From positions 1,550,001-1,614,000 of the forward strand of contig NZ_CP016094.1 in NCBI RefSeq assembly GCF_001746835.1: a stretch of DNA of 64,000 bases. Direction: 5' to 3'. Positions 1 to 64,000 of the stretch are shown piece by piece. Numbering within the stretch: position 1 is the stretch's first letter; every line of letters starts with the position of its first letter. The notes beneath the pieces were generated by a model. It searched no databases, had not been told where the DNA came from, and worked only from the letters and a program-made list of their open reading frames with translations. This stretch comes from Lacunisphaera limnophila. Lineage in GTDB: Bacteria > Verrucomicrobiota > Verrucomicrobiia > Opitutales > Opitutaceae. The position numbers were made by a program, and so were the translations under genes.

Positions 1-197
1 TTGTGCAGGTGCGAACGGTCCTCGACGTAGCTCTCGGGCACTTGGGCCCAGTCGGAGGCGTCGCCGTCGATCACGGGTGCGCGGTCGGCCGGGAATTGGA
101 AGACCTGGTAGGTGATGGCGGGCTTCTCCAAGGAGAAGCCCGTGGTCGCGAGCATGGCCGCGAGGATGGGGGACCAGCGACGGGGCATGACGGTCAT
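1..197 (-). CDS. Exported carbohydrate-binding-like protein, 5' part only
   Basis: Only the N-terminal 65 codons lie in the window; the gene runs off the left edge. The ATG at 197 overlaps the stop of the upstream esterase by one base (TGATG), which implies translational coupling; a second in-frame ATG at 188 is also possible. The N-terminus has a short hydrophobic signal-like stretch followed by a PVIDGDASDWAQVP segment. In polysaccharide-utilisation proteins such an 'IDG...DW' motif usually opens a family-9-type carbohydrate-binding/DOMON-like beta-sandwich, so a sugar-binding or glycosidase-associated role is inferred. It appears to be the last visible gene of the minus-strand polysaccharide operon. 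Confidence 0.6.
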   Translation of the reverse strand, partial: MTVMPRRWSPILAAMLATTGFSLEKPAITYQVFQFPADRAPVIDGDASDWAQVPESYVEDRSHLH

Positions 198-1138
198 CAA
201 CGCGGGGTGAGCAGGCCGCGAGCGCGCAGCCATTCCTCGGCGCGGTCGGGCCAGTCGGAGGCGGTGCCGAAATCCGGTTTCAAGCCCATGCCGTGGGAGC
301 CGCGCTCGAAAGCGTAGAACTCCGCCGGCACGCCTGCCCGGGTCAGGGCCTGGAAAAAGCGAATGCTGTTCTCGATCGGGACGGATTTGTCCTCCTGCGT
401 GTGGATGAGCAGGGTCGGGGGCGTGGCGGCGGTGACCTGGAGCTCGAGGGAGGCGAGGGCCAGGCTGGCCGGGGTGCGCTGCGCCCCGAGTAGGTTCTGG
501 CGCGAGCCCTCGTGGGTGACGCCGTCGGCCATGCTGATGACGGGGTACATCAAAATGAGGAAGTCGGGCCGCGCGTTGACGGCGTCGAGCGCCGCGCCGG
601 TCCGGCCGTCGGAGTGATCGAAGAGGGTGCCGGCGCTGGCGGCGAGGTGGCCGCCGGCCGAGCTGCCCATCACGCCGAGGCGGGCGGGATTGATTTTGAA
701 CTCGGCGGCGCGGGACCGCACGAGGCGGACAGCGCGGAGCACGTCCTGTAGCGGGGCCGGGTGGCCGTATTCCTTCAGGCGGTTCTTGAGGATGAAGGTG
801 GTGACGCCGAGGTGGCTGAGCCAGTGGGCGAACTGGATGCCCTCGCGGTCGTTCGATAGGATGCCGTAGCCGCCGCCCGGGCAGACGATCACGGCCGTGC
901 CGTTGGGCCGGTCGACGGCGGGCCAGTAGACGGTGAGCGTGGGCTCGGAGACGTTGGCGATCCGTCCGCCCTCCTCGAGTCGTTCCGGCCCAAGCGGCCC
1001 CAGCGCGGCGGGAGCGTCCGGCCGGACGGCGGCGGGCACGCCCTCGGGCCAGAGGGGAATCACGGGGTGATCGGAAAAGGCGGCGGAGGCGGGGGCAGCA
1101 AGGAGGGCGCTCATCAGGAAAAAGACGGGGAGTTTCAT
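197..1138 (-). CDS. Exported alpha/beta hydrolase, acetyl-esterase-like
   Basis: A 313-residue secreted serine hydrolase, probably removing acetyl groups from plant polysaccharides. The start at 1138 is preferred because it gives a typical signal peptide (MKLPVFFLMSALLAAPASA) in a CCCCATG context. The oxyanion-hole motif CPGGGYG lies at residues 86-92. The nucleophile motif GSSAGG lies at 158-163 with Ser160. An Asp (HTQEDKSVP) and a His (ERGSHGMGL) near the C-terminus complete the triad. This pattern fits the Aes/xylan-esterase-like group next to GH43 genes. It lies 19 bp downstream of the GH43 gene and overlaps the next gene by one base, so co-transcription is likely. The exact substrate is not readable from sequence. 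Confidence 0.85.
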   Translation of the reverse strand: MKLPVFFLMSALLAAPASAAFSDHPVIPLWPEGVPAAVRPDAPAALGPLGPERLEEGGRIANVSEPTLTVYWPAVDRPNGTAVIVCPGGGYGILSNDREGIQFAHWLSHLGVTTFILKNRLKEYGHPAPLQDVLRAVRLVRSRAAEFKINPARLGVMGSSAGGHLAASAGTLFDHSDGRTGAALDAVNARPDFLILMYPVISMADGVTHEGSRQNLLGAQRTPASLALASLELQVTAATPPTLLIHTQEDKSVPIENSIRFFQALTRAGVPAEFYAFERGSHGMGLKPDFGTASDWPDRAEEWLRARGLLTPR

Positions 1139-1157
1139 GGGGTGGGTTTGATCAGGC

Positions 1158-2210
1158 TCAGCGGCCAGGTGTGGGAATCGGGTCGTCGGGGCGGGGGACG
1201 CCGAAATCCGGCGTGCCGTCGGCGCGCCAGCGGACGGCTTGCACGCGGGTGTGGCGGTTGGGGTCTTTGAGGGGGTCGCCCTTGATCTCCTCATAGCTGC
1301 GGGCGTGGTAGACGATGAGGTCGGTCACGCCGTCCTCCGCCACGGTGAAGCCGTGGTGGCCGGGACCGTAGATCCGGTTGGTCTCGCTCGTAACGAAGAC
1401 AGGCGCGGGTGACTTCACCCACGATTGTGGGTCGAGCAGGTCGGCGTTTTCATCCGCGGTGAGCATCCCCAGGCAATATTCCGGCCCGGTGCCGGCGGCG
1501 GAGTAGGTGAGGAAGAGGCGGCCGTTCTTCTTGAGGACGACAGGGCCCTCGTTGACGGCGTAGCGGACCTTCTCCCAGTCGAACTCCGGTTTCGACAGCA
1601 GCACGGCCGGGCCGGCCAGGGTGGTGGGCGAGGCCATCGGCGCGATATAGAGGTTGGTGTTACCCGGGATGCCGGGTTGCTGCTGCGCCCAGAGCAGGTA
1701 GCGCCGGCCGCGATGCTCGAAGGTGGAGGCGTCGAGCGTGAACGACTCCCAGCCAGTCTTGAGCTGGCCACGCTCGATCCATTCGCCCTCGAGGGGGTTG
1801 GCGGCGGTGTTTTCCAGGACGTAGATCCGGATGTTCCAGATCTTTTCGGCTTCACCCGCGGCGAAGTAAATGAACCACCGGCCGTCGAGGTGATAGATCT
1901 CCGGTGCCCAGATGTGCGCGCCCATGATGCCCGTGGGGTGTTTGCGCCAGATGACCTTCTCCTCCGCGGTCGGCAGGCCCGCAAGCGTCGGCGCGCGGCG
2001 CAGCACGAGGCGGTCATACTCCGGCGCCGTGCCCATGTAGTAATAGAAACCGTCGCTGTGTTTCAGGACATGGGGGTCGGCCCGCTGGAAGATGAGCGGG
2101 TTGGGGAGGTCGACGGCAGGAGTGGCGTGGGCGCACAGCGGCAGACACAGCAGGCACCCCAGGGCAAAGCTGGCCAGCATGAATCCCTGGGGCAGGCGGG
2201 GGTGGGGCAT
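1158..2210 (-). CDS. Glycoside hydrolase family 43 (arabinosidase/xylosidase type), exported
   Basis: A 350-residue five-bladed beta-propeller glycosidase. The N-terminus is hydrophobic and cleavable (residues 11-29), so the enzyme is probably periplasmic or secreted. The GH43 triad is visible: base Asp45 in RADPHV, pKa-modulating Asp160 in TLDASTF, and acid Glu221 in VNEGPVV. The family-typical HIWAPEIY stretch is at 99-106. GH43 enzymes act on alpha-L-arabinofuranosyl or beta-xylosyl linkages; the surrounding GH51, GH42 and GH29 genes favour arabinan or arabinogalactan side chains (inference). The start could also be Met11. The gene is in the same direction as its neighbours, about 70 bp after the GH29 gene. 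Confidence 0.88.
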   Translation of the reverse strand: MPHPRLPQGFMLASFALGCLLCLPLCAHATPAVDLPNPLIFQRADPHVLKHSDGFYYYMGTAPEYDRLVLRRAPTLAGLPTAEEKVIWRKHPTGIMGAHIWAPEIYHLDGRWFIYFAAGEAEKIWNIRIYVLENTAANPLEGEWIERGQLKTGWESFTLDASTFEHRGRRYLLWAQQQPGIPGNTNLYIAPMASPTTLAGPAVLLSKPEFDWEKVRYAVNEGPVVLKKNGRLFLTYSAAGTGPEYCLGMLTADENADLLDPQSWVKSPAPVFVTSETNRIYGPGHHGFTVAEDGVTDLIVYHARSYEEIKGDPLKDPNRHTRVQAVRWRADGTPDFGVPRPDDPIPTPGR

Positions 2211-2279
2211 GACGCGTTAGGATTGGTTTGAAAACACGCTGCCGCAACCGGGAATGCTTCTTACAGTCAGGCGTCGTGG

Positions 2280-3965
2280 TTAGCGCAGCGAGACCTTGAA
2301 CACCACGGGGGTGGCGGGGCCGGCGGGCGCGCCGGCGTCGAGGACGAGCGCGGCGGCGGTCTGCGTCCATTTCACCGGGACGGCGGAGCCGAGGAGTACC
2401 ACGCCGGCGATGGCGCGGTCGAGGCGGCCGGCCGCGGTGCCGAGGGCCGGCACGGCCACGGGCTGGGTGGGGCGCACGAGGCCGATGACATAGAGCGTGC
2501 GGCCGTCCGGGCTCTGGGTGAAGCGGACGTCGTCGGCGGTGTAGGGCTTGCCCTTGCCCTCGTTGAAACCCTGGCCGGTGAGCTCGGCGCCGGCGGCGGC
2601 CGGGCCCTCGCCGAAGAGCTGCCACGGGCGCGTGCCGAAGATGGCCGAGCGGTTCACTTCCATCCAGGCGGCGATGCCCTCCACGACGGCGAGCGACTGG
2701 TCGTCGGGCGTGCCGTCCCCGCGCAGCGGGATGTTGAGGAGCAGGTTGCCGTTCTTGCTGACGATGTCGGCGAGCATCTGAATGACGGTGGAGGCGCTCT
2801 TGTAGCGGTTCTCCTCGGCGAGACGCTTCTCGTAGTGCCAACTGCCGATGCAGGTGCAGGTCTGCCAGGGCAGGGCCTGGATGGCATTGGGCGCGCCGCG
2901 CTCGACGTCCCACACGAGGGCGCGTTTCTGGTCGGGCGTGAGTACCTTGCCGAAGATCACTACCTCGGCCCGCCCGCCGTGGCGCGCGGCGCTCTGGTTG
3001 TAGTAATGCGCGGCGATCTTGAGGCCGGCGTCGCTGACCGGCCAGAGGGGCAGGGCGGTGTCGTCGAAGTAGACCAGGTCCGGCTCGACCCGGTTGATGA
3101 GGTCCATCGTGCGGTTGTAGAATTTCTCGCAGTAGGCCAGGTCGGGCGCGGTGATCCCGTTGCCCCAGTCCCAGCGTTCGTGGATTGCGAGGGGTTTCAG
3201 GAAATCCGGGGCCGGTGCGTGGCGCTGCTCGTATAGATCCTGCGGGTCGAGGCCGTCCCACCAGGTGCCCTTGCCGTCGGCCGCAGTGAGCTTGCCGTCG
3301 TAGGGGACGCCGGCGAGCGGGCCCTGGGTGTCGGCGCCCTGGGCGGGCTCGTACCAGCTCCAGGCGTGGGCGGCGTGGATGCTGACGCCGAACTTTAGGC
3401 CCTGGGCGCGCGCGGCCTTGGCCCAGCCGGCGATGAGATCCTTCTTGGGGCCGACGCGCACGGAATTCCAAGGCTGGTATTTGGAATCCCAGAGGTCGAG
3501 GTTGTCGTGGTGGTTGGCGAGGGCGAAGAAGTACTCGGCGCCGGCGCGCTTGTAGAGGGCGACGAGCTTGTCGGGATCCCAGTTCTCCGCCTGCCAGCGG
3601 TGGATGACCTCCTTGAAGCCGGCCTGCGACGGGTGGCCGTAGGTCTCGCGGTGAAAGGCAGTGACGTTGGGGCCCCAGGCGGGGCCATTTTCAAAATAGA
3701 GGTGGCGGGCGTACCAGTCGCCCATGCCGGGCTCGCACTGCGGGCCCCAGTGGGCCCAGATGCCGAACTTCGCGTCGCGAAACCAAGCCGGTGCCTCATA
3801 GCCGCGCAGGGAGTCCCAGGTCGGCGCGAAGGGGCCGGCGGCGACGGGCTCGCGCGCGGTGCTGACGATGACGGTGGGCACGGCGTCGCTCGGGATCGAC
3901 GCGAGCGCGGCGGCGGGGATCAGGGCAGGCAGCAGGACACGGAGGAGGCGGACGGCGGTTTTCAT
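2280..3965 (-). CDS. Alpha-L-fucosidase, glycoside hydrolase family 29, exported
   Basis: A 561-residue enzyme that releases terminal L-fucose with retention. The start at 3965 gives a clear signal peptide (MKTAVRLLRVLLPALIPAAALA). GH29 hallmarks are WFRDAKFGIWAHWGPQ at 61-76, NHHDNLDLWDSKYQPWNS at 151-168, and the probable nucleophile Asp301 in DLVYFDD. A C-terminal beta-sandwich-like part follows residue about 440. Length is normal for the family. Free fucose produced here could feed the L-fucose pathway at 34-45 kb of the same window (inference). A 189-bp gap separates it from the upstream GH43-like gene, so it may have its own promoter. Confidence 0.9.
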   Translation of the reverse strand: MKTAVRLLRVLLPALIPAAALASIPSDAVPTVIVSTAREPVAAGPFAPTWDSLRGYEAPAWFRDAKFGIWAHWGPQCEPGMGDWYARHLYFENGPAWGPNVTAFHRETYGHPSQAGFKEVIHRWQAENWDPDKLVALYKRAGAEYFFALANHHDNLDLWDSKYQPWNSVRVGPKKDLIAGWAKAARAQGLKFGVSIHAAHAWSWYEPAQGADTQGPLAGVPYDGKLTAADGKGTWWDGLDPQDLYEQRHAPAPDFLKPLAIHERWDWGNGITAPDLAYCEKFYNRTMDLINRVEPDLVYFDDTALPLWPVSDAGLKIAAHYYNQSAARHGGRAEVVIFGKVLTPDQKRALVWDVERGAPNAIQALPWQTCTCIGSWHYEKRLAEENRYKSASTVIQMLADIVSKNGNLLLNIPLRGDGTPDDQSLAVVEGIAAWMEVNRSAIFGTRPWQLFGEGPAAAGAELTGQGFNEGKGKPYTADDVRFTQSPDGRTLYVIGLVRPTQPVAVPALGTAAGRLDRAIAGVVLLGSAVPVKWTQTAAALVLDAGAPAGPATPVVFKVSLR

Positions 3966-4154
3966 GGGGCGGGAAAGCGGGGTACGCGGACGGGGACCGG
4001 TCGGACGGGGGGATGCGGTCATGATGTACACTCTGGGCGGCGCGGCCACTCCCGTCGCATGGAGATAGCCGGCCGAATGATGGATATAATGGGCGGCGGG
4101 TGAGAACGCCCAACCTAGGGCAAGGTCACCCGCGCTCCAAACCGGAGGCACGTC
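3966..4154. other. Intergenic spacer upstream of the GH29 gene
   Basis: This 189-bp space contains several short AT-richer patches (GATGTACA near 4022 and GATGGATATAATGG near 4080-4093), in contrast to the surrounding GC-rich sequence. A promoter for the fucosidase gene on the minus strand is plausible, but no convincing -35/-10 pair or operator could be identified. Confidence 0.3.
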
Positions 4155-5192
4155 TCAGCGTGGCGGGAGCGCGATGGGCGTGGGGGCGTTGCGGTCGGCG
4201 GTGAGGACGCCGTCCTGCTCCATTAGCTCCACGACCTGGATCGAGCTGCGGCGGAGTTCGAGGTTGTCCTGGTCGTCGGGGCTGATCGTGCCGGACCGAC
4301 CGGGGTGCGTGAAATAAAAGAGGTAGGCGCGATCACCGGCGACCACGACGCCCGGGTGGCCGCCGTTCACGCCGTCGTCGGCGCCCGTGCCGGGCACGCC
4401 GAGGAGGTCGCCGGTCTGCGCGGTCCAGGCGGTCAGGTCGTCGGAGCGGTAGACGCCAAGGCCCTTCCAGAGATCGACGAGCATCCAGTAGGAGTTCTTC
4501 CAGCGGAAGACATACGGACCCTCGCCGGGGCGCTCGCCGACGCCGGCGGCCTTACCGCGGTTGGTCCAGGTGGAGAGATCGGGGCTGTCGGCGTAGTAGA
4601 TGGATTTGCGGTCGCGTTCGTTGTTGTACCACATCCGCCAGCCGCCGCCGGGTAGGGCGTGCACGCCGGCGTCGATCACGCGGTCGGAGGCGAGGGTCAA
4701 CGCGGAGACGTAGGTCCATTTCCGCAGGTCGGCGCTCGTGAGGTGGACGATGCGCCGCGGGTGTTGCCAGGTTTCGAAGATCCCGGGCACGACCGTGAGA
4801 TACATGTGGTGTACGCCGTCGGGGCCAGTGATGACGTCGGGTGCCCAGTGGGTGGGCTCCGTGCCGCCGATCTCCGGCGGGAGTTCGATATCGGCCGTGC
4901 CGAGGTAGGACCACGCGGCGCCGTCGACCGACTCGGCGATACCGATGTGGCAGCCGTGGACCCAGGCGACGCCGGACAGGCCGGCGACGTTGGCGCGGCG
5001 GTTGGTGTAGAACATCCACCAGCGTTGGGCGGTGGGATTCCAGACGATGACGGGGTCGGCCGCGCCGTCGTGAACCGGGTCGCGGTAGAGGGGTTTTGGC
5101 GCGATGGGGTCGGTGGATGCGGCGGCGAAGGCCGGGGACAAGCCCGGGGCGGCAAGCAACGCGAGCAGGACGGGGAGGAGAAGCGATTTCAT
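4155..5192 (-). CDS. Exported beta-propeller glycosidase, GH43/GH117-like (clan GH-F type)
   Basis: A 345-residue secreted protein whose start at 5192 gives a good signal peptide (MKSLLLPVLLALLAAPGLSPAFA) in a CCCCATG context. The repeated five-bladed propeller pattern is visible: AADPVIVWNPTAQRWWMFYTN near 44-64, THWAPDVI near 115, and IDAGVHALPGGGWRMWYNN. The DPV motif with Asp46 matches the general-base blade of GH43-clan enzymes. The last blade is less canonical, and the acid Glu cannot be assigned with confidence (GERPGEGPYVF is the candidate). GH43 and GH117 are both possible. It is the upstream partner of the fucosidase in the minus-strand operon. Confidence 0.72.
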   Translation of the reverse strand: MKSLLLPVLLALLAAPGLSPAFAAASTDPIAPKPLYRDPVHDGAADPVIVWNPTAQRWWMFYTNRRANVAGLSGVAWVHGCHIGIAESVDGAAWSYLGTADIELPPEIGGTEPTHWAPDVITGPDGVHHMYLTVVPGIFETWQHPRRIVHLTSADLRKWTYVSALTLASDRVIDAGVHALPGGGWRMWYNNERDRKSIYYADSPDLSTWTNRGKAAGVGERPGEGPYVFRWKNSYWMLVDLWKGLGVYRSDDLTAWTAQTGDLLGVPGTGADDGVNGGHPGVVVAGDRAYLFYFTHPGRSGTISPDDQDNLELRRSSIQVVELMEQDGVLTADRNAPTPIALPPR

Positions 5193-5245
5193 GGGGGGTA
5201 ATTCCGTCATCCTGAGCATCGCGAAGCATGACGGTTGCGGTGCGT

Positions 5246-5367
5246 TGTAGGGCGGGGTCACCGAACCCCGCCTGGTCGGATGGAGGGCCCAGCTCCCGCT
5301 GGGCCACGGCACATCAGGTGATGCGCCCTCCGCAAATTCAGGCGGGGTTCGGCGACCCCGCCCTACA
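5246..5367. repeat. Composite inverted repeat, two facing GC-rich palindromes
   Basis: Left unit 5246-5272 (TGTAG then GGCGGGGT-N6-ACCCCGCC-like) and right unit 5341-5367 (the reverse complement, ending CCCTACA) face each other. Between them is a second dyad, CCCAGCTCCCGCTGGG, flanked by GGAGGG and CCCTCC. The same architecture occurs at 9146-9251. It lies between the ends of two minus-strand genes. It could form a long hairpin in RNA, but it is also part of a multi-copy family in this window. Confidence 0.85.
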
Positions 5368-5377
5368 ACTAGCCAGC

Positions 5378-6922
5378 TCAGAGCGTCAGCACCACGACGG
5401 ATTTGGCGGGGAGTTCGATGGTGAGGGTGTCGCCGGTCCGCGTTGCACCTATGAAGGCGACAGGCCGGACGACCTCGGGCACGGCGAAGGTGTTGTGTGC
5501 GTCCATCGCGGCGGCGGTGAGGATGCGGCCGGAGACCGGGGCGACCGGCACGCCTTCGAGGGTGGTGGTGACGGTGATGGCGTCGGTCGGGTGCAGGTTC
5601 ACGAGGGAGACGTGGACCTTGCCGGCGGCGTCGCGCGAGGCGGAGGCGCTGACGCGCGGGAGTTTCTCGGCGCCGTAGACGTAGTCGGGGGATTTCAGCT
5701 CCAGGGGCAGGCTCGTGGCGCCCTGGTGGACCTTGAACATCTCGAAGACGTGGTAGGTCGGCGTGAGGAGCATTTTCTCGTTGTCGGTGAGGATGACGGC
5801 CTGGAGCACGTTCACCATCTGCGCGATGTTGGCCATCGTGACGCGGTCGGCGTGTTTCTGGAAGATGTGGAGGTTCAGGCCGGCAACGACGGCGTCGCGG
5901 AGCGTGTTGTTTTGACGGAGGAAGCCGGGGTTGGTGCCGGGCTCGACATCATACCAGGTGCCCCACTCGTCGACGACGAGGCCGACCTTCTTCTGCGGGT
6001 CGTACTTGTCCATGATCGCGCTGTGCTTGGTGACGAGGGTCTCCATGAGCAGAGTGTTGCGCATCGTGGTGAACCACTGGTCCTCAACGAAGCCGGTGGC
6101 GGGGCCCTTCTTGCCCCACTGGCCGGTGGGGAGCGTGTAGTGGTGGAGGGAGAGGCCGTCCATCTGGCGCGCGGCGCTGGCCATGAGCTCCTCGGTCCAA
6201 GCGTAGTTGTCGCCGTTGGGGCCGCAGGCGATGCGCTGGACGCGGAAGCCGCGGTCGTAGTTCTTGATGAACGTGTTGAAGTGCTTGTAGACGTCCGCGT
6301 AGTACTCGGGGCGCATGTTGCCGCCGCAACCCCAGGTCTCGTTGCCGACGCCGATGTACTTCACACGCCAAGCTTTCTCACGGCCATGGGCGCGCCGGAG
6401 GTTGGCCATGGGGGACTGGGCGTCGCTGGTCATGTACTCGACCCACTCCTGGGTCTCCTGCACGGTGCCGCTGCCGACGTTGACGGACACGAAGGCCTCG
6501 CAGCCGAGCTGTTCCACGAGGTCGAGGAACTCGTGCGTGCCGAAATGGTTGTTCTCCACCACGCCACCCCAGTGGGAGTTGTACATGGAGGGACGCTTTT
6601 CGCGCGGGCCGATGCCGTCCTTCCAGTGATACTCGTCGGCGAAGCAGCCACCCGGCCAGCGGAGGACGGGGATGTGGAGATTCTTCAGCGCTCCGACCAC
6701 GTCGTTGCGGATGCCGCGGGTGTTCGGGATGGGGGAGTCGGGGCCGACCCAGAGGCCGCCGTAGATGCAGTGGCCGAGGTGCTCGGCGAAGTGGCCGTAG
6801 ATCTCGCGGCTGATGACGGGACCGGACGAGCCGGCGCGGAGGGTGAGGGTGGCGGTCTCGGCGGCCGGCAGGCCGGCAACGGCCAAGGCCAGCAGGCCCA
6901 GGAGGGGGAGGGGGCGTTTCAT
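5378..6922 (-). CDS. Alpha-L-arabinofuranosidase, GH51, exported
   Basis: A 514-residue retaining exo-enzyme that removes arabinofuranosyl residues from arabinan, arabinoxylan or arabinogalactan. The signal peptide is residues 1-21. The (beta/alpha)8 barrel carries the family landmarks [18 protein letters not shown] at 41-58 and [19 protein letters not shown] at 88-106. Acid/base Glu195 lies in [11 protein letters not shown] and nucleophile Glu319 in [10 protein letters not shown]. The C-terminal alpha-L-AF-C beta-sandwich ends in [14 protein letters not shown]. The start at 6922 is followed upstream by CCCC. The gene is divergent from the GH42 gene, sharing a 215-bp intergenic region. Confidence 0.93.
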
Positions 6923-7137
6923 GGGGCGGGTGGGGTGCGCCGAGCAAGGCGGCTTTGCCGGCCCGCTGCAAACTGTCCCGCCGCTTGACCGTCATATTTC
7001 ACCCGCCGGCCGGACAATCCGACTGCGATCCCTTTGACGGCATCGCCAGCGACGCGATTGACTGGCGCCTTGCCCCTACGCCTGCTTAAACCCGACCCAG
7101 CGACGGGACGTCTTCGGTCGTCCGCCTCCAAAGCCCC
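6923..7137. promoter_or_regulatory. Divergent intergenic region between GH51 and GH42 genes
   Basis: This 215-bp region must hold the start signals for both divergent genes. An AT-richer patch, CGTCATATTTCAC, lies near 6989-7001. No clear sigma-70 pair or repeated operator was found. No coding sequence or member of the repeat families is seen here, unlike most other spacers in the window. Confidence 0.4.
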
Positions 7138-9150
7138 ATGAACCAACTCCTGCACGGCACCTGCTATTACCCCGAGCTCTGGCCCGAGGCGGACATCGAC
7201 CGCGACATCGCGGAAATGAAGCGGCTTGGCCTGAACATGGTGCGGATCGGTGAGTTCACCTGGTCAAAGATGGAGCCCGACGAGGGGCAGGTCTCCGTGG
7301 ATTTCTTTGTGCGCGTGCTCGACCGGCTGCATGCGGCCCGGATCGGCGTGGTCTACTGCACGCCGACACCCACGCCGCCGGTGTGGCTTACGCACGGCCG
7401 GCCCGACCGCTGCTTCGTGGACGCCGAGGGTCGGGTCATGAGCCACGGTGCGCGCCAGCACGCCAGCTACGAGCACCCCGAGGTGCGCGCGGCCTGCCTG
7501 CGGATTGTCGAGACTCTGGCCCAGGCGGTGGGCCGCCACCCCGCGATCCTTGCCTGGCAGATCGACAACGAGTTCAAGTGCCACGTCGGCGAGGACTTCA
7601 ACCCGCACGCCATCGCCCACTGGCACCGCTGGCTCGAGGCGCGCTATGGCAGGATCGACCGCCTGAACGCCGCCTGGGGCACGGAGATCTGGAGCGAGCG
7701 CTACCAGCGCTTCGACCAGGTGCCCCCGCCCGTGCGCACGCCCTTCCTGCACAACGCCTCGCTCAGCACGGCCTACCGGATGTTCTGCCGCGAGAGCATC
7801 GCCGAGTTCCAGGACGCGCAGTGCGCCGTCATCCGCCGCCACTCGGACAAGCCGATCACGCACAACACCGTCACCTTCTTCTCAGTCAACCACGAGCGGC
7901 AGTTCGCGAACCTCGATTTCGCCTCCTTCGACGACTACCCCGACCGCGACCACTGGGCGGCGATCGTGTTCGACAACGACCTCTGCCGCCCGGCCAAGCC
8001 CGGCCGCGCGCACTGGTTCATGGAGACGAGCGTCGCGCACAACGGCTGGTTCGGAAACCACGAGATCGCGCACCCGCCGGGGTTCCTCGCCGTCGAGGCG
8101 GTCGCCTCGTTCGGCCTCGGGGCGCAGGCGATCAACTACTGGCTCTGGCGCCAGCAGCGCACCGGCTGCGAGCTGCCGCACAGCGCCATCATGAGCACTT
8201 GGTTCAAACCCTCGATCGGTTACGCCGAGGTGGCGAAGGTCGAGGCCGCACGCCGGCAGATCGAGCCGCTGATGGTCGCGAGCCGCCCGGCCATCGCTGA
8301 GGCCGCCGTCACCTGGTCCGACCTCGGCCGCGCTATGCTCCAGACGGAGCCGCTCGGCGGGCGTCCCGGCTATGAGGTGGATTTCAACCAAACGGTCGCG
8401 GCGTGGCACGGCCTGCTGCTCGAGGCCGGCATTCACCGCGATGTCCGTTTTGAGGGTGCGGCTCTCGACGGCCTGAAGCTGCTCATCACGCCGATGATGC
8501 CGTATGTGTCGCCGGCCTTTTTGGCGAAGGTGGAAAAGTTCGTCCGCGCCGGCGGGGTGTGGATCTGTGCCCCGACCACCGGCACGCGCGGAGCCGAGCA
8601 CGACGTGCCGACCGACGCCGGCCTCGGGCTGGTCGACGCCTTCGCGGGCGTCGAGACGGTGTTCTCCTTTCCCATCACCGGCACTGGCTCCACGGGCAGG
8701 GCCTTCGGGCTCACCGCCCCGGTGGCCGGCTGGTGCTCCGCGCTCCGGCCTGCGTCCCGCGACACGAAGGTCATCGGCACGCTGCAAAGCGAACAGGCCC
8801 CGGGCCTCGCCTTCCTCACCGAGCGCAAGCTGGGCCAAGGCGCCGTCGTCGTGCTCGGCGCGCTCCCCGACGGAAAGGCCGGCGCGAAGCTGCTGGCGAA
8901 ACTCGTCGCGCACTACGCGAAGCAGGCCGGCATCACGCTCCGCTTCGAGACCACGCCCGGCACGATCATCTGCCCGCGCGTGACCAAGGACGGCAAAAAA
9001 CTCTGGGTCGTCGTCAACCTGGACGGCAAGGGTGGGCGGGTCCGAGTCCCCAAGGGCGCGACCGACGCCCTCACCGGCAAAAAGCTCCCCGCCGGCCCGT
9101 TGAAAGTCCCGCGCTACAGGTGGCGGGTGGTGGGGATCGGATATTTGTAG
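7138..9150 (+). CDS. Beta-galactosidase, glycoside hydrolase family 42
   Basis: A 670-residue enzyme without an obvious signal peptide, so probably cytoplasmic and acting on imported galacto-oligosaccharides. The GH42 A-domain starts at the N-terminus (GTCYYPELWPE). Acid/base Glu145 is in WQIDNEFKCH and nucleophile Glu296 is in HWFMETSVAHNGW. A trimerisation domain (about 385-600) and a C-terminal beta domain follow. The ATG sits in a CCCCATG context. The TAG stop (9148-9150) lies inside the first palindromic repeat unit (TTGTAGGG), so the repeat appears to supply the stop codon. The gene opens the plus-strand block leading to the rhamnose genes. Confidence 0.92.
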   Translation: MNQLLHGTCYYPELWPEADIDRDIAEMKRLGLNMVRIGEFTWSKMEPDEGQVSVDFFVRVLDRLHAARIGVVYCTPTPTPPVWLTHGRPDRCFVDAEGRVMSHGARQHASYEHPEVRAACLRIVETLAQAVGRHPAILAWQIDNEFKCHVGEDFNPHAIAHWHRWLEARYGRIDRLNAAWGTEIWSERYQRFDQVPPPVRTPFLHNASLSTAYRMFCRESIAEFQDAQCAVIRRHSDKPITHNTVTFFSVNHERQFANLDFASFDDYPDRDHWAAIVFDNDLCRPAKPGRAHWFMETSVAHNGWFGNHEIAHPPGFLAVEAVASFGLGAQAINYWLWRQQRTGCELPHSAIMSTWFKPSIGYAEVAKVEAARRQIEPLMVASRPAIAEAAVTWSDLGRAMLQTEPLGGRPGYEVDFNQTVAAWHGLLLEAGIHRDVRFEGAALDGLKLLITPMMPYVSPAFLAKVEKFVRAGGVWICAPTTGTRGAEHDVPTDAGLGLVDAFAGVETVFSFPITGTGSTGRAFGLTAPVAGWCSALRPASRDTKVIGTLQSEQAPGLAFLTERKLGQGAVVVLGALPDGKAGAKLLAKLVAHYAKQAGITLRFETTPGTIICPRVTKDGKKLWVVVNLDGKGGRVRVPKGATDALTGKKLPAGPLKVPRYRWRVVGIGYL

Positions 9151-9251
9151 GGCGGGGTCGCCGAACCCCGCCTTCGGAGCGCCCAGCTCCCGCTGGGCCG
9201 GGAGATGTGCCCTCCACCTGGCCAGGCGGGGTTCGGCGACCCCGCCCTACA
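9146..9251. repeat. Composite inverted repeat overlapping the GH42 stop codon
   Basis: Units at 9146-9172 and 9225-9251 are inverted copies of the GGCGGGGT-N6-ACCCCGCC palindrome with TGTAG/CTACA ends. They enclose CCCAGCTCCCGCTGGGCC, the same inner dyad as in the 5246-5367 element. The first unit overlaps the last codons of the GH42 gene. Confidence 0.85.
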
Positions 9252-9301
9252 TCAGAGGGACCTCGCCCGCCATTCGGACGCTCCGATCCCGCGCGACCGG
9301 G

Positions 9302-9325
9302 TATATGATTGACTCCGCTCATATA
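9302..9325. promoter_or_regulatory. Candidate operator upstream of the DeoR-family gene
   Basis: A perfect 7-bp inverted repeat, TATATGA at 9302-9308 and TCATATA at 9319-9325 with a 10-bp spacer, lies 26 bp upstream of the regulator start. It is strongly AT-rich within GC-rich DNA, and a TTGACT lies between the arms. An autoregulatory DeoR-type binding site is a reasonable inference; the binding itself is not shown. Confidence 0.45.
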
Positions 9326-9350
9326 AAATGAGGCCCTTGGCGCTCCTCCC

Positions 9351-10136
9351 ATGCGCGTCCCCCGCCACATCGTCGACCGTCGCCAGGCGCGGTTGTGCGA
9401 CCTGATCCGGACCGACGGCTTCCTGCCGGTGGCCGAGATCTGCCGGAAGCTCGGGGTGTCCGCGGCCACCGCCCGGCGCGACTTGGCCAGCGTGGCGGCC
9501 AGCGGCCACATCACCCGCACCCGCGGCGGGGCGCTGGCTGACTACAACGCCTCCTTTGCCTCGCTGGGGGAGCGGGCCGGCCGCGCCCGCACCGCCAAGG
9601 GCCGCATCGCCGCCGCCGCGCTCACGCGGTTCCCGCTCCGCGGCACCGTCTTCCTCGACGCCGGCACGACGGTGCGCGCCATCGCTCGCCAGCTCCTGCG
9701 GGCCCGCCGCGACCTGACCGGCCTCAGCATCGTCACCAACAGCCTGCCCGTCGCCACCCTACTTGGCGGCGCGCCCGGCCTCGACCTGCATGTGCTCGGC
9801 GGCACCTTCCTGCACCGCCAGGCCGTCCTGCTCGGCGCCGACGCCGTGCGCTCGCTGGCCGCGTGGAAATTCGACGCCGCCTTCCTCGGCGGAGAGAGCA
9901 TGGACGCCGACGGCATCAGCAACTCACACGCCGAGATCGCCGTCTTCCAGACCGCCGTGCTGCTCCGCACCACCGCGCCTTACTTCTGCCTCGACGCCGG
10001 CAAGCTCGGTCGCACCACCCCTCACCGCATCGGCGGCTGGGACACGCTCGGCTTCCTCGTCACCGACGCCAGCCCCGCCCAGCTCGCCGCCGCGGAGATC
10101 CCGCTGCCGCCGACGCGGCTGGTCCTGGCCAAGTGA
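9351..10136 (+). CDS. DeoR-family transcriptional regulator, probably of rhamnose catabolism
   Basis: A 261-residue regulator. Residues 1-60 form a DeoR winged helix-turn-helix (FLPVAEICRKLGVSAATARRDL followed by ITRTRGGAL). From about residue 80 a sugar-phosphate-binding DeoR C-terminal domain follows, with GTVFLDAGTTVRAIA, IVTNSLPVA and DAAFLGGESMDADGISN. DeoR effectors are typically phosphorylated sugars. It lies directly upstream of rhaD, rhaB and rhaA in the same direction, as in the rhizobial arrangement where a DeoR-type regulator controls rhamnose genes, so rhamnulose-1-phosphate is a plausible ligand (inference). A candidate operator lies at 9302-9325. Confidence 0.85.
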   Translation: MRVPRHIVDRRQARLCDLIRTDGFLPVAEICRKLGVSAATARRDLASVAASGHITRTRGGALADYNASFASLGERAGRARTAKGRIAAAALTRFPLRGTVFLDAGTTVRAIARQLLRARRDLTGLSIVTNSLPVATLLGGAPGLDLHVLGGTFLHRQAVLLGADAVRSLAAWKFDAAFLGGESMDADGISNSHAEIAVFQTAVLLRTTAPYFCLDAGKLGRTTPHRIGGWDTLGFLVTDASPAQLAAAEIPLPPTRLVLAK

Positions 10137-10149
10137 CGGACTTCGAACC

Positions 10150-10265
10150 AAGGCCCATCTTGAAAACTGAAAATCGGTCATCGCAAAACTGAGCATTTCC
10201 GGACCCCGGCTTACCCAATTTCAAGATTCTCGATTATCAGTTGCCCGATTTCACGATCTCCCCCT
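10150..10265. repeat. Intergenic repeat, AACTGAAAATC / TTTCAAGATT family
   Basis: The spacer between the regulator and rhaD consists of quasi-repeated words: TTGAAAACTGAAAATCGGTCATCG, then ACTGAGCATTTCC and an inverted series AATTTCAAGATTCTCGAT, CAGTTGCCCGATTTCACGAT. The same vocabulary recurs at 12475-12580, 32800-32912, 37105-37232 and 44420-44545. The words are arranged as imperfect inverted repeats. Confidence 0.7.
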
Positions 10266-10272
10266 CTCCACC

Positions 10273-12465
<2,193 letters not shown>

Positions 12466-12474
12466 CAAACCCAT

Positions 12475-12585
12475 CGTGAAATCGGTCATCGGTCATTGAA
12501 AAACTGAAAATTGCCGAACACTGGCCTGCTCAATTTCAAGATGAGCGATTTCACGATGACCGCTTTCAAGATTTCCTTCTGATTC
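12475..12585. repeat. Intergenic repeat, AACTGAAAATC / TTTCAAGAT family
   Basis: Second copy of the family seen upstream of rhaD: CATCGTGAAATCGGTCATCG, AAAAACTGAAAATTGCC, then inverted AATTTCAAGATGAGCGATTTCACGATGACC and TTTCAAGATTTCC. It fills most of the rhaD-rhaB spacer. Confidence 0.7.
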
Positions 12586-12623
12586 CCTTTCTTAAACTTC
12601 AACTTCCGACTTAAACTCCCCGT

Positions 12624-14075
12624 ATGGCGAAGCCCTTACATTGTGCGGCCATCGATCTCGGCGCCACGAGCGGCCGGGTGATCCTTGGGACGTGGGCGAA
12701 GGGGCGGCTCTCCCTCCAGGAAGTCCATCGCTTCCCCAATGCCCTGCGCTCGGCGGGCGGGCATGATTACTGGGACATTCCCGGTCTCTGGCAGGAAGTG
12801 CAGGCCGGCCTCCGCGCTGCCGTCGCCGCCCTGCCGAAGGGCGCCACGCTTGCGTCCGTCGGCGTCGACACCTGGGGCGTGGACTACGTGCTCACGAACG
12901 ACGCGGGCCGGATCGTCTTCCCGACGCACGCCTACCGCGACGCCCGCACGCAGGTGGGCCTCACGCACCTGACGAACACCCGCGCCGCCCTCCAGCGCAT
13001 CTACGCGGCGACCGGCATCCCGGCCGTCTTCTACAACAGCTCGCTCCAGCTGGCCGAGACGGTCGAGAAGTGCCCGGCCATCACCGATCTCGCCACGCGC
13101 TGCCTCTTCCTGCCCGACTACTTCAATTTCCTGCTCTCGGGCCAGATGGCCAACGGCCTCTCCATCGCCAGCACCACCCAACTCCTCGACGTGCACGGCG
13201 ACGACTGGTCGCGCGTCGCCCTCGACTACTTCCGCGTCCCGCCCGTGTGGCTAACGAAGCCCGTCCCGACGGGCGCCCGGCTCGGTCGTTTGCGCCCGGA
13301 GGCCCTGAGCCTGCCGAACGGGGCCGGACTCGAGCAGACCCAGGTCATCGCCGTCCCCGGCCACGACACCACCTGCGCCTACGACGCCATGCCGGCGGCC
13401 GCCGATGGCGCCGACATCTTCCTCAGTTCCGGCACCTGGTCGCTGGTCGGTTTCGAGAGCGACCAGCCCCTACTCGGCCCCGCCGCCCTCACCGCCCGCG
13501 TGGCGAACGACCGCACCGGCCGCGGGGAGTACCGTCCCCTCGTCAACGTCCTCGGCCTCTGGCTCCTCGAGCAGACCCTGAAGGATTTCGCGACCCGCCC
13601 GAAAAACGACCGCGAGTGGTCGGCGCTGATCTCAGCCGCTAACCGCTTGCCGCTTACCGCTTCGCCCTTGGACATGATCTTCGCCGAGTTCGCCAACCCG
13701 CCGTCGATGAAGGCCGCCATCGACGCCCAGCTGAAGCGCCGGAAGCTCCCGCTGCCCAAGACCCTCGCCGGCTATGTCCGCTTGATCTGCGACTCCCTCG
13801 GCGCCGGGCATGCGATGGCCATCCGCGATTTCGAGCAACTCTCCGGCCGCACGTTCAAGCGCATCCTCATGGTCGGGGGCGGCGCCAAGAACCGCCTCCT
13901 CTGCCAGGCCACGGCCAACGCCGCCGGCCTGCCCGTCCACGCCTTCGCCATCGAGGGCTCCGTCGTCGGCAACCTCGCCAACCAGCTCATCGCGCTGAAA
14001 GCGGTGAAGAACCTGGCCGCCTTCCGTGCATCGCTCGCTGCCGATCTGAAGCAAACCATCTATCAACCCCGCTGA
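12624..14075 (+). CDS. rhaB: L-rhamnulokinase, FGGY family
   Basis: A 483-residue carbohydrate kinase that phosphorylates L-rhamnulose to rhamnulose-1-phosphate with ATP, in the cytoplasm. The N-terminal ribonuclease-H-like lobe begins AAIDLGATSGRVILG (phosphate loop), followed by VGVDTWGVDYVL and the FNFLLSG segment. The C-terminal FGGY domain has SSGTWSLVGFE and ILMVGGGAKNRLLCQATANAAGLPV. Length and motifs are those of RhaB. It lies between the aldolase fusion and the isomerase in the same direction, giving a complete phosphorylative rhamnose pathway. Spacers on both sides hold repeat elements, so whether it is one transcript is open. Confidence 0.93.
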   Translation: MAKPLHCAAIDLGATSGRVILGTWAKGRLSLQEVHRFPNALRSAGGHDYWDIPGLWQEVQAGLRAAVAALPKGATLASVGVDTWGVDYVLTNDAGRIVFPTHAYRDARTQVGLTHLTNTRAALQRIYAATGIPAVFYNSSLQLAETVEKCPAITDLATRCLFLPDYFNFLLSGQMANGLSIASTTQLLDVHGDDWSRVALDYFRVPPVWLTKPVPTGARLGRLRPEALSLPNGAGLEQTQVIAVPGHDTTCAYDAMPAAADGADIFLSSGTWSLVGFESDQPLLGPAALTARVANDRTGRGEYRPLVNVLGLWLLEQTLKDFATRPKNDREWSALISAANRLPLTASPLDMIFAEFANPPSMKAAIDAQLKRRKLPLPKTLAGYVRLICDSLGAGHAMAIRDFEQLSGRTFKRILMVGGGAKNRLLCQATANAAGLPVHAFAIEGSVVGNLANQLIALKAVKNLAAFRASLAADLKQTIYQPR

Positions 14076-14081
14076 AATTCA

Positions 14082-14164
14082 TTTTTCACGCAAAGCCGCA
14101 AAGCCGCAAAGTTTCCAACCCTTTGAATCTCTCTTACTTTGCGTCTCTGCGGCTTGGCGTGAAA
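14082..14164. repeat. Inverted repeat of GCAAAGCC words
   Basis: Left arm 14082-14112 carries three near-tandem CGCAAAGC octamers after TTTTTCA. The right arm 14136-14164 is the inverted counterpart (ACTTTGCGTCTCTGCGGCTTGGCGTGAAA). The arms enclose about 23 bp. The same element recurs after rhaA at 15459-15540, and degenerate arms occur near 29640-29668 and 31915-32035. Confidence 0.8.
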
Positions 14165-14180
14165 CAACTCCCCTGAATCC

Positions 14181-15452
14181 ATGCCTTCATCGAAGAACAT
14201 TTCCGCCGCTTACCGCCTGGCTCGTTCGCGTTATGCCGAGCTGGGCGTCGATACCGAGGTCGCCATCCGGCACGCGCTTCGCGTTCCCGTGTCCCTCCAC
14301 TGCTGGCAGGCTGATGACGTGCGCGGGCTCGAGACGCCAAAGGCCGGCCTCGCCGGCGGCGGCATCATGACCACCGGCGGCTACCCGGGCCGCGCCCGCA
14401 ACGGCGACGAGATGCGCGCCGACCTCGACCAGGTCCTGAAGCTCCTCCCCGGCAAGCAGCGCCTCAACCTCCACGCCTTCTACGCCGAGACCGGCGACCA
14501 GCACGTGGACCGCGACGAGCTCGAGCCGCAGCACTTCGCCCGCTGGCTCGGCTGGGCCAAGGCGCGCCGCGTCGGCCTCGATTTCAACCCGACCTACTTC
14601 GCCCACGAGCACGCCAACTCCGGCTTCACGCTCTCCCACGCCGACCCGGCCATCCGCAAGTTCTGGATCCGCCACGGCCGGGCCTGCCGTCACATCGCCG
14701 AGAGCTTCGCCAAGACGCTGGGTTCGCCCAGCGTGCACAACCACTGGGTGCCAGACGGCGCCAAGGACGCCCCGGCCGACCGCTTCGCCCCGCGCGAGCG
14801 CCTCGCTGCGTCCTACGACGCCATTTTCGCCGATAAGACCGTGAACCGGAAACTTTGCGTCGACGCGGTCGAGGGGAAACTCTTCGGCCTCGGCTCCGAG
14901 GACTACGTCGTCGGCTCGCAGGAGTTTTATTCCAACTACGCCCTCAGCCGCGACCTCGTGCTCTGCCTCGACCTCGGGCATTATCACCCGACGGAATCCG
15001 TCGCCGACAAGGTCTCGGCCCACCTCCAGTTTCACCCGCGCCTGCTTTTGCACACCAGCCGCCCGATCCGCTGGGACTCGGACCACGTCGTCATCCTCGA
15101 CGATGCCGTCCGCAACCTCTTCCTCGAGATCGCCCGCGGCGACGCCTGGGACCGCGTGTTCGTGGCCCTCGATTTCTTCGACGCCTCGATCAACCGCCTC
15201 GCCGCCTACGTGGTGGGCACGCGCGCCACGCGCCAGGCCATCCTCGGCGGCCTGCTCGACCCCTCGCTTGCGCTGAAGGACGCCGAGCTCGCCGGCCGCG
15301 GCCATGAGCGCTTGGCCCTGATGGAGCTCACCCGCTCGCTCCCCTGGGGCGCGGTGTGGGACGAACTGTGTCAGCGCGAAGGCGTCCCCGCCGGCGCCGA
15401 CTGGCTGAAGGACGTGGCGCGGTACGAACGTACGGTCACCTCCAAACGCTAA
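14181..15452 (+). CDS. rhaA: L-rhamnose isomerase
   Basis: A 423-residue RhaA-type isomerase converting L-rhamnose to L-rhamnulose. Family-wide blocks are present: VPVSLHCWQADDVRGLE near 37-53, GGGIMTTGGYPGRARN, NLHAFYAE, SVHNHWVPDGAKD, VDAVEGKLFGLGSEDYVVGSQEFY, and LDLGHYHPTE followed by SRPIRWDSDHVV, which bear the metal ligands. Length matches the family (about 420). It is the third enzyme gene of the rhaD-rhaB-rhaA set. No rhamnose transporter lies next to it; the ABC transporter at 41.9-45.5 kb is linked to fucose genes instead. Confidence 0.94.
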   Translation: MPSSKNISAAYRLARSRYAELGVDTEVAIRHALRVPVSLHCWQADDVRGLETPKAGLAGGGIMTTGGYPGRARNGDEMRADLDQVLKLLPGKQRLNLHAFYAETGDQHVDRDELEPQHFARWLGWAKARRVGLDFNPTYFAHEHANSGFTLSHADPAIRKFWIRHGRACRHIAESFAKTLGSPSVHNHWVPDGAKDAPADRFAPRERLAASYDAIFADKTVNRKLCVDAVEGKLFGLGSEDYVVGSQEFYSNYALSRDLVLCLDLGHYHPTESVADKVSAHLQFHPRLLLHTSRPIRWDSDHVVILDDAVRNLFLEIARGDAWDRVFVALDFFDASINRLAAYVVGTRATRQAILGGLLDPSLALKDAELAGRGHERLALMELTRSLPWGAVWDELCQREGVPAGADWLKDVARYERTVTSKR

Positions 15453-15458
15453 GATTCA

Positions 15459-15540
15459 TTTTCTCACGCAAAGTCGCCAAGTCGCTAAGTTAAACAATCC
15501 ACCCTGCCTTACTTTGCGCCTTGGCGGCTTCGCGTGAAAA
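15459..15540. repeat. Inverted repeat of GCAAAGTC words
   Basis: Left arm TTTTCTCACGCAAAGTCGCCAAGTCGCTAAG and right arm ACTTTGCGCCTTGGCGGCTTCGCGTGAAAA are imperfect inverted copies, enclosing about 20 bp. It is a close relative of the element at 14082-14164 and lies between rhaA and mqo. Confidence 0.8.
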
Positions 15541-15568
15541 TCAGGATCCCTGATTTCTGTTTTCAGTC

Positions 15569-17068
15569 ATGAATTCCCACACCCCCAACCCCGACGTCGT
15601 ATTAATTGGCAGCGGCGTCATGTCCGCCAATCTGGGCGCGCTGCTCCGGCGGCTCGACCCCTCGCTGAGGATTCAGGTGTATGAGGCGGCGCCGGAGCTG
15701 GCCTTCGAGGCGTCCAACGGCTGGAACAACGCCGGCACGGGCCACGCCGGCATCTGCGAGATCAGCTACACGCCGAAGCCCGCCGACGGCAGCCCGGTGA
15801 AGGTGCAGAAGGTCATCGATATCTTCCAGGAGTTCGAGCAGACGCTCCAGTTCTGGGCGCACGCCGTCGGCACCGGCATGATCGAGACGCCCAAGGACTT
15901 CATCAACCCGGTCCAGCACATCAGCTTCGTGCACGGCGACGACCAGGTGGCCTTCCTCAAGTCGCGCTACGCCGGCATGTCGGCCCACCACTTCTTCCGG
16001 GAGATGGAATTCACCACGGACCCCGCGAAGATCGGAGCCTGGGCCCCGCTTCTCACCGAGGGGCGCGACTCCGCCACGCCGATCGCCGCCACCAAGATGG
16101 ACGGCGGCACCGACATCAACTTCGGCGTCCTTTCCCGAAAGCTCCTCACCTGGCTCGCGAACCAGGACGGCTGCGGGGTTGCCGCCGGCCACAAGGTGGT
16201 GGGCTTGGAGAAGCAGGCGGACGGCCGATGGCGGATATCGGTGGAAAACCTCAAGTCCGGGGAGACCCACCAGACGCAGGCCAAGTTCGTCTTCGTCGGC
16301 GCTGGGGGCGGCAGCCTGCGGTTGCTGCAGCTGGCCGGCCTGCCCGAGGCGAAGGGCCTCGGCGGCTTTCCCATCGGCGGGCACTGGCTGGTGTGCGACA
16401 ACCCCGCGATCGTCGCCAAACATCAGGCCAAGGTCTACGGGCAGAACCTGCCTGAGGCGCCCACGATGGCCGTGCCGCACCTCGACCAGCGCATCCTCGA
16501 CGGCAAGAAGACGCTCCTCTTCGGCCCCTTCGCCGCGTGGACCACGCGTTTCCTGCACCGCACCGGCGCTTGGACCGACCTCCCGGCCACGGTGAAGCCG
16601 CACAACGTGACGACCCTGCTCAAGATCGCCGCGACCAATTTCCCGCTCGTGAAATATCTGCTGCAGCAGGGCACGCAGAGCATGGCGGACCGGATGCGGG
16701 TGATGCACATCTTCTACCCCAACGCGAAGGCCGAGGACTGGAAGCTCGTCGACGGCGGCATCCGCGTGCAGGCGATCAAGAAGACCGACGGCGAGGCCGG
16801 CATCGTGCATTTCGGCACGGAGGTCCTGACCAGCGCCGACAAGTCCATGGCCGCCCTCCTCGGCGCGTCGCCCGGGGCTTCGGTGTGCGTGAACATCGTG
16901 GCGGATGTCATCCGGCGGAGCTTCCCGCACCTGACCGAAACCGACGCCGGCCACCAGCGCTTGCGGGAGCTGATCCCGACGTACGGGATTGATTACCGAC
17001 TGCCCGAGAATGCGGCGCGGTTTAACGAGTTGGCCGTAGCGGCGAGAAAGCAGCTCAAGCTGATCTAA
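15569..17068 (+). CDS. mqo: Malate:quinone oxidoreductase
   Basis: A 499-residue peripheral membrane flavoprotein of the tricarboxylic acid cycle that oxidises malate to oxaloacetate and passes electrons to quinone. The FAD dinucleotide-binding start is VVLIGSGVMSANLGALLRRLDP. Family blocks ASNGWNNAGTGHAGICEISYTP, KMDGGTDINFGVLSRKL and the C-terminal GASPGASVCVNIVADVIRRSFP are all present. Length is typical (about 490-500). The gene is separated from rhaA by a repeat and is probably an independent unit. It would oxidise the malate produced from glyoxylate by the malate synthase at the other end of the window (inference). Confidence 0.94.
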   Translation: MNSHTPNPDVVLIGSGVMSANLGALLRRLDPSLRIQVYEAAPELAFEASNGWNNAGTGHAGICEISYTPKPADGSPVKVQKVIDIFQEFEQTLQFWAHAVGTGMIETPKDFINPVQHISFVHGDDQVAFLKSRYAGMSAHHFFREMEFTTDPAKIGAWAPLLTEGRDSATPIAATKMDGGTDINFGVLSRKLLTWLANQDGCGVAAGHKVVGLEKQADGRWRISVENLKSGETHQTQAKFVFVGAGGGSLRLLQLAGLPEAKGLGGFPIGGHWLVCDNPAIVAKHQAKVYGQNLPEAPTMAVPHLDQRILDGKKTLLFGPFAAWTTRFLHRTGAWTDLPATVKPHNVTTLLKIAATNFPLVKYLLQQGTQSMADRMRVMHIFYPNAKAEDWKLVDGGIRVQAIKKTDGEAGIVHFGTEVLTSADKSMAALLGASPGASVCVNIVADVIRRSFPHLTETDAGHQRLRELIPTYGIDYRLPENAARFNELAVAARKQLKLI

Positions 17069-17348
17069 GGCGGTTTCACGCATCCCGTTGTTTGCCGCTG
17101 CAAACCCGGGACCAGTCGCCCAGCCTGCGCTGTGGCTGGAAGGCGCAGTGACGCCAAGGTGGAACCCGGCCTCTGGACGGGTTGGTTTTGAAAAGACGGT
17201 TTAACCACGAAGGCACGAAGGACACGAAGGTTAGATTCCCCTGGAGGGCCCTGCTCCCGCTGGGCCGGGCTGTAGGGCGGGATCGCCGAATCCCGACTGC
17301 TTGGCCGCAATAAACGCAGAAGACGCAAAAGAGTCAGTGCGGTGGCTC
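17069..17348. repeat. Spacer with CACGAAGG array and one GC-rich palindrome
   Basis: There is no gene in this 280-bp stretch. It holds a TTTAACCACGAAGGCACGAAGGACACGAAGG array (17202-17231), then a degenerate CCCTGCTCCCGCTGGGCC dyad, and a TGTAG-GGCGGGAT-N6-ATCCCGAC unit at 17271-17297. At about 17308-17337 it ends with degenerate CGCAGAAGACGCAAAAG words. Confidence 0.75.
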
Positions 17349-17948
17349 CTACACGCCCCGGCTCAGTGGAACTTCTCCCCGCGTTTCATCATGCCGAGGA
17401 TCAGTTCGAGGCGGCGGGCGCGGGTCTCGGGTTTCTTGGCGGTAGTAGATGGCGTAGCGGTTGGCGGCGTTGAGGGATTCGAAGAAGGCCTTGGCCCGGG
17501 CGTGGGGGGCGAGTTGGGCGAGGAAGTCCGCCGGCATCTCGGCGGCGCGGGAGGACGCGTAGGCCTGCGTCCATCGTCCGTCGGCCTGGGCCGCGTCGAC
17601 CATGGCCTGGCCGGCCGGCTGCATGCGGCCCGCCTGGGTCAGGCGGGCCACGTGGCCGACGTTGATCTTGGACCAGGTGCTGCGCGGCCCGCGCCGGGTG
17701 AATTTCTGGAGGAAGGTCTGCTGGTCGTGGCTTTGCTTCTGGCCGTCGATCCAGCCGTAGCAGAGCGCCTCGTCGAGGGCCTCGGCGTAGGTGACGCTGG
17801 CGATCCCGCTGTCCTTCTTGGCGATTTGGAGCCAGATCCCCGGGTGGGTGCCGTGGTTGGCCTTGAGCCAGCGCCGGAAGGCCGCCGGCGAGGCAAAGGC
17901 GAGGATCGGCAGCTCGGGCTTGGTAGTCTTGGGGGACGGTTTGCTCAT
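17349..17948 (-). CDS. YdeI/OmpD-associated family protein with C-terminal frameshift
   Basis: The first ~170 residues form a recognisable YdeI/OmpD-associated domain: AFASPAAFRRWLKANHGTHPGIWLQIAKK, LDEALCYGWIDGQ and INVGHVARLTQAGRMQPAG. After NRYAIYYR the open frame runs into unrelated sequence and stops at 17349. The expected family tail (AKKPETRARRLELILGMMKRGEKFH then TGA at 17365-17363) is readable in another minus-strand frame from 17440. A small deletion near 17441 has therefore shifted the frame and lost about two or three residues. Either the gene is decaying or the base call is wrong. The function of the family is poorly defined. Confidence 0.75.
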   Translation of the reverse strand: MSKPSPKTTKPELPILAFASPAAFRRWLKANHGTHPGIWLQIAKKDSGIASVTYAEALDEALCYGWIDGQKQSHDQQTFLQKFTRRGPRSTWSKINVGHVARLTQAGRMQPAGQAMVDAAQADGRWTQAYASSRAAEMPADFLAQLAPHARAKAFFESLNAANRYAIYYRQETRDPRPPPRTDPRHDETRGEVPLSRGV

Positions 17949-18263
17949 GGGTGGGTGGGGGAGGGCGGCGGTTGGGGAGAGTCCGCCCGGATTTCCGACG
18001 ACCTCAAGACCCAAGCCCGGACCGGTTTTAGGGCGGGATCGCCGAATCCCGGCTGATTGGCCGCCAAAAACGCAAAAGGCGCAAAAGGATCCAGACGGTT
18101 TAACCACGAAGGACGCGAAGGGGCACGAAGGGAAATTCCCTTGGAGGGCCCGCGTCCCTGCGGGCCAGAGGCCTGGCGACGGCTGGTCCCGGCGGGCCGG
18201 GCCTTGGTCTGCCGGATCCAACCCGGGCCTTGCCACGACCCAGGAGCTGGCTAGCCTTCCCCC
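17949..18263. repeat. Spacer with mixed repeat elements
   Basis: This 315-bp gap contains a GGCGGGAT-N6-ATCCCGGC palindrome at about 18027-18053, GGCCGCCAAAAACGCAAAAGGCGCAAAAGG at 18059-18088, a TTTAACCACGAAGGACGCGAAGG array at 18098-18140, and a GGAGGGCCCGCGTCCCTGCGGGCC dyad near 18143-18166. The order resembles that of 17200-17300 and 18750-18860. No gene is visible. Confidence 0.7.
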
Positions 18264-18449
18264 ATGAGCAGCAAGGAACTCGTGATTGATCTTGTCCGCC
18301 GGTTACCGGACGAGGTTTCGCTCCGGGACATTGTCCGGGAGATCGAGTTTGTGGCCGGCGTGCGGGAGGGATTGGACTCCTTCGACAAGGAAGGTGGGTT
18401 CACGGTGGAAGAAGCCAGGGCCAAACTCGATGAATGGACCGCAAAGTAG
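18264..18449 (+). CDS. Small antitoxin-like protein of a type II toxin-antitoxin pair
   Basis: A 61-residue acidic, helical protein starting MSSKELVIDLVRRLPDEVSLRDIV and ending FTVEEARAKLDEWTAK. Such short proteins with a 'VEEAR..L..W' tail commonly precede ParE/RelE toxins and bind them through the C-terminus. It overlaps the downstream toxin gene by 16 bp, the usual coupling for such pairs. No DNA-binding domain can be named with certainty. Its identification rests mainly on context. Confidence 0.65.
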   Translation: MSSKELVIDLVRRLPDEVSLRDIVREIEFVAGVREGLDSFDKEGGFTVEEARAKLDEWTAK

Positions 18450-18739
18450 TCATCTCGGCGCGCGCGCTGCGTGACCTGGAAGAGATCGTCCGTTACATCG
18501 CGACCGACAATCCTCCGGCGGCCGCCCGGTTTGGCGCTTTGCTCCTGACGGAGGCCGAAGCCATCGGTCTGAAGCCGGAGACCGGACGCATGGTGCCCGA
18601 GTTCAAGGTCCCTGAAATCCGGGAACGGATAGTCCGCTCCATCCGGATCGTGTATCGGGTGGACGCCGCGCAGCACCGGGTGGTGATCGCCCGGTTCTGG
18701 CATGGCGCGCGAGGAAAGCCGGAGATCGGGCCGGCCTGA
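18434..18739 (+). CDS. ParE/RelE-superfamily toxin
   Basis: A 101-residue protein with the compact ParE/RelE fold pattern: VVISARALRDLEEIVRYIATDNPPAAARF (two N-terminal helices after a strand), then GRMVPEFKVPEIRERIVRSIRIVYRVD and VVIARFWHGAR in the C-terminal strands. These match the plasmid-stabilisation ParE type, which usually poisons DNA gyrase, whereas RelE cuts mRNA; the sequence does not settle which applies. The gene overlaps the antitoxin-like gene. Repeat arrays lie on both sides, and the pair is near the defence-like island that starts about 1 kb downstream. Confidence 0.78.
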   Translation: MDRKVVISARALRDLEEIVRYIATDNPPAAARFGALLLTEAEAIGLKPETGRMVPEFKVPEIRERIVRSIRIVYRVDAAQHRVVIARFWHGARGKPEIGPA

Positions 18740-19036
18740 GTCCGGATTGTTTAACCACGAAGGACACGAATAGACACGAAGGGCGGATTCCCCCTGCGGG
18801 CCGGATCTCGATCACCGGAGGTTGGCCGCCAAGAACGCAAAAGGCGCAAAAGGGGACGCTTTGCAGTCCCGGTGTGCCTTGTCCTCTGCTCGCTACCCGC
18901 TACCCACTACCCGCTACTTTCCTTACCCCCGTTTGACCTCTGCGCCCTTCGCGCCAACCTCCTGCTCCGACCTCCTTGGTCTGCTCTTCCCCTACTCACT
19001 ACCCGCTACCCGCTCCTCGCTACTCCTCCCATTCCC
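18740..19036. repeat. Spacer with CACGAAGG and (GCTACCC)n heptamer arrays
   Basis: A gene-free stretch of 297 bp. It contains TTTAACCACGAAGGACACGAATAGACACGAAGGG (18749-18782), GGCCGCCAAGAACGCAAAAGGCGCAAAAGG (18825-18854), and two runs of heptamers of the form GCTACCC/ACTACCC at about 18891-18920 and 18995-19024. The inverse of the heptamer run, GGGTAGCGGGTAGTGAG, occurs at 29421-29441. Confidence 0.7.
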
Positions 19037-19582
19037 ATGCCCCTCCTAACGATCGTTCCCCCGATGGCGGGCGCTGAGCGCCGGTTCCAGCCCTTCGTGG
19101 ATTTCGTGCAGAAATCCTGCGGGTGGGAGACGGAGTTCGTGCGGCTGAACCTGCCCGGGCATCGTCCGCCCTTTGGCTCGACGGAGATCTTCCCCGGGGT
19201 TGACGCCCAGACGGTGGGCAAGGTCGTGTTCGGCTTCTCCCTCGGCGCCCTCTACGCCCACCTGGGGGCGTTGCGGGCCCGGCACCTGATCCTCGGCTCG
19301 ATCTCGCCCTTCTTCCTAGAGGACGACGACGAACCCGAGCGCTGGATGATCTCCTACAAAGCCGGCAACCCCGCCACCCCTGCCGACATCCTGGTCGGCG
19401 CCCTCGAAGACGCCCAAATGCACCGCCGCGCCACCGCCATCCGCGACTTCTACCGCCAGCACACCTACACCGACGTCGCCAGCGCCGAACACGAGCTGTG
19501 GCATCCGAACTACCTCAAGGAGATCAAGGCCGCCCTCGATCGGCTTCAAACCCAGCCAGACCAGTCAAGAGTCAAGAACTGA
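19037..19582 (+). CDS. Small alpha/beta-hydrolase-like protein
   Basis: A 181-residue protein with no signal peptide. The FGFSLGALYAHLGALRARHLILGSISPFF stretch near residues 64-92 looks like the nucleophile elbow of an alpha/beta hydrolase (GFSLGA, Ser at the centre), and the segment RLNLPGHRPPFG fits an early loop. It is short for the fold. A late HELWHPNYLKEIKAAL segment may supply the catalytic His. The substrate cannot be inferred. The ATG follows a pyrimidine-rich run. The upstream sequence is heptamer repeat, and the AT-richer island begins just downstream. Confidence 0.5.
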   Translation: MPLLTIVPPMAGAERRFQPFVDFVQKSCGWETEFVRLNLPGHRPPFGSTEIFPGVDAQTVGKVVFGFSLGALYAHLGALRARHLILGSISPFFLEDDDEPERWMISYKAGNPATPADILVGALEDAQMHRRATAIRDFYRQHTYTDVASAEHELWHPNYLKEIKAALDRLQTQPDQSRVKN

Positions 19583-19795
19583 CGATCTTTCGAAGCGTCC
19601 ATGGGTCGGTCTGACATCCTCGGAACGTCCGTTTCTAGCCCAATCGCTCCATTGATCCTAATTTTGCGTCGCCTCAAACCGTCCGCGAGCTTTGAGTGGT
19701 AGTGGCACTCAAATATTGGGGGCCGCCACCAGAAGCCTCGGGCCGGGCCTTCGCAGTGGCTGCACACTGTAATTACCTCTACCGCACGTTGGCCC
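19583..19795. other. Spacer at the left edge of the AT-richer island
   Basis: In this 213-bp stretch the base composition drops from the GC-rich chromosome toward about half G+C (for example TGATCCTAATTTTGCG near 19651 and CACTGTAATTACC near 19764). No gene, tRNA, integrase or repeat-family member is visible. A promoter for the ATPase gene probably lies here. Confidence 0.4.
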
Positions 19796-21571
19796 ATGAG
19801 AATCGAAAAGCTAGAGATTGAAAATTTCCGACGAATTGAAAAGGCCGTGATTCATTTGAATCCGGCTACGTTTGTTATAGGCCCCAATAACTGCGCGAAA
19901 AGCACTGTGATCGCTGCGCTCGAGGCTTTACTGTCCCTCGAACGCGACAAACTCACGCAGGCGGATATCCGCGAAAAATCCGATGGCACACGCGCGCCGG
20001 AAACCGTGATCACCGGCTATTTTGGACCAATCACCGCGGAAGTTGCAGCCGCCCGCGGATTCCGCGGACGGGTGATTAACAATCAATTTGTTTACCGTAA
20101 AAAGCTTACCATCGAATCGGGCAAGGCGCAGATCCAATGCCGTGAGCAACCGTCGAGCCTGAAGCCTGAATTCAAGGTAAAGACCGTGGGTGAACTCATT
20201 GCCGCCGGTATCACCGCCGAAGTGATCAAGGAAGTCCTCGATCTGGAGGTGCCCGCTGATAAGCTCGGTAAGGATTGGTTCAAGTCACTGCCTGAAGTGA
20301 TGACTTTCGATACGGCGGCGGAACCTGTCTGGGTCGAAAATCCAGGTGGTATCGCGCAGAATGTTATTTCTCGCCTCCCGCGATTGATCCACATCCCGGC
20401 CTTAACCGACTCTAAGGAAATCGAGTCCGGTGAGAAACAATATGTGCTGGGTGAGTGCCTTAGTCTGCTCTTCGAGGATTTGCTGACGGGCAATGCAACG
20501 ACCCATGAAATCCAGGAGAAGCTGACATTACTTCAGGGACAAATGGATCCAGGGGCGGAGCATTCGCTACTCGGAGGTTTGGTTAAGGCGGTGAACAAAA
20601 TTATCGAGGACGTTTTTCCGAAATGTGGCATCGCTATCACGCCATCACTCCAAGGCGTGCTGGAGATCCTCAAGCCCAAGTATGACGTCAAGGTTTTCTC
20701 CAATATCCGGACGCCCGTCTCGCGCCAAGGCACGGGCTTGGTGCGCACCTGCGCGTTTGCCATGCTCCGGCACCACGCTGCCCTAAAGTTACAAAAGGAA
20801 ATTCAAACTCGGCCGGTGGTTGTCGCATTCGAGGAGCCCGAACTTTTTCTCCATCCCTCGGCGGCCAATATGTTGCGCGACACCATCTATGCATTGGGAC
20901 GTTCGGATCAAATCGTCTGCACAACGCATTCCCCATGGATGATCGATCTGAGGCAGGACGCGCAGAGTATTACCCGCATGAGTATCGGCGAAAATGATCG
21001 AGCGGAGGCATGGAACTATGGCGTCTCTTCGGAATTGGGTAAGCTGCAGCCCGAAGACAAGGTCCGCGTTAAACTCATTCAGACTTTCGATGATGAGCTG
21101 GCCCGCGTTTTCTTTGCCGAGAGGGTGTTGGTGGTGGAGGGCGATTCGGAGGTGGCTGCCATCCGACAAACGCTCCGCTTGCTTCCCGAAGGCCAGCGGA
21201 AAATCATCCAGTCGCGTTTCCAGATCGTGAAGGCACGCGGCAAGGCTTCGATTATCTCTCTAGTGAAATATCTCCACGCTTTGAACCTAGACGTATCTGT
21301 TATGCATGACGGGGACCAGGGCACACCCGGGGCGGAAGTATTTAACGCACCCATCGCCGCTGCGTTGAACAAGCCAAGTCGCTTGTTCGTCCTAACCCCA
21401 AATCTTGAAAATACACTGGGTTACACGCCGCCTTCCGCGGACAAGCCTTACCATGCATTCATGAAGACGAGCGCATGGAACCAAGTGAGCGATATCCCTG
21501 TAGCTTGGCGGACCACCCTGGCGGGGATTTTCGAAATTACCTGGCCGGCGGATACACCACCCGCCGCGTGA
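19796..21571 (+). CDS. OLD-family ATPase with C-terminal TOPRIM nuclease domain
   Basis: A 591-residue protein. The N-terminus (MRIEKLEIENFRRIEKAVIHL) and the P-loop GPNNCAKST at 29-37 begin an SMC/RecF-like ABC ATPase. The second P-loop glycine is Ala34. Walker B with a catalytic Glu is VVVAFEEPELFLHPS at 341-355, followed by the H-loop TTHSPWMID. A TOPRIM domain follows: VLVVEGDSE at 444-452 and MHDGDQG at 503-509, giving the Glu and DxD metal ligands. This is the architecture of Overcoming-Lysogeny-Defect nucleases and of Gabija GajA. It is the first of three same-strand genes in an AT-richer block, so an anti-phage role is inferred. It lacks a helicase partner of the GajB type. Confidence 0.85.
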   Translation: MRIEKLEIENFRRIEKAVIHLNPATFVIGPNNCAKSTVIAALEALLSLERDKLTQADIREKSDGTRAPETVITGYFGPITAEVAAARGFRGRVINNQFVYRKKLTIESGKAQIQCREQPSSLKPEFKVKTVGELIAAGITAEVIKEVLDLEVPADKLGKDWFKSLPEVMTFDTAAEPVWVENPGGIAQNVISRLPRLIHIPALTDSKEIESGEKQYVLGECLSLLFEDLLTGNATTHEIQEKLTLLQGQMDPGAEHSLLGGLVKAVNKIIEDVFPKCGIAITPSLQGVLEILKPKYDVKVFSNIRTPVSRQGTGLVRTCAFAMLRHHAALKLQKEIQTRPVVVAFEEPELFLHPSAANMLRDTIYALGRSDQIVCTTHSPWMIDLRQDAQSITRMSIGENDRAEAWNYGVSSELGKLQPEDKVRVKLIQTFDDELARVFFAERVLVVEGDSEVAAIRQTLRLLPEGQRKIIQSRFQIVKARGKASIISLVKYLHALNLDVSVMHDGDQGTPGAEVFNAPIAAALNKPSRLFVLTPNLENTLGYTPPSADKPYHAFMKTSAWNQVSDIPVAWRTTLAGIFEITWPADTPPAA

Positions 21572-21699
21572 CCGTGCATTCTTCAGCCGCTTCGGAGGCG
21601 CCGGAAAACTTAGGGGTGAGTAGACTGCCTTGTTCACGGCTCGCAAATTGCCTAAAATCGGGGCAAAAAAGTAGCCAGACTATATAACTCTCTTCATCC
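21572..21699. other. Spacer inside the three-gene island
   Basis: 128 bp between the ATPase gene and the 189-residue gene. AT-rich words (AAAAAAGTAGCCAGACTATATAACTC near 21663-21688) sit just upstream of the next start and look like a promoter, which would allow separate expression of the second and third genes. No repeat-family member is present. Confidence 0.35.
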
Positions 21700-22269
21700 A
21701 TGCTCCCCGAATTTCCCAGGGCAAAAAAGCGCGCCGACGAACTTTGGATGGCAGCCATGATGGCAGGAATGCGCAGTGATCCTTTCTTGGCGGGAATCGC
21801 CATCCGGGTTCAGAAGGAGGGACGCCGCGCCTACGTTGATGGCTCTGAAATGAACTATGTTCCCGCGTCCGTAGCGACCACCCTCAAAGCAAATGTTGGA
21901 CGTGGAGAGACCGTCGAAGAGTTCTATAATTCGGCTGAGGCGCTCGGTAAAAAAATGGGTGATGAGCAGGCGAAATACCTTTTTAAGGTGATGGAGCAGC
22001 CAAGCACGACCTTCCAGCCATTCAACTTCGGTCCGGACGTGACAATTGACGACATCCTCGGTGTCTGGGACAAAATGTTCGTCCGCTTTAAGGAAGGCCG
22101 GCCGCAGTGGCCGCAAATCACCAGTAGCGCTGAAGTGCTTGGACGTCTGCGAGAAATAATGGAGCAGTCGCTACAGGATCCTGTGTCCCGCGCCAAATGG
22201 CAGGCGCTTATAGACAAGAAACGCAAAGAATACGATGAGAGAGAGGCTCGTAGAAGACTGGTTGATTAG
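21700..22269 (+). CDS. Unknown 189-residue protein in the defence-like island
   Basis: Not recognised. It is a soluble, charged, mostly helical protein: RAKKRADELWMAAMMAGMRSDPF at the N-terminus, a middle GSEMNYVPASVATTLKANVGRGETVEEFYNSAEALGKKMGDEQAKYLFKVME, and a very basic C-terminal helix (DKKRKEYDEREARRRLVD). There is no signal peptide, membrane segment or cysteine cluster. The last 35 bp overlap the start of the next gene, so the two products are probably made together and may form a complex (inference). Base composition is like its two neighbours. Confidence 0.7.
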   Translation: MLPEFPRAKKRADELWMAAMMAGMRSDPFLAGIAIRVQKEGRRAYVDGSEMNYVPASVATTLKANVGRGETVEEFYNSAEALGKKMGDEQAKYLFKVMEQPSTTFQPFNFGPDVTIDDILGVWDKMFVRFKEGRPQWPQITSSAEVLGRLREIMEQSLQDPVSRAKWQALIDKKRKEYDEREARRRLVD

Positions 22270-23812
22270 AATTCACGAACGCGGTTACGACGTCGCGTTC
22301 TGTCAGGTCTTGCTCTCGCAGGGCCTGCACGTCCTACGCGCTGGGCACAGCCCCACTGAGCACGGAAAGGATGTGATCGCCAGCACGCCCGACCGCTCAA
22401 AGCTTTGGGGTTACCAACTCAAAAGCGGCAATTTTTCCCAGGCCGATGTCACCAAGCACCGCGAGCAGCTAAACATGCTCGTCGAAACCCGCCCAATCTT
22501 TCCAGGCCTGCCCCGCGACTTCGAATACCAGCCTGTTTTGGTTACCACTGGAGAATTTAAAGAACCTGCTGTCTCGCTTATCAAGGAGCTCAACGAAAGC
22601 TGGCGCGTCCGCAACCTTCCGGCACTTGAACTCATCAACGGTCGTGCCCTGCTTGCCGATCTCCTTAAACTCTCGGCCGACTTCTGGCCCGTTGCGCTGC
22701 CTGCCGCCCGCACTCTCCGTTCGCTTTACCTAGTGGAAGGGAAAGGTGATTTCGACCCTGACGCATTCTCGGACCTCCTAATGCGCCTCTTCGCGGAGAA
22801 GACTGGCAGAAACCTGGGGCGCCAAGCCGCCGCCGCCAATCTCTTCACAAGCTACCTCCTTGGTCCATTCCAAGAGAACATGGATCACTGGAGCGTCTTT
22901 CGGGGTTGGACGCTCACCGCCGCTTCAATCGCCTGGGCCGGCGCCAAGTCCAATACTTCAGAAGGAACCTGGCATGAGCCTTACAGGCTCGCTCGAGATG
23001 CCGCCAAGGCGGCCCTCGTCGCCCTCCACAATGAAGCGAAGAACGAAAACAAATTTCGGTCTCACGGCATGGAATTCGACGACTACACCCGCGTTCGCAA
23101 CGTCACAGCCATGGCAGCTGCCGTCTGTGTTGAACTGATGTCGCAATCAACCGAAACTCGAGCACCAGATATCTACCTAGCACGTCTTACGCAGTTTATT
23201 GCTGAAGATCGCCTGCTCTTTTGGGGCGAAGGTGCGCTTTCACAGCACCTGATGCTGATTTGGTTTCTCGAAAAGCACGGTGCACACGACATTGCCAAAG
23301 TGCTCTTGTTGCGAATCATCACGCTTGTCGCCAGGAAAAATCAAGAGGGCAGCCCAGATCCGTTGCCGGATGGCTATACTTCACCCGATGACTGCCTCAC
23401 GGAGTTGCTTTCAGAGACCTCGGACAGCGAGGTAAAAAAAGCCGTCGAGTCCCATAGCTTGCTAGCGCTCATCATTCTCTGCGCCCGCCGACAGATGCGT
23501 GCGGAGCTCAATGCAATATGGGTGGACATCACACACGTGCGGATGTCCATACTTCGCACAGAGGATCCACTCGACGTTCTCCAATGGTCTGCCGATAACG
23601 CCACCGAGCATTCCCAGCAGTTCAATGAACACAGCTGGCGCGAACTCGCAGAATTTGCGTTTCTCCAAGACGTCGACCGACTCCTCCCAATCTTTCAAAA
23701 AGACCCAGATTTTGCGCTCATGTATCTGCTCACCTTTCAGCATCGCATGATGGGGAGTTTGCTCAAGCATCTCGATGAGCACTTCGCTCGAGTTGAAGGT
23801 GCTTCCAAGTAG
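22235..23812 (+). CDS. Large protein with PD-(D/E)xK-like nuclease N-terminus and helical C-terminus
   Basis: A 525-residue protein of unknown family. The N-terminal ~150 residues read as a restriction-endonuclease-like fold: VLLSQGLHVLRAGHSPTEHGKDVIAS (31-50) followed by WGYQLKSGN (58-66). This corresponds to Asp46 and the Gln61-x-Lys63 motif, with Glu42 as a further candidate ligand, as in Mrr/DUF4365-like nucleases. The remaining ~370 residues are alpha-helical (repeated LL.A, WREL, AEFAFL patterns) without a named domain. The start codon at 22235 lies within the preceding gene. With the OLD/TOPRIM gene upstream, a two-nuclease defence module is suspected. Confidence 0.7.
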   Translation: MRERLVEDWLIRIHERGYDVAFCQVLLSQGLHVLRAGHSPTEHGKDVIASTPDRSKLWGYQLKSGNFSQADVTKHREQLNMLVETRPIFPGLPRDFEYQPVLVTTGEFKEPAVSLIKELNESWRVRNLPALELINGRALLADLLKLSADFWPVALPAARTLRSLYLVEGKGDFDPDAFSDLLMRLFAEKTGRNLGRQAAAANLFTSYLLGPFQENMDHWSVFRGWTLTAASIAWAGAKSNTSEGTWHEPYRLARDAAKAALVALHNEAKNENKFRSHGMEFDDYTRVRNVTAMAAAVCVELMSQSTETRAPDIYLARLTQFIAEDRLLFWGEGALSQHLMLIWFLEKHGAHDIAKVLLLRIITLVARKNQEGSPDPLPDGYTSPDDCLTELLSETSDSEVKKAVESHSLLALIILCARRQMRAELNAIWVDITHVRMSILRTEDPLDVLQWSADNATEHSQQFNEHSWRELAEFAFLQDVDRLLPIFQKDPDFALMYLLTFQHRMMGSLLKHLDEHFARVEGASK

Positions 23813-24041
23813 TCTGACACTATGTTTGCCTTCGTTGATTGGACCAATGCGTTGGTGCTTTCGATTTTGATACACTTATGCGAAAACTCGCCACGGTCCT
23901 CAGTCATCCGTGGCCACTGTTTTATCCGTAGCGAAGCATCAGGCCCAACTACGTCTCGCGGAGGAGTCGAAGGTGGCGAAGCCACCTTGGTTGGTGCTTT
24001 CGCCTGCCCCCTCGTTGCCTTCTATCCCTTCGGGAGATTCC
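23813..24041. other. Spacer at the right edge of the island
   Basis: 229 bp without a gene. Composition rises back to the GC-rich background from about 23930 onward. Apart from the hairpin at 23970-23988, no attachment-site duplication or tRNA is visible. Confidence 0.4.
23970..23988. terminator. Terminator-like hairpin
   Basis: A perfect 8-bp stem, AAGGTGGC at 23970-23977 and GCCACCTT at 23981-23988, with a GAA loop. It lies between the convergent ends of the island and the DoxX-like gene. There is no T-tract on either strand, so an intrinsic terminator is possible but not certain. Confidence 0.4.
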
Positions 24042-25085
24042 TCAGGTCTCCGCGTCGCGGCCGAGGATGCCGCGGCGCATGAGGCGGCTGGTTTTTTCGG
24101 ACGGGGCCCAGACCAGTAGGACGGCCATGATGCCGTAGATCGGCAGGTGGCCGACGAGCTCCACCCAGCTGAAGAGCGTGAGCGTCAGGTTGATGATGCC
24201 CCAGGCCGCGATGATGATCACGCGCGGGAAGATGCCGAAGGCCAGGAACAGGCCGATGAGCAGCTCGGTGGTCCCGGCAAACCAGATGAAGGCCGCGTTG
24301 GACAGGGGGAAGCCGACGGCCCCGGTGAAGTTCAGCGGGAATTGCTCCAGGAAGGTGAGCGCCAGCGCGGGGTTGGCCAGTTTCTCGGTGAATGCGACGA
24401 AGACAAAGCCCACCCCCATGGAAATGCGCAGCAACTTCAGCCCGTGCTTCGCCAGCGCGGGTGACGGGGCCAGCCGGGGGAACAACAGCTGGTCGATCGA
24501 GTGCGGTCCGCGACCCTTGCAGAAAAAGAAGACCGCGGCGCCGAGGTAATGGAGATTCTCGAAGGTGGTTTCCCAGCCCACGACAAAGCCGGCGACGACC
24601 CACAACACCGCCAGCGAGGCCGCGAAGACCCGCGTCATGCCGCCGTAGAGGAAGCTCAGCGCGATGGCGATCTGCCAGGTCCCCAGGAGGTAGTTCCAGG
24701 GTGCGGCGGGCACATTGTTCGGCGAGAACAGCCGGCCCTGCACGCCGAGCACGAGGAGCGGCACCGCGAAATGGATGCCAATCACCACGGGCACCCATCC
24801 GTAGAACCGGGCCATCCCCTCATCCGTGGCCCCCAGGCGCTCGGGTCCGGGGATCAGGTCGCGCTCCCCGCGCCGCCGCCAGAAAAACTCGGCGACGGCC
24901 GTGAGGGCGAGGGCCGCGGCGACGGCCGTCAGGCAGAAGGTCGAGAAAAAGCCACCGGCGGCCAGCGCGGGGACCTCGCCCGACACAAACCACTTCTCGT
25001 GGGCCTGCGCGGCCGTCGGGCCCGCGAAGCAGGCCAGCAAAAGGACAAGGGGCGTGAAAATCCTGCCAGAGCGTGGAATACTCAT
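24042..25085 (-). CDS. DoxX-like multi-pass membrane protein
   Basis: A 347-residue integral membrane protein. The start at 25085 (CCCCCATG) gives a signal-like N-terminus (IFTPLVLLLACFAGPTAAQA) followed by HEKWFVSGEVP. About eight hydrophobic segments follow, including LLGTWQIAIALSFLYGG, AASLAVLWVVAGFVVG, and the C-terminal FAGTTELLIGLFLAFGIFPRVIIIAAW. The last three helices resemble the DoxX/SURF4 family (terminal oxidase or thiosulfate:quinone subunit-like, often of unknown role). No catalytic residues are assigned. It is convergent with the island genes and stands alone on the minus strand. Confidence 0.7.
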   Translation of the reverse strand: MSIPRSGRIFTPLVLLLACFAGPTAAQAHEKWFVSGEVPALAAGGFFSTFCLTAVAAALALTAVAEFFWRRRGERDLIPGPERLGATDEGMARFYGWVPVVIGIHFAVPLLVLGVQGRLFSPNNVPAAPWNYLLGTWQIAIALSFLYGGMTRVFAASLAVLWVVAGFVVGWETTFENLHYLGAAVFFFCKGRGPHSIDQLLFPRLAPSPALAKHGLKLLRISMGVGFVFVAFTEKLANPALALTFLEQFPLNFTGAVGFPLSNAAFIWFAGTTELLIGLFLAFGIFPRVIIIAAWGIINLTLTLFSWVELVGHLPIYGIMAVLLVWAPSEKTSRLMRRGILGRDAET

Positions 25086-25164
25086 GGGGGCATGGTGACA
25101 GGTGGAAGAGAAAGCAGAAGGCTGAAACAGGAAGGAAGCCCTGATGGGGTCTGGATCAGACCAA

Positions 25165-25310
25165 GGCAATTTTGGCCACGGATAACACCGATGGCCACGG
25201 ATCAATGCCCGGGGCCGGCCTTGGGCCGCATCCGTGTTCATCCGTGCCATCGGTGGCTAAATCCTCCGGGTTTTTTGCTCTGTGCCTTCGTGTCTTCGTG
25301 GTTAATCCTT
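25165..25310. repeat. Inverted repeat of CACGGAT words plus CTTCGTG array
   Basis: Left arm TTTTGGCCACGGATAACACCGATGGCCACGGAT (about 25170-25202) and right arm CATCCGTGTTCATCCGTGCCATCGGTGGC (25229-25257) are inverted copies. A separate CTCTGTGCCTTCGTGTCTTCGTGGTTAATCC run (25279-25309) is the inverse of the TTAACCACGAAGG arrays elsewhere. The last part ends 7 bp before the DUF2200 start codon. Confidence 0.75.
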
Positions 25311-25315
25311 CGGCC

Positions 25316-25681
<366 letters not shown>

Positions 25682-25863
25682 GGTCGCGCAAGGGAGAGAC
25701 CTGAGACCTGAAACCTGAGACCTGAAGGGGCGGGAAGGGTGCGGCGAGCGGAGGGCTGCGACGCCCTTGCGGGGAACAGGCGGGGTTCGGCGACCCCGCC
25801 CTACAGTTCGAGGCAAACCCGCGCGGAGCGCGGGTTCCACCTTGAGGCGGGGCCCGCAGGGGG
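25682..25863. repeat. Spacer with (ACCTGAG)n run and one GC-rich palindrome
   Basis: GAGACCTGAGACCTGAAACCTGAGACCTGAAGG at 25695-25728 is a run of heptamers also found at 41669-41706. A single GGCGGGGT-N6-ACCCCGCC unit with a CTACA end lies at 25779-25805. A further dyad, CCCGCGCGGAGCGCGGG, follows at about 25818-25834. Confidence 0.7.
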
Positions 25864-28083
25864 TCACTCCGGGGACTTCAGGTGTTGGTTGAAGAAATTG
25901 ATGACGAGGAGTTCTTCGCGGTAGCTGATCAGCGGGTTCTCGGCGCCGGCCATGTGGGTTCCTGTCATGGGGAGAATCTCAAAGGGCTTGCCGGCCATGA
26001 ACAGGGCGTCGGCCAGCTGCAGGGTGTGCTGGAAGTACACGTTGTCGTCGGTCAGGCCGTGGACGAGCAGGAGCGGGCGCTCGAGCTGGTCCACATAGGT
26101 CAGGGCGCTGCTCACCTGATAGGCGCCGGGGTTCTCCTGAGGCAGGCCGAGGTAGCGTTCGGTGTAGTGGGTGTCGTAGTTCTCCCACGTGATGACCGGC
26201 GCGCCGGCGACGCCGGCCTTGAAGATATCGGGGCGGCGGAGGGTGGCCATCGCGCTGAAGTAACCGCCGAAGGACCAGCCGGTGACGCCGACGCGCTGCA
26301 GATCCAGCTCGGGATACTGGGCCCCGAGCGCGAGGAGGCCCTCGATCTGGTCGTTGAGTGCGATGTCGATCAGGTTACCCCGCACGGCCCGCTCCCAGTC
26401 GCGTCCGCGCCGCGGGGTGCCGCGACCGTCGAGCTTCACGACGATGTAGCCCTGGTCGGCCATCCACTGGTCCTTCAGGTAGGAGCGCAGGCTGGACGAC
26501 ACCACCGTGGTCGTCGGGCCCGCGTAGACGGACAGGAGGACCGGGTACTTCCGGCCCGGCTGGAAATTGCGGGGACGGACGAGCGCGGCGTAATAGGAAC
26601 GGGGGCCGCCGACTGTCTGGGTGAGCTCGACCTGAGGCCAGACCGGGGGATCCTCGGCGACGGATTTGAGTTCGCCCAGTTTCCGGCCGTCGGCTGCCAG
26701 CACCGCGGTGCCGGAACTGCCGTCGAGCAGGTTGAAGAAATGCAGCAAGACGCGGTTGTTCTCGGAGAGTTGCAGGCTGTGGTTGCCGCGGGCCGGTGTC
26801 AGGTCGGTGCCCGGACCGCCGGCGAGGGGGATTTTCCAGACATGCGTCTCGCGCGGGTCGGCGCTGCCCTTCACGTAGAGCTCGCCGGTTTCCTCGACGA
26901 CCTTCACGACGCCGCGGTAGCCAAAGCCAAGCGGCGTCAACTCGCGGACCAGGCGGCCGTCGGCGTCGCGCAACTCGACCTGCCAGTCGCCGCGGGACTC
27001 CGTGGTCCAGAGGAACTGCCGGCCGCCCTCCAGCCAGAGGGGCATCAGGGCGGTGTCGTCGAGGTTGAGCCAGGCGGGATCGGATTCCTGGAGGAGTTCG
27101 CGGGTCTGCCCGGTGGCCGGATCGACGGCGAGGAGCACCTGGTGTTGCTGGGCGCGATCCTGCACCAAGATGGTCAGCGGGGCGCCCGCCTCCTTCCAGA
27201 CGATGCGGGTGAGGTACGGGTACTTCGCCGCGTCCCACTGGACCCAGCGGGTTTCGCCGCCGGCGCGGGCGATGACGCCCAGGCGGACGACGGCATTCGG
27301 GGAGCCGGCCTTGGGGTAGGCGAATTTCGTGGGGGCGACCTCCGGGCGGAGCGGGTCGGCGATGTAGCGCGTCTCGACGCCGGACTCGTCGGTCTGCTGA
27401 TAGGCCAGCCACTGGGAATCGGGCGACCACCAGTAGCCCTCGCGGCGGTCCATTTCCTCCTGGGCCACGAATTCGGCGGTGGCGTGGGTGAGGGTCTCGG
27501 TGGCGCCGGAGGTCAGGGCGCGCTCCGTCAGGCCGGCCAGGTCGATCACGTGCAGCTCGCCGTCCTGAACGGCGGCCACGGCGGTGCCGTCGGGCGAGAA
27601 GCGCGGGTCGATCCAGTTTTTGCCCGGCAGTTCGGTGACGCGCAGGTCGGCGCGGTTCACGAGGTAGAGTTTGCCGGACAGGGTCACGAGTAGGCGGCTG
27701 CCGTCCTTGGTCAGGTCGAAGCGGGTGAAGCCGCGGGCGGTGACGCGCGCGCGTTCGCGCCGGGCCTTCTCCTCCGCGCTCAGCGTTTCCTCGGCGGAAC
27801 CCAGGATCTGCGCCGGGGTGATGAGCTCGCGCTCCTGGCCCGTGGCGAGGTCCAGCTCGTAGAGGTGGAGCACGCGGTCGCGCGCGCCGCTGCGCAGGAA
27901 GAGCACGGCGCTGCCGTCGGGGGTGAGGCGGGACGACACCGGGCGGCCCAGCGTGTAGCTGCGCGTTTCGGCGAGGTTGCGGAAGAAGGCGAGGTTGGCG
28001 TCCTCCGCCGCGGGCAGGCGGCTGGCGGCGAACAGGCTGGAGAGACAAAGGCCAAGGCGAACGAGCCGGTGGTTGATCAGCAT
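25864..28083 (-). CDS. S9 family prolyl oligopeptidase / dipeptidyl peptidase IV-like, exported
   Basis: A 739-residue serine peptidase. The start at 28083 gives a signal peptide (LGLCLSSLFAASRLPAA). Residues about 60-470 form the DPP IV beta-propeller (EEMDRREGYWWSPDSQWLAYQQTDESGVETRYI is the region carrying the amino-terminus-binding double Glu). The C-terminal alpha/beta hydrolase contains the nucleophile in VTGWSFGGYFSAMATLRRPD, the Asp in HGLTDDNVYFQH and the His in MTGTHMAG. It probably removes N-terminal dipeptides in the periplasm. It stands alone on the minus strand between repeat-rich spacers. Confidence 0.9.
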   Translation of the reverse strand: MLINHRLVRLGLCLSSLFAASRLPAAEDANLAFFRNLAETRSYTLGRPVSSRLTPDGSAVLFLRSGARDRVLHLYELDLATGQERELITPAQILGSAEETLSAEEKARRERARVTARGFTRFDLTKDGSRLLVTLSGKLYLVNRADLRVTELPGKNWIDPRFSPDGTAVAAVQDGELHVIDLAGLTERALTSGATETLTHATAEFVAQEEMDRREGYWWSPDSQWLAYQQTDESGVETRYIADPLRPEVAPTKFAYPKAGSPNAVVRLGVIARAGGETRWVQWDAAKYPYLTRIVWKEAGAPLTILVQDRAQQHQVLLAVDPATGQTRELLQESDPAWLNLDDTALMPLWLEGGRQFLWTTESRGDWQVELRDADGRLVRELTPLGFGYRGVVKVVEETGELYVKGSADPRETHVWKIPLAGGPGTDLTPARGNHSLQLSENNRVLLHFFNLLDGSSGTAVLAADGRKLGELKSVAEDPPVWPQVELTQTVGGPRSYYAALVRPRNFQPGRKYPVLLSVYAGPTTTVVSSSLRSYLKDQWMADQGYIVVKLDGRGTPRRGRDWERAVRGNLIDIALNDQIEGLLALGAQYPELDLQRVGVTGWSFGGYFSAMATLRRPDIFKAGVAGAPVITWENYDTHYTERYLGLPQENPGAYQVSSALTYVDQLERPLLLVHGLTDDNVYFQHTLQLADALFMAGKPFEILPMTGTHMAGAENPLISYREELLVINFFNQHLKSPE

Positions 28084-28400
28084 CCCGTGATTGAATACGA
28101 CCGGCCCGGTGAGTCCATGCGGAAGGGAGGGGGGCGGGGAAGGAAGAAGGAAGAAGGAAGAAGGATGAAGTAAGATGTAAGAAGGAGTGGGGAGCGGACG
28201 GCGGATGACGGAGGGCGGAGGGCTGCGACCGGCTTTTGCGCTTTTTGCGTTTTTGGCGGCTAAGGTTCGGGGGATGGGAGCCAACGCGTCCGGAGGCCGG
28301 GCTCGGCAAACGGGCGTCGACAAGCAACGCCCCTACAGGGATCCGGCGGGGTTCGGCCCGTTCGACTTGACTCAGGGCAGGCGACCCCGCCCTACAAGCT
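28084..28400. repeat. Spacer with (AAGAAGG)n run and an interrupted palindrome
   Basis: This 317-bp spacer holds an AAGAAGG heptamer run at about 28139-28166 and a TTTTTGCGTTTTTGGCGGC word near 28243-28261. At 28345-28396 a GC-rich palindrome unit is split: GGCGGGGTTCGG, then about 24 extra bases (CCCGTTCGACTTGACTCAGG and a few more), then GCGACCCCGCCCTACA. No gene is seen. Confidence 0.7.
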
Positions 28401-29396
28401 TCACGGGACCGGGACGTAGTCGTCGGGGGAGAAGGCGAGGGTGCTGACGGCGTAGAATTCCAGGGCGGTGTCGGGGGCGGCGGTGATGGCGTGGCGGACC
28501 GCGGGGGCGAGGAAGACGATCGAGCCGGGCTCGACGGGGGAGGTGACGTCGCCGACGACCACCGTGCCGCGGCCCTTGATCACCAGAAAGTATTCCTCGC
28601 CGGTCTTCATGTAGCTCATCCCCGTCGTCTTGCCGGGGGCGAGGGCGAAGTGGGCGACGCTGGTGCGGCCAGTCTTGGCGTGGCCCACGAGGCCGACAAG
28701 CTCGCGCAGCTCGACGCCGGGGCTGACGCTGATCGGGGCCACCGCCGTGGGCAGGAAGACAGTGGGGTTGGCCGTCATCGTCGCCGCGGGCGCGGGCGCA
28801 GCCGGCTTGGTGACGAACTCCGCGCGCGTCAGCTCGTCGATGAGGGTAGCCGCGGCGGGGTACTGTTTCTGCAGGTCGTCCCGGTAACCCGGCTCGTAGT
28901 CGGCGTAGTCAAAGCCCGGCGCCATGGTGCAGCCGAAGAAGGCGTAGCCCGCGGGCGTGGCCTTGACGGGCCGCGCGCCCATCCAGGTGCCGGCCAGGAC
29001 GGTGTATTGCGGCTGCTGCCCGGCGAGCGGGTCGGAGCCGAGCGTGACCACCTCGCTGCGGCCGTCGGGGTGGAGCAGGAGGAGCTCGATCGGGTCGCCC
29101 TGGTAGAAATGCCAGATTTCGTCCGTGAGCAGCCGGTGCATGGCCGAGAAATCCTCGCGGGTGACGAGCGCGTAGATCGACGTCCCCACGAGGCGCGGCG
29201 CGCCGTAACGGGGCGGCAGGGCGGCGGCGGGGATGCGTTCGGTGCTGTTGTACGTGACCTTGAACCAGGCGCCCTCGCCCGGGATCTTCTCCATGCCGTA
29301 GTGCGAAATCAGCCCTGCGGCCGGCCCAACGGGTTCGGCGAGGGCGGGGAGGATGGAGGCGGCGGCGAGGAGCGTGGCGAGGAGGGAGGGGCGCAT
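28401..29396 (-). CDS. Exported DUF985 cupin fused to a second cupin domain
   Basis: A 331-residue protein with a signal peptide (MRPSLLATLLAAASILPALA). Residues about 28-170 match the DUF985 cupin: GLISHYGMEKIPGEGAWFK, PRLVGTSIYALVTREDFSAMHRL, DEIWHFYQGDPIELLLL, VLAGTWMGARP, FFGCTMAPGFDYADYEPG. Residues about 220-331 are a small cupin_2 barrel (PGKTTGMSYMKTGEEYFLVIKGRGTVVVGD, VFLAPAVRHAITA) with candidate metal-binding Glu and His. Each domain is known alone; the exported fusion is unusual. Substrate unknown. It stands alone, with heptamer repeats upstream. Confidence 0.8.
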   Translation of the reverse strand: MRPSLLATLLAAASILPALAEPVGPAAGLISHYGMEKIPGEGAWFKVTYNSTERIPAAALPPRYGAPRLVGTSIYALVTREDFSAMHRLLTDEIWHFYQGDPIELLLLHPDGRSEVVTLGSDPLAGQQPQYTVLAGTWMGARPVKATPAGYAFFGCTMAPGFDYADYEPGYRDDLQKQYPAAATLIDELTRAEFVTKPAAPAPAATMTANPTVFLPTAVAPISVSPGVELRELVGLVGHAKTGRTSVAHFALAPGKTTGMSYMKTGEEYFLVIKGRGTVVVGDVTSPVEPGSIVFLAPAVRHAITAAPDTALEFYAVSTLAFSPDDYVPVP

Positions 29397-29736
29397 GGGG
29401 GATTGGGAAAGTAGCGAGGAGCGGGTAGCGGGTAGTGAGTAGGGGCGGAGGGCGGACGGCAGACGGCAGACGGCAGACGGCAGACGGCAGACGGCAGACG
29501 GCAGCCGGCAGGCGATCAGCAAAGCATATGCCAAGGGGGGCGACCTTGCTTCCGGGGCCCTATCCTTCCGATTGTCTCTGGGTGTTGTGCCCAAAGCCGT
29601 TTGGAATGGATCCTATTTCAAGCTCTTGGTGCCTTTGTCCGACTTTGCGCCTCGGCGACTTTGCGTGATACACGGCTCGGCATTTTCCGTCGGTTTGGAG
29701 GGTTGCGAACGGGCGGGCGGCTGTAAGGTTTGATCG
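29397..29736. repeat. Spacer with (GGCAGAC)n tandem repeat
   Basis: A 340-bp spacer. It begins with AGCGGGTAGCGGGTAGTGAGTAGGGG, an inverted form of the (CTACCCG)n runs near 19 kb. It then holds about seven tandem copies of GGCAGAC at 29458-29506. Words of the GCAAAG family (GACTTTGCGCCTCGGCGACTTTGCGTGAT) lie near 29641-29669. No gene is visible in it. Confidence 0.75.
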
Positions 29737-30504
29737 ATGAATCGCATGTCCCGGGCGGTCGCCGTCCTGCTGGTGCTCAATGTCGTGGTGTTTGGCGCGA
29801 GCCTGCTCGGCGCGGGGTGGCGCGAGCAGATCGTGGCCGCGGGCGCGTTTTGGTTTCCGGGCAACGAGAACTTCCAGCTCTGGCAGGCGGTGACCTACAT
29901 GTTCCTGCATGCGGACATGGGGCACATTTTCTTCAACATGTTCGCGCTGGTTTCCTTCGGCACGGTCCTGGAGCGGGAATGGGGCGCCGGCCGGTTTCTG
30001 GTCTTCTATTTCCTGTGCGGCGTGGGTGCGGGGCTCATCCAGACGGGTTTTAATTGGTATGAATACAACGGGCTGTACGCCCAGCTCGTGGCGGCCGGGA
30101 TGTCGCCGGAGAAAGTCGCCACGCTGATGACCACGGGCCGGGGCATCCTGCCCGGGGATGCCGCCAGCCAGGCGGTGGCCAAGGAGCTTTACCTGCTGTT
30201 CCACGGCCGGATGGTCGGCGCGTCGGGGGCGGTGTACGGCCTGTTGGTGGCGTTCGGGTGTCTCTTCCCCAACGCGAAGCTCGCCCAGATTTTTGTGCCC
30301 GTGCCGGTGGCGGCGAAGTTCTTTGTGCCGGGTCTGCTCGCCCTGGACCTGCTGTCGGGGGTCACGGGCTTTTCGCTCTTCGGCGCCGGCGTGGCGCACT
30401 ACGCCCACCTCGGCGGCGCGGCGATCGGCTTCCTGCTCATGCTCCTGTGGCGGAACCGTCGCCCGGGCATGGCGCCGCGCTGGGGCGAGGACCGGCCGGT
30501 TTGA
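29737..30504 (+). CDS. Rhomboid family intramembrane serine protease
   Basis: A 255-residue membrane protein with about six transmembrane segments. Rhomboid hallmarks are present: FLHADMGHIFFNMFAL at 56-71 (His58 and Asn67), the catalytic Ser163 in GASGAVYG (161-168), and His224 in HYAHLGG, forming the Ser-His dyad. An insertion between the second and third helices (about 104-155) is longer than in minimal rhomboids. It cleaves transmembrane substrates, which cannot be named from sequence. It is convergent with the MFS gene, 33 bp apart. Confidence 0.92.
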   Translation: MNRMSRAVAVLLVLNVVVFGASLLGAGWREQIVAAGAFWFPGNENFQLWQAVTYMFLHADMGHIFFNMFALVSFGTVLEREWGAGRFLVFYFLCGVGAGLIQTGFNWYEYNGLYAQLVAAGMSPEKVATLMTTGRGILPGDAASQAVAKELYLLFHGRMVGASGAVYGLLVAFGCLFPNAKLAQIFVPVPVAAKFFVPGLLALDLLSGVTGFSLFGAGVAHYAHLGGAAIGFLLMLLWRNRRPGMAPRWGEDRPV

Positions 30505-30537
30505 CAGGGGAGGGTTGACCACCGATGGCGCGATGGC

Positions 30538-31767
30538 TCAGGCGGCTTTCGGCGGCGGGGTGAGGGGCGATACGGCGCCGGTGTCTTTTACGAGGACGCG
30601 GCGGGCGAGGAGGATACTGAGCAGGGCGGCGGCGACGGCAATCCAGCCGAGCCAGTTGAAGTGCAGGAGGTGGCCGTTCGGCTGCTTCACAACGATCCAG
30701 CCGCCGAGCGACGAGCTGACGCCCGACGCCAGGTCGCGCGCGCAACTGCTCAGACTGAGGAAGGCGCCGCGCCGGGATGACGGCACGGCCAGCGTCATGA
30801 TGGCCTGCGCCGGCACGAAGCGGCCGCTGGCGAAGACGAAGAACAGGCCCGTCAGCATCAGGATGGCCCAGACCGGCAGCGGTCCGGCGTTGGCGATGGC
30901 CAGGATGATGAGGGAGGCGATGAGCACCATGAAGGTGAAAACGCGCTGGCGGCCGAGACGGTCCGCGAGCCGGCCGACCCGCGGGGCCGTGAAGACACTC
31001 AAGACGCCGCCGATCATGTAGACCAGGAAGAGGTATTGCTCCGGCAGGGCCAGGTCGCCCACGAGGTGCGGGGACAGGAGCGGGATGATGCTGAAGTGGC
31101 CGAGTACCATCACGCCCATGAAGAGGAGGGCGCGGCCGGCGTTGGCGTCGCGCATCAGTTCGCGGAAGGCCCGGCCCTTGTCGGCCCCGGCCTGCACGTG
31201 GCCGTGCACCGGCGGGACCACGCGGTAGACGAGAACCCACACCGCCGCCCCGACGGCGGCGACGACGAGGAAGGGCATCCGCCAGCCCCAGAGCTGGGCC
31301 AGTTGCAGGCCGACCGGCACGCCGATCGCGGCGGCAACGGCGAACGCGGTCATGACGATGCCAATGCCGGCGGCCCGGCGCTCGGGGGGCACGATGTCGC
31401 TGACGATCGCCAGACAGAGGGAACCGGAGATGCCGCCGAAGGCCCCGCCAATCGCCCGGGCGAGGAGGAGGGTGTGAGCGTTGGTCGCGAGGCCGCAGAG
31501 CAGAGTTGCGACGGTGAAGCCGGCGTAGACCCAAAGCAGGAGCGTGCGCCGGTCAAAGCGGTCGATGAAGGGGGCGCCCAACAGGCCGACAACGCCCGCC
31601 GCGATGGAGTAGGCGGCCACCAAAGCGCTGAACTGTCCCGCGCCCAGGTCGAGCTCGCGCATCAGCTGCGGCGCGAGCGGCATCATGACCATGAAGTCCA
31701 TGATGTGGGTGAACTGGATCGCCGCCAGGACCAGCAGGATCAGGCGTTCGGAAGGCACGCGTGGCAT
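30538..31767 (-). CDS. MFS transporter, drug/sugar efflux type
   Basis: A 409-residue protein with 12 predicted transmembrane helices. The N-terminal half carries the MFS loop motif APFIDRFDRRTLLLW between helices 2 and 3 and the RAIGGAFGGISGSLCLAIVSDIVPPERRAAGIG segment with motif C-like glycines, typical of the AraJ/Bcr-type exporters. The ATG at 31767 is preferred to a GTG nine bases upstream. A C-terminal basic tail is absent. The transported compound is unknown. No regulator is adjacent, and the upstream spacer is filled with repeats. Confidence 0.85.
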   Translation of the reverse strand: MPRVPSERLILLVLAAIQFTHIMDFMVMMPLAPQLMRELDLGAGQFSALVAAYSIAAGVVGLLGAPFIDRFDRRTLLLWVYAGFTVATLLCGLATNAHTLLLARAIGGAFGGISGSLCLAIVSDIVPPERRAAGIGIVMTAFAVAAAIGVPVGLQLAQLWGWRMPFLVVAAVGAAVWVLVYRVVPPVHGHVQAGADKGRAFRELMRDANAGRALLFMGVMVLGHFSIIPLLSPHLVGDLALPEQYLFLVYMIGGVLSVFTAPRVGRLADRLGRQRVFTFMVLIASLIILAIANAGPLPVWAILMLTGLFFVFASGRFVPAQAIMTLAVPSSRRGAFLSLSSCARDLASGVSSSLGGWIVVKQPNGHLLHFNWLGWIAVAAALLSILLARRVLVKDTGAVSPLTPPPKAA

Positions 31768-32109
31768 TGGGGGCACTATTCAGGTCTTCCCGGGCGGGGC
31801 AACTGCGGGAATGGGCATCGCCTCAGTTGGGGGACCGGTACAGTTGAACACCGGGACACGAAGGTGTCCGATCTTTTGGCCACGGATTCCACGGATGAAA
31901 TGCCCCGGATTTTTTGCCGCAAAAAGGCGCAAGGTCCGACGGCGAAAGGTGCTCTCAAGGCGCCTATAGGCGCGCGGGCTATGTCCGGCTGCCAGGCAAA
32001 ACGATCTTTGTGCCTCTTTGCGGCTAACCTACCTTGGTTAATCCGTGCCCACCTGTGCAATCCGTGGTTAACCCTCTCCGGTTCCCTTCGTGACTTCGTG
32101 GTGAATCCG
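31768..32109. repeat. Spacer with several nested inverted repeat words
   Basis: This 342-bp spacer includes TTTTGGCCACGGATTCCACGGATGAA (31875-31900), GCCGCAAAAAGGCGCAAGG (31915-31933), a CAAGGCGCCTATAGGCGC dyad near 31957-31972, TTGTGCCTCTTTGCGGC (32008-32025), and GGTTAATCCGTGCCCACCTG...CAATCCGTGGTTAACC near 32035-32073. Several word families are nested in one place. No gene is seen. Confidence 0.65.
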
Positions 32110-32787
32110 TCAGAGATCCGCGGTTGTCACCGTTTGCTCACGGGATTGTTCGCAGCGTTTCTTGGACAGTTCGACGCCGAGGGCGTCGAGACCGAGCGCG
32201 TTGGCCACGGCGGGGACCGTGCCGACGCCACAGAAGGGGTCGAAAATGAGTTGGGCGCCGACCTGGTCGCGGGCGAAACGGACGGCGTGGGCGGCGGCGC
32301 GGACGCCCATGGCGCGGATCCAGAGGCTGCGGCCGGCGTCGGAAATGACGTCGGGGATCAGCAGGATGTCGGGGCACACCATCGCCCGGGAGACGGCGAT
32401 GAGGTGCGTGTAGCCGGGCCGGCCGTGCGTGAGCATGCCGGGCGGACGGCGGCAGACGACCTTGTGGAAGAGCACGCGGGCGCCGGCGTCCTCGGCGGCG
32501 CGGATGACCAGCGCGCCCTTGTCGATCCAGATACCGTCGCGCTTGATGTCGGATTGGAAGAACAGCGCCGCGCTGTCGTCGGGCACGGCGTCCACCACGA
32601 GGCGCACGGCGTCCAGGAACCACTCGCGCCAGACGGGGAGGGTGCGGCCGATCTCGGACACATCGGGCACCGATGTCACGGCGCAGGCCCGGTCGATCCG
32701 GCCGCGGGCCTTCATCCAGGCAATGGCATCCGCGCAGACGATCTCGCGCCGGGGCGCAGGTGGGAGGGAGGCATCAGTGGCGGGCAT
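32110..32787 (-). CDS. SAM-dependent methyltransferase-like protein (DNA N4/N6 or TRM11-like)
   Basis: A 225-residue protein whose C-terminal FDPFCGVGTVPAVANALGLDALGVELSKKRCEQ is a circularly permuted-type motif I of Rossmann methyltransferases (DPF.G.GT). The expected catalytic (D/N/S)PP(Y/F) motif IV is not obvious; the corresponding place near residues 38-46 reads SVPDVSEIG. Members with this arrangement include DNA N4/N6 methylases and RNA methylases, so the substrate is open. A DNA-specificity domain is not visible. The gene stands alone, and no restriction gene is adjacent. A catalytic or a degenerate enzyme are both possible. Confidence 0.65.
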   Translation of the reverse strand: MPATDASLPPAPRREIVCADAIAWMKARGRIDRACAVTSVPDVSEIGRTLPVWREWFLDAVRLVVDAVPDDSAALFFQSDIKRDGIWIDKGALVIRAAEDAGARVLFHKVVCRRPPGMLTHGRPGYTHLIAVSRAMVCPDILLIPDVISDAGRSLWIRAMGVRAAAHAVRFARDQVGAQLIFDPFCGVGTVPAVANALGLDALGVELSKKRCEQSREQTVTTADL

Positions 32788-32796
32788 GCTCGGAGA

Positions 32797-32915
32797 GGAA
32801 TTTTGAAAACTGAAAATCTTGAAATCCTAAATCGTGGAAATGGAGACCCCGGGATGCTGAAATTTTCAGTTTTTCGATGCCCGATTCTCAGTTTTCAAGA
32901 TTTCCGGTCAGTCGC
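32797..32915. repeat. Intergenic repeat, AACTGAAAATC / TTTCAAGAT family
   Basis: TTTTGAAAACTGAAAATCTTGAAATCC at 32802-32828 and the inverse AATTTTCAGTTTTTCG, CCCGATTCTCAGTTTTCAAGATTTCC at 32861-32907 form an imperfect long inverted repeat. It resembles the elements upstream of rhaD, rhaB, the RhaM-like gene and the ABC permease gene. Confidence 0.75.
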
Positions 32916-32919
32916 GGGC

Positions 32920-33417
32920 TCAGAGCGGCTTGGTCAGGAAGATCGCTTCGCCGGCGCCGGGTTGGAGGGAGTAGCGCCTGAAACCGGCGGCGGTGTAGGT
33001 CTTCAGGGCGTGCTGGTTCTGGTCCAGGACCTCGAGGGTCAGCTTGCAGCAGCCGAGTTCACGGGCGTGGGCCTCGACGGCGGCCAGCAGGCGGCGGCCG
33101 ATGCCGCGGCAGCGGTGGGTCGGGACGATGCAGACGTCATGCAGGTTCACCAGCGGCTTGGCGGCGAAGGTCGAGAAACCCAGGAAACAAACGGCCACGC
33201 CAACGGGGGTGTCGCCCTCGTAGGCGAGGAAGACGAGCGTGGTAGGGTGGGCGCGCAGGCCGGGGATGAGGCGCGCGCTGACATCGGGGGCGAGCGGGGC
33301 GCCGTCGCCCATCGGGTCGCGCGAGTAGGCGTCGACCATGGCCAGCACGGCGGCCTGATGCTCGGGTCGGTCCAGGTCGGCAAGGAGGGTGCGGATCGCG
33401 GGGGTGGGAGACGTCAT
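32920..33417 (-). CDS. GNAT family N-acetyltransferase
   Basis: A 165-residue acetyltransferase. The start at 33417 (CCCCCATG) yields MTSPTPAIRTLLADL. The acetyl-CoA pyrophosphate-binding motif A is visible as LHDVCIVPTHRCRGIGRRLLAAVEAHARELG, with R/Q-x-x-G-x-G/A equivalents in RCRGIGR. Motif B is LTLEVLDQNQHALKTYTAAGFRRY. The substrate, which may be an amino group on a small molecule or protein, cannot be named. It follows the methyltransferase-like gene on the same strand across a repeat. Confidence in the family is high. Confidence 0.88.
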   Translation of the reverse strand: MTSPTPAIRTLLADLDRPEHQAAVLAMVDAYSRDPMGDGAPLAPDVSARLIPGLRAHPTTLVFLAYEGDTPVGVAVCFLGFSTFAAKPLVNLHDVCIVPTHRCRGIGRRLLAAVEAHARELGCCKLTLEVLDQNQHALKTYTAAGFRRYSLQPGAGEAIFLTKPL

Positions 33418-33545
33418 GGGGGTGAGCCAAGCGCGGCACGGAGCGGAGGTCGACGCCGAAGCCTTAGGGGAGCCGGTGCAGTGGGGGCTGCGGGGGGAGG
33501 GGACAGACGGGCGAGGAGGTGGCGGGAGGGTGCTTGCACCCGATC

Positions 33546-33590
33546 CCAAGCAGTCGCGAGCGAGCTCGCTCCCACCAGGATACGGCCTGA
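33546..33590. repeat. REP-like GC-rich palindrome
   Basis: CAAGCAGTCGCGAGCGAGCTCGCTCCCACC contains the dyad GAGCGAGCTCGCTC (33561-33574), of the kind known in REP elements of other Proteobacteria. It is a single copy here, located just downstream of the CheY-like gene end. Confidence 0.5.
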
Positions 33591-33605
33591 TCTGGCCGGG
33601 GATCC

Positions 33606-34001
33606 TTACTTCTTCTCCCAGGTGTCGGCGTGGGCCTTTAGGATCTTCTCGATGAGCTTGGCGGGCGGGGTGGTGTGCTTTTGCACGATCTCTGTGACAC
33701 CGGCGAGGGCGGCCTGCTCGATCATCTCGAGGTTGCCGCCGGAGGTGAAAACGAGGATGGGGATGTGTTTCGTGTAGTCGGCCTCGCGCACGGCGCGGAT
33801 CAGGTCCACGCCGTTGAAGCCGGGCATCATCAGGTCGGTGACGATCACATCGACCTTCTTGTCCTCGAGCACCTTGGCCGCCTCCTCGGGCGAGCCGACG
33901 ACATGGGTGGGGATGCCAGCCATTGCCAAGCCGGTGGTGAACACCTTGCGGGTCGTCGGGTCGTCATCGATGAACAGGACGGTGGGCTTGGGGTGGTTCA
34001 T
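33606..34001 (-). CDS. Stand-alone response regulator receiver protein, CheY-like
   Basis: A 131-residue single-domain receiver. The acidic pocket is FIDDDPTTRK near 10-19, and the phospho-acceptor Asp is in VIVTDLMMPGFNG near 54-66. The switch Thr lies in LVFTSGGN and the conserved Lys in IVQKHTTPPAKL. The start at 34001 (MNHPKPTVLFIDDD) is chosen because the receiver fold begins there. No output domain is present and no histidine kinase is adjacent, so it may act by protein-protein contact with an unlinked partner. Confidence 0.88.
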   Translation of the reverse strand: MNHPKPTVLFIDDDPTTRKVFTTGLAMAGIPTHVVGSPEEAAKVLEDKKVDVIVTDLMMPGFNGVDLIRAVREADYTKHIPILVFTSGGNLEMIEQAALAGVTEIVQKHTTPPAKLIEKILKAHADTWEKK

Positions 34002-34136
34002 GGGCGGGGCGCAGCGCCAGACGTGCGGCGGAAATGAATAGGTGCGGGAGAATCGCGCCACTCGCAACCGTCATTTTGGCCGGGGCGCAATCAGGGCGCG
34101 GACGAGCCACGCTCCTACACCGCTATAAAGTCCGGC

Positions 34137-35153
34137 CTAGCTGACCTCGATCATCGCCTTGAGGACGGCGGGGTTGCCGGCGATGTCGCGGGGGAACACG
34201 GTCGGCGTCTCGGCCAGCTTGAAGCGGTGGGTGATCCACGGGCGGGTGTCTACCTTCCCTTCCTCGACGAGGCGGATGACCTCGCGGAAGGTGGCAGGCA
34301 GGGCGTTGCGGCTGCCCATGACCGTGAGCTCGCGGCGGTGAAAGTTGGGGTCGTTGAAGGTGACGTCGCCCTGAAAAAGGCCGACGAACACGATGCGCCC
34401 GCCGTGGGCCGGGAGGTCGAAGCAGCCCATCATCGAGCCGGGATTGCCGGTGGCGTCGATCACGACGGTCGGTAGGTCGCCGCCGCCGATGGTTTTCAGG
34501 TCCGCGACGGCGGTGGCGCCGGGCTTGAGCGTGTGGGTCACCCCGAGTTGTTGGCGGCAGAAGTCGAGGCGGGTGTCGCTCACATCCATCACGGCGAGGG
34601 TGGCACCGGTGACCTTGGCGAACTGGATCACGCTGAGACCGATCGGACCTGCGCCGATGACGAGGATGAAGTCGTCCGCGGTAGGCGCAGCGCGCTCGAC
34701 GGCGTGCGCGCCGATGCCGAGGGTCTCGACGAGGGCCAGCTGCTCGTAGTCGAGGCGGGTGGACGGGTGGAGCTTGCGCGCAGGGACACGGAGGAGCGGA
34801 CGCATGCCGCCGTCGACGTGCACGCCCATGACCTGGAGCGCGGCGCAGCAGTTGGGCTTGCCGCGGCGGCAGGCGATGCAGGTGCCGCAGTTCAGATACG
34901 GCTCGACCGAGCAGCGGTCCCCGGCGCGGAGGCCGTGCGGGGTGTCACCGGGGTCGATCACCTCGACGCCCAGCTCGTGGCCGAGCACGCGCGGGTAGGT
35001 GAAGAACGGCTGTTTGCCCGCGAAGGCGTGCAGGTCGGTGCCGCAGACGCCGAGGCGGTGCACCCGCACGAGGGCGGTGCCGGGTGACGGGGTCGGCTCG
35101 GGGCGGTCGGCGGCGCTGAATTGGCCGGGTTGGTCGAGGGTGATTGTGAGCAT
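34137..35153 (-). CDS. Zinc-dependent alcohol/polyol dehydrogenase
   Basis: A 338-residue medium-chain dehydrogenase. Catalytic zinc ligands lie in VCGTDLHAF near 36-44 and GHELGVEV near 57-64. The four structural-zinc cysteines are in LNCGTCIACRRGKPNCC. The NAD(P)-binding motif is VIGAGPIGLSVIQFAK. It belongs to the sorbitol/threonine dehydrogenase-like group. It lies next to the AraC regulator and the fucose genes on the opposite strand, so a role in oxidising L-fucose, L-galactose or an aldehyde product such as lactaldehyde is plausible but not shown. The start lies in a CCCCCATG context. Confidence 0.85.
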   Translation of the reverse strand: MLTITLDQPGQFSAADRPEPTPSPGTALVRVHRLGVCGTDLHAFAGKQPFFTYPRVLGHELGVEVIDPGDTPHGLRAGDRCSVEPYLNCGTCIACRRGKPNCCAALQVMGVHVDGGMRPLLRVPARKLHPSTRLDYEQLALVETLGIGAHAVERAAPTADDFILVIGAGPIGLSVIQFAKVTGATLAVMDVSDTRLDFCRQQLGVTHTLKPGATAVADLKTIGGGDLPTVVIDATGNPGSMMGCFDLPAHGGRIVFVGLFQGDVTFNDPNFHRRELTVMGSRNALPATFREVIRLVEEGKVDTRPWITHRFKLAETPTVFPRDIAGNPAVLKAMIEVS

Positions 35154-35159
35154 GGGGGA

Positions 35160-35267
35160 AGGATTTTTACCGCGGATAGTGCGGATAGGCGCGGATGTGG
35201 AAATAGGGCAGAGGAAACCGGGGTTTGGAACTATCCGCGTTCATCCGCGTGATCCGCGGAGAATGTT
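35160..35267. repeat. Inverted repeat of GCGGATA words
   Basis: Left arm TTTTTACCGCGGATAGTGCGGATAGGCGCGGATG (35164-35197) and right arm CTATCCGCGTTCATCCGCGTGATCCGCGG (35231-35259) are inverted copies enclosing about 33 bp. A near-identical element occurs at 55653-55736. It fills the spacer between the two minus-strand genes. Confidence 0.8.
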
Positions 35268-36152
35268 TCATAGGTGCTTGAGGGAGCGTTGGAATTCCTT
35301 GGGGGCGACGTGGTGGACCTTCTTGAAGCAGCGGGAGAAGTGATAGGGGTCGGCGAAGCCCACGTGACCGGCGGCCTCCTTCACCAGGGCGTTGGGATCC
35401 ATGAGGTACTCGGCGGCGAGGGCCATCTTGCGGTGGAGCAGGTACTGGTAGGGGCTGAGACCCTGGTAGCGGCGGAAGAGCCGGCAGAGGTGCGAGGCCT
35501 CGACGCCGACGGCCCGGGTGATGTCGCCCAGGGTGGCGAGGGTGGCGGCCTGGCCCTCGATCGCTCCCTTGCAGCGGAGGAAGGTCTCCTCGGCGGCGGC
35601 GCCGGTCCGGCCGGCGACGCCCGCCAGTTCCTCGACCTTGAGCAGCAGCACCTCGACCAGCGCCGCGCAGATCCGCCCGGCCGTGGCCCGGTGGTGGCTG
35701 CCCTCGCGGATGAGATCCTCCCACACGCGCTGTACCTCGGGGAACATCGCCAGGTGGACGGTCCCTCCGGCGCGCAGGCCGGCGGCGCGCACTCGCGTCG
35801 TAGCGCGCTTGCCGGTGAGGCAGAGGAAATACTTGGCCATCGGCCGGGCCGGGTCGGTGCGGATCTCCAGGCGCGTGGTGGCGTCGTAGTGGAAGAGGCT
35901 GCCGGCGCGCAGGGCATGCTCGGTGCCGTTCAGCCGCGTGGTGCCCTCGCCGGCCACGACCAGCTCGAGCGCGCAGAACTCAAACTGCTTCCGCTGGACC
36001 AGGTAGTCCGGGTCGCACTGCTCGAAGCCGCCGTAGGCCGGGATCACACCGGCCCGGCCCGAGTCCGTCAGCTCCAGAAAGAAATACCGCGAACCCGAGA
36101 CCTGGGTGGACAGGACGGCGCCGGGACGGGGCGGGGCGGGGCGGAGGGCCAT
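35268..36152 (-). CDS. AraC-family transcriptional regulator, probably of L-fucose genes
   Basis: A 294-residue regulator. The N-terminal cupin-like ligand-binding domain (FCALELVVAGEGTTRLNGTEHALRAGSLFHYDATTRLEI) is followed by a C-terminal AraC double helix-turn-helix: TLGDITRAVGVEASHLCRLFRRYQGLSPYQYLLHRKMALAAEYL, then VKEAAGHVGFADPYHFSRCFKKVHHVAPKEFQ. The ATG at 36152 with CCCC in front is preferred over one 66 bases upstream. It is divergent from the fucose operon, across a spacer holding a direct repeat (36219-36248). Control of fucose catabolism by a sugar ligand is inferred. Confidence 0.88.
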   Translation of the reverse strand: MALRPAPPRPGAVLSTQVSGSRYFFLELTDSGRAGVIPAYGGFEQCDPDYLVQRKQFEFCALELVVAGEGTTRLNGTEHALRAGSLFHYDATTRLEIRTDPARPMAKYFLCLTGKRATTRVRAAGLRAGGTVHLAMFPEVQRVWEDLIREGSHHRATAGRICAALVEVLLLKVEELAGVAGRTGAAAEETFLRCKGAIEGQAATLATLGDITRAVGVEASHLCRLFRRYQGLSPYQYLLHRKMALAAEYLMDPNALVKEAAGHVGFADPYHFSRCFKKVHHVAPKEFQRSLKHL

Positions 36153-36218
36153 GGGGGCAGTGCTAAGGCCCGGCGCGTTTCCCGCAAGAATATCCATCCC
36201 AATGCCAGATATCTCCAT

Positions 36219-36248
36219 TTGCCCAGAGTAGCCGTGTTGCCCAGATTA
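36219..36248. promoter_or_regulatory. Direct repeat TTGCCCAGANTA, candidate AraC binding site
   Basis: TTGCCCAGAGTA at 36219-36230 and TTGCCCAGATTA at 36237-36248 are 11/12 identical and begin 18 bp apart in the divergent regulator/fucose spacer. AraC-family proteins commonly bind direct repeats of about two helical turns. The location between the AraC gene and the first fucose gene supports an operator. Confidence 0.5.
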
Positions 36249-36307
36249 GTCATCCTGACTGGATGGGCCGGTGGTGTGCCGGCCCGTTACCCCACATCCC
36301 CCTCCTC

Positions 36308-37102
36308 ATGAACCTGGAACTTCAACACAAGGTCGTCCTGGTCTCCGGCGGTGCCAAGGGCATCGGCGAGGCCATCACGCGCGGCTTCGCCGCCGAGGGG
36401 GCGATCCCCTGCATCCTGGGGCGTAATCCGGCGGAGGCCGCCGCGCTCGTGGCCGAGATCCGGGCCCGCGGTGGCCGGGCCGAGGCCTATGCCTGCGAGA
36501 TGACCGACGAGGCGGCGGTGCGCACCGCGGTGGCGGCCGTCCTGCAGCAGCATGGCCGCATCGACTGCGTGGTGAACAACGCCGGCGTCAATGATGGCGT
36601 GGGCCTGCGGAGCCCGGTCGCCGACTTTCGCGCCTCCCTCGAGAAGAACATTGTCCAGTGCTTCGTGCTGGTGCAGGCCGCGCTCGACGCGCTCATCGCC
36701 AGCCGGGGCACGATCATCAACATCGGCTCGAAGTGCGCCGTCACCGGGCAGGGCGGCACGAGCGGCTATGTTGCGGCCAAGGGCGCGATGAACGGCCTTA
36801 CCCGCGAGTGGGCCGTCGATCTCGCGAAGCATGGCATCCGGGTGAACGCGGTGCTGCCGGCGGAGGTCATGACCCCGCTCTACGCCCGCTGGTTGGAGAA
36901 GCGGCCCGATCCCGCCGCCTCGCTTGCCGCGATCAAGGCCACCATCCCGCTCGAGCGCCGCATGACCACCGCCGAGGAGATCGCGCACACCGTGGTCTTC
37001 ACCGCCTCACCCCGCGCCTCGCACACGACCGGCCAGATCCTTTATGTGGACGGGGGATATGTGCACTTCGACCGCGCGTGCACGACCCAGGCGAGCACGT
37101 GA
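36308..37102 (+). CDS. SDR oxidoreductase, probable L-fucose dehydrogenase
   Basis: A 264-residue classical short-chain dehydrogenase. The cofactor motif is VSGGAKGIGEAI near 11-22, NNAGVND is near 89-95, the catalytic Ser is in INIGSKCAV, and Tyr and Lys are in GYVAAKGAMNG. The start at 36308 is chosen because the fold begins there. It is the first gene of the plus-strand fucose block and resembles the SDR that oxidises L-fucose to L-fucono-lactone in the Xanthomonas/Burkholderia-type pathway; the assignment is by context. It is followed by a repeat spacer and a mutarotase. Confidence 0.8.
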   Translation: MNLELQHKVVLVSGGAKGIGEAITRGFAAEGAIPCILGRNPAEAAALVAEIRARGGRAEAYACEMTDEAAVRTAVAAVLQQHGRIDCVVNNAGVNDGVGLRSPVADFRASLEKNIVQCFVLVQAALDALIASRGTIINIGSKCAVTGQGGTSGYVAAKGAMNGLTREWAVDLAKHGIRVNAVLPAEVMTPLYARWLEKRPDPAASLAAIKATIPLERRMTTAEEIAHTVVFTASPRASHTTGQILYVDGGYVHFDRACTTQAST

Positions 37103-37232
37103 GCCAAGGAGAAATCGTGAAATCAGCCATCGGGCATCCAGAATCTTAAATTTCAATCCCTCCGATCAGTCCGTTCCGGCCAATCTGACTTGCTGGATTT
37201 TCGATTTAACATGCCCGATTTCACGATCTCCT
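37103..37232. repeat. Intergenic repeat of the CCCGATTTCACGAT family reaching into a gene start
   Basis: GAGAAATCGTGAAATCAGCCATCGGGCATCC at 37109-37139 and the inverse ATTTTCGATTTAACATGCCCGATTTCACGATCTCC at 37197-37231 form the arms. The word ATGCCCGATTTCACGAT also occurs at 44521, just upstream of the permease gene. Here it covers the probable start codon of the next gene (ATG at 37211). Confidence 0.75.
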
Positions 37233-37570
37233 CCTCCGCCCAGAAGCCGGTCCGGTATGGCATGACGCTGCGCGTGCGGCCGGAGCGGCTGGCGGAATAC
37301 AAGCACCACCATGCGGCAGTCTGGCCGGGGGTGCTGGCGACCATCTCACGCTGCCACATCCGCAACTACTCGATCTATCTGCGGGACGGGGTGCTCTTCT
37401 CGTACTTTGAGTATTGGGGCGATGATTTCGCCGCCGACATGCAGCGGATGGCGGCCGATCCGGAAACCCAAAAGTGGTGGGCCCTGATGGAGCCGATGCA
37501 GGATCCGTATCCCGACCGGGCGCCGGGCGAGTGGTGGTCCCGCATGGAGGAAGTGTTTCACCAAGACTGA
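37211..37570 (+). CDS. L-rhamnose/L-fucose mutarotase family protein (RhaM-like)
   Basis: A 119-residue member of the RhaM dimeric alpha/beta family, which interconverts anomers of 6-deoxy sugars. Diagnostic stretches are RYGMTLRVRPERLAEYKHHHAAVWPGVL (catalytic His region) and NYSIYLRDGVLFSYFEYWGDDF, DPETQKWWALMEPMQDP. Its position between the first SDR and the lactonase fits the L-fucose mutarotase of the oxidative pathway. The start is uncertain: ATG 37211 lies within a repeat element so the first ~10 residues (MPDFTIS...) are repeat-derived. An internal ATG at 37262 would cut into the first strand. Confidence 0.82.
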   Translation: MPDFTISSSAQKPVRYGMTLRVRPERLAEYKHHHAAVWPGVLATISRCHIRNYSIYLRDGVLFSYFEYWGDDFAADMQRMAADPETQKWWALMEPMQDPYPDRAPGEWWSRMEEVFHQD

Positions 37571-37603
37571 GGCATGAAAGGTCTCCACCAAACTTGGTCT
37601 GGT

Positions 37604-37685
37604 TGTAGGGCGGGATCGCCGAATCCCGCCTTGGTCGAATGGTGGCCGAACAAGTCAAGGCGGGGTTCGGCGACCCCGCCCTACA
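37604..37685. repeat. Pair of facing GC-rich palindromes before the lactonase gene
   Basis: Unit 37604-37630 (TGTAG-GGCGGGAT-N6-ATCCCGCC) and its inverted partner 37659-37685 enclose 28 bp. The pair ends 19 bp before the ATG of the lactonase gene. Confidence 0.85.
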
Positions 37686-37704
37686 GTTCAGACAGCGCCG
37701 CGTC

Positions 37705-38541
37705 ATGACCTTTATCGACGCACACATGCATTTTTGGGACCGGGCCGTCCTGCCGTATCCGTGGCTGGAGGAGGTGCCGTCGATTGCGGGCCGGCATACG
37801 CCGGCGGAGATGGTCGCCGAGGCGGGGGCGGATGCGCCCGAAAAGATCGTATTTGTCGAATGTGGCGCGCCGTGGCGCGAGGAGGTGGACTGGGTTGAGC
37901 GCCTGGCCGCGAGCGAGCCGCGCATCGCGGCCATCGTGGCCAAGTGCGCGGTCAACGAGGGGCCCGCCACCGTCGCCGCCCTGGCGGAGCTCAAGCGCCA
38001 CCCACGGGTGCGCGGCGTGCGCCACCTCATCCAGCACGAGCCCGACCCGGATTTCTGCGCCCGGCCGGCATTCATCGCCGGCGTGCAGGCGGTCGGGGCG
38101 GCCGGCCTGAGCTTCGACGTGTGCTGCTTCCATCACCAGTTGCCGGCGGTCGTCCGGTTGGTGCGGGCCTGTCCGGAAACCCACTTCATCCTCGACCATT
38201 TCGGCAAGCCCGGCATCCGGGCCGGCCGGCTCGACCCCTGGCGGGCGCACCTGCGCCAGCTGGCGGCGTTGCCGAATGTGGACTGCAAGCTATCCGGCCT
38301 GATCACCGAGGCCGACCCGGTGGTATGGCAGGCGACCGACCTGCACCCCTATGTGGCGCACGCGCTGGAGGTCTTCGGCCCCGGCCGCCTGCTCTTCGGC
38401 GGCGACTGGCCCGTCGTGAAACTCGCCGGATCGTACGTGCGCTGGCTCGACACGGCGCGCGGCTTGGTTTCCCATTTGTGCCCGGCCGACCGGGCCGCCC
38501 TATTCCACGGCAACGCCACCCGCGTCTACCGGCTGGACTGA
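37705..38541 (+). CDS. Amidohydrolase-family L-fucono-lactonase
   Basis: A 278-residue metal-dependent hydrolase of the COG3618 amidohydrolase_2 type. The N-terminal metal-binding motif is FIDAHMHFWDRA. Later ligands are in FILDHFGKPG (His) and FGGDWPVVKL (Asp, near the C-terminus). In the non-phosphorylative pathway this family opens L-fucono-1,5-lactone (or the 1,4 form) to L-fuconate. The start at 37705 is the first ATG after a repeat pair and places the DAHMHFW motif at the usual N-terminal position. It is followed after 7 bp by the second SDR, so the two are co-transcribed. Confidence 0.87.
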   Translation: MTFIDAHMHFWDRAVLPYPWLEEVPSIAGRHTPAEMVAEAGADAPEKIVFVECGAPWREEVDWVERLAASEPRIAAIVAKCAVNEGPATVAALAELKRHPRVRGVRHLIQHEPDPDFCARPAFIAGVQAVGAAGLSFDVCCFHHQLPAVVRLVRACPETHFILDHFGKPGIRAGRLDPWRAHLRQLAALPNVDCKLSGLITEADPVVWQATDLHPYVAHALEVFGPGRLLFGGDWPVVKLAGSYVRWLDTARGLVSHLCPADRAALFHGNATRVYRLD

Positions 38542-38548
38542 CCCCCCC

Positions 38549-39304
38549 ATGTTTACCCTCACCAACAAGATCGCGCTCGTGACCGGCGGTGGTTCCGGGA
38601 TCGGCCGCGCCATCGCCCGTCTCTTTGCCCGACAGGGCGCGTTTGTCTGGATCGTGGATCGCGACGCGCTGGCCGGTCGCGGCGAGGTCGACGCGATCCG
38701 GGAGGAAGGTGGCCAGGCCGATTTTGCCGAGCTGGACGTCAGTGACGCCGCGGCCGCCGCGGCCCTGGCCCTGCGCCTGCCCCCGCTCGACATCCTGGTG
38801 AACAACGCCGGCATCGGCCACGTGGGGAGCCTCCTCGAGACCGCCGCCACGGATCTCGACCGGCTGCATGCGGTCAACGTCCGCGGGCCGTTCAACCTCT
38901 GCAAAGCCTTCGTCCCCGGCATGCTCACGCGCCGCCGCGGCAGCGTGATCAACCTCGCCTCCATCGGCGGCGTCCTGGCCGTGCGCGACCGCCTCGCGTA
39001 CACCGTGACCAAGCACGCCGTCGTCGGCCTGACCAAGGCGCTTGCCCTCGACCACTCGCACACGGGGGTGCGGTTCAACGCCATTTGTCCGGGCCGGGTC
39101 GAGACCCCCTTTGTGCGCTCGCGCCTCGCTGAGTATCCCGACCCCGAGAAGGCCTACCGCGAGATGGCCTCGACGCAGCTCAACGGCCGCATGGCGCAGC
39201 CCGACGAGATTGCCGCCGCGGCCCTCTACCTCGCTGCGGATGTATCGGCGATGGTCACGGGCTCCAACCTCCTCATCGACGGCGGCTGGTCGGCGGGAAA
39301 GTAA
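38549..39304 (+). CDS. SDR oxidoreductase, probable 2-keto-3-deoxy-L-fuconate dehydrogenase
   Basis: A 251-residue classical SDR. The NAD motif VTGGGSGIGRAIA begins at residue 12, NNAGIG is near 84, the catalytic Ser is in INLASIGGV and Tyr/Lys in AYTVTKHAVVGLTKALALDH. The C-terminal PDEIAAAALYLAADVSAMVTGSNLLIDGGWSA is typical. Its place between the lactonase and L-fuconate dehydratase genes, with an FAH-family hydrolase following, matches the dehydrogenase that makes 2,4-diketo-3-deoxy-L-fuconate. Specificity is inferred from context. Confidence 0.82.
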   Translation: MFTLTNKIALVTGGGSGIGRAIARLFARQGAFVWIVDRDALAGRGEVDAIREEGGQADFAELDVSDAAAAAALALRLPPLDILVNNAGIGHVGSLLETAATDLDRLHAVNVRGPFNLCKAFVPGMLTRRRGSVINLASIGGVLAVRDRLAYTVTKHAVVGLTKALALDHSHTGVRFNAICPGRVETPFVRSRLAEYPDPEKAYREMASTQLNGRMAQPDEIAAAALYLAADVSAMVTGSNLLIDGGWSAGK

Positions 39305-39484
39305 CCGGAAGGCTTAACCACAGAGACACAGAGGACACAGAGACGGATCACCCGATCACTATTTTACACGGAAAATATCCGAGCCCGATAAAACGACCCC
39401 AGCCATGATCAAGACACTTCAGTGCCTAGCGTGGTTTAGCCCCGGCCTTGCTCTGTGACCTCTGCGGTTCAACCCATCCATCCT
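39305..39484. repeat. Inverted repeat of ACAGAG words before fucD
   Basis: Left arm TTAACCACAGAGACACAGAGGACACAGAGA at 39315-39344 and the shorter inverted arm CTCTGTGACCTCTGCGGTTCAA at 39451-39472 enclose about 106 bp. The enclosed DNA is comparatively AT-rich (ATTTTACACGGAAAATATCCG at 39361-39381) and may contain a promoter. The right arm includes an in-frame GTG (39455) that should not be taken as the gene start without support. Confidence 0.7.
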
Positions 39485-40813
39485 TTGACTCATTCTGGCA
39501 TCATCACCGGCTTGCGCGTCCTGGACGTGCGGTTTCCCACCTCGCTCTCGCTGGACGGTTCGGACGCGATGAATCCCGACCCGGATTACTCCGCGGCCTA
39601 CGTCGTGCTCACGACTGACCGGGTCGACGGCGTGGAGGGCCATGGCCTCACCTTCACCATCGGTCGCGGCAACGACATCGTTGCCGTGGCAATCGAGGCC
39701 CTGCGCCCGTTGGTCGTGGGGCAGCCGGTGGCGGCCTTCACCTCGGCCCCGGGCGCCTTTTGGAAACACCTCACCGGCGACTCGCAGCTCCGCTGGATCG
39801 GGCCCGAGAAGGGCGTGATCCACCTCGCCACCGCCGCGGTGGTCAACGCGCTGTGGGACCTATGGGCCAAGCTCGAGGGCAAGCCGCTCTGGAAACTGCT
39901 CTCCGATCTCTCCCCCGCTCAGATCGTGGAACTGGTGGATTGGCGTTACCTGACCGACGCCCTCACTCCGGAGGAGGCCCTCGCCATGCTGGAGCGGCTG
40001 GCACCGACGCGCGCCGCCCGCGAGGCCGAGATGCGCCGGGACGGCTATCCCGCCTACACGACCTCGGCCGGCTGGCTTGGTTATCCCGACGAGAAGATCC
40101 GCCGGCTCTGCGCCGAGGGCATCGCGGAGGGCTTCACCCATTTCAAGATGAAGGTCGGCGCCGACCGGGCTGACGACCTGCGCCGCGCCGCCATCTTCCG
40201 CGAGGCCATCGGCCCGGAACGCGGGTTCATGATCGACGCCAACCAGCGCTGGGATGTTGGCGTCGCGATCGAGTGGACCAAGGCCCTCGCCCCGTTCCGC
40301 CCGCTGTGGATCGAGGAGCCGACCTCGCCCGACGACGTTCTCGGCCATGCCGCCATCGCCCGCGCGCTGGAGCCACTCGGCATCGGCGTCGCCACCGGCG
40401 AGCACTGCCAGAACCGTGTCATCTTCAAGCAACTCCTCCAAGCCCGCGCCATCGCCTTCTGCCAGATTGACTCCTGCCGCCTCGGCGGCGTGAACGAGGT
40501 CGTGGCCGTGCTCTTGCTCGCGGCGAAGTTCGGCATTCCCGTGTGCCCGCACGCCGGCGGGGTCGGCCTTTGCGAATACGTGCAGCACGAGTCGATCTTC
40601 GACTACATCTGCGTGAGCGGCTCGCTGGAGCAGCGCACCACGGAGTATGTGGACCATCTGCACGAACACTTCCTCGATCCGTGTGTCGTGAAGGGCGGGC
40701 GTTATCAGGCGCCGCTCGCCGCCGGCACCAGCATCACGATGAAACCCGCGTCTCTCGCCGAGCACACCTATCCCCACGGGGCGGTGTGGCAGAAGCTGCG
40801 CAAGACCAGCTAA
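39485..40813 (+). CDS. fucD: L-fuconate dehydratase
   Basis: A mandelate-racemase-group enolase-superfamily enzyme (442 residues from the chosen start) that dehydrates L-fuconate to 2-keto-3-deoxy-L-fuconate. The N-terminal LDVRFPTSLSLDGSDAMNPDPDYSAAYV is characteristic of L-fuconate dehydratases. Further blocks are GFTHFKMKVGADRADDLRRA (catalytic Lys-x-Lys), MIDANQRWDV, IEEPTSPDD, TGEHCQNRVIFKQLLQA and the VCPHAGGVGLCEYVQH His motif. The start is uncertain: TTG 39485 gives a family-like N-terminus, whereas GTG 39455 lies in a repeat. It is central to the oxidative fucose pathway. Confidence 0.93.
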   Translation: MTHSGIITGLRVLDVRFPTSLSLDGSDAMNPDPDYSAAYVVLTTDRVDGVEGHGLTFTIGRGNDIVAVAIEALRPLVVGQPVAAFTSAPGAFWKHLTGDSQLRWIGPEKGVIHLATAAVVNALWDLWAKLEGKPLWKLLSDLSPAQIVELVDWRYLTDALTPEEALAMLERLAPTRAAREAEMRRDGYPAYTTSAGWLGYPDEKIRRLCAEGIAEGFTHFKMKVGADRADDLRRAAIFREAIGPERGFMIDANQRWDVGVAIEWTKALAPFRPLWIEEPTSPDDVLGHAAIARALEPLGIGVATGEHCQNRVIFKQLLQARAIAFCQIDSCRLGGVNEVVAVLLLAAKFGIPVCPHAGGVGLCEYVQHESIFDYICVSGSLEQRTTEYVDHLHEHFLDPCVVKGGRYQAPLAAGTSITMKPASLAEHTYPHGAVWQKLRKTS

Positions 40814-40847
40814 CCAAAGAATCCGTGGCTCAACCCCCCTCCCTTTC

Positions 40848-41657
40848 ATGAAAATCATCCGCTACCTCGATTCCGCCGGCCGGGCGCATTACGGCTCCGA
40901 GCAACCCGACGGCTCCGCCCTGCGCCTCGAGGGTGACATCTACGCCGGCCCCCGTGTTACCACCGATCGGGCCGATGTGCGCAAGCTCCTCGCCCCCGTG
41001 GTGCCGGCACAGATCCTCTGCATCGGCCTCAACTACCGGCAGCACGCCGAGGAGACCAAGGCCAAGATCCCCGAGCGGCCCATCCTCTTTGTGAAGGGCA
41101 TCAACACGCTCCAGCACCCGGGCGACCCGATCCTGATCCCGCAGCACCTGCGCAGCGACGAGGTGGATTACGAATGCGAGCTCGCGGTGGTCATCGGCAA
41201 GGCCTGCAAGAACGTCACCCGCGCGACGGCCCTGGATTACGTCCTGGGTTACACCTGCGCCAACGATGTCTCGGCCCGCGACCACCAGATCAAGCTGGGC
41301 GGCGGCCAGTGGTGCCGCGGCAAGTTTTTCGACACCTTCGCCCCGCTCGGGCCGCGCTTGGTGACGACTGACGAGATTCCGAACCCCAACGCCCTGGCGA
41401 TTTCCACGACACTCAGCGGCGTGCGCGTCCAGGGCTCGAACACCGCCGACATGATCTTCGACGTGCCGGCCATCATCGAGTACCTCAGCGGCAGCACGAC
41501 CCTCGTCCCCGGCACGGTCATACTCACCGGCACCCCGCAGGGCGTCGGCATGGCGACCAAACCGCTGCCCCGCTGGCTGCGCCCGGGCGACTCGGTGACG
41601 ATCGAGATTGAGCAGATCGGCGCCCTGACCAACCCCGTCGCCCTCGAGCCGGTTTGA
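40848..41657 (+). CDS. FAH-family hydrolase, probable 2,4-diketo-3-deoxy-L-fuconate hydrolase
   Basis: A 269-residue fumarylacetoacetate hydrolase fold enzyme. Characteristic segments are ICIGLNYRQHAEETKAKIPERPILFVKGINTLQ, VDYECELAVVIGKACKNV (acidic metal ligands), GYTCANDVSARDHQI, and TLVPGTVILTGTPQGVGM. In the Xanthomonas-type pathway this family splits 2,4-diketo-3-deoxy-L-fuconate into pyruvate and L-lactate. It lies 34 bp after fucD in the same direction. The gene begins in a TTTCATG context. Specificity is inferred from the complete neighbouring pathway. Confidence 0.87.
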   Translation: MKIIRYLDSAGRAHYGSEQPDGSALRLEGDIYAGPRVTTDRADVRKLLAPVVPAQILCIGLNYRQHAEETKAKIPERPILFVKGINTLQHPGDPILIPQHLRSDEVDYECELAVVIGKACKNVTRATALDYVLGYTCANDVSARDHQIKLGGGQWCRGKFFDTFAPLGPRLVTTDEIPNPNALAISTTLSGVRVQGSNTADMIFDVPAIIEYLSGSTTLVPGTVILTGTPQGVGMATKPLPRWLRPGDSVTIEIEQIGALTNPVALEPV

Positions 41658-41664
41658 AGCCGGA

Positions 41665-41880
41665 CCTGAGACCTGAAACCTGAAAACTGAGACTTGAGAC
41701 CTGAAAGTTGCGAGCGATGCATGACTTCCCCCATTGTTATCCTGAAGGCAGCCAAGGATCCGGGAGGTGGGCGGCCAGCTTGCTGGCGCCACGAACGCCG
41801 CAAGGTGATCGTGGCGTGAGCAAGCTCACCGCCCACCTAGAGAGCCCTGGATCCTTCGCTTGGCTCAGGATGACATAATA
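41665..41880. repeat. Heptamer run and nested long inverted repeat
   Basis: ACCTGAGACCTGAAACCTGAAAACTGAGAC at 41671-41700 is an (ACCTGAG)n run. Then a nested inverted repeat follows. The outer arms are TATCCTGAAGGCAGCCAAGGATCC (41738-41761) and GGATCCTTCGCTTGGCTCAGGATG (41849-41872). The inner arms are GTGGGCGGCCAGCTTGCTGGCGCC (41767-41790) and GGCGTGAGCAAGCTCACCGCCCAC (41813-41836). The same inner and right-hand outer words occur at 53905-54008. Confidence 0.8.
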
Positions 41881-41898
41881 ATCAATTACCCCAACCCC

Positions 41899-42840
41899 AT
41901 GATGAAACTACCCCACGCCCTTTGCCTTCTTGCCCTGATTCCCCTGACGGCCTTTTCCGCCAATGAGAAAATTGCCGTCATCCCCAAGGGCACGACCCAC
42001 AGCTTTTGGAAATCCGTCGAAGCCGGCGCCCGGCAGGCCGGGGCTGAGTTCGGGGTCGAAATCCTGTGGAAGGGCCCGCTAAAGGAGGACGACCGGGCCC
42101 AGCAGATTGGCGTCGTCCAGCAGTTCGTGTCCTCCGGCGTGGATGCCATCGTGCTCGCCCCGCTCGACGACACCGCCCTGCGCACCCCGGTGAAGAGCGC
42201 CGCCGACCGCAAGATCCCGGTGGTGATCTTCGACTCGGCGCTCAAGGGTGAGGTGGGGAAGGATTTCCTGAGCTATGTCGCCACGAACAATTTCCGTGGC
42301 GGCGAGATCGGCGGCACGGAGCTGGTCCGCCTGCTCGGCGGCAAGGGCAAGGTCGTGCTCTTGCGCTACGCCGAGGGCTCCGCCAGTACGGCCGAGCGCG
42401 AGGCCGGGTTCCTGTCCGTGATCAAGCAGCACCCCGGCATCACCCTCATCGTCGAGAACCGCTATGCCGGCGCCACCATCAGCTCCGCGCAGGATGCCGC
42501 CATGAACCTCATCGACAAGATCCGGGAGGCTGACGGCCTCTTCTGTCCCAACGAGTCCTCCACCCAGGGCATGCTGTTGGCGCTGCGCCAGACCGGCCTG
42601 GCGGGGAAGAAGACCTTCGTGGGCTTCGACACCTCGCCCTTCCTGCTCACCGCCCTCGAGCGCGGCCAGGTCCAGGCGCTCGTAGCCCAGAACCCGACTC
42701 GCATGGGTTACCTCGGCGTGGCCACGGCGGTGAAGCACCTGCGCGGGGAAAAGGTGGAGGCCACGGTCGACACGGGCTGCGTGCTCGTGACGAAGGAAAA
42801 CCGCAACACGCCCGAGGTCGAGGCGGTCGTGGGGAAGTAA
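41899..42840 (+). CDS. Sugar ABC transporter periplasmic substrate-binding protein
   Basis: A 313-residue RbsB/PBP1-type binding protein with a short signal peptide (MMKLPHALCLLALIPLTAFSA). The mature protein begins NEKIAVIPKGTTHSFWKSVEAGARQAGAEFG. Ligand-cleft segments include SSGVDAIVLAPLDDTAL and DGLFCPNESSTQGMLLAL, and the hinge region follows. It precedes the ATPase and permease genes and follows the fucose-degradation genes, so L-fucose is the likely ligand (inference). The ATG at 41899 in a CCCCATG context is preferred over an upstream codon in the repeat. No lipobox is seen. Confidence 0.9.
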   Translation: MMKLPHALCLLALIPLTAFSANEKIAVIPKGTTHSFWKSVEAGARQAGAEFGVEILWKGPLKEDDRAQQIGVVQQFVSSGVDAIVLAPLDDTALRTPVKSAADRKIPVVIFDSALKGEVGKDFLSYVATNNFRGGEIGGTELVRLLGGKGKVVLLRYAEGSASTAEREAGFLSVIKQHPGITLIVENRYAGATISSAQDAAMNLIDKIREADGLFCPNESSTQGMLLALRQTGLAGKKTFVGFDTSPFLLTALERGQVQALVAQNPTRMGYLGVATAVKHLRGEKVEATVDTGCVLVTKENRNTPEVEAVVGK

Positions 42841-42844
42841 GGAA

Positions 42845-42941
42845 TTTTATCAATGAACCACGGAGGCACTGAGGACACAGAGCCGAACCCAGACCAGGGG
42901 TATTTCTCCGTGCCCTCTGTGTCTCTGTGGTTCACCCCCTG
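42845..42941. repeat. Inverted repeat of ACAGAG words
   Basis: Left arm ATGAACCACGGAGGCACTGAGGACACAGAG at 42853-42882 and right arm CTCCGTGCCCTCTGTGTCTCTGTGGTTCA at 42907-42935 are inverted copies enclosing about 24 bp. It fills the spacer between the binding-protein and ATPase genes and includes an in-frame GTG (42927) upstream of the chosen start. Confidence 0.82.
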
Positions 42942-44414
42942 ATGTCTCCCATCCTCCAGCTCTCCGGGATCAGGAAGCGCTTTGGCGCGACGGTGGCGTT
43001 GGATGGGGTCAGCCTGGAAGTTCTCCCGGGAGAGGTGCACGCGGTGGTGGGGGAGAACGGGGCGGGCAAGAGCACGCTGATGAAGATCCTTTCCGGCGCC
43101 ATTGCGGCGGATGCCGGCACGATGCAGCTGGCAGGCGCGGCCTTCGCGCCGGCCGGTCCGCTGCAGGCCCGCCGCGCAGGGGTGGTGATGGTGAACCAGG
43201 AGCTCGCCATCGCCCCGCACCTAAGCGTGGCCGAGAACATCGTCCTTGGCGCCGAGCCGGGTCGCGGCGGTTTGGTGCGTCACGCCGAGTCCCGCCGCCT
43301 CGCGGGGGCGGCGCTGGCGGAGTTAGGCCGGCCCGACATCCCCCTGCACGTCCCCGCCGGCTCACTCAGCATCGCCGAGCAACAGCTGGTCGAGATTGCC
43401 CGGGCGCTGGCGCTGGGCTGCCGGGTTCTCGTCCTGGACGAACCCACGAGCAGCCTCACGCACGCCGATGTCGAAAAACTCTTCGGCCTCGTCCGCCGCC
43501 TGCGGGCGCAGGGCCGGTCGGTCATCTACATCTCGCACTTCCTCGAGGAGGTGGCGGCGTTGTCCGACCGCTACACCGTCTTGCGCGACGGCCAGAGTGT
43601 GGCCACGGGACGCACGGCGGAGACCACCATGGACCGCGTCGCCCAGCTCATGGTGGGCCGGCAGGTGAACGAACTTTACACCCGTTCGGTGCGGCCGACG
43701 GGGGAGGTGGCGCTGGAGGTCACTGGTCTGGCCGGACCGGTCAAGCCGGTCTCCGCCTCGCTGCAGCTGCGGCGAGGTGAGGTGCTGGGTCTCGCCGGCC
43801 TGGTCGGCGCGGGGCGCAGCGAGCTGTTGCGGACGATCTTCGCCCTCGACGCGGTGCGGGCGGGCACGGTGCGCGTGGGGGTCCACGCCGGACCGGCCTC
43901 GCCGCTCTGGCGCTGGCGACAGGGGCTCGGGCTGTTGAGCGAGGATCGCAAGCGTGAAGGTCTCGCACTGAATCTCAGCCTGGAGCACAACCTCACGCTG
44001 CCGCGGCTGGATCCCTTCATTCGTCCCGCGGCCCTCGCGACGGAGACCCGCGGGTGGATCGAGAAGCTGGGCGTGCGCTGCGCCGGACCGGCGCAGGCCA
44101 TCGGCAATCTCTCGGGCGGCAACCAGCAGAAGATCGCCCTCGGCCGCCTGCTGCGCAACGGGGCCGACGTCCTCCTGCTCGACGAGCCCACGCGCGGCGT
44201 GGATATCGGGGCGAAGCAGAACATCTACCGCCTGATCGACGAGCTGGCCGGGTCCGGCAAGGCCGTGCTCATGGTCAGCAGCTACCTGCCCGAGTTGCTC
44301 GGCACCTGCGATCGCATCGCGGTCATGTGCCGCGGCGTGCTCGGCCCGGCGCGGCCGGTGGCGGAGTGCACGGAGCACAGCATCATGCTGGCAGCGACGG
44401 GGACGGCAGCGTGA
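42942..44414 (+). CDS. Sugar ABC transporter ATP-binding protein, two nucleotide-binding domains
   Basis: A 490-residue RbsA/MglA-type ATPase with two fused ABC domains. The first has Walker A GENGAGKST near 35-43, signature LSIAEQQLVEIARAL and Walker B VLVLDEPTSSL. The second has a degenerate Walker A (GLVGAGRSELL), a good signature LSGGNQQKIALGRLL and Walker B VLLLDEPTRGVDIGAK. This asymmetry is normal for the monosaccharide-importing family. ATG 42942 is preferred over a GTG inside the preceding repeat. It couples with the permease at 44556. Confidence 0.92.
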   Translation: MSPILQLSGIRKRFGATVALDGVSLEVLPGEVHAVVGENGAGKSTLMKILSGAIAADAGTMQLAGAAFAPAGPLQARRAGVVMVNQELAIAPHLSVAENIVLGAEPGRGGLVRHAESRRLAGAALAELGRPDIPLHVPAGSLSIAEQQLVEIARALALGCRVLVLDEPTSSLTHADVEKLFGLVRRLRAQGRSVIYISHFLEEVAALSDRYTVLRDGQSVATGRTAETTMDRVAQLMVGRQVNELYTRSVRPTGEVALEVTGLAGPVKPVSASLQLRRGEVLGLAGLVGAGRSELLRTIFALDAVRAGTVRVGVHAGPASPLWRWRQGLGLLSEDRKREGLALNLSLEHNLTLPRLDPFIRPAALATETRGWIEKLGVRCAGPAQAIGNLSGGNQQKIALGRLLRNGADVLLLDEPTRGVDIGAKQNIYRLIDELAGSGKAVLMVSSYLPELLGTCDRIAVMCRGVLGPARPVAECTEHSIMLAATGTAA

Positions 44415-44555
44415 AGGCCTGAAATCGAGAAAACTGAAAATCAGGAATCTGAAATCAAAAATTTCCAATCCGGCGGCAGTTCCCGCTCCTTTCATCCATT
44501 TTCAAGATTCTAGATTTCACGATGCCCGATTTCACGATTTCCACTCTTCCCCTCA
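44415..44555. repeat. Intergenic repeat of the CCCGATTTCACGAT family
   Basis: TGAAATCGAGAAAACTGAAAATC at about 44421-44443 and the inverse TTTTCAAGATTCTAGATTTCACGATGCCCGATTTCACGATTTCC at 44499-44542 make an imperfect inverted repeat in the ATPase-permease spacer. It resembles the elements at 10150, 12475, 32797 and 37103. Confidence 0.75.
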
Positions 44556-45539
44556 ATGTCTGACACCCTTCCAGTTTCCGCCAAAACCACCTGGTTGCGC
44601 CACGTGCTCACGGCTTTTGCGCCGCTGGTCGGGTTGATCGCGGTGTGCGGGCTGTTTGCCGCGCTGCGGTTCGACACCTTTGTCACGCCGGACAACTTTG
44701 CCATCATCCTCCAGCAGACGGCCGTGATCGGCATCGCCGCGCTGGGCATGACGCTGGTCATCATCGCGGGTGGCATCGATCTCTCGGTCGGCTCGATCAT
44801 CGCGCTGGGGACAGTGGTCATCGCATTGCTCCTGCAGGAAGGGTATTCCCCCCTCGTGGCGGCCCTGGGCGGCGTCGGGGCGTCTGCGGTCTGCGGGGCG
44901 TTGTCCGGCCTGCTGATCACGCGGCTGCGGTTGCTGCCATTTGTCGTTACCCTCGGCATGATGGGCGCCTTGCGGGGCGCGGCCAAAGGACTGGCGAACG
45001 AGCAACCCGTCTACCCCGACGAGACCTGGCTGAACGACCTGATGCAGCTGGGGAGCCGCGGCGGCCTGCCGTCGGGCGTTTGGCTGATGCTCGGGTTCGC
45101 CGTGCTGGTGGCGCTGCTGCTGCGGTATACGCGCTTTGGCCGCCATGTGTTTGCGGTCGGGTCGAATGAGCTGACCGCGCGCCTGTGCGGCGTGCCGGTC
45201 GAGCGGGTGAAACTCTTGGTTTATATCCTGGGCGGCGCCTTCGCCGGGCTGGGGGCGGTGCTGCAGTTTGCCTATCTCACGGGTGGCGATCCGACGACGG
45301 CGGTCGGTCTCGAGCTCAACATCATCGCGGCCGTGGTCATCGGCGGCGCCAGTCTGGCGGGCGGGCAGGGGACGATCATCGGGACCCTGGTCGGGGCGCT
45401 GATCATGAGCGTGGTGGCCAATGGCTGCACGAAGCTGGGCCTGTCCAACTGGGTGCAGGAGATCGTCACTGGCGGTATCATCATCGCGGCGGTCCTGCTG
45501 GATTACTTCCGGCGGCGGAACGCGGCGGCGAATGGTTGA
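44556..45539 (+). CDS. Sugar ABC transporter permease
   Basis: A 327-residue RbsC/AraH-type inner-membrane permease with about eight to ten hydrophobic helices. The family motif GMTLVIIAGGIDLSVGSIIALGTVV lies near residues 65-90. The coupling-loop region GRHVFAVGSNELTARLCGVPVERVKLLVYILGGAFAGLGAVL and the final GASLAGGQGTIIGTLVGALIMSVVANG are also diagnostic. It completes the importer with the two preceding genes. The best-supported substrate is L-fucose by linkage, though related transporters carry other pentoses or deoxyhexoses. Confidence 0.92.
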   Translation: MSDTLPVSAKTTWLRHVLTAFAPLVGLIAVCGLFAALRFDTFVTPDNFAIILQQTAVIGIAALGMTLVIIAGGIDLSVGSIIALGTVVIALLLQEGYSPLVAALGGVGASAVCGALSGLLITRLRLLPFVVTLGMMGALRGAAKGLANEQPVYPDETWLNDLMQLGSRGGLPSGVWLMLGFAVLVALLLRYTRFGRHVFAVGSNELTARLCGVPVERVKLLVYILGGAFAGLGAVLQFAYLTGGDPTTAVGLELNIIAAVVIGGASLAGGQGTIIGTLVGALIMSVVANGCTKLGLSNWVQEIVTGGIIIAAVLLDYFRRRNAAANG

Positions 45540-45554
45540 GCTTCCGCACTGATA

Positions 45555-45660
45555 CGAACTTTATGAACCACGGAGGCACAGAGGACACAGAGAAAGACGC
45601 TATTGGATTCAGCTTGGCTCTGTGTTTTCTGTGTCTCGGTGTTTCATCTTCAGCTGTTTT
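45555..45660. repeat. Inverted repeat of ACAGAG words
   Basis: Left arm ATGAACCACGGAGGCACAGAGGACACAGAG at 45563-45592 and right arm CTCTGTGTTTTCTGTGTCTCGGTGTTTCAT at 45617-45646 are inverted copies. It lies between the permease and serine hydrolase genes. Confidence 0.82.
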
Positions 45661-45678
45661 CCGATACCCCTTTACCCC

Positions 45679-46929
45679 ATGAAAATCCCCCGACTGCTTG
45701 CTCCTGCCTTTGTTTTCATCGCCTTGCTGGGCCTGGCCCGGGCGGCCGATCCGGCGGCGCACGGCTTCGACCCCGAGCGGCTGAAGCGGCTGGATGCCGT
45801 CATCCAAACCGAGATCGACGGACAGCGCCTGGCCGGGGCGGTCATGATCGTGAAGCGCGACGGGCAGGATGTCGTGCTCAAGGCCTACGGCGCCCACGAC
45901 GTGGAAAATGCCGTGCCGATGCGGACCGACTCGATCTTCCGCATCGCCTCGATGAGCAAGGCGGTGACAACCGTCGCGGCGCTGATGCTCTATGAGGAGG
46001 GCCGGTTCATGCTCAACGACCCGGTGGGCAAGTTCATCCCGGAGTTTGCGAAGTCCGTGGTGGCCGTGGCGCCGCCCGCAGGCTCGCCGGCGGACGTCAA
46101 ATACGTGACGGTCCCGGCCAAACGGGCGATCACGATCCGGGATCTCATGACGCACACTGCGGGGCTGAGCTACGGTGATTTTGCGGCGATCGAGGATTAC
46201 AAGAAGGCGAAGCTGCACGGCTGGTACCTGCTGGACCACGACGAGACGATCGGCGAGGCGATGAAGCGCCTGGCCACGCTGCCGTTGTCGGCCCAGCCCG
46301 GCGAGGCCTTCAATTACGGCTACGGCACGGACCTGCTCGGGCATCTCGTCGAGGTGGTGTCGGGCATGCCGTTGGACCGGTTCTTCGAGGAGAGGATCCT
46401 GAAACCGCTGCGGATGCCGGACACGGGCTTCTATCTCCCGCCGGAGAAGGCGGCCCGCCTGGCGGTCGTATATGGCCGGGAGGGCGACAAGCTGGTCCGG
46501 AAGGAGGACTCGGCGCGCACGGATTTCATCAACGGCCCGCGCAAGCTGTTCTCGGGTGGCGCCGGCCTGTATTCGACGGCGTCCGACTACGGGCGCTTCC
46601 TGCAGATGTTGCTCAACGGGGGCGAGCTGGACGGCGTGCGGCTGCTGAGCCCACGGACGGTGGCGCTGATGCACGTGAACCACACGGGCAATCTCTTCGG
46701 CTGGGACACGAAGGCCTTCGGCCTCGGTTTCTGGGTGAACGAGGATCCGGGCGCGCAGGGCGAGCTGGTGGGCGTGGGCGCCTATGGCTGGGGCAGCGCG
46801 TATTTCCCGCAGTATGTCGTCGATCCGCAGGAGAAGCTGGTGGGCCTGCTGATGTGCCAGCTCACCCCGACGGGCGGCAGCAATTTGAACCAGCGGTTCA
46901 AGGTGACGATCTATCAGGCGTTGAAGTGA
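45679..46929 (+). CDS. Exported serine hydrolase, class C beta-lactamase-like
   Basis: A 416-residue secreted protein with a signal peptide (MKIPRLLAPAFVFIALLGLARA) and a CCCCATG start at 45679. The SxxK motif is in IFRIASMSKAVTTVAALML, with nucleophile Ser and general base Lys. The Tyr motif is GEAFNYGYGTDLLGHLVE. A later GNLFGWDTKAFGLGFWV region takes the place of the KTG motif. This is the S12 family, which includes esterases, D-aminopeptidases and penicillin-binding proteins as well as beta-lactamases. With sugar genes upstream, an esterase is as likely as a lactamase. Confidence 0.85.
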   Translation: MKIPRLLAPAFVFIALLGLARAADPAAHGFDPERLKRLDAVIQTEIDGQRLAGAVMIVKRDGQDVVLKAYGAHDVENAVPMRTDSIFRIASMSKAVTTVAALMLYEEGRFMLNDPVGKFIPEFAKSVVAVAPPAGSPADVKYVTVPAKRAITIRDLMTHTAGLSYGDFAAIEDYKKAKLHGWYLLDHDETIGEAMKRLATLPLSAQPGEAFNYGYGTDLLGHLVEVVSGMPLDRFFEERILKPLRMPDTGFYLPPEKAARLAVVYGREGDKLVRKEDSARTDFINGPRKLFSGGAGLYSTASDYGRFLQMLLNGGELDGVRLLSPRTVALMHVNHTGNLFGWDTKAFGLGFWVNEDPGAQGELVGVGAYGWGSAYFPQYVVDPQEKLVGLLMCQLTPTGGSNLNQRFKVTIYQALK

Positions 46930-47050
46930 GGGGGTGCCCGGTCACTGGACAGGGCTTCACGAGTTCGGGAGCAAACCTGTCCGGAGGCCAGGTTCCACCT
47001 TTTGCGTGCCGGTTTGACTCGGCGGCGCTTCGGCGTGTTTATCACCGGAC

Positions 47051-47845
47051 ATGAATCCGGGCACGCTCTATGAGGAACTGCTCGCGCTCGAGCGCGGCGG
47101 CACGGGGTGCGTGCTGGTGATCCTCGTCGAGGCCCTGGGCAGCACGCCGCAGGACACGGGGGCCAAGATGCTCGTGACCGCTACCGGCCTGCATGCCGGC
47201 ACGGTGGGCGGGGGCAAGGTCGAGGCCAAGGCGCTCGCGCTCGCGCAGGAGATGCTGGCCGCGGGGGAAAGCGGACCGCGTTTCGTAACCTGGACCCTCC
47301 GGACCGATGTCGGCATGACCTGCGGCGGCTCGGTGAAATTCTACCTGGAGCCGCACCTCGCCGGCGGCGCGGGCGCGGCGTGGCCGATCTGGATCTTCGG
47401 TGCCGGGCACGTCGTGCAGGCGCTGGTGCCGGTGCTGGCGCCCCTGGCGTGTGCCCTCACGGTGGTGGATCCGCGGCGCGAGTGGCTCGACCGGCTGCCG
47501 CGGGCGCACAACCTGCGCCTCATCCAGACCGACGAGCCGAGGGAGCTGGTGCCGACGATGCCCGACCATGCTTTTCTGCTGTGCCTGACCAAGGGCCACG
47601 CCAGCGACCGACCGGTGTTGCAGCGCGCGCTGGCGGAGCGGACGTTTCCCTTCGTCGGCGTGATCGGCAGCGACGCCAAGGCGGAGGTCCTGCGCCGCGA
47701 GATGATCGCCGACGGCCTGCCGCCGGAGCGGGCGAAACAGTTTTATTGTCCAGTCGGATTGCCTTTCGGGAGCAACGACCCGCGGGAGATTGCGATCAGC
47801 ATCGCGGGGCAGTTGCTCAAGGAGCGGGATAGATTGAAGTTGTAG
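47051..47845 (+). CDS. xdhC: XdhC-family molybdenum cofactor accessory protein
   Basis: A 264-residue protein that, in the family, binds and sulfurates molybdenum cofactor for insertion into xanthine dehydrogenase. The N-terminal XdhC/CoxI domain contains VILVEALGSTPQDTGAKMLV, AGTVGGGKVEAKAL and TCGGSVKFYLEP. The C-terminal Rossmann domain begins IWIFGAGHVVQALVPVL and ends RAKQFYCPVGLPFGSNDPREIAISIAGQLL. It is convergent with the xanthine dehydrogenase gene, whose product it would mature. The TAG stop lies in a repeat unit (TTGTAGGG at 47840-47847). Confidence 0.9.
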   Translation: MNPGTLYEELLALERGGTGCVLVILVEALGSTPQDTGAKMLVTATGLHAGTVGGGKVEAKALALAQEMLAAGESGPRFVTWTLRTDVGMTCGGSVKFYLEPHLAGGAGAAWPIWIFGAGHVVQALVPVLAPLACALTVVDPRREWLDRLPRAHNLRLIQTDEPRELVPTMPDHAFLLCLTKGHASDRPVLQRALAERTFPFVGVIGSDAKAEVLRREMIADGLPPERAKQFYCPVGLPFGSNDPREIAISIAGQLLKERDRLKL

Positions 47846-47900
47846 GGTGGCATCACCGAATGCCGCCGTTCGAGGCGGGGTTCGGCGACCCCGCCCTACA
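47841..47900. repeat. Facing palindromes between convergent xdhC and xdh genes
   Basis: A diverged unit at 47841-47867 (TGTAG-GGTGGCAT-N6-ATGCCGCC) and a standard unit at 47874-47900 face each other. The TGTAG at each end provides the stop codon of each convergent gene. The pair could also act as a bidirectional hairpin between the two transcripts. Confidence 0.85.
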
Positions 47901-50900
47901 GTTGCTGTCGCGCCTGGATCGCGGCGTAGATGGCCTCGCCGGTGGCGGGGGAGGCAAGGGGGACCTCGCCGGTGCCACCGAAGGCGGACACGGCGTCGCG
48001 GATGGCCTCGCGGACGGCGATGGCGAGCATGAGCGGCGGTTCGCCGACGGCCTTGCTGCCGTGAATCGTGTTCGGTTGGGACGCCTTGGGCATCAGCGTG
48101 ACGTTGAACTCCATGGGCGCGTCGCTGATGTCGGGGATCTGGTAGGTGCTGGCGCTGTGCGTGAGGAGGCGGCCCTTGGTGTCCCACTTTAATTCCTCGC
48201 TCGTGAGCCAGCCCATGCCCTGCACGAAGCCGCCCTCGATCTGGCCGCGGTCGACGCCGGGGTTCAGGGAGTCGCCGACGTCGTGCACGATATCGACGCG
48301 GCGCACGCGTTGCATACCGGTGTAGCCATCGACCTCGACCTCGGCCACGGCCATGCCGCAGGCGAAGTAGTGGAAGGGGCGGCCGGTGGCGGTTTTCCAG
48401 TCCCAGTGGATACCGGGGGTTTTGTAGAAGCCGGTGGCGGAGAGGCTGACGCGCTCGGTGTAGGCCTTGGCACAGACCTGGGCGAAGGGGAGGGCCTGGC
48501 CTGAATGCTTCGCGCGGACGTCGCCTTGGAAGAATTCAATCTGGTCGGGCGAAGTGCCCAGCAGAGCCGCGGCCACGGGGGCCAGGCGCTCGCGAAGGGT
48601 GGTGCAGGCGGCGGCGACGGCCATGCCGTTGAGGTCGGCGCCGCTGGAGGCGGCGGTGGCGGAAGTGTTGGGCACCTTGTCGGTGCTGGTCGTCATCATC
48701 CGGATGGCCGACGCGGGCAGGCCGAGCTCGCGGGCGGCGATGCCGAGGATCTTGGTGTGGAGGCCCTGGCCCATCTCGGTGCCACCGTGGTTCACCTGAA
48801 CGGAACCGTCATGGTAGATATGAACGAGCGCGCCGGCCTGGTTGTAGTGGGTGAGGGTGAAACTGATGCCGAATTTCACCGGCGTGACCGCCAGGCCGCG
48901 CTTGATGCGGGGGTGGGCGGCGTTCCACGCGGCGATCGCGGCGCGGCGGGCCGGGAACCCGGCGTTCTCCCGGGCCTGGTGCCACAGCGACTGGAGGCGG
49001 TTGTCGCCGATATCCTCGTGGTAATGCGTGCGGTTGGTCTCGCCGGTGCCGTGGTAGAGATTGCGTTCACGCACGACCTCGGGCGCGAGGCCGGTGCGGC
49101 GGGCGACACGATCCATGATCTCCTCGATCACAAGCATGCCCTGCGGACCGCCGAAGCCGCGGAAGGCGGTGTGGGAAGTCACGTTGGTCTTGGCCACGCG
49201 GCTGCGGAAGGCCACGGCCGGGAGGTAGTAGGCGTTGTCGAGGTGGAAGAGGGCGCGGTCGGCGATGGGCAGGGAGAGATCGAGCGACCAGCCGCCGTCG
49301 GCGACCAGCGTCACGTCGGCGGCGAGCACGCGGCCGTCGACGTCGTGGCCGATCCGGAACTTGGCGTGGAAGGGATGACGCTTGCCGGTGAGCGTCATGT
49401 CGAGGTCACGGTCGAGCTGCCAGCGCACGGGCCGGCCGGTTTTGCGGGCGGCCAGCGCGACGATCGCGGCGATGGCGTTGCCCTGGGTTTCCTTGCCGCC
49501 GAAACCGCCGCCCATGCGCGGGGCCTGGACCACGATCTTGTGGCGGGGCAGGTGGAGGACCTCGGACACGATGGCCTGGATCTCGGACGGGTGCTGGGTG
49601 GAGGAGTTGATGAGCACGGCGCCGTCCTCGCCCGGCTCGGCCCACGCGGCCTGGGTTTCGAGGTAGAAGTGTTCTTGGCCGCCGAACTCGAACTCGCCCT
49701 CGAACGAGCGCGGGGCGGCGGTCAGCGCCGCGGCGCAGTCGCCGCGGGAGAGTGCGTGCCAGTCGGTGTGGAAGCTATCCGCCGCGACGGCGGCCTTGAG
49801 CCCAAGCACGGCGGGCAGCGGGGCGTAGTCCACCCGGACCAGCGCGGCGGCCGCGCGGCAGGCCTGCGGGGATTCACCGACGACGATGGCAACGGTCTGG
49901 CCGTGGAAGAGCACCTCGTCCTGGGCGAGGAGCGGTTCGTCGTGGCGGGCGGGCCCGGTGTTGTTTTCGCCGGGGATGTCCTCGGCGAGGAGGATGGCGA
50001 CGACGCCCGGGGCTTTCAGCGCGGCGGAGATGTCGCGGCGGAGAATTTTGGCGCGGGCGTGCGGAGCCATCACGGGCCAGACGTCCAGCATGGGGCGGCG
50101 CTGCGCGGTGTCGTCCACGTAGAGGGCGCGGCCGGTGACGTGGCCGGCGGCGCTTTCGTGGCGCAGGGCCTTGGTGGCCTCGTCGACCGGCCAGGCGCCC
50201 TGGTAGGCATAGTCGGGCGGCAGGTCGTGCACGAGGCTCTGTTCGCCGGAGACGAATTTTTGCCAGAGGGAGACGACCAGCCCGCGCCGGTAGGCGGCGC
50301 CGCTGCGGACGTCGTCGATCGGGGTGAACTCGCCGCGGAGGGCTTCGGCGGCGAGATCGGCGGATTCGGCGAAGGTTTTGCCGAGAAGGAGGGCTTCGGT
50401 TTTCAGGGCGCGACGCGGGCGTTCGGCGACGCCGCCGTACGCGAGGCGGGCGTGGCGGACGATGCCCTTTTTGTCGACATCCACGCAGAACGCGGCGGCC
50501 ACGATGCTGATGTCGAGTTCCGTGCGGTGCGACACCTTCACGAAGTCGGCGCGGCGCTGGCGGCCGCGGGCGGCGGCGTATTTGGGCAGGACGATCTCCT
50601 TGATGACCTCGCCCGGTTGCAGGAGGGTCTGGCGGTAGCCGGTGAAGAAGTCGGCGAGCGGCACGGTGCGGGTGCGCCGCGCGGTGGCGAGCACGAGGGA
50701 GGCGTCGAGGGCGAGGAGGACGGGGGCGCTGTCGCCGATGGGGGAGGCGGTGGCGATGTTGCCGCCGAGGGTGGCGCGGTTCCGGATCTGGCGGGCGGCG
50801 AAGAGGCGGAGCATCCGGGCGAGCGGCGGGTTGTGGGGGGCAACCTTCTCCTCGACGGCCGTGAGGGTCACGGCGCCACCGATGCGCCAGCCGGCCGGGG

Positions 50901-51672
50901 TGCGGCGAATGCGCGTGAGCTCGGCGACGGCCTCGGTGGAGATGAGGAGCGGAAAGGACTTAAATTTCTTGTTCAGCTCCACGCCGATCTCGGTGGCGCC
51001 GGCGACGAGGCGGGCGGCGGGGAATTTTTTCCGGAGGCGGAAGAGCTCGGCGAGGGTGGTGGGGCGGAAGAAGCGGTCGGCGCCGGCCGCATAGTCGAGG
51101 GCGGCGGGGGCGGGGACGGGCTTTTTGAGGCGGGCGGCAAAGGAGTCGGAGGTGGCACGCGTCTCCCGACCCGGGCCACGACTATCATATGCCTCGAGCG
51201 CGGCATCGCGGATGGAGCGGTAGCCGGTGCAGCGGCAGAGGTTGCCGCAGACCTGATCGTTGATCGCGGCGGGGCCGGTGCAGCCCTTGCGGTAGTAACC
51301 CTCGAAGAGCGAGACGACGAAGCCCGGCGTGCAATAGCCGCACTGGGAGCCGTAGTTGCCGACCATGGCTTGCTGGACCGGGTGAAGGTGGTCGCCGGTG
51401 GCGAGACCCTCGACGGTGACGACCTCGCGGCCGGCAAACATCGGGAGAAGGGCGATGCAGCTGTTGATCGCGCGGTAGGTGGGTTTCCCGTCCGCGTCGC
51501 GGTCCACCACGGCGACGGTGCAGGCGCCGCAGTCACCCTCGGCGCAGCCCTGCTTGCTGCCGGTGCGGCCGGTGGAGCGCAGCCAGTCGAGCAGGGTGGT
51601 GGTGGGGGACAGGCCCTCGATGCGCACGGGGGCGCCGTTGAGGGTGAAGGCGAAGGTGGAGGTGGTGGCCAA
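47896..51672 (-). CDS. xdh: Xanthine dehydrogenase, single-chain molybdenum iron-sulfur flavoprotein
   Basis: A 1258-residue enzyme that oxidises hypoxanthine and xanthine to urate. All three parts are in one chain. Residues 1-165 form the 2Fe-2S region (Cys43, 48, 51, 72 and Cys111, 114, 146, 148). Residues about 180-480 hold the FAD domain, and from about 500 the molybdopterin domain follows, with GGGFGGKETQGN, AFRGFGGPQG, NHGGTEMGQGLHTK and VGEPPLMLAIAVREA containing the catalytic Glu. This layout is the eukaryotic-like XDH; many bacteria split it into two or three subunits. It is the last gene of the minus-strand purine run. Confidence 0.94.
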   Translation of the reverse strand: MATTSTFAFTLNGAPVRIEGLSPTTTLLDWLRSTGRTGSKQGCAEGDCGACTVAVVDRDADGKPTYRAINSCIALLPMFAGREVVTVEGLATGDHLHPVQQAMVGNYGSQCGYCTPGFVVSLFEGYYRKGCTGPAAINDQVCGNLCRCTGYRSIRDAALEAYDSRGPGRETRATSDSFAARLKKPVPAPAALDYAAGADRFFRPTTLAELFRLRKKFPAARLVAGATEIGVELNKKFKSFPLLISTEAVAELTRIRRTPAGWRIGGAVTLTAVEEKVAPHNPPLARMLRLFAARQIRNRATLGGNIATASPIGDSAPVLLALDASLVLATARRTRTVPLADFFTGYRQTLLQPGEVIKEIVLPKYAAARGRQRRADFVKVSHRTELDISIVAAAFCVDVDKKGIVRHARLAYGGVAERPRRALKTEALLLGKTFAESADLAAEALRGEFTPIDDVRSGAAYRRGLVVSLWQKFVSGEQSLVHDLPPDYAYQGAWPVDEATKALRHESAAGHVTGRALYVDDTAQRRPMLDVWPVMAPHARAKILRRDISAALKAPGVVAILLAEDIPGENNTGPARHDEPLLAQDEVLFHGQTVAIVVGESPQACRAAAALVRVDYAPLPAVLGLKAAVAADSFHTDWHALSRGDCAAALTAAPRSFEGEFEFGGQEHFYLETQAAWAEPGEDGAVLINSSTQHPSEIQAIVSEVLHLPRHKIVVQAPRMGGGFGGKETQGNAIAAIVALAARKTGRPVRWQLDRDLDMTLTGKRHPFHAKFRIGHDVDGRVLAADVTLVADGGWSLDLSLPIADRALFHLDNAYYLPAVAFRSRVAKTNVTSHTAFRGFGGPQGMLVIEEIMDRVARRTGLAPEVVRERNLYHGTGETNRTHYHEDIGDNRLQSLWHQARENAGFPARRAAIAAWNAAHPRIKRGLAVTPVKFGISFTLTHYNQAGALVHIYHDGSVQVNHGGTEMGQGLHTKILGIAARELGLPASAIRMMTTSTDKVPNTSATAASSGADLNGMAVAAACTTLRERLAPVAAALLGTSPDQIEFFQGDVRAKHSGQALPFAQVCAKAYTERVSLSATGFYKTPGIHWDWKTATGRPFHYFACGMAVAEVEVDGYTGMQRVRRVDIVHDVGDSLNPGVDRGQIEGGFVQGMGWLTSEELKWDTKGRLLTHSASTYQIPDISDAPMEFNVTLMPKASQPNTIHGSKAVGEPPLMLAIAVREAIRDAVSAFGGTGEVPLASPATGEAIYAAIQARQQL

Positions 51673-51674
51673 GG

Positions 51675-51755
51675 GAGAGAGGGCGGGGTCTCCGAAACCC
51701 GCGGACTGGGACGCCAGGACCGAAGCAGGCGAGATTCGGAGATCCCGCCTTACAG
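51675..51755. repeat. Facing diverged palindromes between xdh and allE
   Basis: AGAGGGCGGGGTCTCCGAAACCCGCGG (51678-51704) and GGCGAGATTCGGAGATCCCGCCTTACA (51728-51754) face each other and are degenerate copies of the GC-rich palindrome family. The right unit overlaps the allE stop region. Confidence 0.75.
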
Positions 51756-52493
51756 GGCCGACCGGTTGACGTCCTTGTAATACAAGTAGCTAGCAGGAGT
51801 CTTGCCCATCGCGACAAACCATTGCGGGCAATAGGGGCCCATCCAGATCACGTCGCCCTTTTCGACCGGGTACCAGGAGTCCTCCAGGCGGTAAACGCCC
51901 TGGCCGCCGAGCATGAGGAGACCGTGTTCCATGACGTGGACCTCGACAAAGGGGAGATGGCCGCCGGGTTGGTAGGCGAAGACGTTGACGGCCATGTCGA
52001 AGGCCGGGAGGTCGGGCAGGAGGACCTGCAGATTGGCCGCGGGGTCGCCGAGGAAGGGCGTGCCCTTGACCGAGGCCACGTCGCCGATGATCGCGGCGGG
52101 GGTGGCGACGCCGGGGAGCGGGGCATATTTCTTCTGGAAGAGGGTGAGCTGGGTGCCGGCCTTGGGGGCGGTGAGGCTCCAGGACTGGCCGGCGGGGACG
52201 TAGAAGTAGCCGCCGGGGCCGACCTTCGCCTTGTCCTTGCCGACGGTGAGCGCGCCGCCGCCGCTCATGACGTAGCCGAAAGTCTGGAGGTCGCTGGCGG
52301 GCTGGGCGGCGCGGCCCTCGTGGGTGAACGTGACCTGCAGCTGGGCGAACTTGGCGCCCAGGGCCGGGTTGATCAGGATGACGGACGTCGCGCCGGTGAT
52401 GCCGGGGACGGCGCTGTTCACATGGTTGTGCGGCGTGAGGAGCGCATGCCGGGGGCCGATGTGCGCGCGGGTGTGGCCAAAGAGTTCGGGCAT
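51750..52493 (-). CDS. allE: (S)-ureidoglycine aminohydrolase
   Basis: A 247-residue bicupin enzyme converting (S)-ureidoglycine to (S)-ureidoglycolate and ammonia. Family blocks are LLTPHNHVNSAVPGITGATSVILINPALGAKF, DLQTFGYVMSGG and, in the C-terminal cupin, GGHLPFVEVHVMEHGLLMLGGQGVYRL (manganese ligands) followed by WYPVEKGDVIWMGPYCPQWFVAMG. Length is typical. It lies 2 bp after the allantoinase stop, so the two are surely in one operon, and it precedes xdh. Confidence 0.92.
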   Translation of the reverse strand: MPELFGHTRAHIGPRHALLTPHNHVNSAVPGITGATSVILINPALGAKFAQLQVTFTHEGRAAQPASDLQTFGYVMSGGGALTVGKDKAKVGPGGYFYVPAGQSWSLTAPKAGTQLTLFQKKYAPLPGVATPAAIIGDVASVKGTPFLGDPAANLQVLLPDLPAFDMAVNVFAYQPGGHLPFVEVHVMEHGLLMLGGQGVYRLEDSWYPVEKGDVIWMGPYCPQWFVAMGKTPASYLYYKDVNRSAL

Positions 52494-52495
52494 GG

Positions 52496-53893
52496 TCAGG
52501 TGGTGATTGGCCGCAGAAACTGACCCTTGGGGGCGCCGGATGCAACCCTGCCGTCGGCCCAGACGGGGCGGCCGCGCACGTAGGTGTCCGTGACGCGGAC
52601 GCGGGAGGGGCGGCCGAGGTACGGGCTGATTTTGTGGCGGGTCCAGAGATCGTCGGCGGTGATCTTGCGGGCGGCGCCGAGCTCGATGAGGCAGAAGTCG
52701 GCGTCCATGCCCTCGGCGAGCAGGCCCTTGCGGCTGTCCAAGCGGAAGCGGCGGGCGACGTTGCGGGCGAGGACGGCGGCGAGGAGCGGGAAGTCCCGGT
52801 CGGCGGTGGTGGCGCAGGCGTTGAGCAGGAGCTGGAACCCGTGTTGCACGCCGCCGATGCCGCCCCAGATCTCGAAGAAATTCGGCGAGGTCTTCAGGTC
52901 CGGTGGCGCGGGCGAGTGGTCGGAGCCGACGGTGTGGATCTGGCCGGCGCGGAGGTCGTCCCAGAGGGCGAGGCGGCGTTTCTCATCGCGGATGGGCGGG
53001 GCACACTTGGCGGGCGCGCCGAGCTTCGCGACGTCCTTGTCGTTGAGGAGGAGGTAGTGGGAGCAGGTCTCGGCGGTCACGTCCACGCGCTGGGCGCGGG
53101 CCTCGGTGATGAGGGCGACGCCCTCGGGGCTGCTGACGTGGACGATGTGGAGGGCGCAGCCGGTCTCGCCGGCGAACTCGGTGGCCTGGCGGATGGCGGC
53201 GAGCTCGACCTCGACCGGGCGGGAGGCGAGCCAGGCCTTGGCGTCAGTTTTCTTTTTGGCGCGCTGGGCGGCGGTGAACTGGGTCGCGAGGGCGTCGTCC
53301 TCGGCGTGGACGGCCACGAGGAGGCCGAGTTTGGCGGCGCGTTTCATGCCCTCATAAAGGGATTTGGCGTCGACGCGGGGGAAGCTGGCGATGCCGCTGT
53401 CGGACATGAAGGCCTTGAGGCCGATGGCGCCGGCGTCGCGGAGGCCGGCGAGCTTGTCGAGGTTGCCGGGCACGAGGCCGCCCCAGAGGGCGAAGTCGGT
53501 GCAGGCGAGCTGCTCGGCGAGGGCGCGCTTGGTGCGCAGGCCGGCGGCGTCGAGCACGGGCGGCTCGGAGTTGAGCGGCATGTCGAAGAAGCAGGTGCCG
53601 CCGCCGGCGGCGAGGGCGAGCGAGCCGTGGGCGAGGCCCTCCCACTCGGCGCGGCCGGGCTCGTTGAAGTGGACGTGGGCGTCGACGATGCCCGGGAAGA
53701 CGTAGCGGCCGGCGGCGTCGAGCTCGGCGTGGGTGGGGTCGGTGATGGACTCGGCCACGCGCACGATCCGGCCCTCGAGGAGGCCGAGTTCCACGGCATG
53801 GATGCCGTCGGGTGTAACGACCCGTCCGCCGCGCACGATCAGGTCGAGCGTCTCGGGCTCGACGGGGGTGAGGGTCTCGCGTTTACGGGGCAT
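52496..53893 (-). CDS. allB: Allantoinase
   Basis: A 465-residue cyclic amidohydrolase opening allantoin to allantoate. Metal-binding DAHVHFNEPGR lies near residues 68-78. The carboxylated Lys is in IGLKAFMSDSG. Further ligands are in VAVHAEDDAL, LHIVHVSSPEG and VGSDHSPAP. The C-terminal domain ends ITADDLWTRHKISPYLGR...YVRGRPVW. The allantoinase assignment rests on context (allE and allC adjacent) plus the GLKAFMSDSG pattern, since dihydropyrimidinase-like relatives are similar. Its CCCCATG start is at 53893. Confidence 0.9.
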   Translation of the reverse strand: MPRKRETLTPVEPETLDLIVRGGRVVTPDGIHAVELGLLEGRIVRVAESITDPTHAELDAAGRYVFPGIVDAHVHFNEPGRAEWEGLAHGSLALAAGGGTCFFDMPLNSEPPVLDAAGLRTKRALAEQLACTDFALWGGLVPGNLDKLAGLRDAGAIGLKAFMSDSGIASFPRVDAKSLYEGMKRAAKLGLLVAVHAEDDALATQFTAAQRAKKKTDAKAWLASRPVEVELAAIRQATEFAGETGCALHIVHVSSPEGVALITEARAQRVDVTAETCSHYLLLNDKDVAKLGAPAKCAPPIRDEKRRLALWDDLRAGQIHTVGSDHSPAPPDLKTSPNFFEIWGGIGGVQHGFQLLLNACATTADRDFPLLAAVLARNVARRFRLDSRKGLLAEGMDADFCLIELGAARKITADDLWTRHKISPYLGRPSRVRVTDTYVRGRPVWADGRVASGAPKGQFLRPITT

Positions 53894-53899
53894 GGGGTT

Positions 53900-54012
53900 T
53901 CAGGGGTGGGCGGTGAGCTTGCTCACGCCACGGATACATTAAAGTGATCGTGGCGCCAGCGAGCTGGCCGCCCACAAGACTGGATCCTTCGCTGCGCTCA
54001 GGATGACAGGTG
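53900..54012. repeat. Long inverted repeat, GTGGGCGG / CCGCCCAC family
   Basis: GGTGGGCGGTGAGCTTGCTCACGCCACG at 53905-53932 and CGTGGCGCCAGCGAGCTGGCCGCCCAC at 53949-53975 are inverted arms. They are followed by GGATCCTTCGCTGCGCTCAGGATGACA at 53982-54008. The same words occur in the same order at 41767-41875. It separates allB from allC. Confidence 0.8.
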
Positions 54013-54021
54013 GCGAGGATT

Positions 54022-55293
54022 TCATCCGCGTTCTTTCGCGAAATCCGCGGCCAGCCGTTCCAGGAAGTCCACCATCACTTGGAGGGCGACGGCGAGGTCG
54101 GCGGGGGCGGCGTATTCGTCGGGGTGGTGGCTAAGGCCGTCGCGGCAGCGCACGAAGAGCATGGCGATGGGGGTGAGGTCGGCCATGATGACGCCGTCGT
54201 GGCCCGCGCCACTGACCAGGGCGAGGGATTTGCCCTGCACGGCCCGGACACTGCGGTCGAGGGCCGCGGTGAGCTCGGGCGAGCACGGGGTGGCACGGTG
54301 CTTCATGGTCTGCTGCCACGCGAGGGTGAGGCCGCGGCGGCGGGCGATGTCCTGCGCCTCCGCGATGAGGTGATCCACGGCGCGGCGGCAGGCGGTGTCG
54401 TCGGGGTGGCGGACGTCAAGGCTGAGGACGGTCTCGCCCGGGATGACGTTGGCGGCGCCCGAGGGGACGGCGAGGGTGCCCACGGTGGCGACCAGCGGCG
54501 GGCGGCCGCCGGCGTATTTCTCGGCGAAGAGAATGAACTCGGCGGCGCCGGCAAGGGCATCACGGCGCAGGTTCATCGGCGTGGTGCCGGCGTGGCCGGC
54601 GCGGCCGCGGAAAGTCAGGCGGCCGCGGGTCTGGCTGGCGATGGCCGAGACGACGCCGACGGCGAGCTTGCGGTCCTCGAGCACCGGGCCCTGCTCGATG
54701 TGGACCTCGACGTAGCCGAGCAGGTCACCGCGGCGGTGGGCGGCCTTGGGCGGGGTGTAGTGGTGGCCGGCGTGGGCCTCGATCACCTCGCGCAGGGTGT
54801 TGGCGCGGGAATCGGTGAGCAGGAGGTCGGCCGCACGGAGGCGGCCGGTGTAGGCCTTGCTGCCGAGGTAGGCGCCGGTGAAACGCACGGCTTCCTCCTC
54901 GGAGAAACCGAGCACCTCGACCGCGAATGGCAGCGTGACGCCGCGGCGCTTGAGCTCGGCGAGCGCGACAATGGGGAGGACGACCCCCAGCGCGCCGTCG
55001 AAGCGGCCGGCGTTGCGCACGGTATCCAAGTGGGAACCCAGGAGGAGGGTCTTGGGTTTGCGCGTTCGGGTCGCCCCTGCGACCAGCGCCGGGCCGGCGG
55101 GCAGCCGGCCGATGAGATTGCCGGTGTCGTCCTCGCGGACGGTGAGGCCGGCCTCCTGCATCCATTTTCCGACGAGGGCGTTGGCCCGCTCCATCGCGGG
55201 CGAGAGGAAGGTGCGGGTGAGGCGGCCGGGTTCATCGGTCACCCGGCCGAGCTCGTCGAGCCGGCGGGCGAGTTGCTGCGCAGCGTGGGGCAT
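54022..55293 (-). CDS. allC: Allantoate amidohydrolase (hydantoinase/carbamoylase family amidase)
   Basis: A 423-residue M20-type binuclear metallo-hydrolase that turns allantoate into ureidoglycine, CO2 and ammonia. Metal ligands are visible in LLLGSHLDTVRNAGRFDGALGV (His and Asp), GFSEEEAVRFTGAYLGSKA (Glu-Glu), EVHIEQGPVLEDRKLAVGVV (His) and the C-terminal SGAGHDGVIMADLTPIAMLFVRCRDG. The dimerisation domain has TFRGRAGHAGTTPMNLRRDAL. Linkage to AllB and AllE supports allantoate over N-carbamoyl amino acids. It starts 4 bp after the uraH stop. Confidence 0.9.
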   Translation of the reverse strand: MPHAAQQLARRLDELGRVTDEPGRLTRTFLSPAMERANALVGKWMQEAGLTVREDDTGNLIGRLPAGPALVAGATRTRKPKTLLLGSHLDTVRNAGRFDGALGVVLPIVALAELKRRGVTLPFAVEVLGFSEEEAVRFTGAYLGSKAYTGRLRAADLLLTDSRANTLREVIEAHAGHHYTPPKAAHRRGDLLGYVEVHIEQGPVLEDRKLAVGVVSAIASQTRGRLTFRGRAGHAGTTPMNLRRDALAGAAEFILFAEKYAGGRPPLVATVGTLAVPSGAANVIPGETVLSLDVRHPDDTACRRAVDHLIAEAQDIARRRGLTLAWQQTMKHRATPCSPELTAALDRSVRAVQGKSLALVSGAGHDGVIMADLTPIAMLFVRCRDGLSHHPDEYAAPADLAVALQVMVDFLERLAADFAKERG

Positions 55294-55297
55294 GGCG

Positions 55298-55642
55298 TCA
55301 GCTTCCGCGGTAGGTCTGGTAGGCCCAGGGGGTGACGAGCAGGGGGACGTGGTAGCTGGCCTTCGCGTCGGCGAGGGCGAAGCGGACGGGCACGCGGTCG
55401 AGGAAGGGGCTGTCCTTGTGGTGCGTGACGAAGTAATCCTTCACGAAGAAGAGGAGCTCGTAGGTGCCGACGACCATGGTGTCGGAGGCGAGGAGGGGCT
55501 CGTCGGTGCGCCCGTCGAGGTTGGTGACGACGGCCTTGAGCTGGTGCGGTTTGCCGTCGAGGTTCCAGAGTTCGATGCGCATGCCGGCGGCGGGGCGGCC
55601 GGTGGTGAGGTCGAGGACGTGTGTGGAGAGTTTGCCGGGCAT
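55298..55642 (-). CDS. uraH: 5-hydroxyisourate hydrolase (transthyretin-like)
   Basis: A 114-residue enzyme hydrolysing 5-hydroxyisourate to OHCU. The N-terminal [26 protein letters not shown] and the C-terminal [18 protein letters not shown] carry the hallmark His (STHVLD) and the terminal Tyr-Arg-Gly-Ser motif, and Arg in DGRTDEPLL. The start at 55642 matches the family; upstream in-frame ATG codons lie in the repeat spacer. It is followed after 4 bp by allC and preceded by uraD, so it is a middle gene of the urate branch. Confidence 0.94.
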
Positions 55643-55649
55643 AAGTGAA

Positions 55650-55738
55650 AAAATGTACCGCGGATAACGCTGATCAACGCGGATCAAGGCAGTGTAGTGA
55701 TTGCATCATCCGTGTCCATCCGCGTAATCCGCGGTCAA
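55650..55738. repeat. Inverted repeat of GCGGATA words
   Basis: Left arm TACCGCGGATAACGCTGATCAACGCGGATCAA at 55656-55687 and right arm CATCCGTGTCCATCCGCGTAATCCGCGGTCAA at 55708-55739 face each other across about 20 bp. It is closely related to the 35164-35259 element and spaces uraD from uraH. Confidence 0.8.
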
Positions 55739-56250
55739 TCCTGCTTCAGGACGTCTCCCAGACGGAGGCGGGCGATTTTTTCGATCTCACCGAGGGCGGT
55801 GGTGAATTCGGTCTCGGGGGAATGATTCACCCGGGTGGCCATGGCCTCCAGGATGGCAGCCTTGGCGTTGAGGCGGGCGCAGATGATGAAAGGGAAACCG
55901 AACCGGGCCTTGTAGGTGTCGTTCTGGCGGGTGAAGGCGGCGAGCTCGGCGTCAGTCAGGCGGTCGAGGCCGGCGCTGGCCTGTTCCCGGGTTGATTCGG
56001 CGGTGAGCTGCTTTTGCTGGGCGAGGCGGCCGGCGAGGTCGGGGTGGGCGCGGATGAGGGCGAGCTGTTGCTCGCGCGGAGCGGCGCGCATCGTCCGGCA
56101 GAGGGCGGCGTGGAGGGCGTCGGCGTCGGCGAAGGGGCGCTGGGGCCAGGTTTCCTCGGCGACCCAGGGGGAGTGCTCAAACAAATGGCCCAAGGCCGCG
56201 GTGAAGTCGGCTTGGTCAGATTGATTAAGACTGGAAAGCGTTACCGGCAT
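55735..56250 (-). CDS. uraD: OHCU decarboxylase
   Basis: A 171-residue helical enzyme that decarboxylates 2-oxo-4-hydroxy-4-carboxy-5-ureidoimidazoline to (S)-allantoin. Family blocks are SPWVAEETWPQRPF near 28-41, LALIRAHPDLAGRLA with the catalytic His, LTDAELAAFTRQNDTYKARFGFPFIICARLNAKAAIL, and a C-terminal ALGEIEKIARLRLGDVL. The ATG at 56250 gives a family-length protein. It is followed by uraH on the same strand after a repeat. Confidence 0.93.
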   Translation of the reverse strand: MPVTLSSLNQSDQADFTAALGHLFEHSPWVAEETWPQRPFADADALHAALCRTMRAAPREQQLALIRAHPDLAGRLAQQKQLTAESTREQASAGLDRLTDAELAAFTRQNDTYKARFGFPFIICARLNAKAAILEAMATRVNHSPETEFTTALGEIEKIARLRLGDVLKQD

Positions 56251-56267
56251 CAGCAGAGCGGGAAAAC

Positions 56268-56345
56268 AGGAATTAACCACAGAGACACAGAGGGCACAGA
56301 GAAAATATATACTCCGTGATCTCAGTGCCTCTGTGGTTCAAAAAT
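56268..56345. repeat. Inverted repeat of ACAGAG words
   Basis: Left arm TTAACCACAGAGACACAGAGGGCACAGAG at 56274-56302 and right arm CTCCGTGATCTCAGTGCCTCTGTGGTT at 56311-56337 enclose about 8 bp, making a compact hairpin. It lies between aceB and uraD. Confidence 0.82.
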
Positions 56346-57938
<1,593 letters not shown>

Positions 57939-58117
57939 GGGGAAGGCAGGGAGGTAGCCGGATGCGTGCCGGGTGTCAGCACAAGATTGGCCGGGGTGGG
58001 AATGGTGGGTGGGTCGATGAGACCCGACAGGGGACATGCGGGCGGGGGGCTGGAGCCCCCCCCCTCCTGCAACCGGAAGCTCGCATCATGGCCCGGCTCT
58101 TGCTTTCGTCCGTGCCC
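57939..58117. promoter_or_regulatory. Divergent spacer between aceB and guaD
   Basis: A 179-bp region that must carry the start signals for both arms of the purine cluster. It contains a G/C-rich dyad-like GGGGCTGGAGCCCCCCCCCTCC run at 58045-58066 and no member of the recurring repeat families. No operator can be assigned; a regulator of the cluster is not encoded in the window. Confidence 0.35.
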
Positions 58118-58588
58118 ATGACCCAGGACGAATTCATGCATGAGGCCATCAAGCTTGCCGAGGATGGCATGCACGGCGGGCGCGGCGGCCCGTTTGGGTG
58201 CGTGGTGGTGCGCGCGGGTGAGATCGTGGGGCGCGGGCAGAACCGCGTGACCTCGACCAACGACCCGACGGCGCACGCGGAGGTCACGGCCATCCGCGAC
58301 GCCTGCACCAACCTGAACACCTTCCAGCTGACCGACTGCGAACTCTACACCAGCTGCGAGCCCTGTCCGATGTGCCTGGCGGCCGTCTACTGGGCGCGGA
58401 TCCCGACGGTGTATTACGGCAACACGCGGGCCGATGCCGCGGCGATCGGCTTTGATGACGACTTCATCTACCAGCAGGTCCCGTTGCCGCCGGAGAAGCG
58501 GACGGTCCGGATGACCCCGCTGCAGCGCGAGAAGGCCCTGACGACCTTCCAGGCCTGGGCGGCCAAGGCCGACAAGGTCCGGTACTGA
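58118..58588 (+). CDS. guaD: Guanine deaminase, cytidine-deaminase-fold type
   Basis: A 156-residue zinc deaminase that turns guanine into xanthine. Starting at 58118 the length equals that of Bacillus subtilis GuaD, and the sequence tracks it: GGPFGCVVVRAGEIVGRGQNRVTSTNDPTAHAEVTAIR (His-Ala-Glu zinc/proton shuttle), YTSCEPCPMCLAAVYWARI (two zinc Cys), GFDDDFIYQQVPLPPEKRT, and the C-terminal FQAWAAKADKVRY lid. The DDDFIYQQ signature favours GuaD over tRNA adenosine deaminase TadA. It is followed 7 bp later by the urate oxidase gene. Confidence 0.93.
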   Translation: MTQDEFMHEAIKLAEDGMHGGRGGPFGCVVVRAGEIVGRGQNRVTSTNDPTAHAEVTAIRDACTNLNTFQLTDCELYTSCEPCPMCLAAVYWARIPTVYYGNTRADAAAIGFDDDFIYQQVPLPPEKRTVRMTPLQREKALTTFQAWAAKADKVRY

Positions 58589-58595
58589 CCTTCCC

Positions 58596-59797
58596 ATGGA
58601 TATCGCCTACCTGCTGGATTTTCTCGGCCTCTTGGTGCGCTGGCTGCACGTCATCGCCGGCATCGCGTGGGTCGGATCCTCGTTTTATTTCATCTGGCTC
58701 GACAACACGATCGAGGCGCCTGCGCCCGGGTCCGACAACGCGAAGAAGGGCGTGGGCGGCGAGCTCTGGGCCGTGCACGGTGGCGGGTTCTACAACCCGC
58801 AGAAGTACCTCGTCGCCCCGGCGGCGCTGCCGGAGAAGCTGCACTGGTTCAAGTGGGAGGCCTACACCACGTGGCTCTCGGGCACGGCACTACTGGTCCT
58901 GGTCTACTGGTTGAAGGCGGGCGCGATGATGGTGGACGGCAACGTCCGCGCCCTCACCGCCCTGCAGGCCGTCGGCATCGGGGCCGCCAGCATGGTGGGC
59001 TCGTGGATCGTGTACGACCTGTTGTGCAAGTCCCCGCTGGGGAAGCGCGACGGGTGGCTAGGGCTGGTGGTCTTCGGGCTGATCACGGCGCTGGCGTGGG
59101 GGCTGGCGCACACCCTCGGCGGGCGCGCGGCCTTCATCCACGTCGGCACGGCGATTGGCACGATCATGGCGGCGAACGTGTTCTTCGTGATCATTCCCGG
59201 CCAGAGGCGGATGGTGGACGCGATGAAGGCGGGGCAGGCGCCGAACCCGCTGGATGGCAAGCGCGCGAAGCAGCGCAGCGTGCACAACAACTATTTCACG
59301 CTCCCGGTGATCTTCACCATGGTGAGCAACCACTACGCCGCGACCTACGCGCACCCGCACAACTGGGCGGTGCTCACGCTGATCATGGCGGCGGGCGTCA
59401 GCATCCGGCATTTTTTCAACCGCAAGCACAAGGGCGTCTATGCGTGGCAGTACCTGGCGGTCGGCGCGGTGTTGCTGGGCATCACCGCCTGGTGGACGGC
59501 CCGCGCGTGCAGGCGCTGCCGCCCGTACAGGGCGAGGTGACCTTCAACCGCGTGCGGGCCATCGTCGGCCAGCACTGCGTGGCCTGTCACTCGCCGTCGC
59601 CGACCTTCCCGGGCATCACCGTGCCGCAGGCGGGCGTGCTGCTGCACACCCCCGCCGATCTCGTGCAGAATGCACCGCGCGTCTACCAGCAGGTGGTGGT
59701 CACGCGGCTCATGCCGCTGGGCAATACGACGCACATGACGGACGAGGAACGCGCCGTGATCGCGGCGTGGGTGAAGGCGGGCGCGAAGATGGAGTAG
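58596..59797 (+). CDS. puuD: Membrane urate oxidase PuuD, broken by a frameshift before its cytochrome c domain
   Basis: The N-terminal ~300 residues are the multi-pass urate oxidase module (LLVRWLHVIAGIAWVGSSFYFIWLDN, GGFYNPQKYLV, WFKWEAYTTWLSG, SVHNNYFTLPVIFTMVSNHY). In the reading frame from 58596 translation ends at 59540 after WWTARACRRCRPYRAR. The expected c-type cytochrome domain (CVACHS haem motif, TRLMPLGNTTHMTDEERAVIAAW, stop at 59797) continues in another frame from about 59501. Adding one C to the C-run at 59500-59502 would restore the family reading WWTAPRVQA. Either the gene is a pseudogene with an intact urate module or the base call is wrong. Urate to 5-hydroxyisourate is its normal step. 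Confidence 0.88.
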
Positions 59798-59854
59798 GGG
59801 GGCGGGCCTGTCCGCCGCTCCGGGCTTGTTTCAGGCCGCGGGGGGACCTAGGGA

Positions 59855-61576
59855 ATGGGCGTCACCTCACCCATGGAATACCCCTACCGATGGTTGGCCA
59901 CCGCCTTGTCCCTGTTTTGCGCCCTGCTGGCGCTCCCGTCGACCGCGGCGGCCAAAGCCTCCACGTGGAAGGACGTGCAGGGCGCGACCTTCAAGGGCGA
60001 GCCGACCGAGATCCTCGGGCCCTTCGTGATCTTTCGCACCAATGGTGACAACGGGCGGCGCGTGTTGTTGCGGGCCTTTACGCCCGAGGACTGCCGGCGG
60101 ATCCAGGCCGAGATCGCGGCGCTGCCCCCGCGGGCGGACCGCTTTGCCGCCGCCCGGGGGCAGGCCACCCGGGAGCTGGTCGGCTATGTGTTCCGGGTGG
60201 AGCGCGGGGAGTTTGTGTCCGCCGACCTGGCGGACCGGCCGGAGCCGGAGCTGATGCTGGCCCTCAGCGGCTCGCACAATTCGGCGGAAGGCTGGTACCT
60301 GTCCGCCAACTTCAATCAGTTTTATTGGCGCATCCAACGGGTCTACCCGGGCCTGATGGAAGGCGTGTTCCTGGGTGCGCGCCATGACATCGACCAGCAC
60401 CGGAACATCGCGATCTCGTCGGGGATGCCCTGGCTGGTGGCGGACCTGAGGCGGCAGCCGTCGATGGGCTCATTCCGCCGCTACATTGCGGCGAAGGAGG
60501 GTGCCAATGCGGTGCTGCTCACGCGGCACGGGGTGCCGTTGGTGGCGGGCGCGGCGGGGGATGTCGGCGAAATGCGGGTGGTGGTGGACCAGATGTCGGA
60601 CCTGCTCTGGCAGATCGACCCGGACAACCCCGCGGGCTGGCCGGACCGGCTGCATTACCTGAAGGCGACGCGGCCCGCCGAATTTGCGAGCAGCCGCGCC
60701 GAGCCGTTGCTGGTGGGAAATCCGCTGAGGGCGGACGGGCTGCGGCGCCATGGCGTGAAACGGGTCGTGGCGCGGCTGGCCGTGGCGGCGGACGGCAAGG
60801 TCACGCCCACGCTGTTGGCCGACGCCGGGGATTATCCGGCCAAGCTGGCCGGGGCGCTGCAGGCCGCGCTGGCGCAGGCCGTGGTGGCCCCGGCGATCGA
60901 GCAGGGCCGGCCCGTGGCCGGGACGCTCGACTACCGCCTCGAGGTGCCGCCGGCGGAGGCCAGCCACGAGGCCGAGCGCGCCTGGCTGGGCAGCACGGCA
61001 TACCCGGTGCTGCCGATCAACGACTGGCTCGTGCTCCGGCCGATCAAGGTCTCGGAGCAAGATTTCGAGATGACGATCATCGGGGAGAAGAGCGACGGCA
61101 CGGTCATCCTCAACGCCTTCGAGGTGAACAGCGGCAAGATCTCGCGCGCGGCGCAGATGACCGCGTTCAACAGCGATTTCTTCGCGGAGACCGGCGTGGA
61201 CAGCGTGCGGCCCCGGGAGGGCGACCGGCAGCGGATCGACGCCGAGACCGAGCTGACCTGGGAGAAAATCCGCAGCAAGGACGGGTTTGTGGACATGCAG
61301 ACCGCCCTGCCCAAGGACTACACGGTGGGTTATGCGTGGGCGGAATTCGAGTCACCGCGGGAGGCGGAGGCGCTGCTGGGGCTCGGCAGCGACGACGGCG
61401 TGAAGATCTGGTTCAACGGCGAGCTCGTGCACGACAAGTGGATCCGGCGGCCTAGCCGGCTGGATGACGATGTGGTGCCGCTGCGGCTGAAGGCGGGGAA
61501 AAACCGGATCCTGATCAAGATCCAGAACGCGACGATCGACTGGAGCTTTGTGTACCGGCTGCGGTTGAAGCCGTGA
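59855..61576 (+). CDS. Exported multidomain protein: SHD1-like, TonB-C-like and PA14-like regions
   Basis: A 573-residue protein of unknown function with a signal peptide (WLATALSLFCALLALPSTAAA). Residues about 36-90 (WKDVQGATFKGEPTEILGPFVIFRTNG) resemble the SLA1-homology domain common in Planctomycetes and Verrucomicrobia. Around 300-370 an ADGKVTPTLLADAGDYPAKLAGALQAALAQ segment looks like a TonB-type C-terminal fold. The last ~130 residues (GLGSDDGVKIWFNGELVHDKWI, LKAGKNRILIKIQNATIDWSF) are a PA14/F5-F8-like beta-sandwich. No enzyme signature is seen. It follows puuD on the same strand but need not belong to purine breakdown. ATG 59873 is an alternative start. Confidence 0.6.
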   Translation: MGVTSPMEYPYRWLATALSLFCALLALPSTAAAKASTWKDVQGATFKGEPTEILGPFVIFRTNGDNGRRVLLRAFTPEDCRRIQAEIAALPPRADRFAAARGQATRELVGYVFRVERGEFVSADLADRPEPELMLALSGSHNSAEGWYLSANFNQFYWRIQRVYPGLMEGVFLGARHDIDQHRNIAISSGMPWLVADLRRQPSMGSFRRYIAAKEGANAVLLTRHGVPLVAGAAGDVGEMRVVVDQMSDLLWQIDPDNPAGWPDRLHYLKATRPAEFASSRAEPLLVGNPLRADGLRRHGVKRVVARLAVAADGKVTPTLLADAGDYPAKLAGALQAALAQAVVAPAIEQGRPVAGTLDYRLEVPPAEASHEAERAWLGSTAYPVLPINDWLVLRPIKVSEQDFEMTIIGEKSDGTVILNAFEVNSGKISRAAQMTAFNSDFFAETGVDSVRPREGDRQRIDAETELTWEKIRSKDGFVDMQTALPKDYTVGYAWAEFESPREAEALLGLGSDDGVKIWFNGELVHDKWIRRPSRLDDDVVPLRLKAGKNRILIKIQNATIDWSFVYRLRLKP

Positions 61577-61696
61577 GCGGAGGAACCCGGCCTGCCGACG
61601 GTTGGTTTGTAGGGCGGGATTTCCAGATCCTGTCACGACCGTGATAGCGCGTTCGGCCGAAGGCGGGATTTGGAAATCCCGCCCTACAGTCGAGCC
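61577..61696. repeat. Facing diverged palindromes after the 573-residue gene
   Basis: A unit at 61607-61634 (TTGTAGGGCGGGATTTCCAGATCCTGTC) and an inverted unit at 61661-61688 (GGCGGGATTTGGAAATCCCGCCCTACA) enclose about 26 bp. These are ATTT-type variants of the GC-rich palindrome, here located between convergent genes. Confidence 0.78.
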
Positions 61697-63094
61697 TCAG
61701 AACGACAGGCCCCAGGTGCGCTGCGCGTAGCCGTAGGTGACGGGCTTCACGTCAGCGGGGCGGGTGAGGGAATCGGCGGGAAGAAATTTCGCCTCGAAGG
61801 CGGCGACGGCGGCCTCGTAGTCGGCGAGGAGCTTGGCCTTCACCTCGGGCTGGGCGAAGGAGAAGACCAGGGAGTTGCGACCGAGCTGGACGAGTTCGTC
61901 CCAGGACAGGTTGTAGTGCTTCACGGCGGTGAAGTACTCGTCGGTGAGGTTGGAATCCCACATGCCGCGATCGTCGGTGTTGAGGCAGACGGGGATGCCG
62001 GTGCGGAGATACTCGGGGAAGGGGTGTTTCGCCGGGTCGGGGATGTACTCGAGCAGGCGGTTGGAGATGAGGTTGATCTCGACCAGCACGCGGCGGGTCT
62101 GCTGGAGGAGGAGCAGGGTGTCGGGGTCCTGGATGAGATTCAGGCCATGGCCGATGCGGGAGGCGCCGAGGAGGAGGGTGTCGCGGACGTGCGAATCGGG
62201 TCCGTCCATCTCGCCGCCGTGGATGGACAGGGCGAGGGTGGGGTACCGGCTGCGCAGCTCGCGGTACTTGGCGAGGAAGCGGGCGGGGTGGCCCTTGTTG
62301 TTTTCCTCGATGCCGGCCATGTTGATGCCGACCCAGAGGTCGCGGTTGGCGTCGACGAACTGGTACAGGTTTTCCAGCTGGAATTCCGCGTTGGGCAGGA
62401 AGCGCAACACGGTGGATTGGAAGCGCACGGTCACGCCGGTGGCGATGGCGTCGGGCTGGGCGAGGCGGGTGCGGAAATACGCGGCGGCGTCGGCGGGCGG
62501 GATCGGCTTGCCCGCATTATCGGCGAAGCCCATCGCGCCTTGCTGGGTCTCGAGGTAGCGCATGCCCTCGGCGCCGTAGGCCTTGATGACCTCGACCAGG
62601 ATCTCGCCGACCACGGTAAGATTCTGGTGCAACTGGCCCATGCGCGGCCAGATCCAGGTGAAGAATTCGTCGCGGCCCTCGCCGGTGCGGTCGAGGCGGA
62701 GGGAATCGAGCCAGCCCTGTTTCTGCTCCGGCGTGAGGCGGTCGAGGCGGGTGTAGTCGGCCTGGAGCTCAGGGCTGAGGGCGTCGTAGCCGTGCTGGCG
62801 GAGGGTGTGGTAGAGGATGAGCGTCACGCCGGTGCCGGGCACGGCGTGGAAGCGGGTGCGCGTGTAGAACGTGTCACCGCCGTTGCGCGCCGGGTCGGTC
62901 GCGATGGCGTACCACCACTCGGGGAGGGCGGAGCCGCCGAGGTGGTTGTGCAGGTCGCCGCCCTTGGGCAGGGCGTAGAGGAAGGTGTAGAGCTGCGCCG
63001 GCGTGGCGGTGCGCTTGATCTCCTCAAAGCGGGGGGAGAAGGAGGCGGCCGAGGCGGAGGCGACGAGGCAGAGAAGCAGGCAGGGGATTCTCAT
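61697..63094 (-). CDS. Exported adenosine deaminase-family protein
   Basis: A 465-residue protein with a signal peptide (MRIPCLLLCLVASASA), so a periplasmic or secreted deaminase of the ADGF/CECR1-like type. Zinc ligands are in KGGDLHNHLGGSALPEW, SIHGGEMDGPDS and the C-terminal LNTDDRGMWDSNLTDEYF. The catalytic Glu/His region is LSIHGGE with GHGLNLI. It deaminates adenosine to inosine outside the cytoplasm, supplying purines for the neighbouring permease and pathway (inference). The CCCCATG start at 63094 is preferred. It is downstream of the permease on the same strand. Confidence 0.88.
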   Translation of the reverse strand: MRIPCLLLCLVASASAASFSPRFEEIKRTATPAQLYTFLYALPKGGDLHNHLGGSALPEWWYAIATDPARNGGDTFYTRTRFHAVPGTGVTLILYHTLRQHGYDALSPELQADYTRLDRLTPEQKQGWLDSLRLDRTGEGRDEFFTWIWPRMGQLHQNLTVVGEILVEVIKAYGAEGMRYLETQQGAMGFADNAGKPIPPADAAAYFRTRLAQPDAIATGVTVRFQSTVLRFLPNAEFQLENLYQFVDANRDLWVGINMAGIEENNKGHPARFLAKYRELRSRYPTLALSIHGGEMDGPDSHVRDTLLLGASRIGHGLNLIQDPDTLLLLQQTRRVLVEINLISNRLLEYIPDPAKHPFPEYLRTGIPVCLNTDDRGMWDSNLTDEYFTAVKHYNLSWDELVQLGRNSLVFSFAQPEVKAKLLADYEAAVAAFEAKFLPADSLTRPADVKPVTYGYAQRTWGLSF

Positions 63095-63099
63095 GGGGC

Positions 63100-63225
63100 G
63101 AAGGTAGGCGAGTGGCGAGGGAGGCCGCAACGAATTGCTGGGCTGTAGGGCGGGGTCTCCGAACCCCGCCGCGAGCGCGATATCACATTCGAACCAAAGC
63201 GGGATTCGGAGATCCCGCCCTACAA
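63100..63225. repeat. Facing palindromes between the permease and adenosine deaminase genes
   Basis: A unit at 63144-63170 (TGTAG-GGCGGGGT-N6-ACCCCGCC) and an inverted unit at about 63198-63224 (AGCGGGATTCGGAGATCCCGCC then CTACA) face each other. The second ends immediately beside the permease stop codon. Confidence 0.8.
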
Positions 63226-64000
63226 TCAGAACAACCCGGCGAGGATGGCGCGGATGAGGTGGAGGCTGAAGATGAGGGCGAGGAGGTGCGTAAGGAGGGA
63301 GGTTTCCTTCATGCGGCCGGTGGCGATCCGGATGACGCTGTAAGCGATGAGGCCGAGGCCGATGCCCTCGGCGATGCTGAAGCTCAGCGGGATGCCGGCG
63401 ATGATGAGGAAGACCGGGGCGGTCTCGACGAAGTCGTCGAGCTTCATGCCGGCGACGGACTGGAACATGAAGATGCCGACGATCACCAGGGCCGGGGCGG
63501 TGGCCGCGGCCGGGATCGCCAGGATCACGGGGGTGAGGAACAGGGCGAGGAGGAAGAGGATCGCGGTGGCGGCGCCGGTGAGGCCGGTGCGCCCGCCCGC
63601 CTCGACGCCGGAGGCGGACTCGATGTAGCTGACGACCGTGGAGGTGCCGAAGAGCGAGCTGAGGATGGCGGCGAAGGAGTCGGCCACGAGGGCGCGGCCG
63701 GCCTTGGGTAGCTTGCCGTCCTTGTCGAGCAGGCCCGCGCGCTGCGTGACACCGATCAGGGTGCCGATGTTGTCGAACATGTCCACGAGCAGGAGCGTGA
63801 GGATGATCGGCAGGGCCTTGCCGAAGTCGTGCAGCAGCAGGTCGAAGTTGAGCTGAAACATCGTCGGCAGCGGCGAGGACGGCAGGGAGAAGAGCGAGCC
63901 CGGCATGGTCGTGACGGTGCCGCCCTGTCCGTTGGAGACGAAGAGGCCGGCGAGGGTGACGGCGAGGATGGAGAGGATGATCGCGCCGGGGACCTTGCGG
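63226..64000 (-). CDS. NCS2 family nucleobase permease (AzgA-like), C-terminal part
   Basis: The 3' 258 codons lie in the window; the 5' end is beyond the right edge, and the reading frame is open to base 64000 (KVPGAIILSILAVTLAGL...). The NCS2/AzgA signature ALPIILTLLLVDMFDNIGTLIGVTQRAGLLDKDGKLP and the following GTSTVVSYIESASGVEAGGRTGLTGAATAILFL are typical of adenine/guanine/hypoxanthine importers. The last four hydrophobic segments complete a 13-14 helix protein. It precedes the secreted adenosine deaminase gene on the same strand, so it probably imports the resulting bases. Confidence 0.88.
   Translation of the reverse strand, partial: RKVPGAIILSILAVTLAGLFVSNGQGGTVTTMPGSLFSLPSSPLPTMFQLNFDLLLHDFGKALPIILTLLLVDMFDNIGTLIGVTQRAGLLDKDGKLPKAGRALVADSFAAILSSLFGTSTVVSYIESASGVEAGGRTGLTGAATAILFLLALFLTPVILAIPAAATAPALVIVGIFMFQSVAGMKLDDFVETAPVFLIIAGIPLSFSIAEGIGLGLIAYSVIRIATGRMKETSLLTHLLALIFSLHLIRAILAGLF

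Follow-up and report, generated by a model that had tools for sequence, protein, structure and literature searches.

Gene Organization and Base Composition of the Locus

The window, i.e., the whole stretch of 64,000 nucleotides that was analyzed, carries a tract of three genes on one strand and a neighboring toxin–antitoxin pair. The features are as follows:

18264–18739, + strand: ParE/RelE-type toxin–antitoxin pair, a neighbor (antitoxin-like ORF 18264–18449, toxin 18434–18739)
19796–21571, + strand: orf1, OLD-family ATPase-TOPRIM nuclease (Class 1-like), 591 aa
21700–22269, + strand: orf2, partner protein of a family without known domain, 189 aa
22235–22269, + strand: out-of-frame overlap of 35 nt between the 3′ end of orf2 and the 5′ end of orf3
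22235–23812, + strand: orf3, OloB-like family protein, 525 aa

A preliminary description of this DNA had reported three same-strand genes at these positions, AT-richer than their neighbors, with a 35-bp overlap between genes two and three and a toxin–antitoxin pair about 1 kb upstream, and the list of open reading frames and the base composition agree with it on each of these points. The GC content of orf1, orf2, and orf3 was 0.539, 0.535, and 0.553, respectively, whereas that of four flanking genes (mqo and the genes at 19037–19582, 24042–25250, and 25864–28323) ranged from 0.654 to 0.682, and the 1-kb GC content in the rest of the window never fell below 0.616. The sole low-GC neighbor of the three genes is the 61-aa antitoxin-like ORF (0.575). 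The adjacent toxin ORF matched ParE_toxin (2.4e-16), and this ParE/RelE-type pair, about 1 kb upstream of orf1, is not part of the orf2–orf3 pair. A scan for promoters and terminators revealed no excess over shuffled sequences, and in an empty-site analysis, the flank protein was unmatched in nine relatives at a threshold of 1e-100, an empty answer that carries no weight as evidence.

Conservation of the orf2–orf3 Pair and Its Overlap

The orf2 gene was found upstream of orf3 in all 24 loci found for the orf3 family, which come from seven phyla (judged by record title) in addition to the window and differ in their flanks; L026, L027, L037, L041, L042, L044, L046, and L050 duplicate counted loci and were left out. 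With orf3 starts chosen by homology, the two genes overlap out of frame in 24/24 loci, with lengths of 32, 35, 38, 41, or 44 nt, always 2 mod 3. Since all the loci share an overlap of 32–44 nt in one and the same frame relation, the overlap exceeds chance. A Shine–Dalgarno match of at least 4 nt preceded orf3 in 17 of the 24 loci (a count that scores L045 at a wrong start) as compared to 1682 of the 8880 positions within orf2 that served as background.

The distribution of the pair is very patchy. Beyond the seed genomes, new pairs were found in 1/398, 1/326, and 0/301 genomes of three phyla, and among 288 genomes of the phylum of the window, a single protein query matched the genome of the window alone. 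One pair is present on a plasmid (Rhodococcus record); the plasmid set, queried with orf2 and orf3 of Rhodococcus, returned that record itself and no other, and it contained no relatives of the orf2 of the window. Viral contigs contained relatives of neither orf3 nor orf2, and the phage set contained none of orf3.

Sequence and Structural Analysis of ORF3 and ORF2

ORF3 is predicted to consist of an Mrr/FokI-fold nuclease domain (residues 1–150) and a mostly helical region (about 155–525). The putative catalytic residues of the protein are E15, E42-x-G-K-D46, and Q61-x-K63, of which E15, GKD, and QxK are kept in 20/20 aligned members; the alignment was made without L014, whose orf3 is frameshifted in the record, and without the Rhodococcus protein. 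The PD-(D/E)xK core with D and QxK motifs, a trait of Mrr-type domains, is thus present in the family. The window ORF3 itself showed no family match in Pfam or PADLOC among the matches listed. Mrr_cat was matched by 7 of the 20 alignment members, and the restriction-endonuclease-like N-terminus followed by a long helical region that had been proposed for gene three was therefore correct, although its family's distant relation to OloB of Olokun (see below) had been missed. In structural comparison, the predicted model resembled FokI (Z 11.1, rmsd 3.5, 137 aligned), AF1548 (Z 10.7, rmsd 2.6, 112 aligned), and MspJI (Z 9.0, rmsd 3.9, 136 aligned), with AspBHI also near, all these fold matches being to the cutting domain only. 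Whole ORF3 gave nothing at E ≤ 0.001 with Foldseek against PDB, and the ORF3 profile found nothing significant in PDB (0.98). The structure matches of the helical region, to designed repeats and Munc13, are uninformative as to function.

ORF2 proteins are ∼190–200 aa long across the family and end in a basic C-terminal helix, the coding region of which contains the orf3 start. Each of the 20 aligned members was recovered by the profile of the other 19 (E ≤ 1e-18); L019, whose orf2 lies in two frames, and the Rhodococcus protein were left out of the alignment. L003, L019, L045, and L047, which are outside the ORF2 profile, also match it. For the ORF2 of the window, no family was found above cut-off and no PADLOC family among the matches listed, in line with the earlier remark that gene two has no recognizable domain. 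Two weak PADLOC matches of the family (Cas8f, 0.007; CARF, 0.023) were taken as chance, being to one member each, as were the matches to GerD and a segregation protein, and the PHROG matches including a head protein (0.0029), which were to single members. The predicted ORF2 model showed no clear fold match (best Z 3.2) and, in the viral structure library, no match at E ≤ 0.001; its profile likewise had no significant match in PDB (best 0.018). Nothing in ORF2 itself points to sensing or regulation.

Relationship of the Pair to Olokun

In the available excerpts of the literature, Olokun (OloA + OloB) appears only by name, in counts, or among systems with nuclease activity, and it is referred to as not thoroughly characterized (excerpt of PMC12592470). 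Profile comparison identifies OloB as a distant homologue of the ORF3 family: hhalign aligned the two families over 442 columns (E = 1.2e-19), and PADLOC OloB (PDLC03926) was matched by 11 of the 20 ORF3 members at E ≤ 0.01, with direct matches absent for the window, L006, L007, L045, and L047 among the matches listed. The helical halves alone aligned at 2.2e-8 over 195 columns, as compared to 0.16 and 0.39 in two comparisons with OloA. The subgroup containing the window (window, L006–L010) matched OloB with the whole protein at 8.6e-8 and with the nuclease half at 3.2e-7; its helical half gave 0.021, which is not significant, and the helical halves of the two ORF3 subgroups matched each other at 3.4e-6. 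In these comparisons, the OloB link of the window subgroup lies mainly in the nuclease half, and the helical link runs via the other subgroup.

The pair also resembles Olokun in its two-gene layout, in which the nuclease gene is second and overlaps the first. However, OloA, which is present in all five OloB loci used for comparison (two of seven, the partial matches G681 and G575, were left out), is a protein of 300–690 aa in these loci (PADLOC PDLC03925), whereas its place in the pair is taken by the unrelated ORF2 of ∼190–200 aa. The overlap differs as well, being 32–44 nt (2 mod 3) in the pair and 4 nt in 4/5 Olokun loci; that of the Olokun locus L048 is 22 nt as called (1 mod 3). The OloA profile matched no ORF of the 24 pair loci at E ≤ 0.1 (L021 and L047 have under 1 kb upstream), the ORF2 family had no match to OloA in PADLOC, and ORF2 as a piece of OloA was rejected (hhalign not significant, probability 0.8%). 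Assignment to Olokun proper was rejected as no OloA was found at the pair loci.

Proposed Function of the Pair

It is rather likely that orf2 and orf3 make up a complete nuclease module by themselves, as a sister form of Olokun in which ORF3 is the effector and ORF2 replaces OloA. As the effector, ORF3 would act through its putative DNase domain of the Mrr/FokI type, to which the mostly helical region is joined, and ORF2, in the place of OloA, may be a small subunit with a regulatory or sensing task. As the start of orf3 lies within the final codons of orf2, the synthesis of the two proteins may be coupled and near-equimolar; each ORF3 chain would therefore emerge beside ORF2 and stay in a complex with it. 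An incoming signal from a phage or plasmid, sensed by ORF2 or by the whole complex, could then release the nuclease or direct it to cut DNA, which would give the pair a role in defense. A second, smaller partner for one effector family would provide a system that is simpler to purify and analyze, a comparison of OloA with ORF2 would show what the activation of OloB-like nucleases needs, and the conserved overlap, which codes for both proteins, offers a test case for enforced coupling between effector and partner.

The small first gene coupled tightly to a larger nuclease gene, the basic C-terminal helix of ORF2, and an overlap that could hold the ratio fixed would also suit a toxin–antitoxin-like module, in which a labile antitoxin ORF2 inhibits ORF3 until phage-induced shut-off frees ORF3 and kills the cell. 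This explanation overlaps with the sister form of Olokun and differs in the role of ORF2. It is nevertheless unlikely, as the ORF2 of the window is unmatched by any antitoxin family, many overlapping operons are not toxin–antitoxin operons, and the homology to OloB favors an Olokun-like complex over a classic toxin–antitoxin pair.

It is conceivable, albeit quite unlikely, that the pair is a partner-swapped branch of Olokun, where one DNase family operates under either OloA or an unrelated protein of ∼195 residues, and the overlap is part of the control. Synthesis of the effector would be locked to complete translation of its keeper, ORF2; a phage disturbing translation would therefore upset the ratio and free the nuclease.

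The Upstream OLD Gene and Its Association with the Pair

ORF1 combines AAA_15 (4.7e-36) with OLD-like_TOPRIM (4.5e-12), as the ATPase with a TOPRIM nuclease recognized earlier. Its top PADLOC family was Old (1.1e-63), with GajA models matching more weakly (3.7e-26) among the best 25 of 112 families. It also matched 6p74, an OLD-family endonuclease (3.4e-18) that corresponds to T. scotoductus OLD (PMC10568477), and phage P2 old was matched to it by tblastn (1e-20). An ABC ATPase and an OLD TOPRIM in one protein is the trait of Class 1 OLD nucleases such as P2 Old and T. scotoductus OLD. Class 1 OLD is described in an excerpt of PMC10568477 as a single gene without a partner. In the window, a further pair of low-GC genes begins 128 nt downstream of OLD, although at most loci of this pair no OLD was found.

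The preliminary description had treated the three genes as one candidate defense system. In such a system, OLD would sense or process phage DNA ends and work with ORF2/ORF3, other lineages having lost it. The common strand, the 128-nt gap, and the shared low GC are consistent with this, as is the similar codon usage (distance of 1.16 between OLD and the pair, and of 1.72 and 1.51 to host genes). In addition, the Rhodococcus plasmid carries an OLD-like N-terminal remnant of ∼46 residues directly upstream of orf2. However, OLD adjoins the pair in only 2/24 loci, the window and this remnant, which disfavors a three-gene system. No ORF similar to the OLD of the window (E ≤ 0.01) was found in the sequence around the pair in the other 22 loci (L021 and L047 with under 1 kb upstream, L006 with nothing downstream). 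From the side of OLD, 89 plasmid records matched OLD, and only one of them matched orf3 as well; orf2/orf3 were absent from all three OLD contexts viewed, where no conserved partner was evident, and OLD relatives without the pair occur on plasmids and in a phage. A three-gene system is hence considered very doubtful; OLD and the pair are probably two things side by side. orf1 is probably a neighbor and not part of the pair, the best explanation being that it is an independent OLD gene, Class 1-like, located within the same tract of low GC. This would keep a probably false three-gene type out of defense catalogs.

Separate occurrence of homologues, which the preliminary description had named as counting against a joint system, was found for gene one versus genes two and three, because no OLD similar to that of the window was found around the pair in 22/24 loci and OLD relatives occur without the pair; it was not found between genes two and three. 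What stands of the proposal is a candidate defense nuclease module outside Gabija, PARIS, and Menshen, whereas the data do not support the three-gene unit.

The low GC and similar codon usage common to OLD and the pair give the appearance of joint acquisition, and the Rhodococcus remnant, which lies upstream of orf2 just as OLD does in the window, could point to an ancestor with three genes. In the order of the host (n = 79), OLD relatives at 1e-40 were found in the genome of the window alone. Next to the phage copy of OLD (one of the three contexts viewed), the following same-strand gene is annotated as a DNA repair protein.

Comparison with Other Defense Systems and Remaining Alternatives

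Menshen, Gabija, and PARIS were rejected since the partner was missing in each case. Menshen, for which a check had been suggested, shares an OLD-type component, there accompanied by a DUF262 protein (PMC10952713), whereas neither orf2 nor orf3 matched DUF262/GmrSD_N in Pfam. Gabija is similar in that ORF1 matches GajA models; it differs in its UvrD-like helicase, as ORF2 and ORF3 matched neither GajB nor any other helicase among the matches listed. AriB, the partner of the ATPase in PARIS, was likewise unmatched in orf2 and orf3 (PADLOC, among the matches listed). The absence of a GajB helicase, an HNH protein, and AriB noted earlier is therefore upheld among the matches listed.

Modification-dependent (Type IV-like) restriction, with ORF3 cutting modified DNA and ORF2 as the specificity subunit, overlaps with the preferred sister form of Olokun and would accord with the nuclease fold near FokI, AF1548, MspJI, and AspBHI and with Mrr_cat in 7/20 ORF3 members. 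It is distinctly improbable, since no modified-base reader domain was recognized by Pfam in ORF2 or in the ORF3 family and the fold match is limited to the cutting domain.

A housekeeping function in DNA repair or processing, with no link to defense, would fit the ordinary chromosomal neighbors seen at many pair loci, but it is highly improbable given the patchy distribution (1/398, 1/326, and 0/301 new pairs; 1 of 288 in the phylum of the window), the plasmid-borne pair, and the relation to OloB. A neighbor scan covered 110 hand-picked neighbors at 23 loci, most of them taken from a list of 160, with no control set and with the best 25 of 155 matched families considered. Defense genes lie near some pairs, in favor of the sister form of Olokun: a HamB-like helicase by L003, GmrSD_N by L020, a reverse transcriptase by L023, and AbiEii by L045 (about 6.7 kb away from the pair).

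Conservation of the orf2-orf3 pair

Re-examination of the window bore out the three ORFs on a common strand and the 35-nt overlap between orf2 and orf3:

19796-21571, + strand, orf1, OLD gene (591 aa)
21700-22269, + strand, orf2 (189 aa)
22235-23812, + strand, orf3 (525 aa)

The AT-richer composition described for the trio was evident from GC contents of 0.539, 0.535 and 0.553 (orf1, orf2 and orf3) against 0.654-0.682 in four flanking genes, and the toxin-antitoxin pair ∼1 kb upstream was of the ParE type (Pfam). ORF1 proved to be an ATPase-TOPRIM protein of the OLD family, with matches to PADLOC Old (1.1e-63), to Pfam AAA_15 and OLD-like_TOPRIM, and to structure 6p74 (3.4e-18). The models of PADLOC, a defence-system profile library, gave no match to window ORF2 and ORF3 at E ≤ 1. 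Repeat mosaics of the AACGCAAAAGGCGCAAAAGG and TTTAACCACGAAGGACACGAA types were observed around the locus (window 17194-18131, 18744-18853, 25285-25311 and 28232-28251), in excess of shuffled sequence, for which the expected number was zero.

When plasmids were searched by tblastn, ORF3 matched a sole record, a Rhodococcus qingshengii plasmid, where genes for a 195-aa protein and a 511-aa Mrr_cat protein overlap, again by 35 nt. A two-row profile retrieved 20 further loci from one-per-species genomes, and profile searches of further genomes added L045 and L047, giving 24 loci with the window and the plasmid. From record titles, we take these to represent Pseudomonadota, Bacteroidota, Chloroflexota, Actinomycetota, Acidobacteriota, Ignavibacteriota and Bacillota in addition to the window. 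A relative of orf2 was found upstream of, and overlapping, orf3 in all 24 loci. Single-sequence orf2 matches were weak in places (0.005 for L012 and L018); for all 20 aligned orf2 proteins, a profile built from the other 19 recovered the protein at E ≤ 1e-18, with E-values scaled to 10,000 sequences and an underlying alignment that had included the left-out protein. The orf2 proteins of L003 (the Rhodococcus locus), L019, L045 and L047, which lie outside the profile, likewise matched it. Frameshifts in the records break orf3 of L014 and orf2 of L019. The unit is most likely the orf2-orf3 pair.

The pair is rare. The window genome was the sole carrier among 288 genomes of the phylum sample (single-protein query), and the order sample of 273 genomes yielded one further genome, with a partial nuclease-domain match only. 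Beyond the seed genomes, one new pair turned up among 398 genomes of the L010 phylum, one among 326 of the L013 phylum and none among 301 of the L011 phylum; two additional matches in the L010-phylum survey were loci of Olokun, a known anti-phage system composed of OloA and OloB. A 782-aa protein of a same-order genome (L051, 6861-9209), larger than orf3 and of different architecture, weakly matched the orf3 nuclease domain (0.00093).

The overlap measured 32 nt in 11 loci, 35 nt in eight, 44 nt in three, and 38 and 41 nt in one each, i.e., 2 modulo 3 in every locus (24/24). The orf3 starts (ATG, GTG or TTG) were picked by N-terminal homology, and alternative starts are possible in some ORFs; a TTG in the window orf3 would reduce the overlap to 8 nt. 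A Shine-Dalgarno match of at least 4 nt preceded orf3 in 17 of 24 loci (L045 scored at a wrong start), compared with 1682 of 8880 background positions.

Relation of the OLD gene to the pair

The preliminary description had proposed OLD, orf2 and orf3 as one candidate defence system. This grouping was not supported, as the pair occurs in 24/24 loci whereas a similar OLD adjoins it in the window only, when the window OLD was searched against all ORFs of the loci (E ≤ 0.01; reach 5-7 kb upstream of the pair, <1 kb in L021 and L047, the L006 stretch ending at orf3). OLD matched 89 plasmid records, 62 of them with a query coverage of 80% or more; orf3 matched one, on which a distant OLD is also present. 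Three OLD contexts were viewed. The first adjoins a CBASS-like nucleotidyltransferase/ThiF/Mov34/SAVED operon; the second, on a Vibrio plasmid, is a series of small genes resembling cassettes; in the third, a filamentous Vibrio phage, the gene after OLD is annotated as a DNA repair protein. Both orf2 and orf3 were absent from all three. According to PMC10568477, Class 1 OLDs occur as single genes. OLD most likely lies outside the orf2-orf3 module. Against its separateness count the similar composition and codon usage of OLD and the pair, and a truncated OLD-like gene on the Rhodococcus plasmid (L003, 4858-5322), which lies directly upstream of orf2, the same position relative to the pair as in the window, with ∼46 N-terminal residues alignable to the window OLD. 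The ancestor of the pair may have had three genes, OLD included. A second OLD-type gene was seen in L003 ∼3.5 kb off, on the opposite strand.

The ORF3 family is related to the Olokun protein OloB

E15, E42-x-G-K-D46 and QxK were present in 20/20 aligned ORF3 members, a pattern characteristic of Mrr-type PD-(D/E)xK nucleases. In the predicted model of ORF3 (mean pLDDT 78), residues 1-150 resembled the FokI cleavage domain (Z 11.1, rmsd 3.5, 137 aligned), with AF1548 level (Z 10.7) and MspJI next (Z 9.0); the remainder was helical for the most part.

The PADLOC OloB model matched 11 of the 20 members (best 9.4e-12), spanning protein residues 8-439 and model positions 7-456 of 556 in L023. Against an OloB profile from five loci of genomes in the phyla of L007 and L010, the ORF3 profile scored 1.2e-19 over 442 columns; split, E was 9.8e-15 for the nuclease halves and 2.2e-8 (195 columns) for the helical halves, compared with 0.16 and 0.39 when helical halves were set against OloA. 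Subgroups A (window, L006-L010) and B (the other 14 aligned members) belong to one family, matching each other over 460 columns at 1e-31 and, with the helical halves alone, at 3.4e-6. Subgroup B matched OloB at 7.5e-20 (helical half, 1.8e-8). For subgroup A, the match to OloB spanned 417 columns at 8.6e-8, with 3.2e-7 for the nuclease half. As the helical half of A alone gave no match to OloB (0.021) and that of B did, the helical half of window ORF3 is tied to OloB indirectly, via B. One Olokun locus (L048, 6231-8806), ∼2 kb from a umuC-like gene, encodes an OloA of only 300 aa, which at best matches positions 415-586 of the 596 in the profile.

ORF2 and a possible two-subunit nuclease

In Olokun, OloA adjoins OloB (5/5 comparison loci); a relation of ORF2 to OloA was not detectable. 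No family of Pfam, NCBIfam or PADLOC passed the cut-off for ORF2, fold comparison yielded no clear match, and PHROG matches of the ORF2 family involved single members only. Its members comprise ∼190-200 residues, some being called longer, and share a conserved basic C-terminal helix. Millman et al. 2022 is reportedly the source cited for Olokun. In the portions of the phage literature searched, which did not include that article, no OloB-like protein with an ORF2-type partner was described, and OloA and OloB were not met by name. The excerpts group Olokun under nuclease activity (PMC10855318), state that it is not thoroughly characterised (PMC12592470) or otherwise name or count the system.

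From the observed homology, motif, pairing and overlap and the predicted fold, we infer a mechanism in which ORF2 and ORF3 would form a two-subunit nuclease complex, with ORF3 as the putative DNA-cutting subunit and ORF2 as a regulator or sensor, their ratio possibly being set by translational coupling. The main rival, an antitoxin-like role of ORF2, partly coincides with the two-subunit complex, as does a Type IV reading.

Genomic neighbourhood

A scan of 110 proteins picked by hand around 23 loci gave, among the matches listed, PADLOC models Drt3a/Drt3b, PD-T7-1, PDC-S02, AbiEii and HamB. Pfam identified a reverse transcriptase by L023, GmrSD_N by L020, a DEAD helicase by L003 and AbiEii ∼6.7 kb from the L045 pair; ordinary chromosomal genes surrounded the pair at other loci. 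Since the scan had no control set, the defence-gene neighbours are taken as supportive only. L011 and L020 (Chloroflexota) have relatives of two flanking genes in common, placed on opposite sides of the pair in the two loci, possibly reflecting a repeated integration site.
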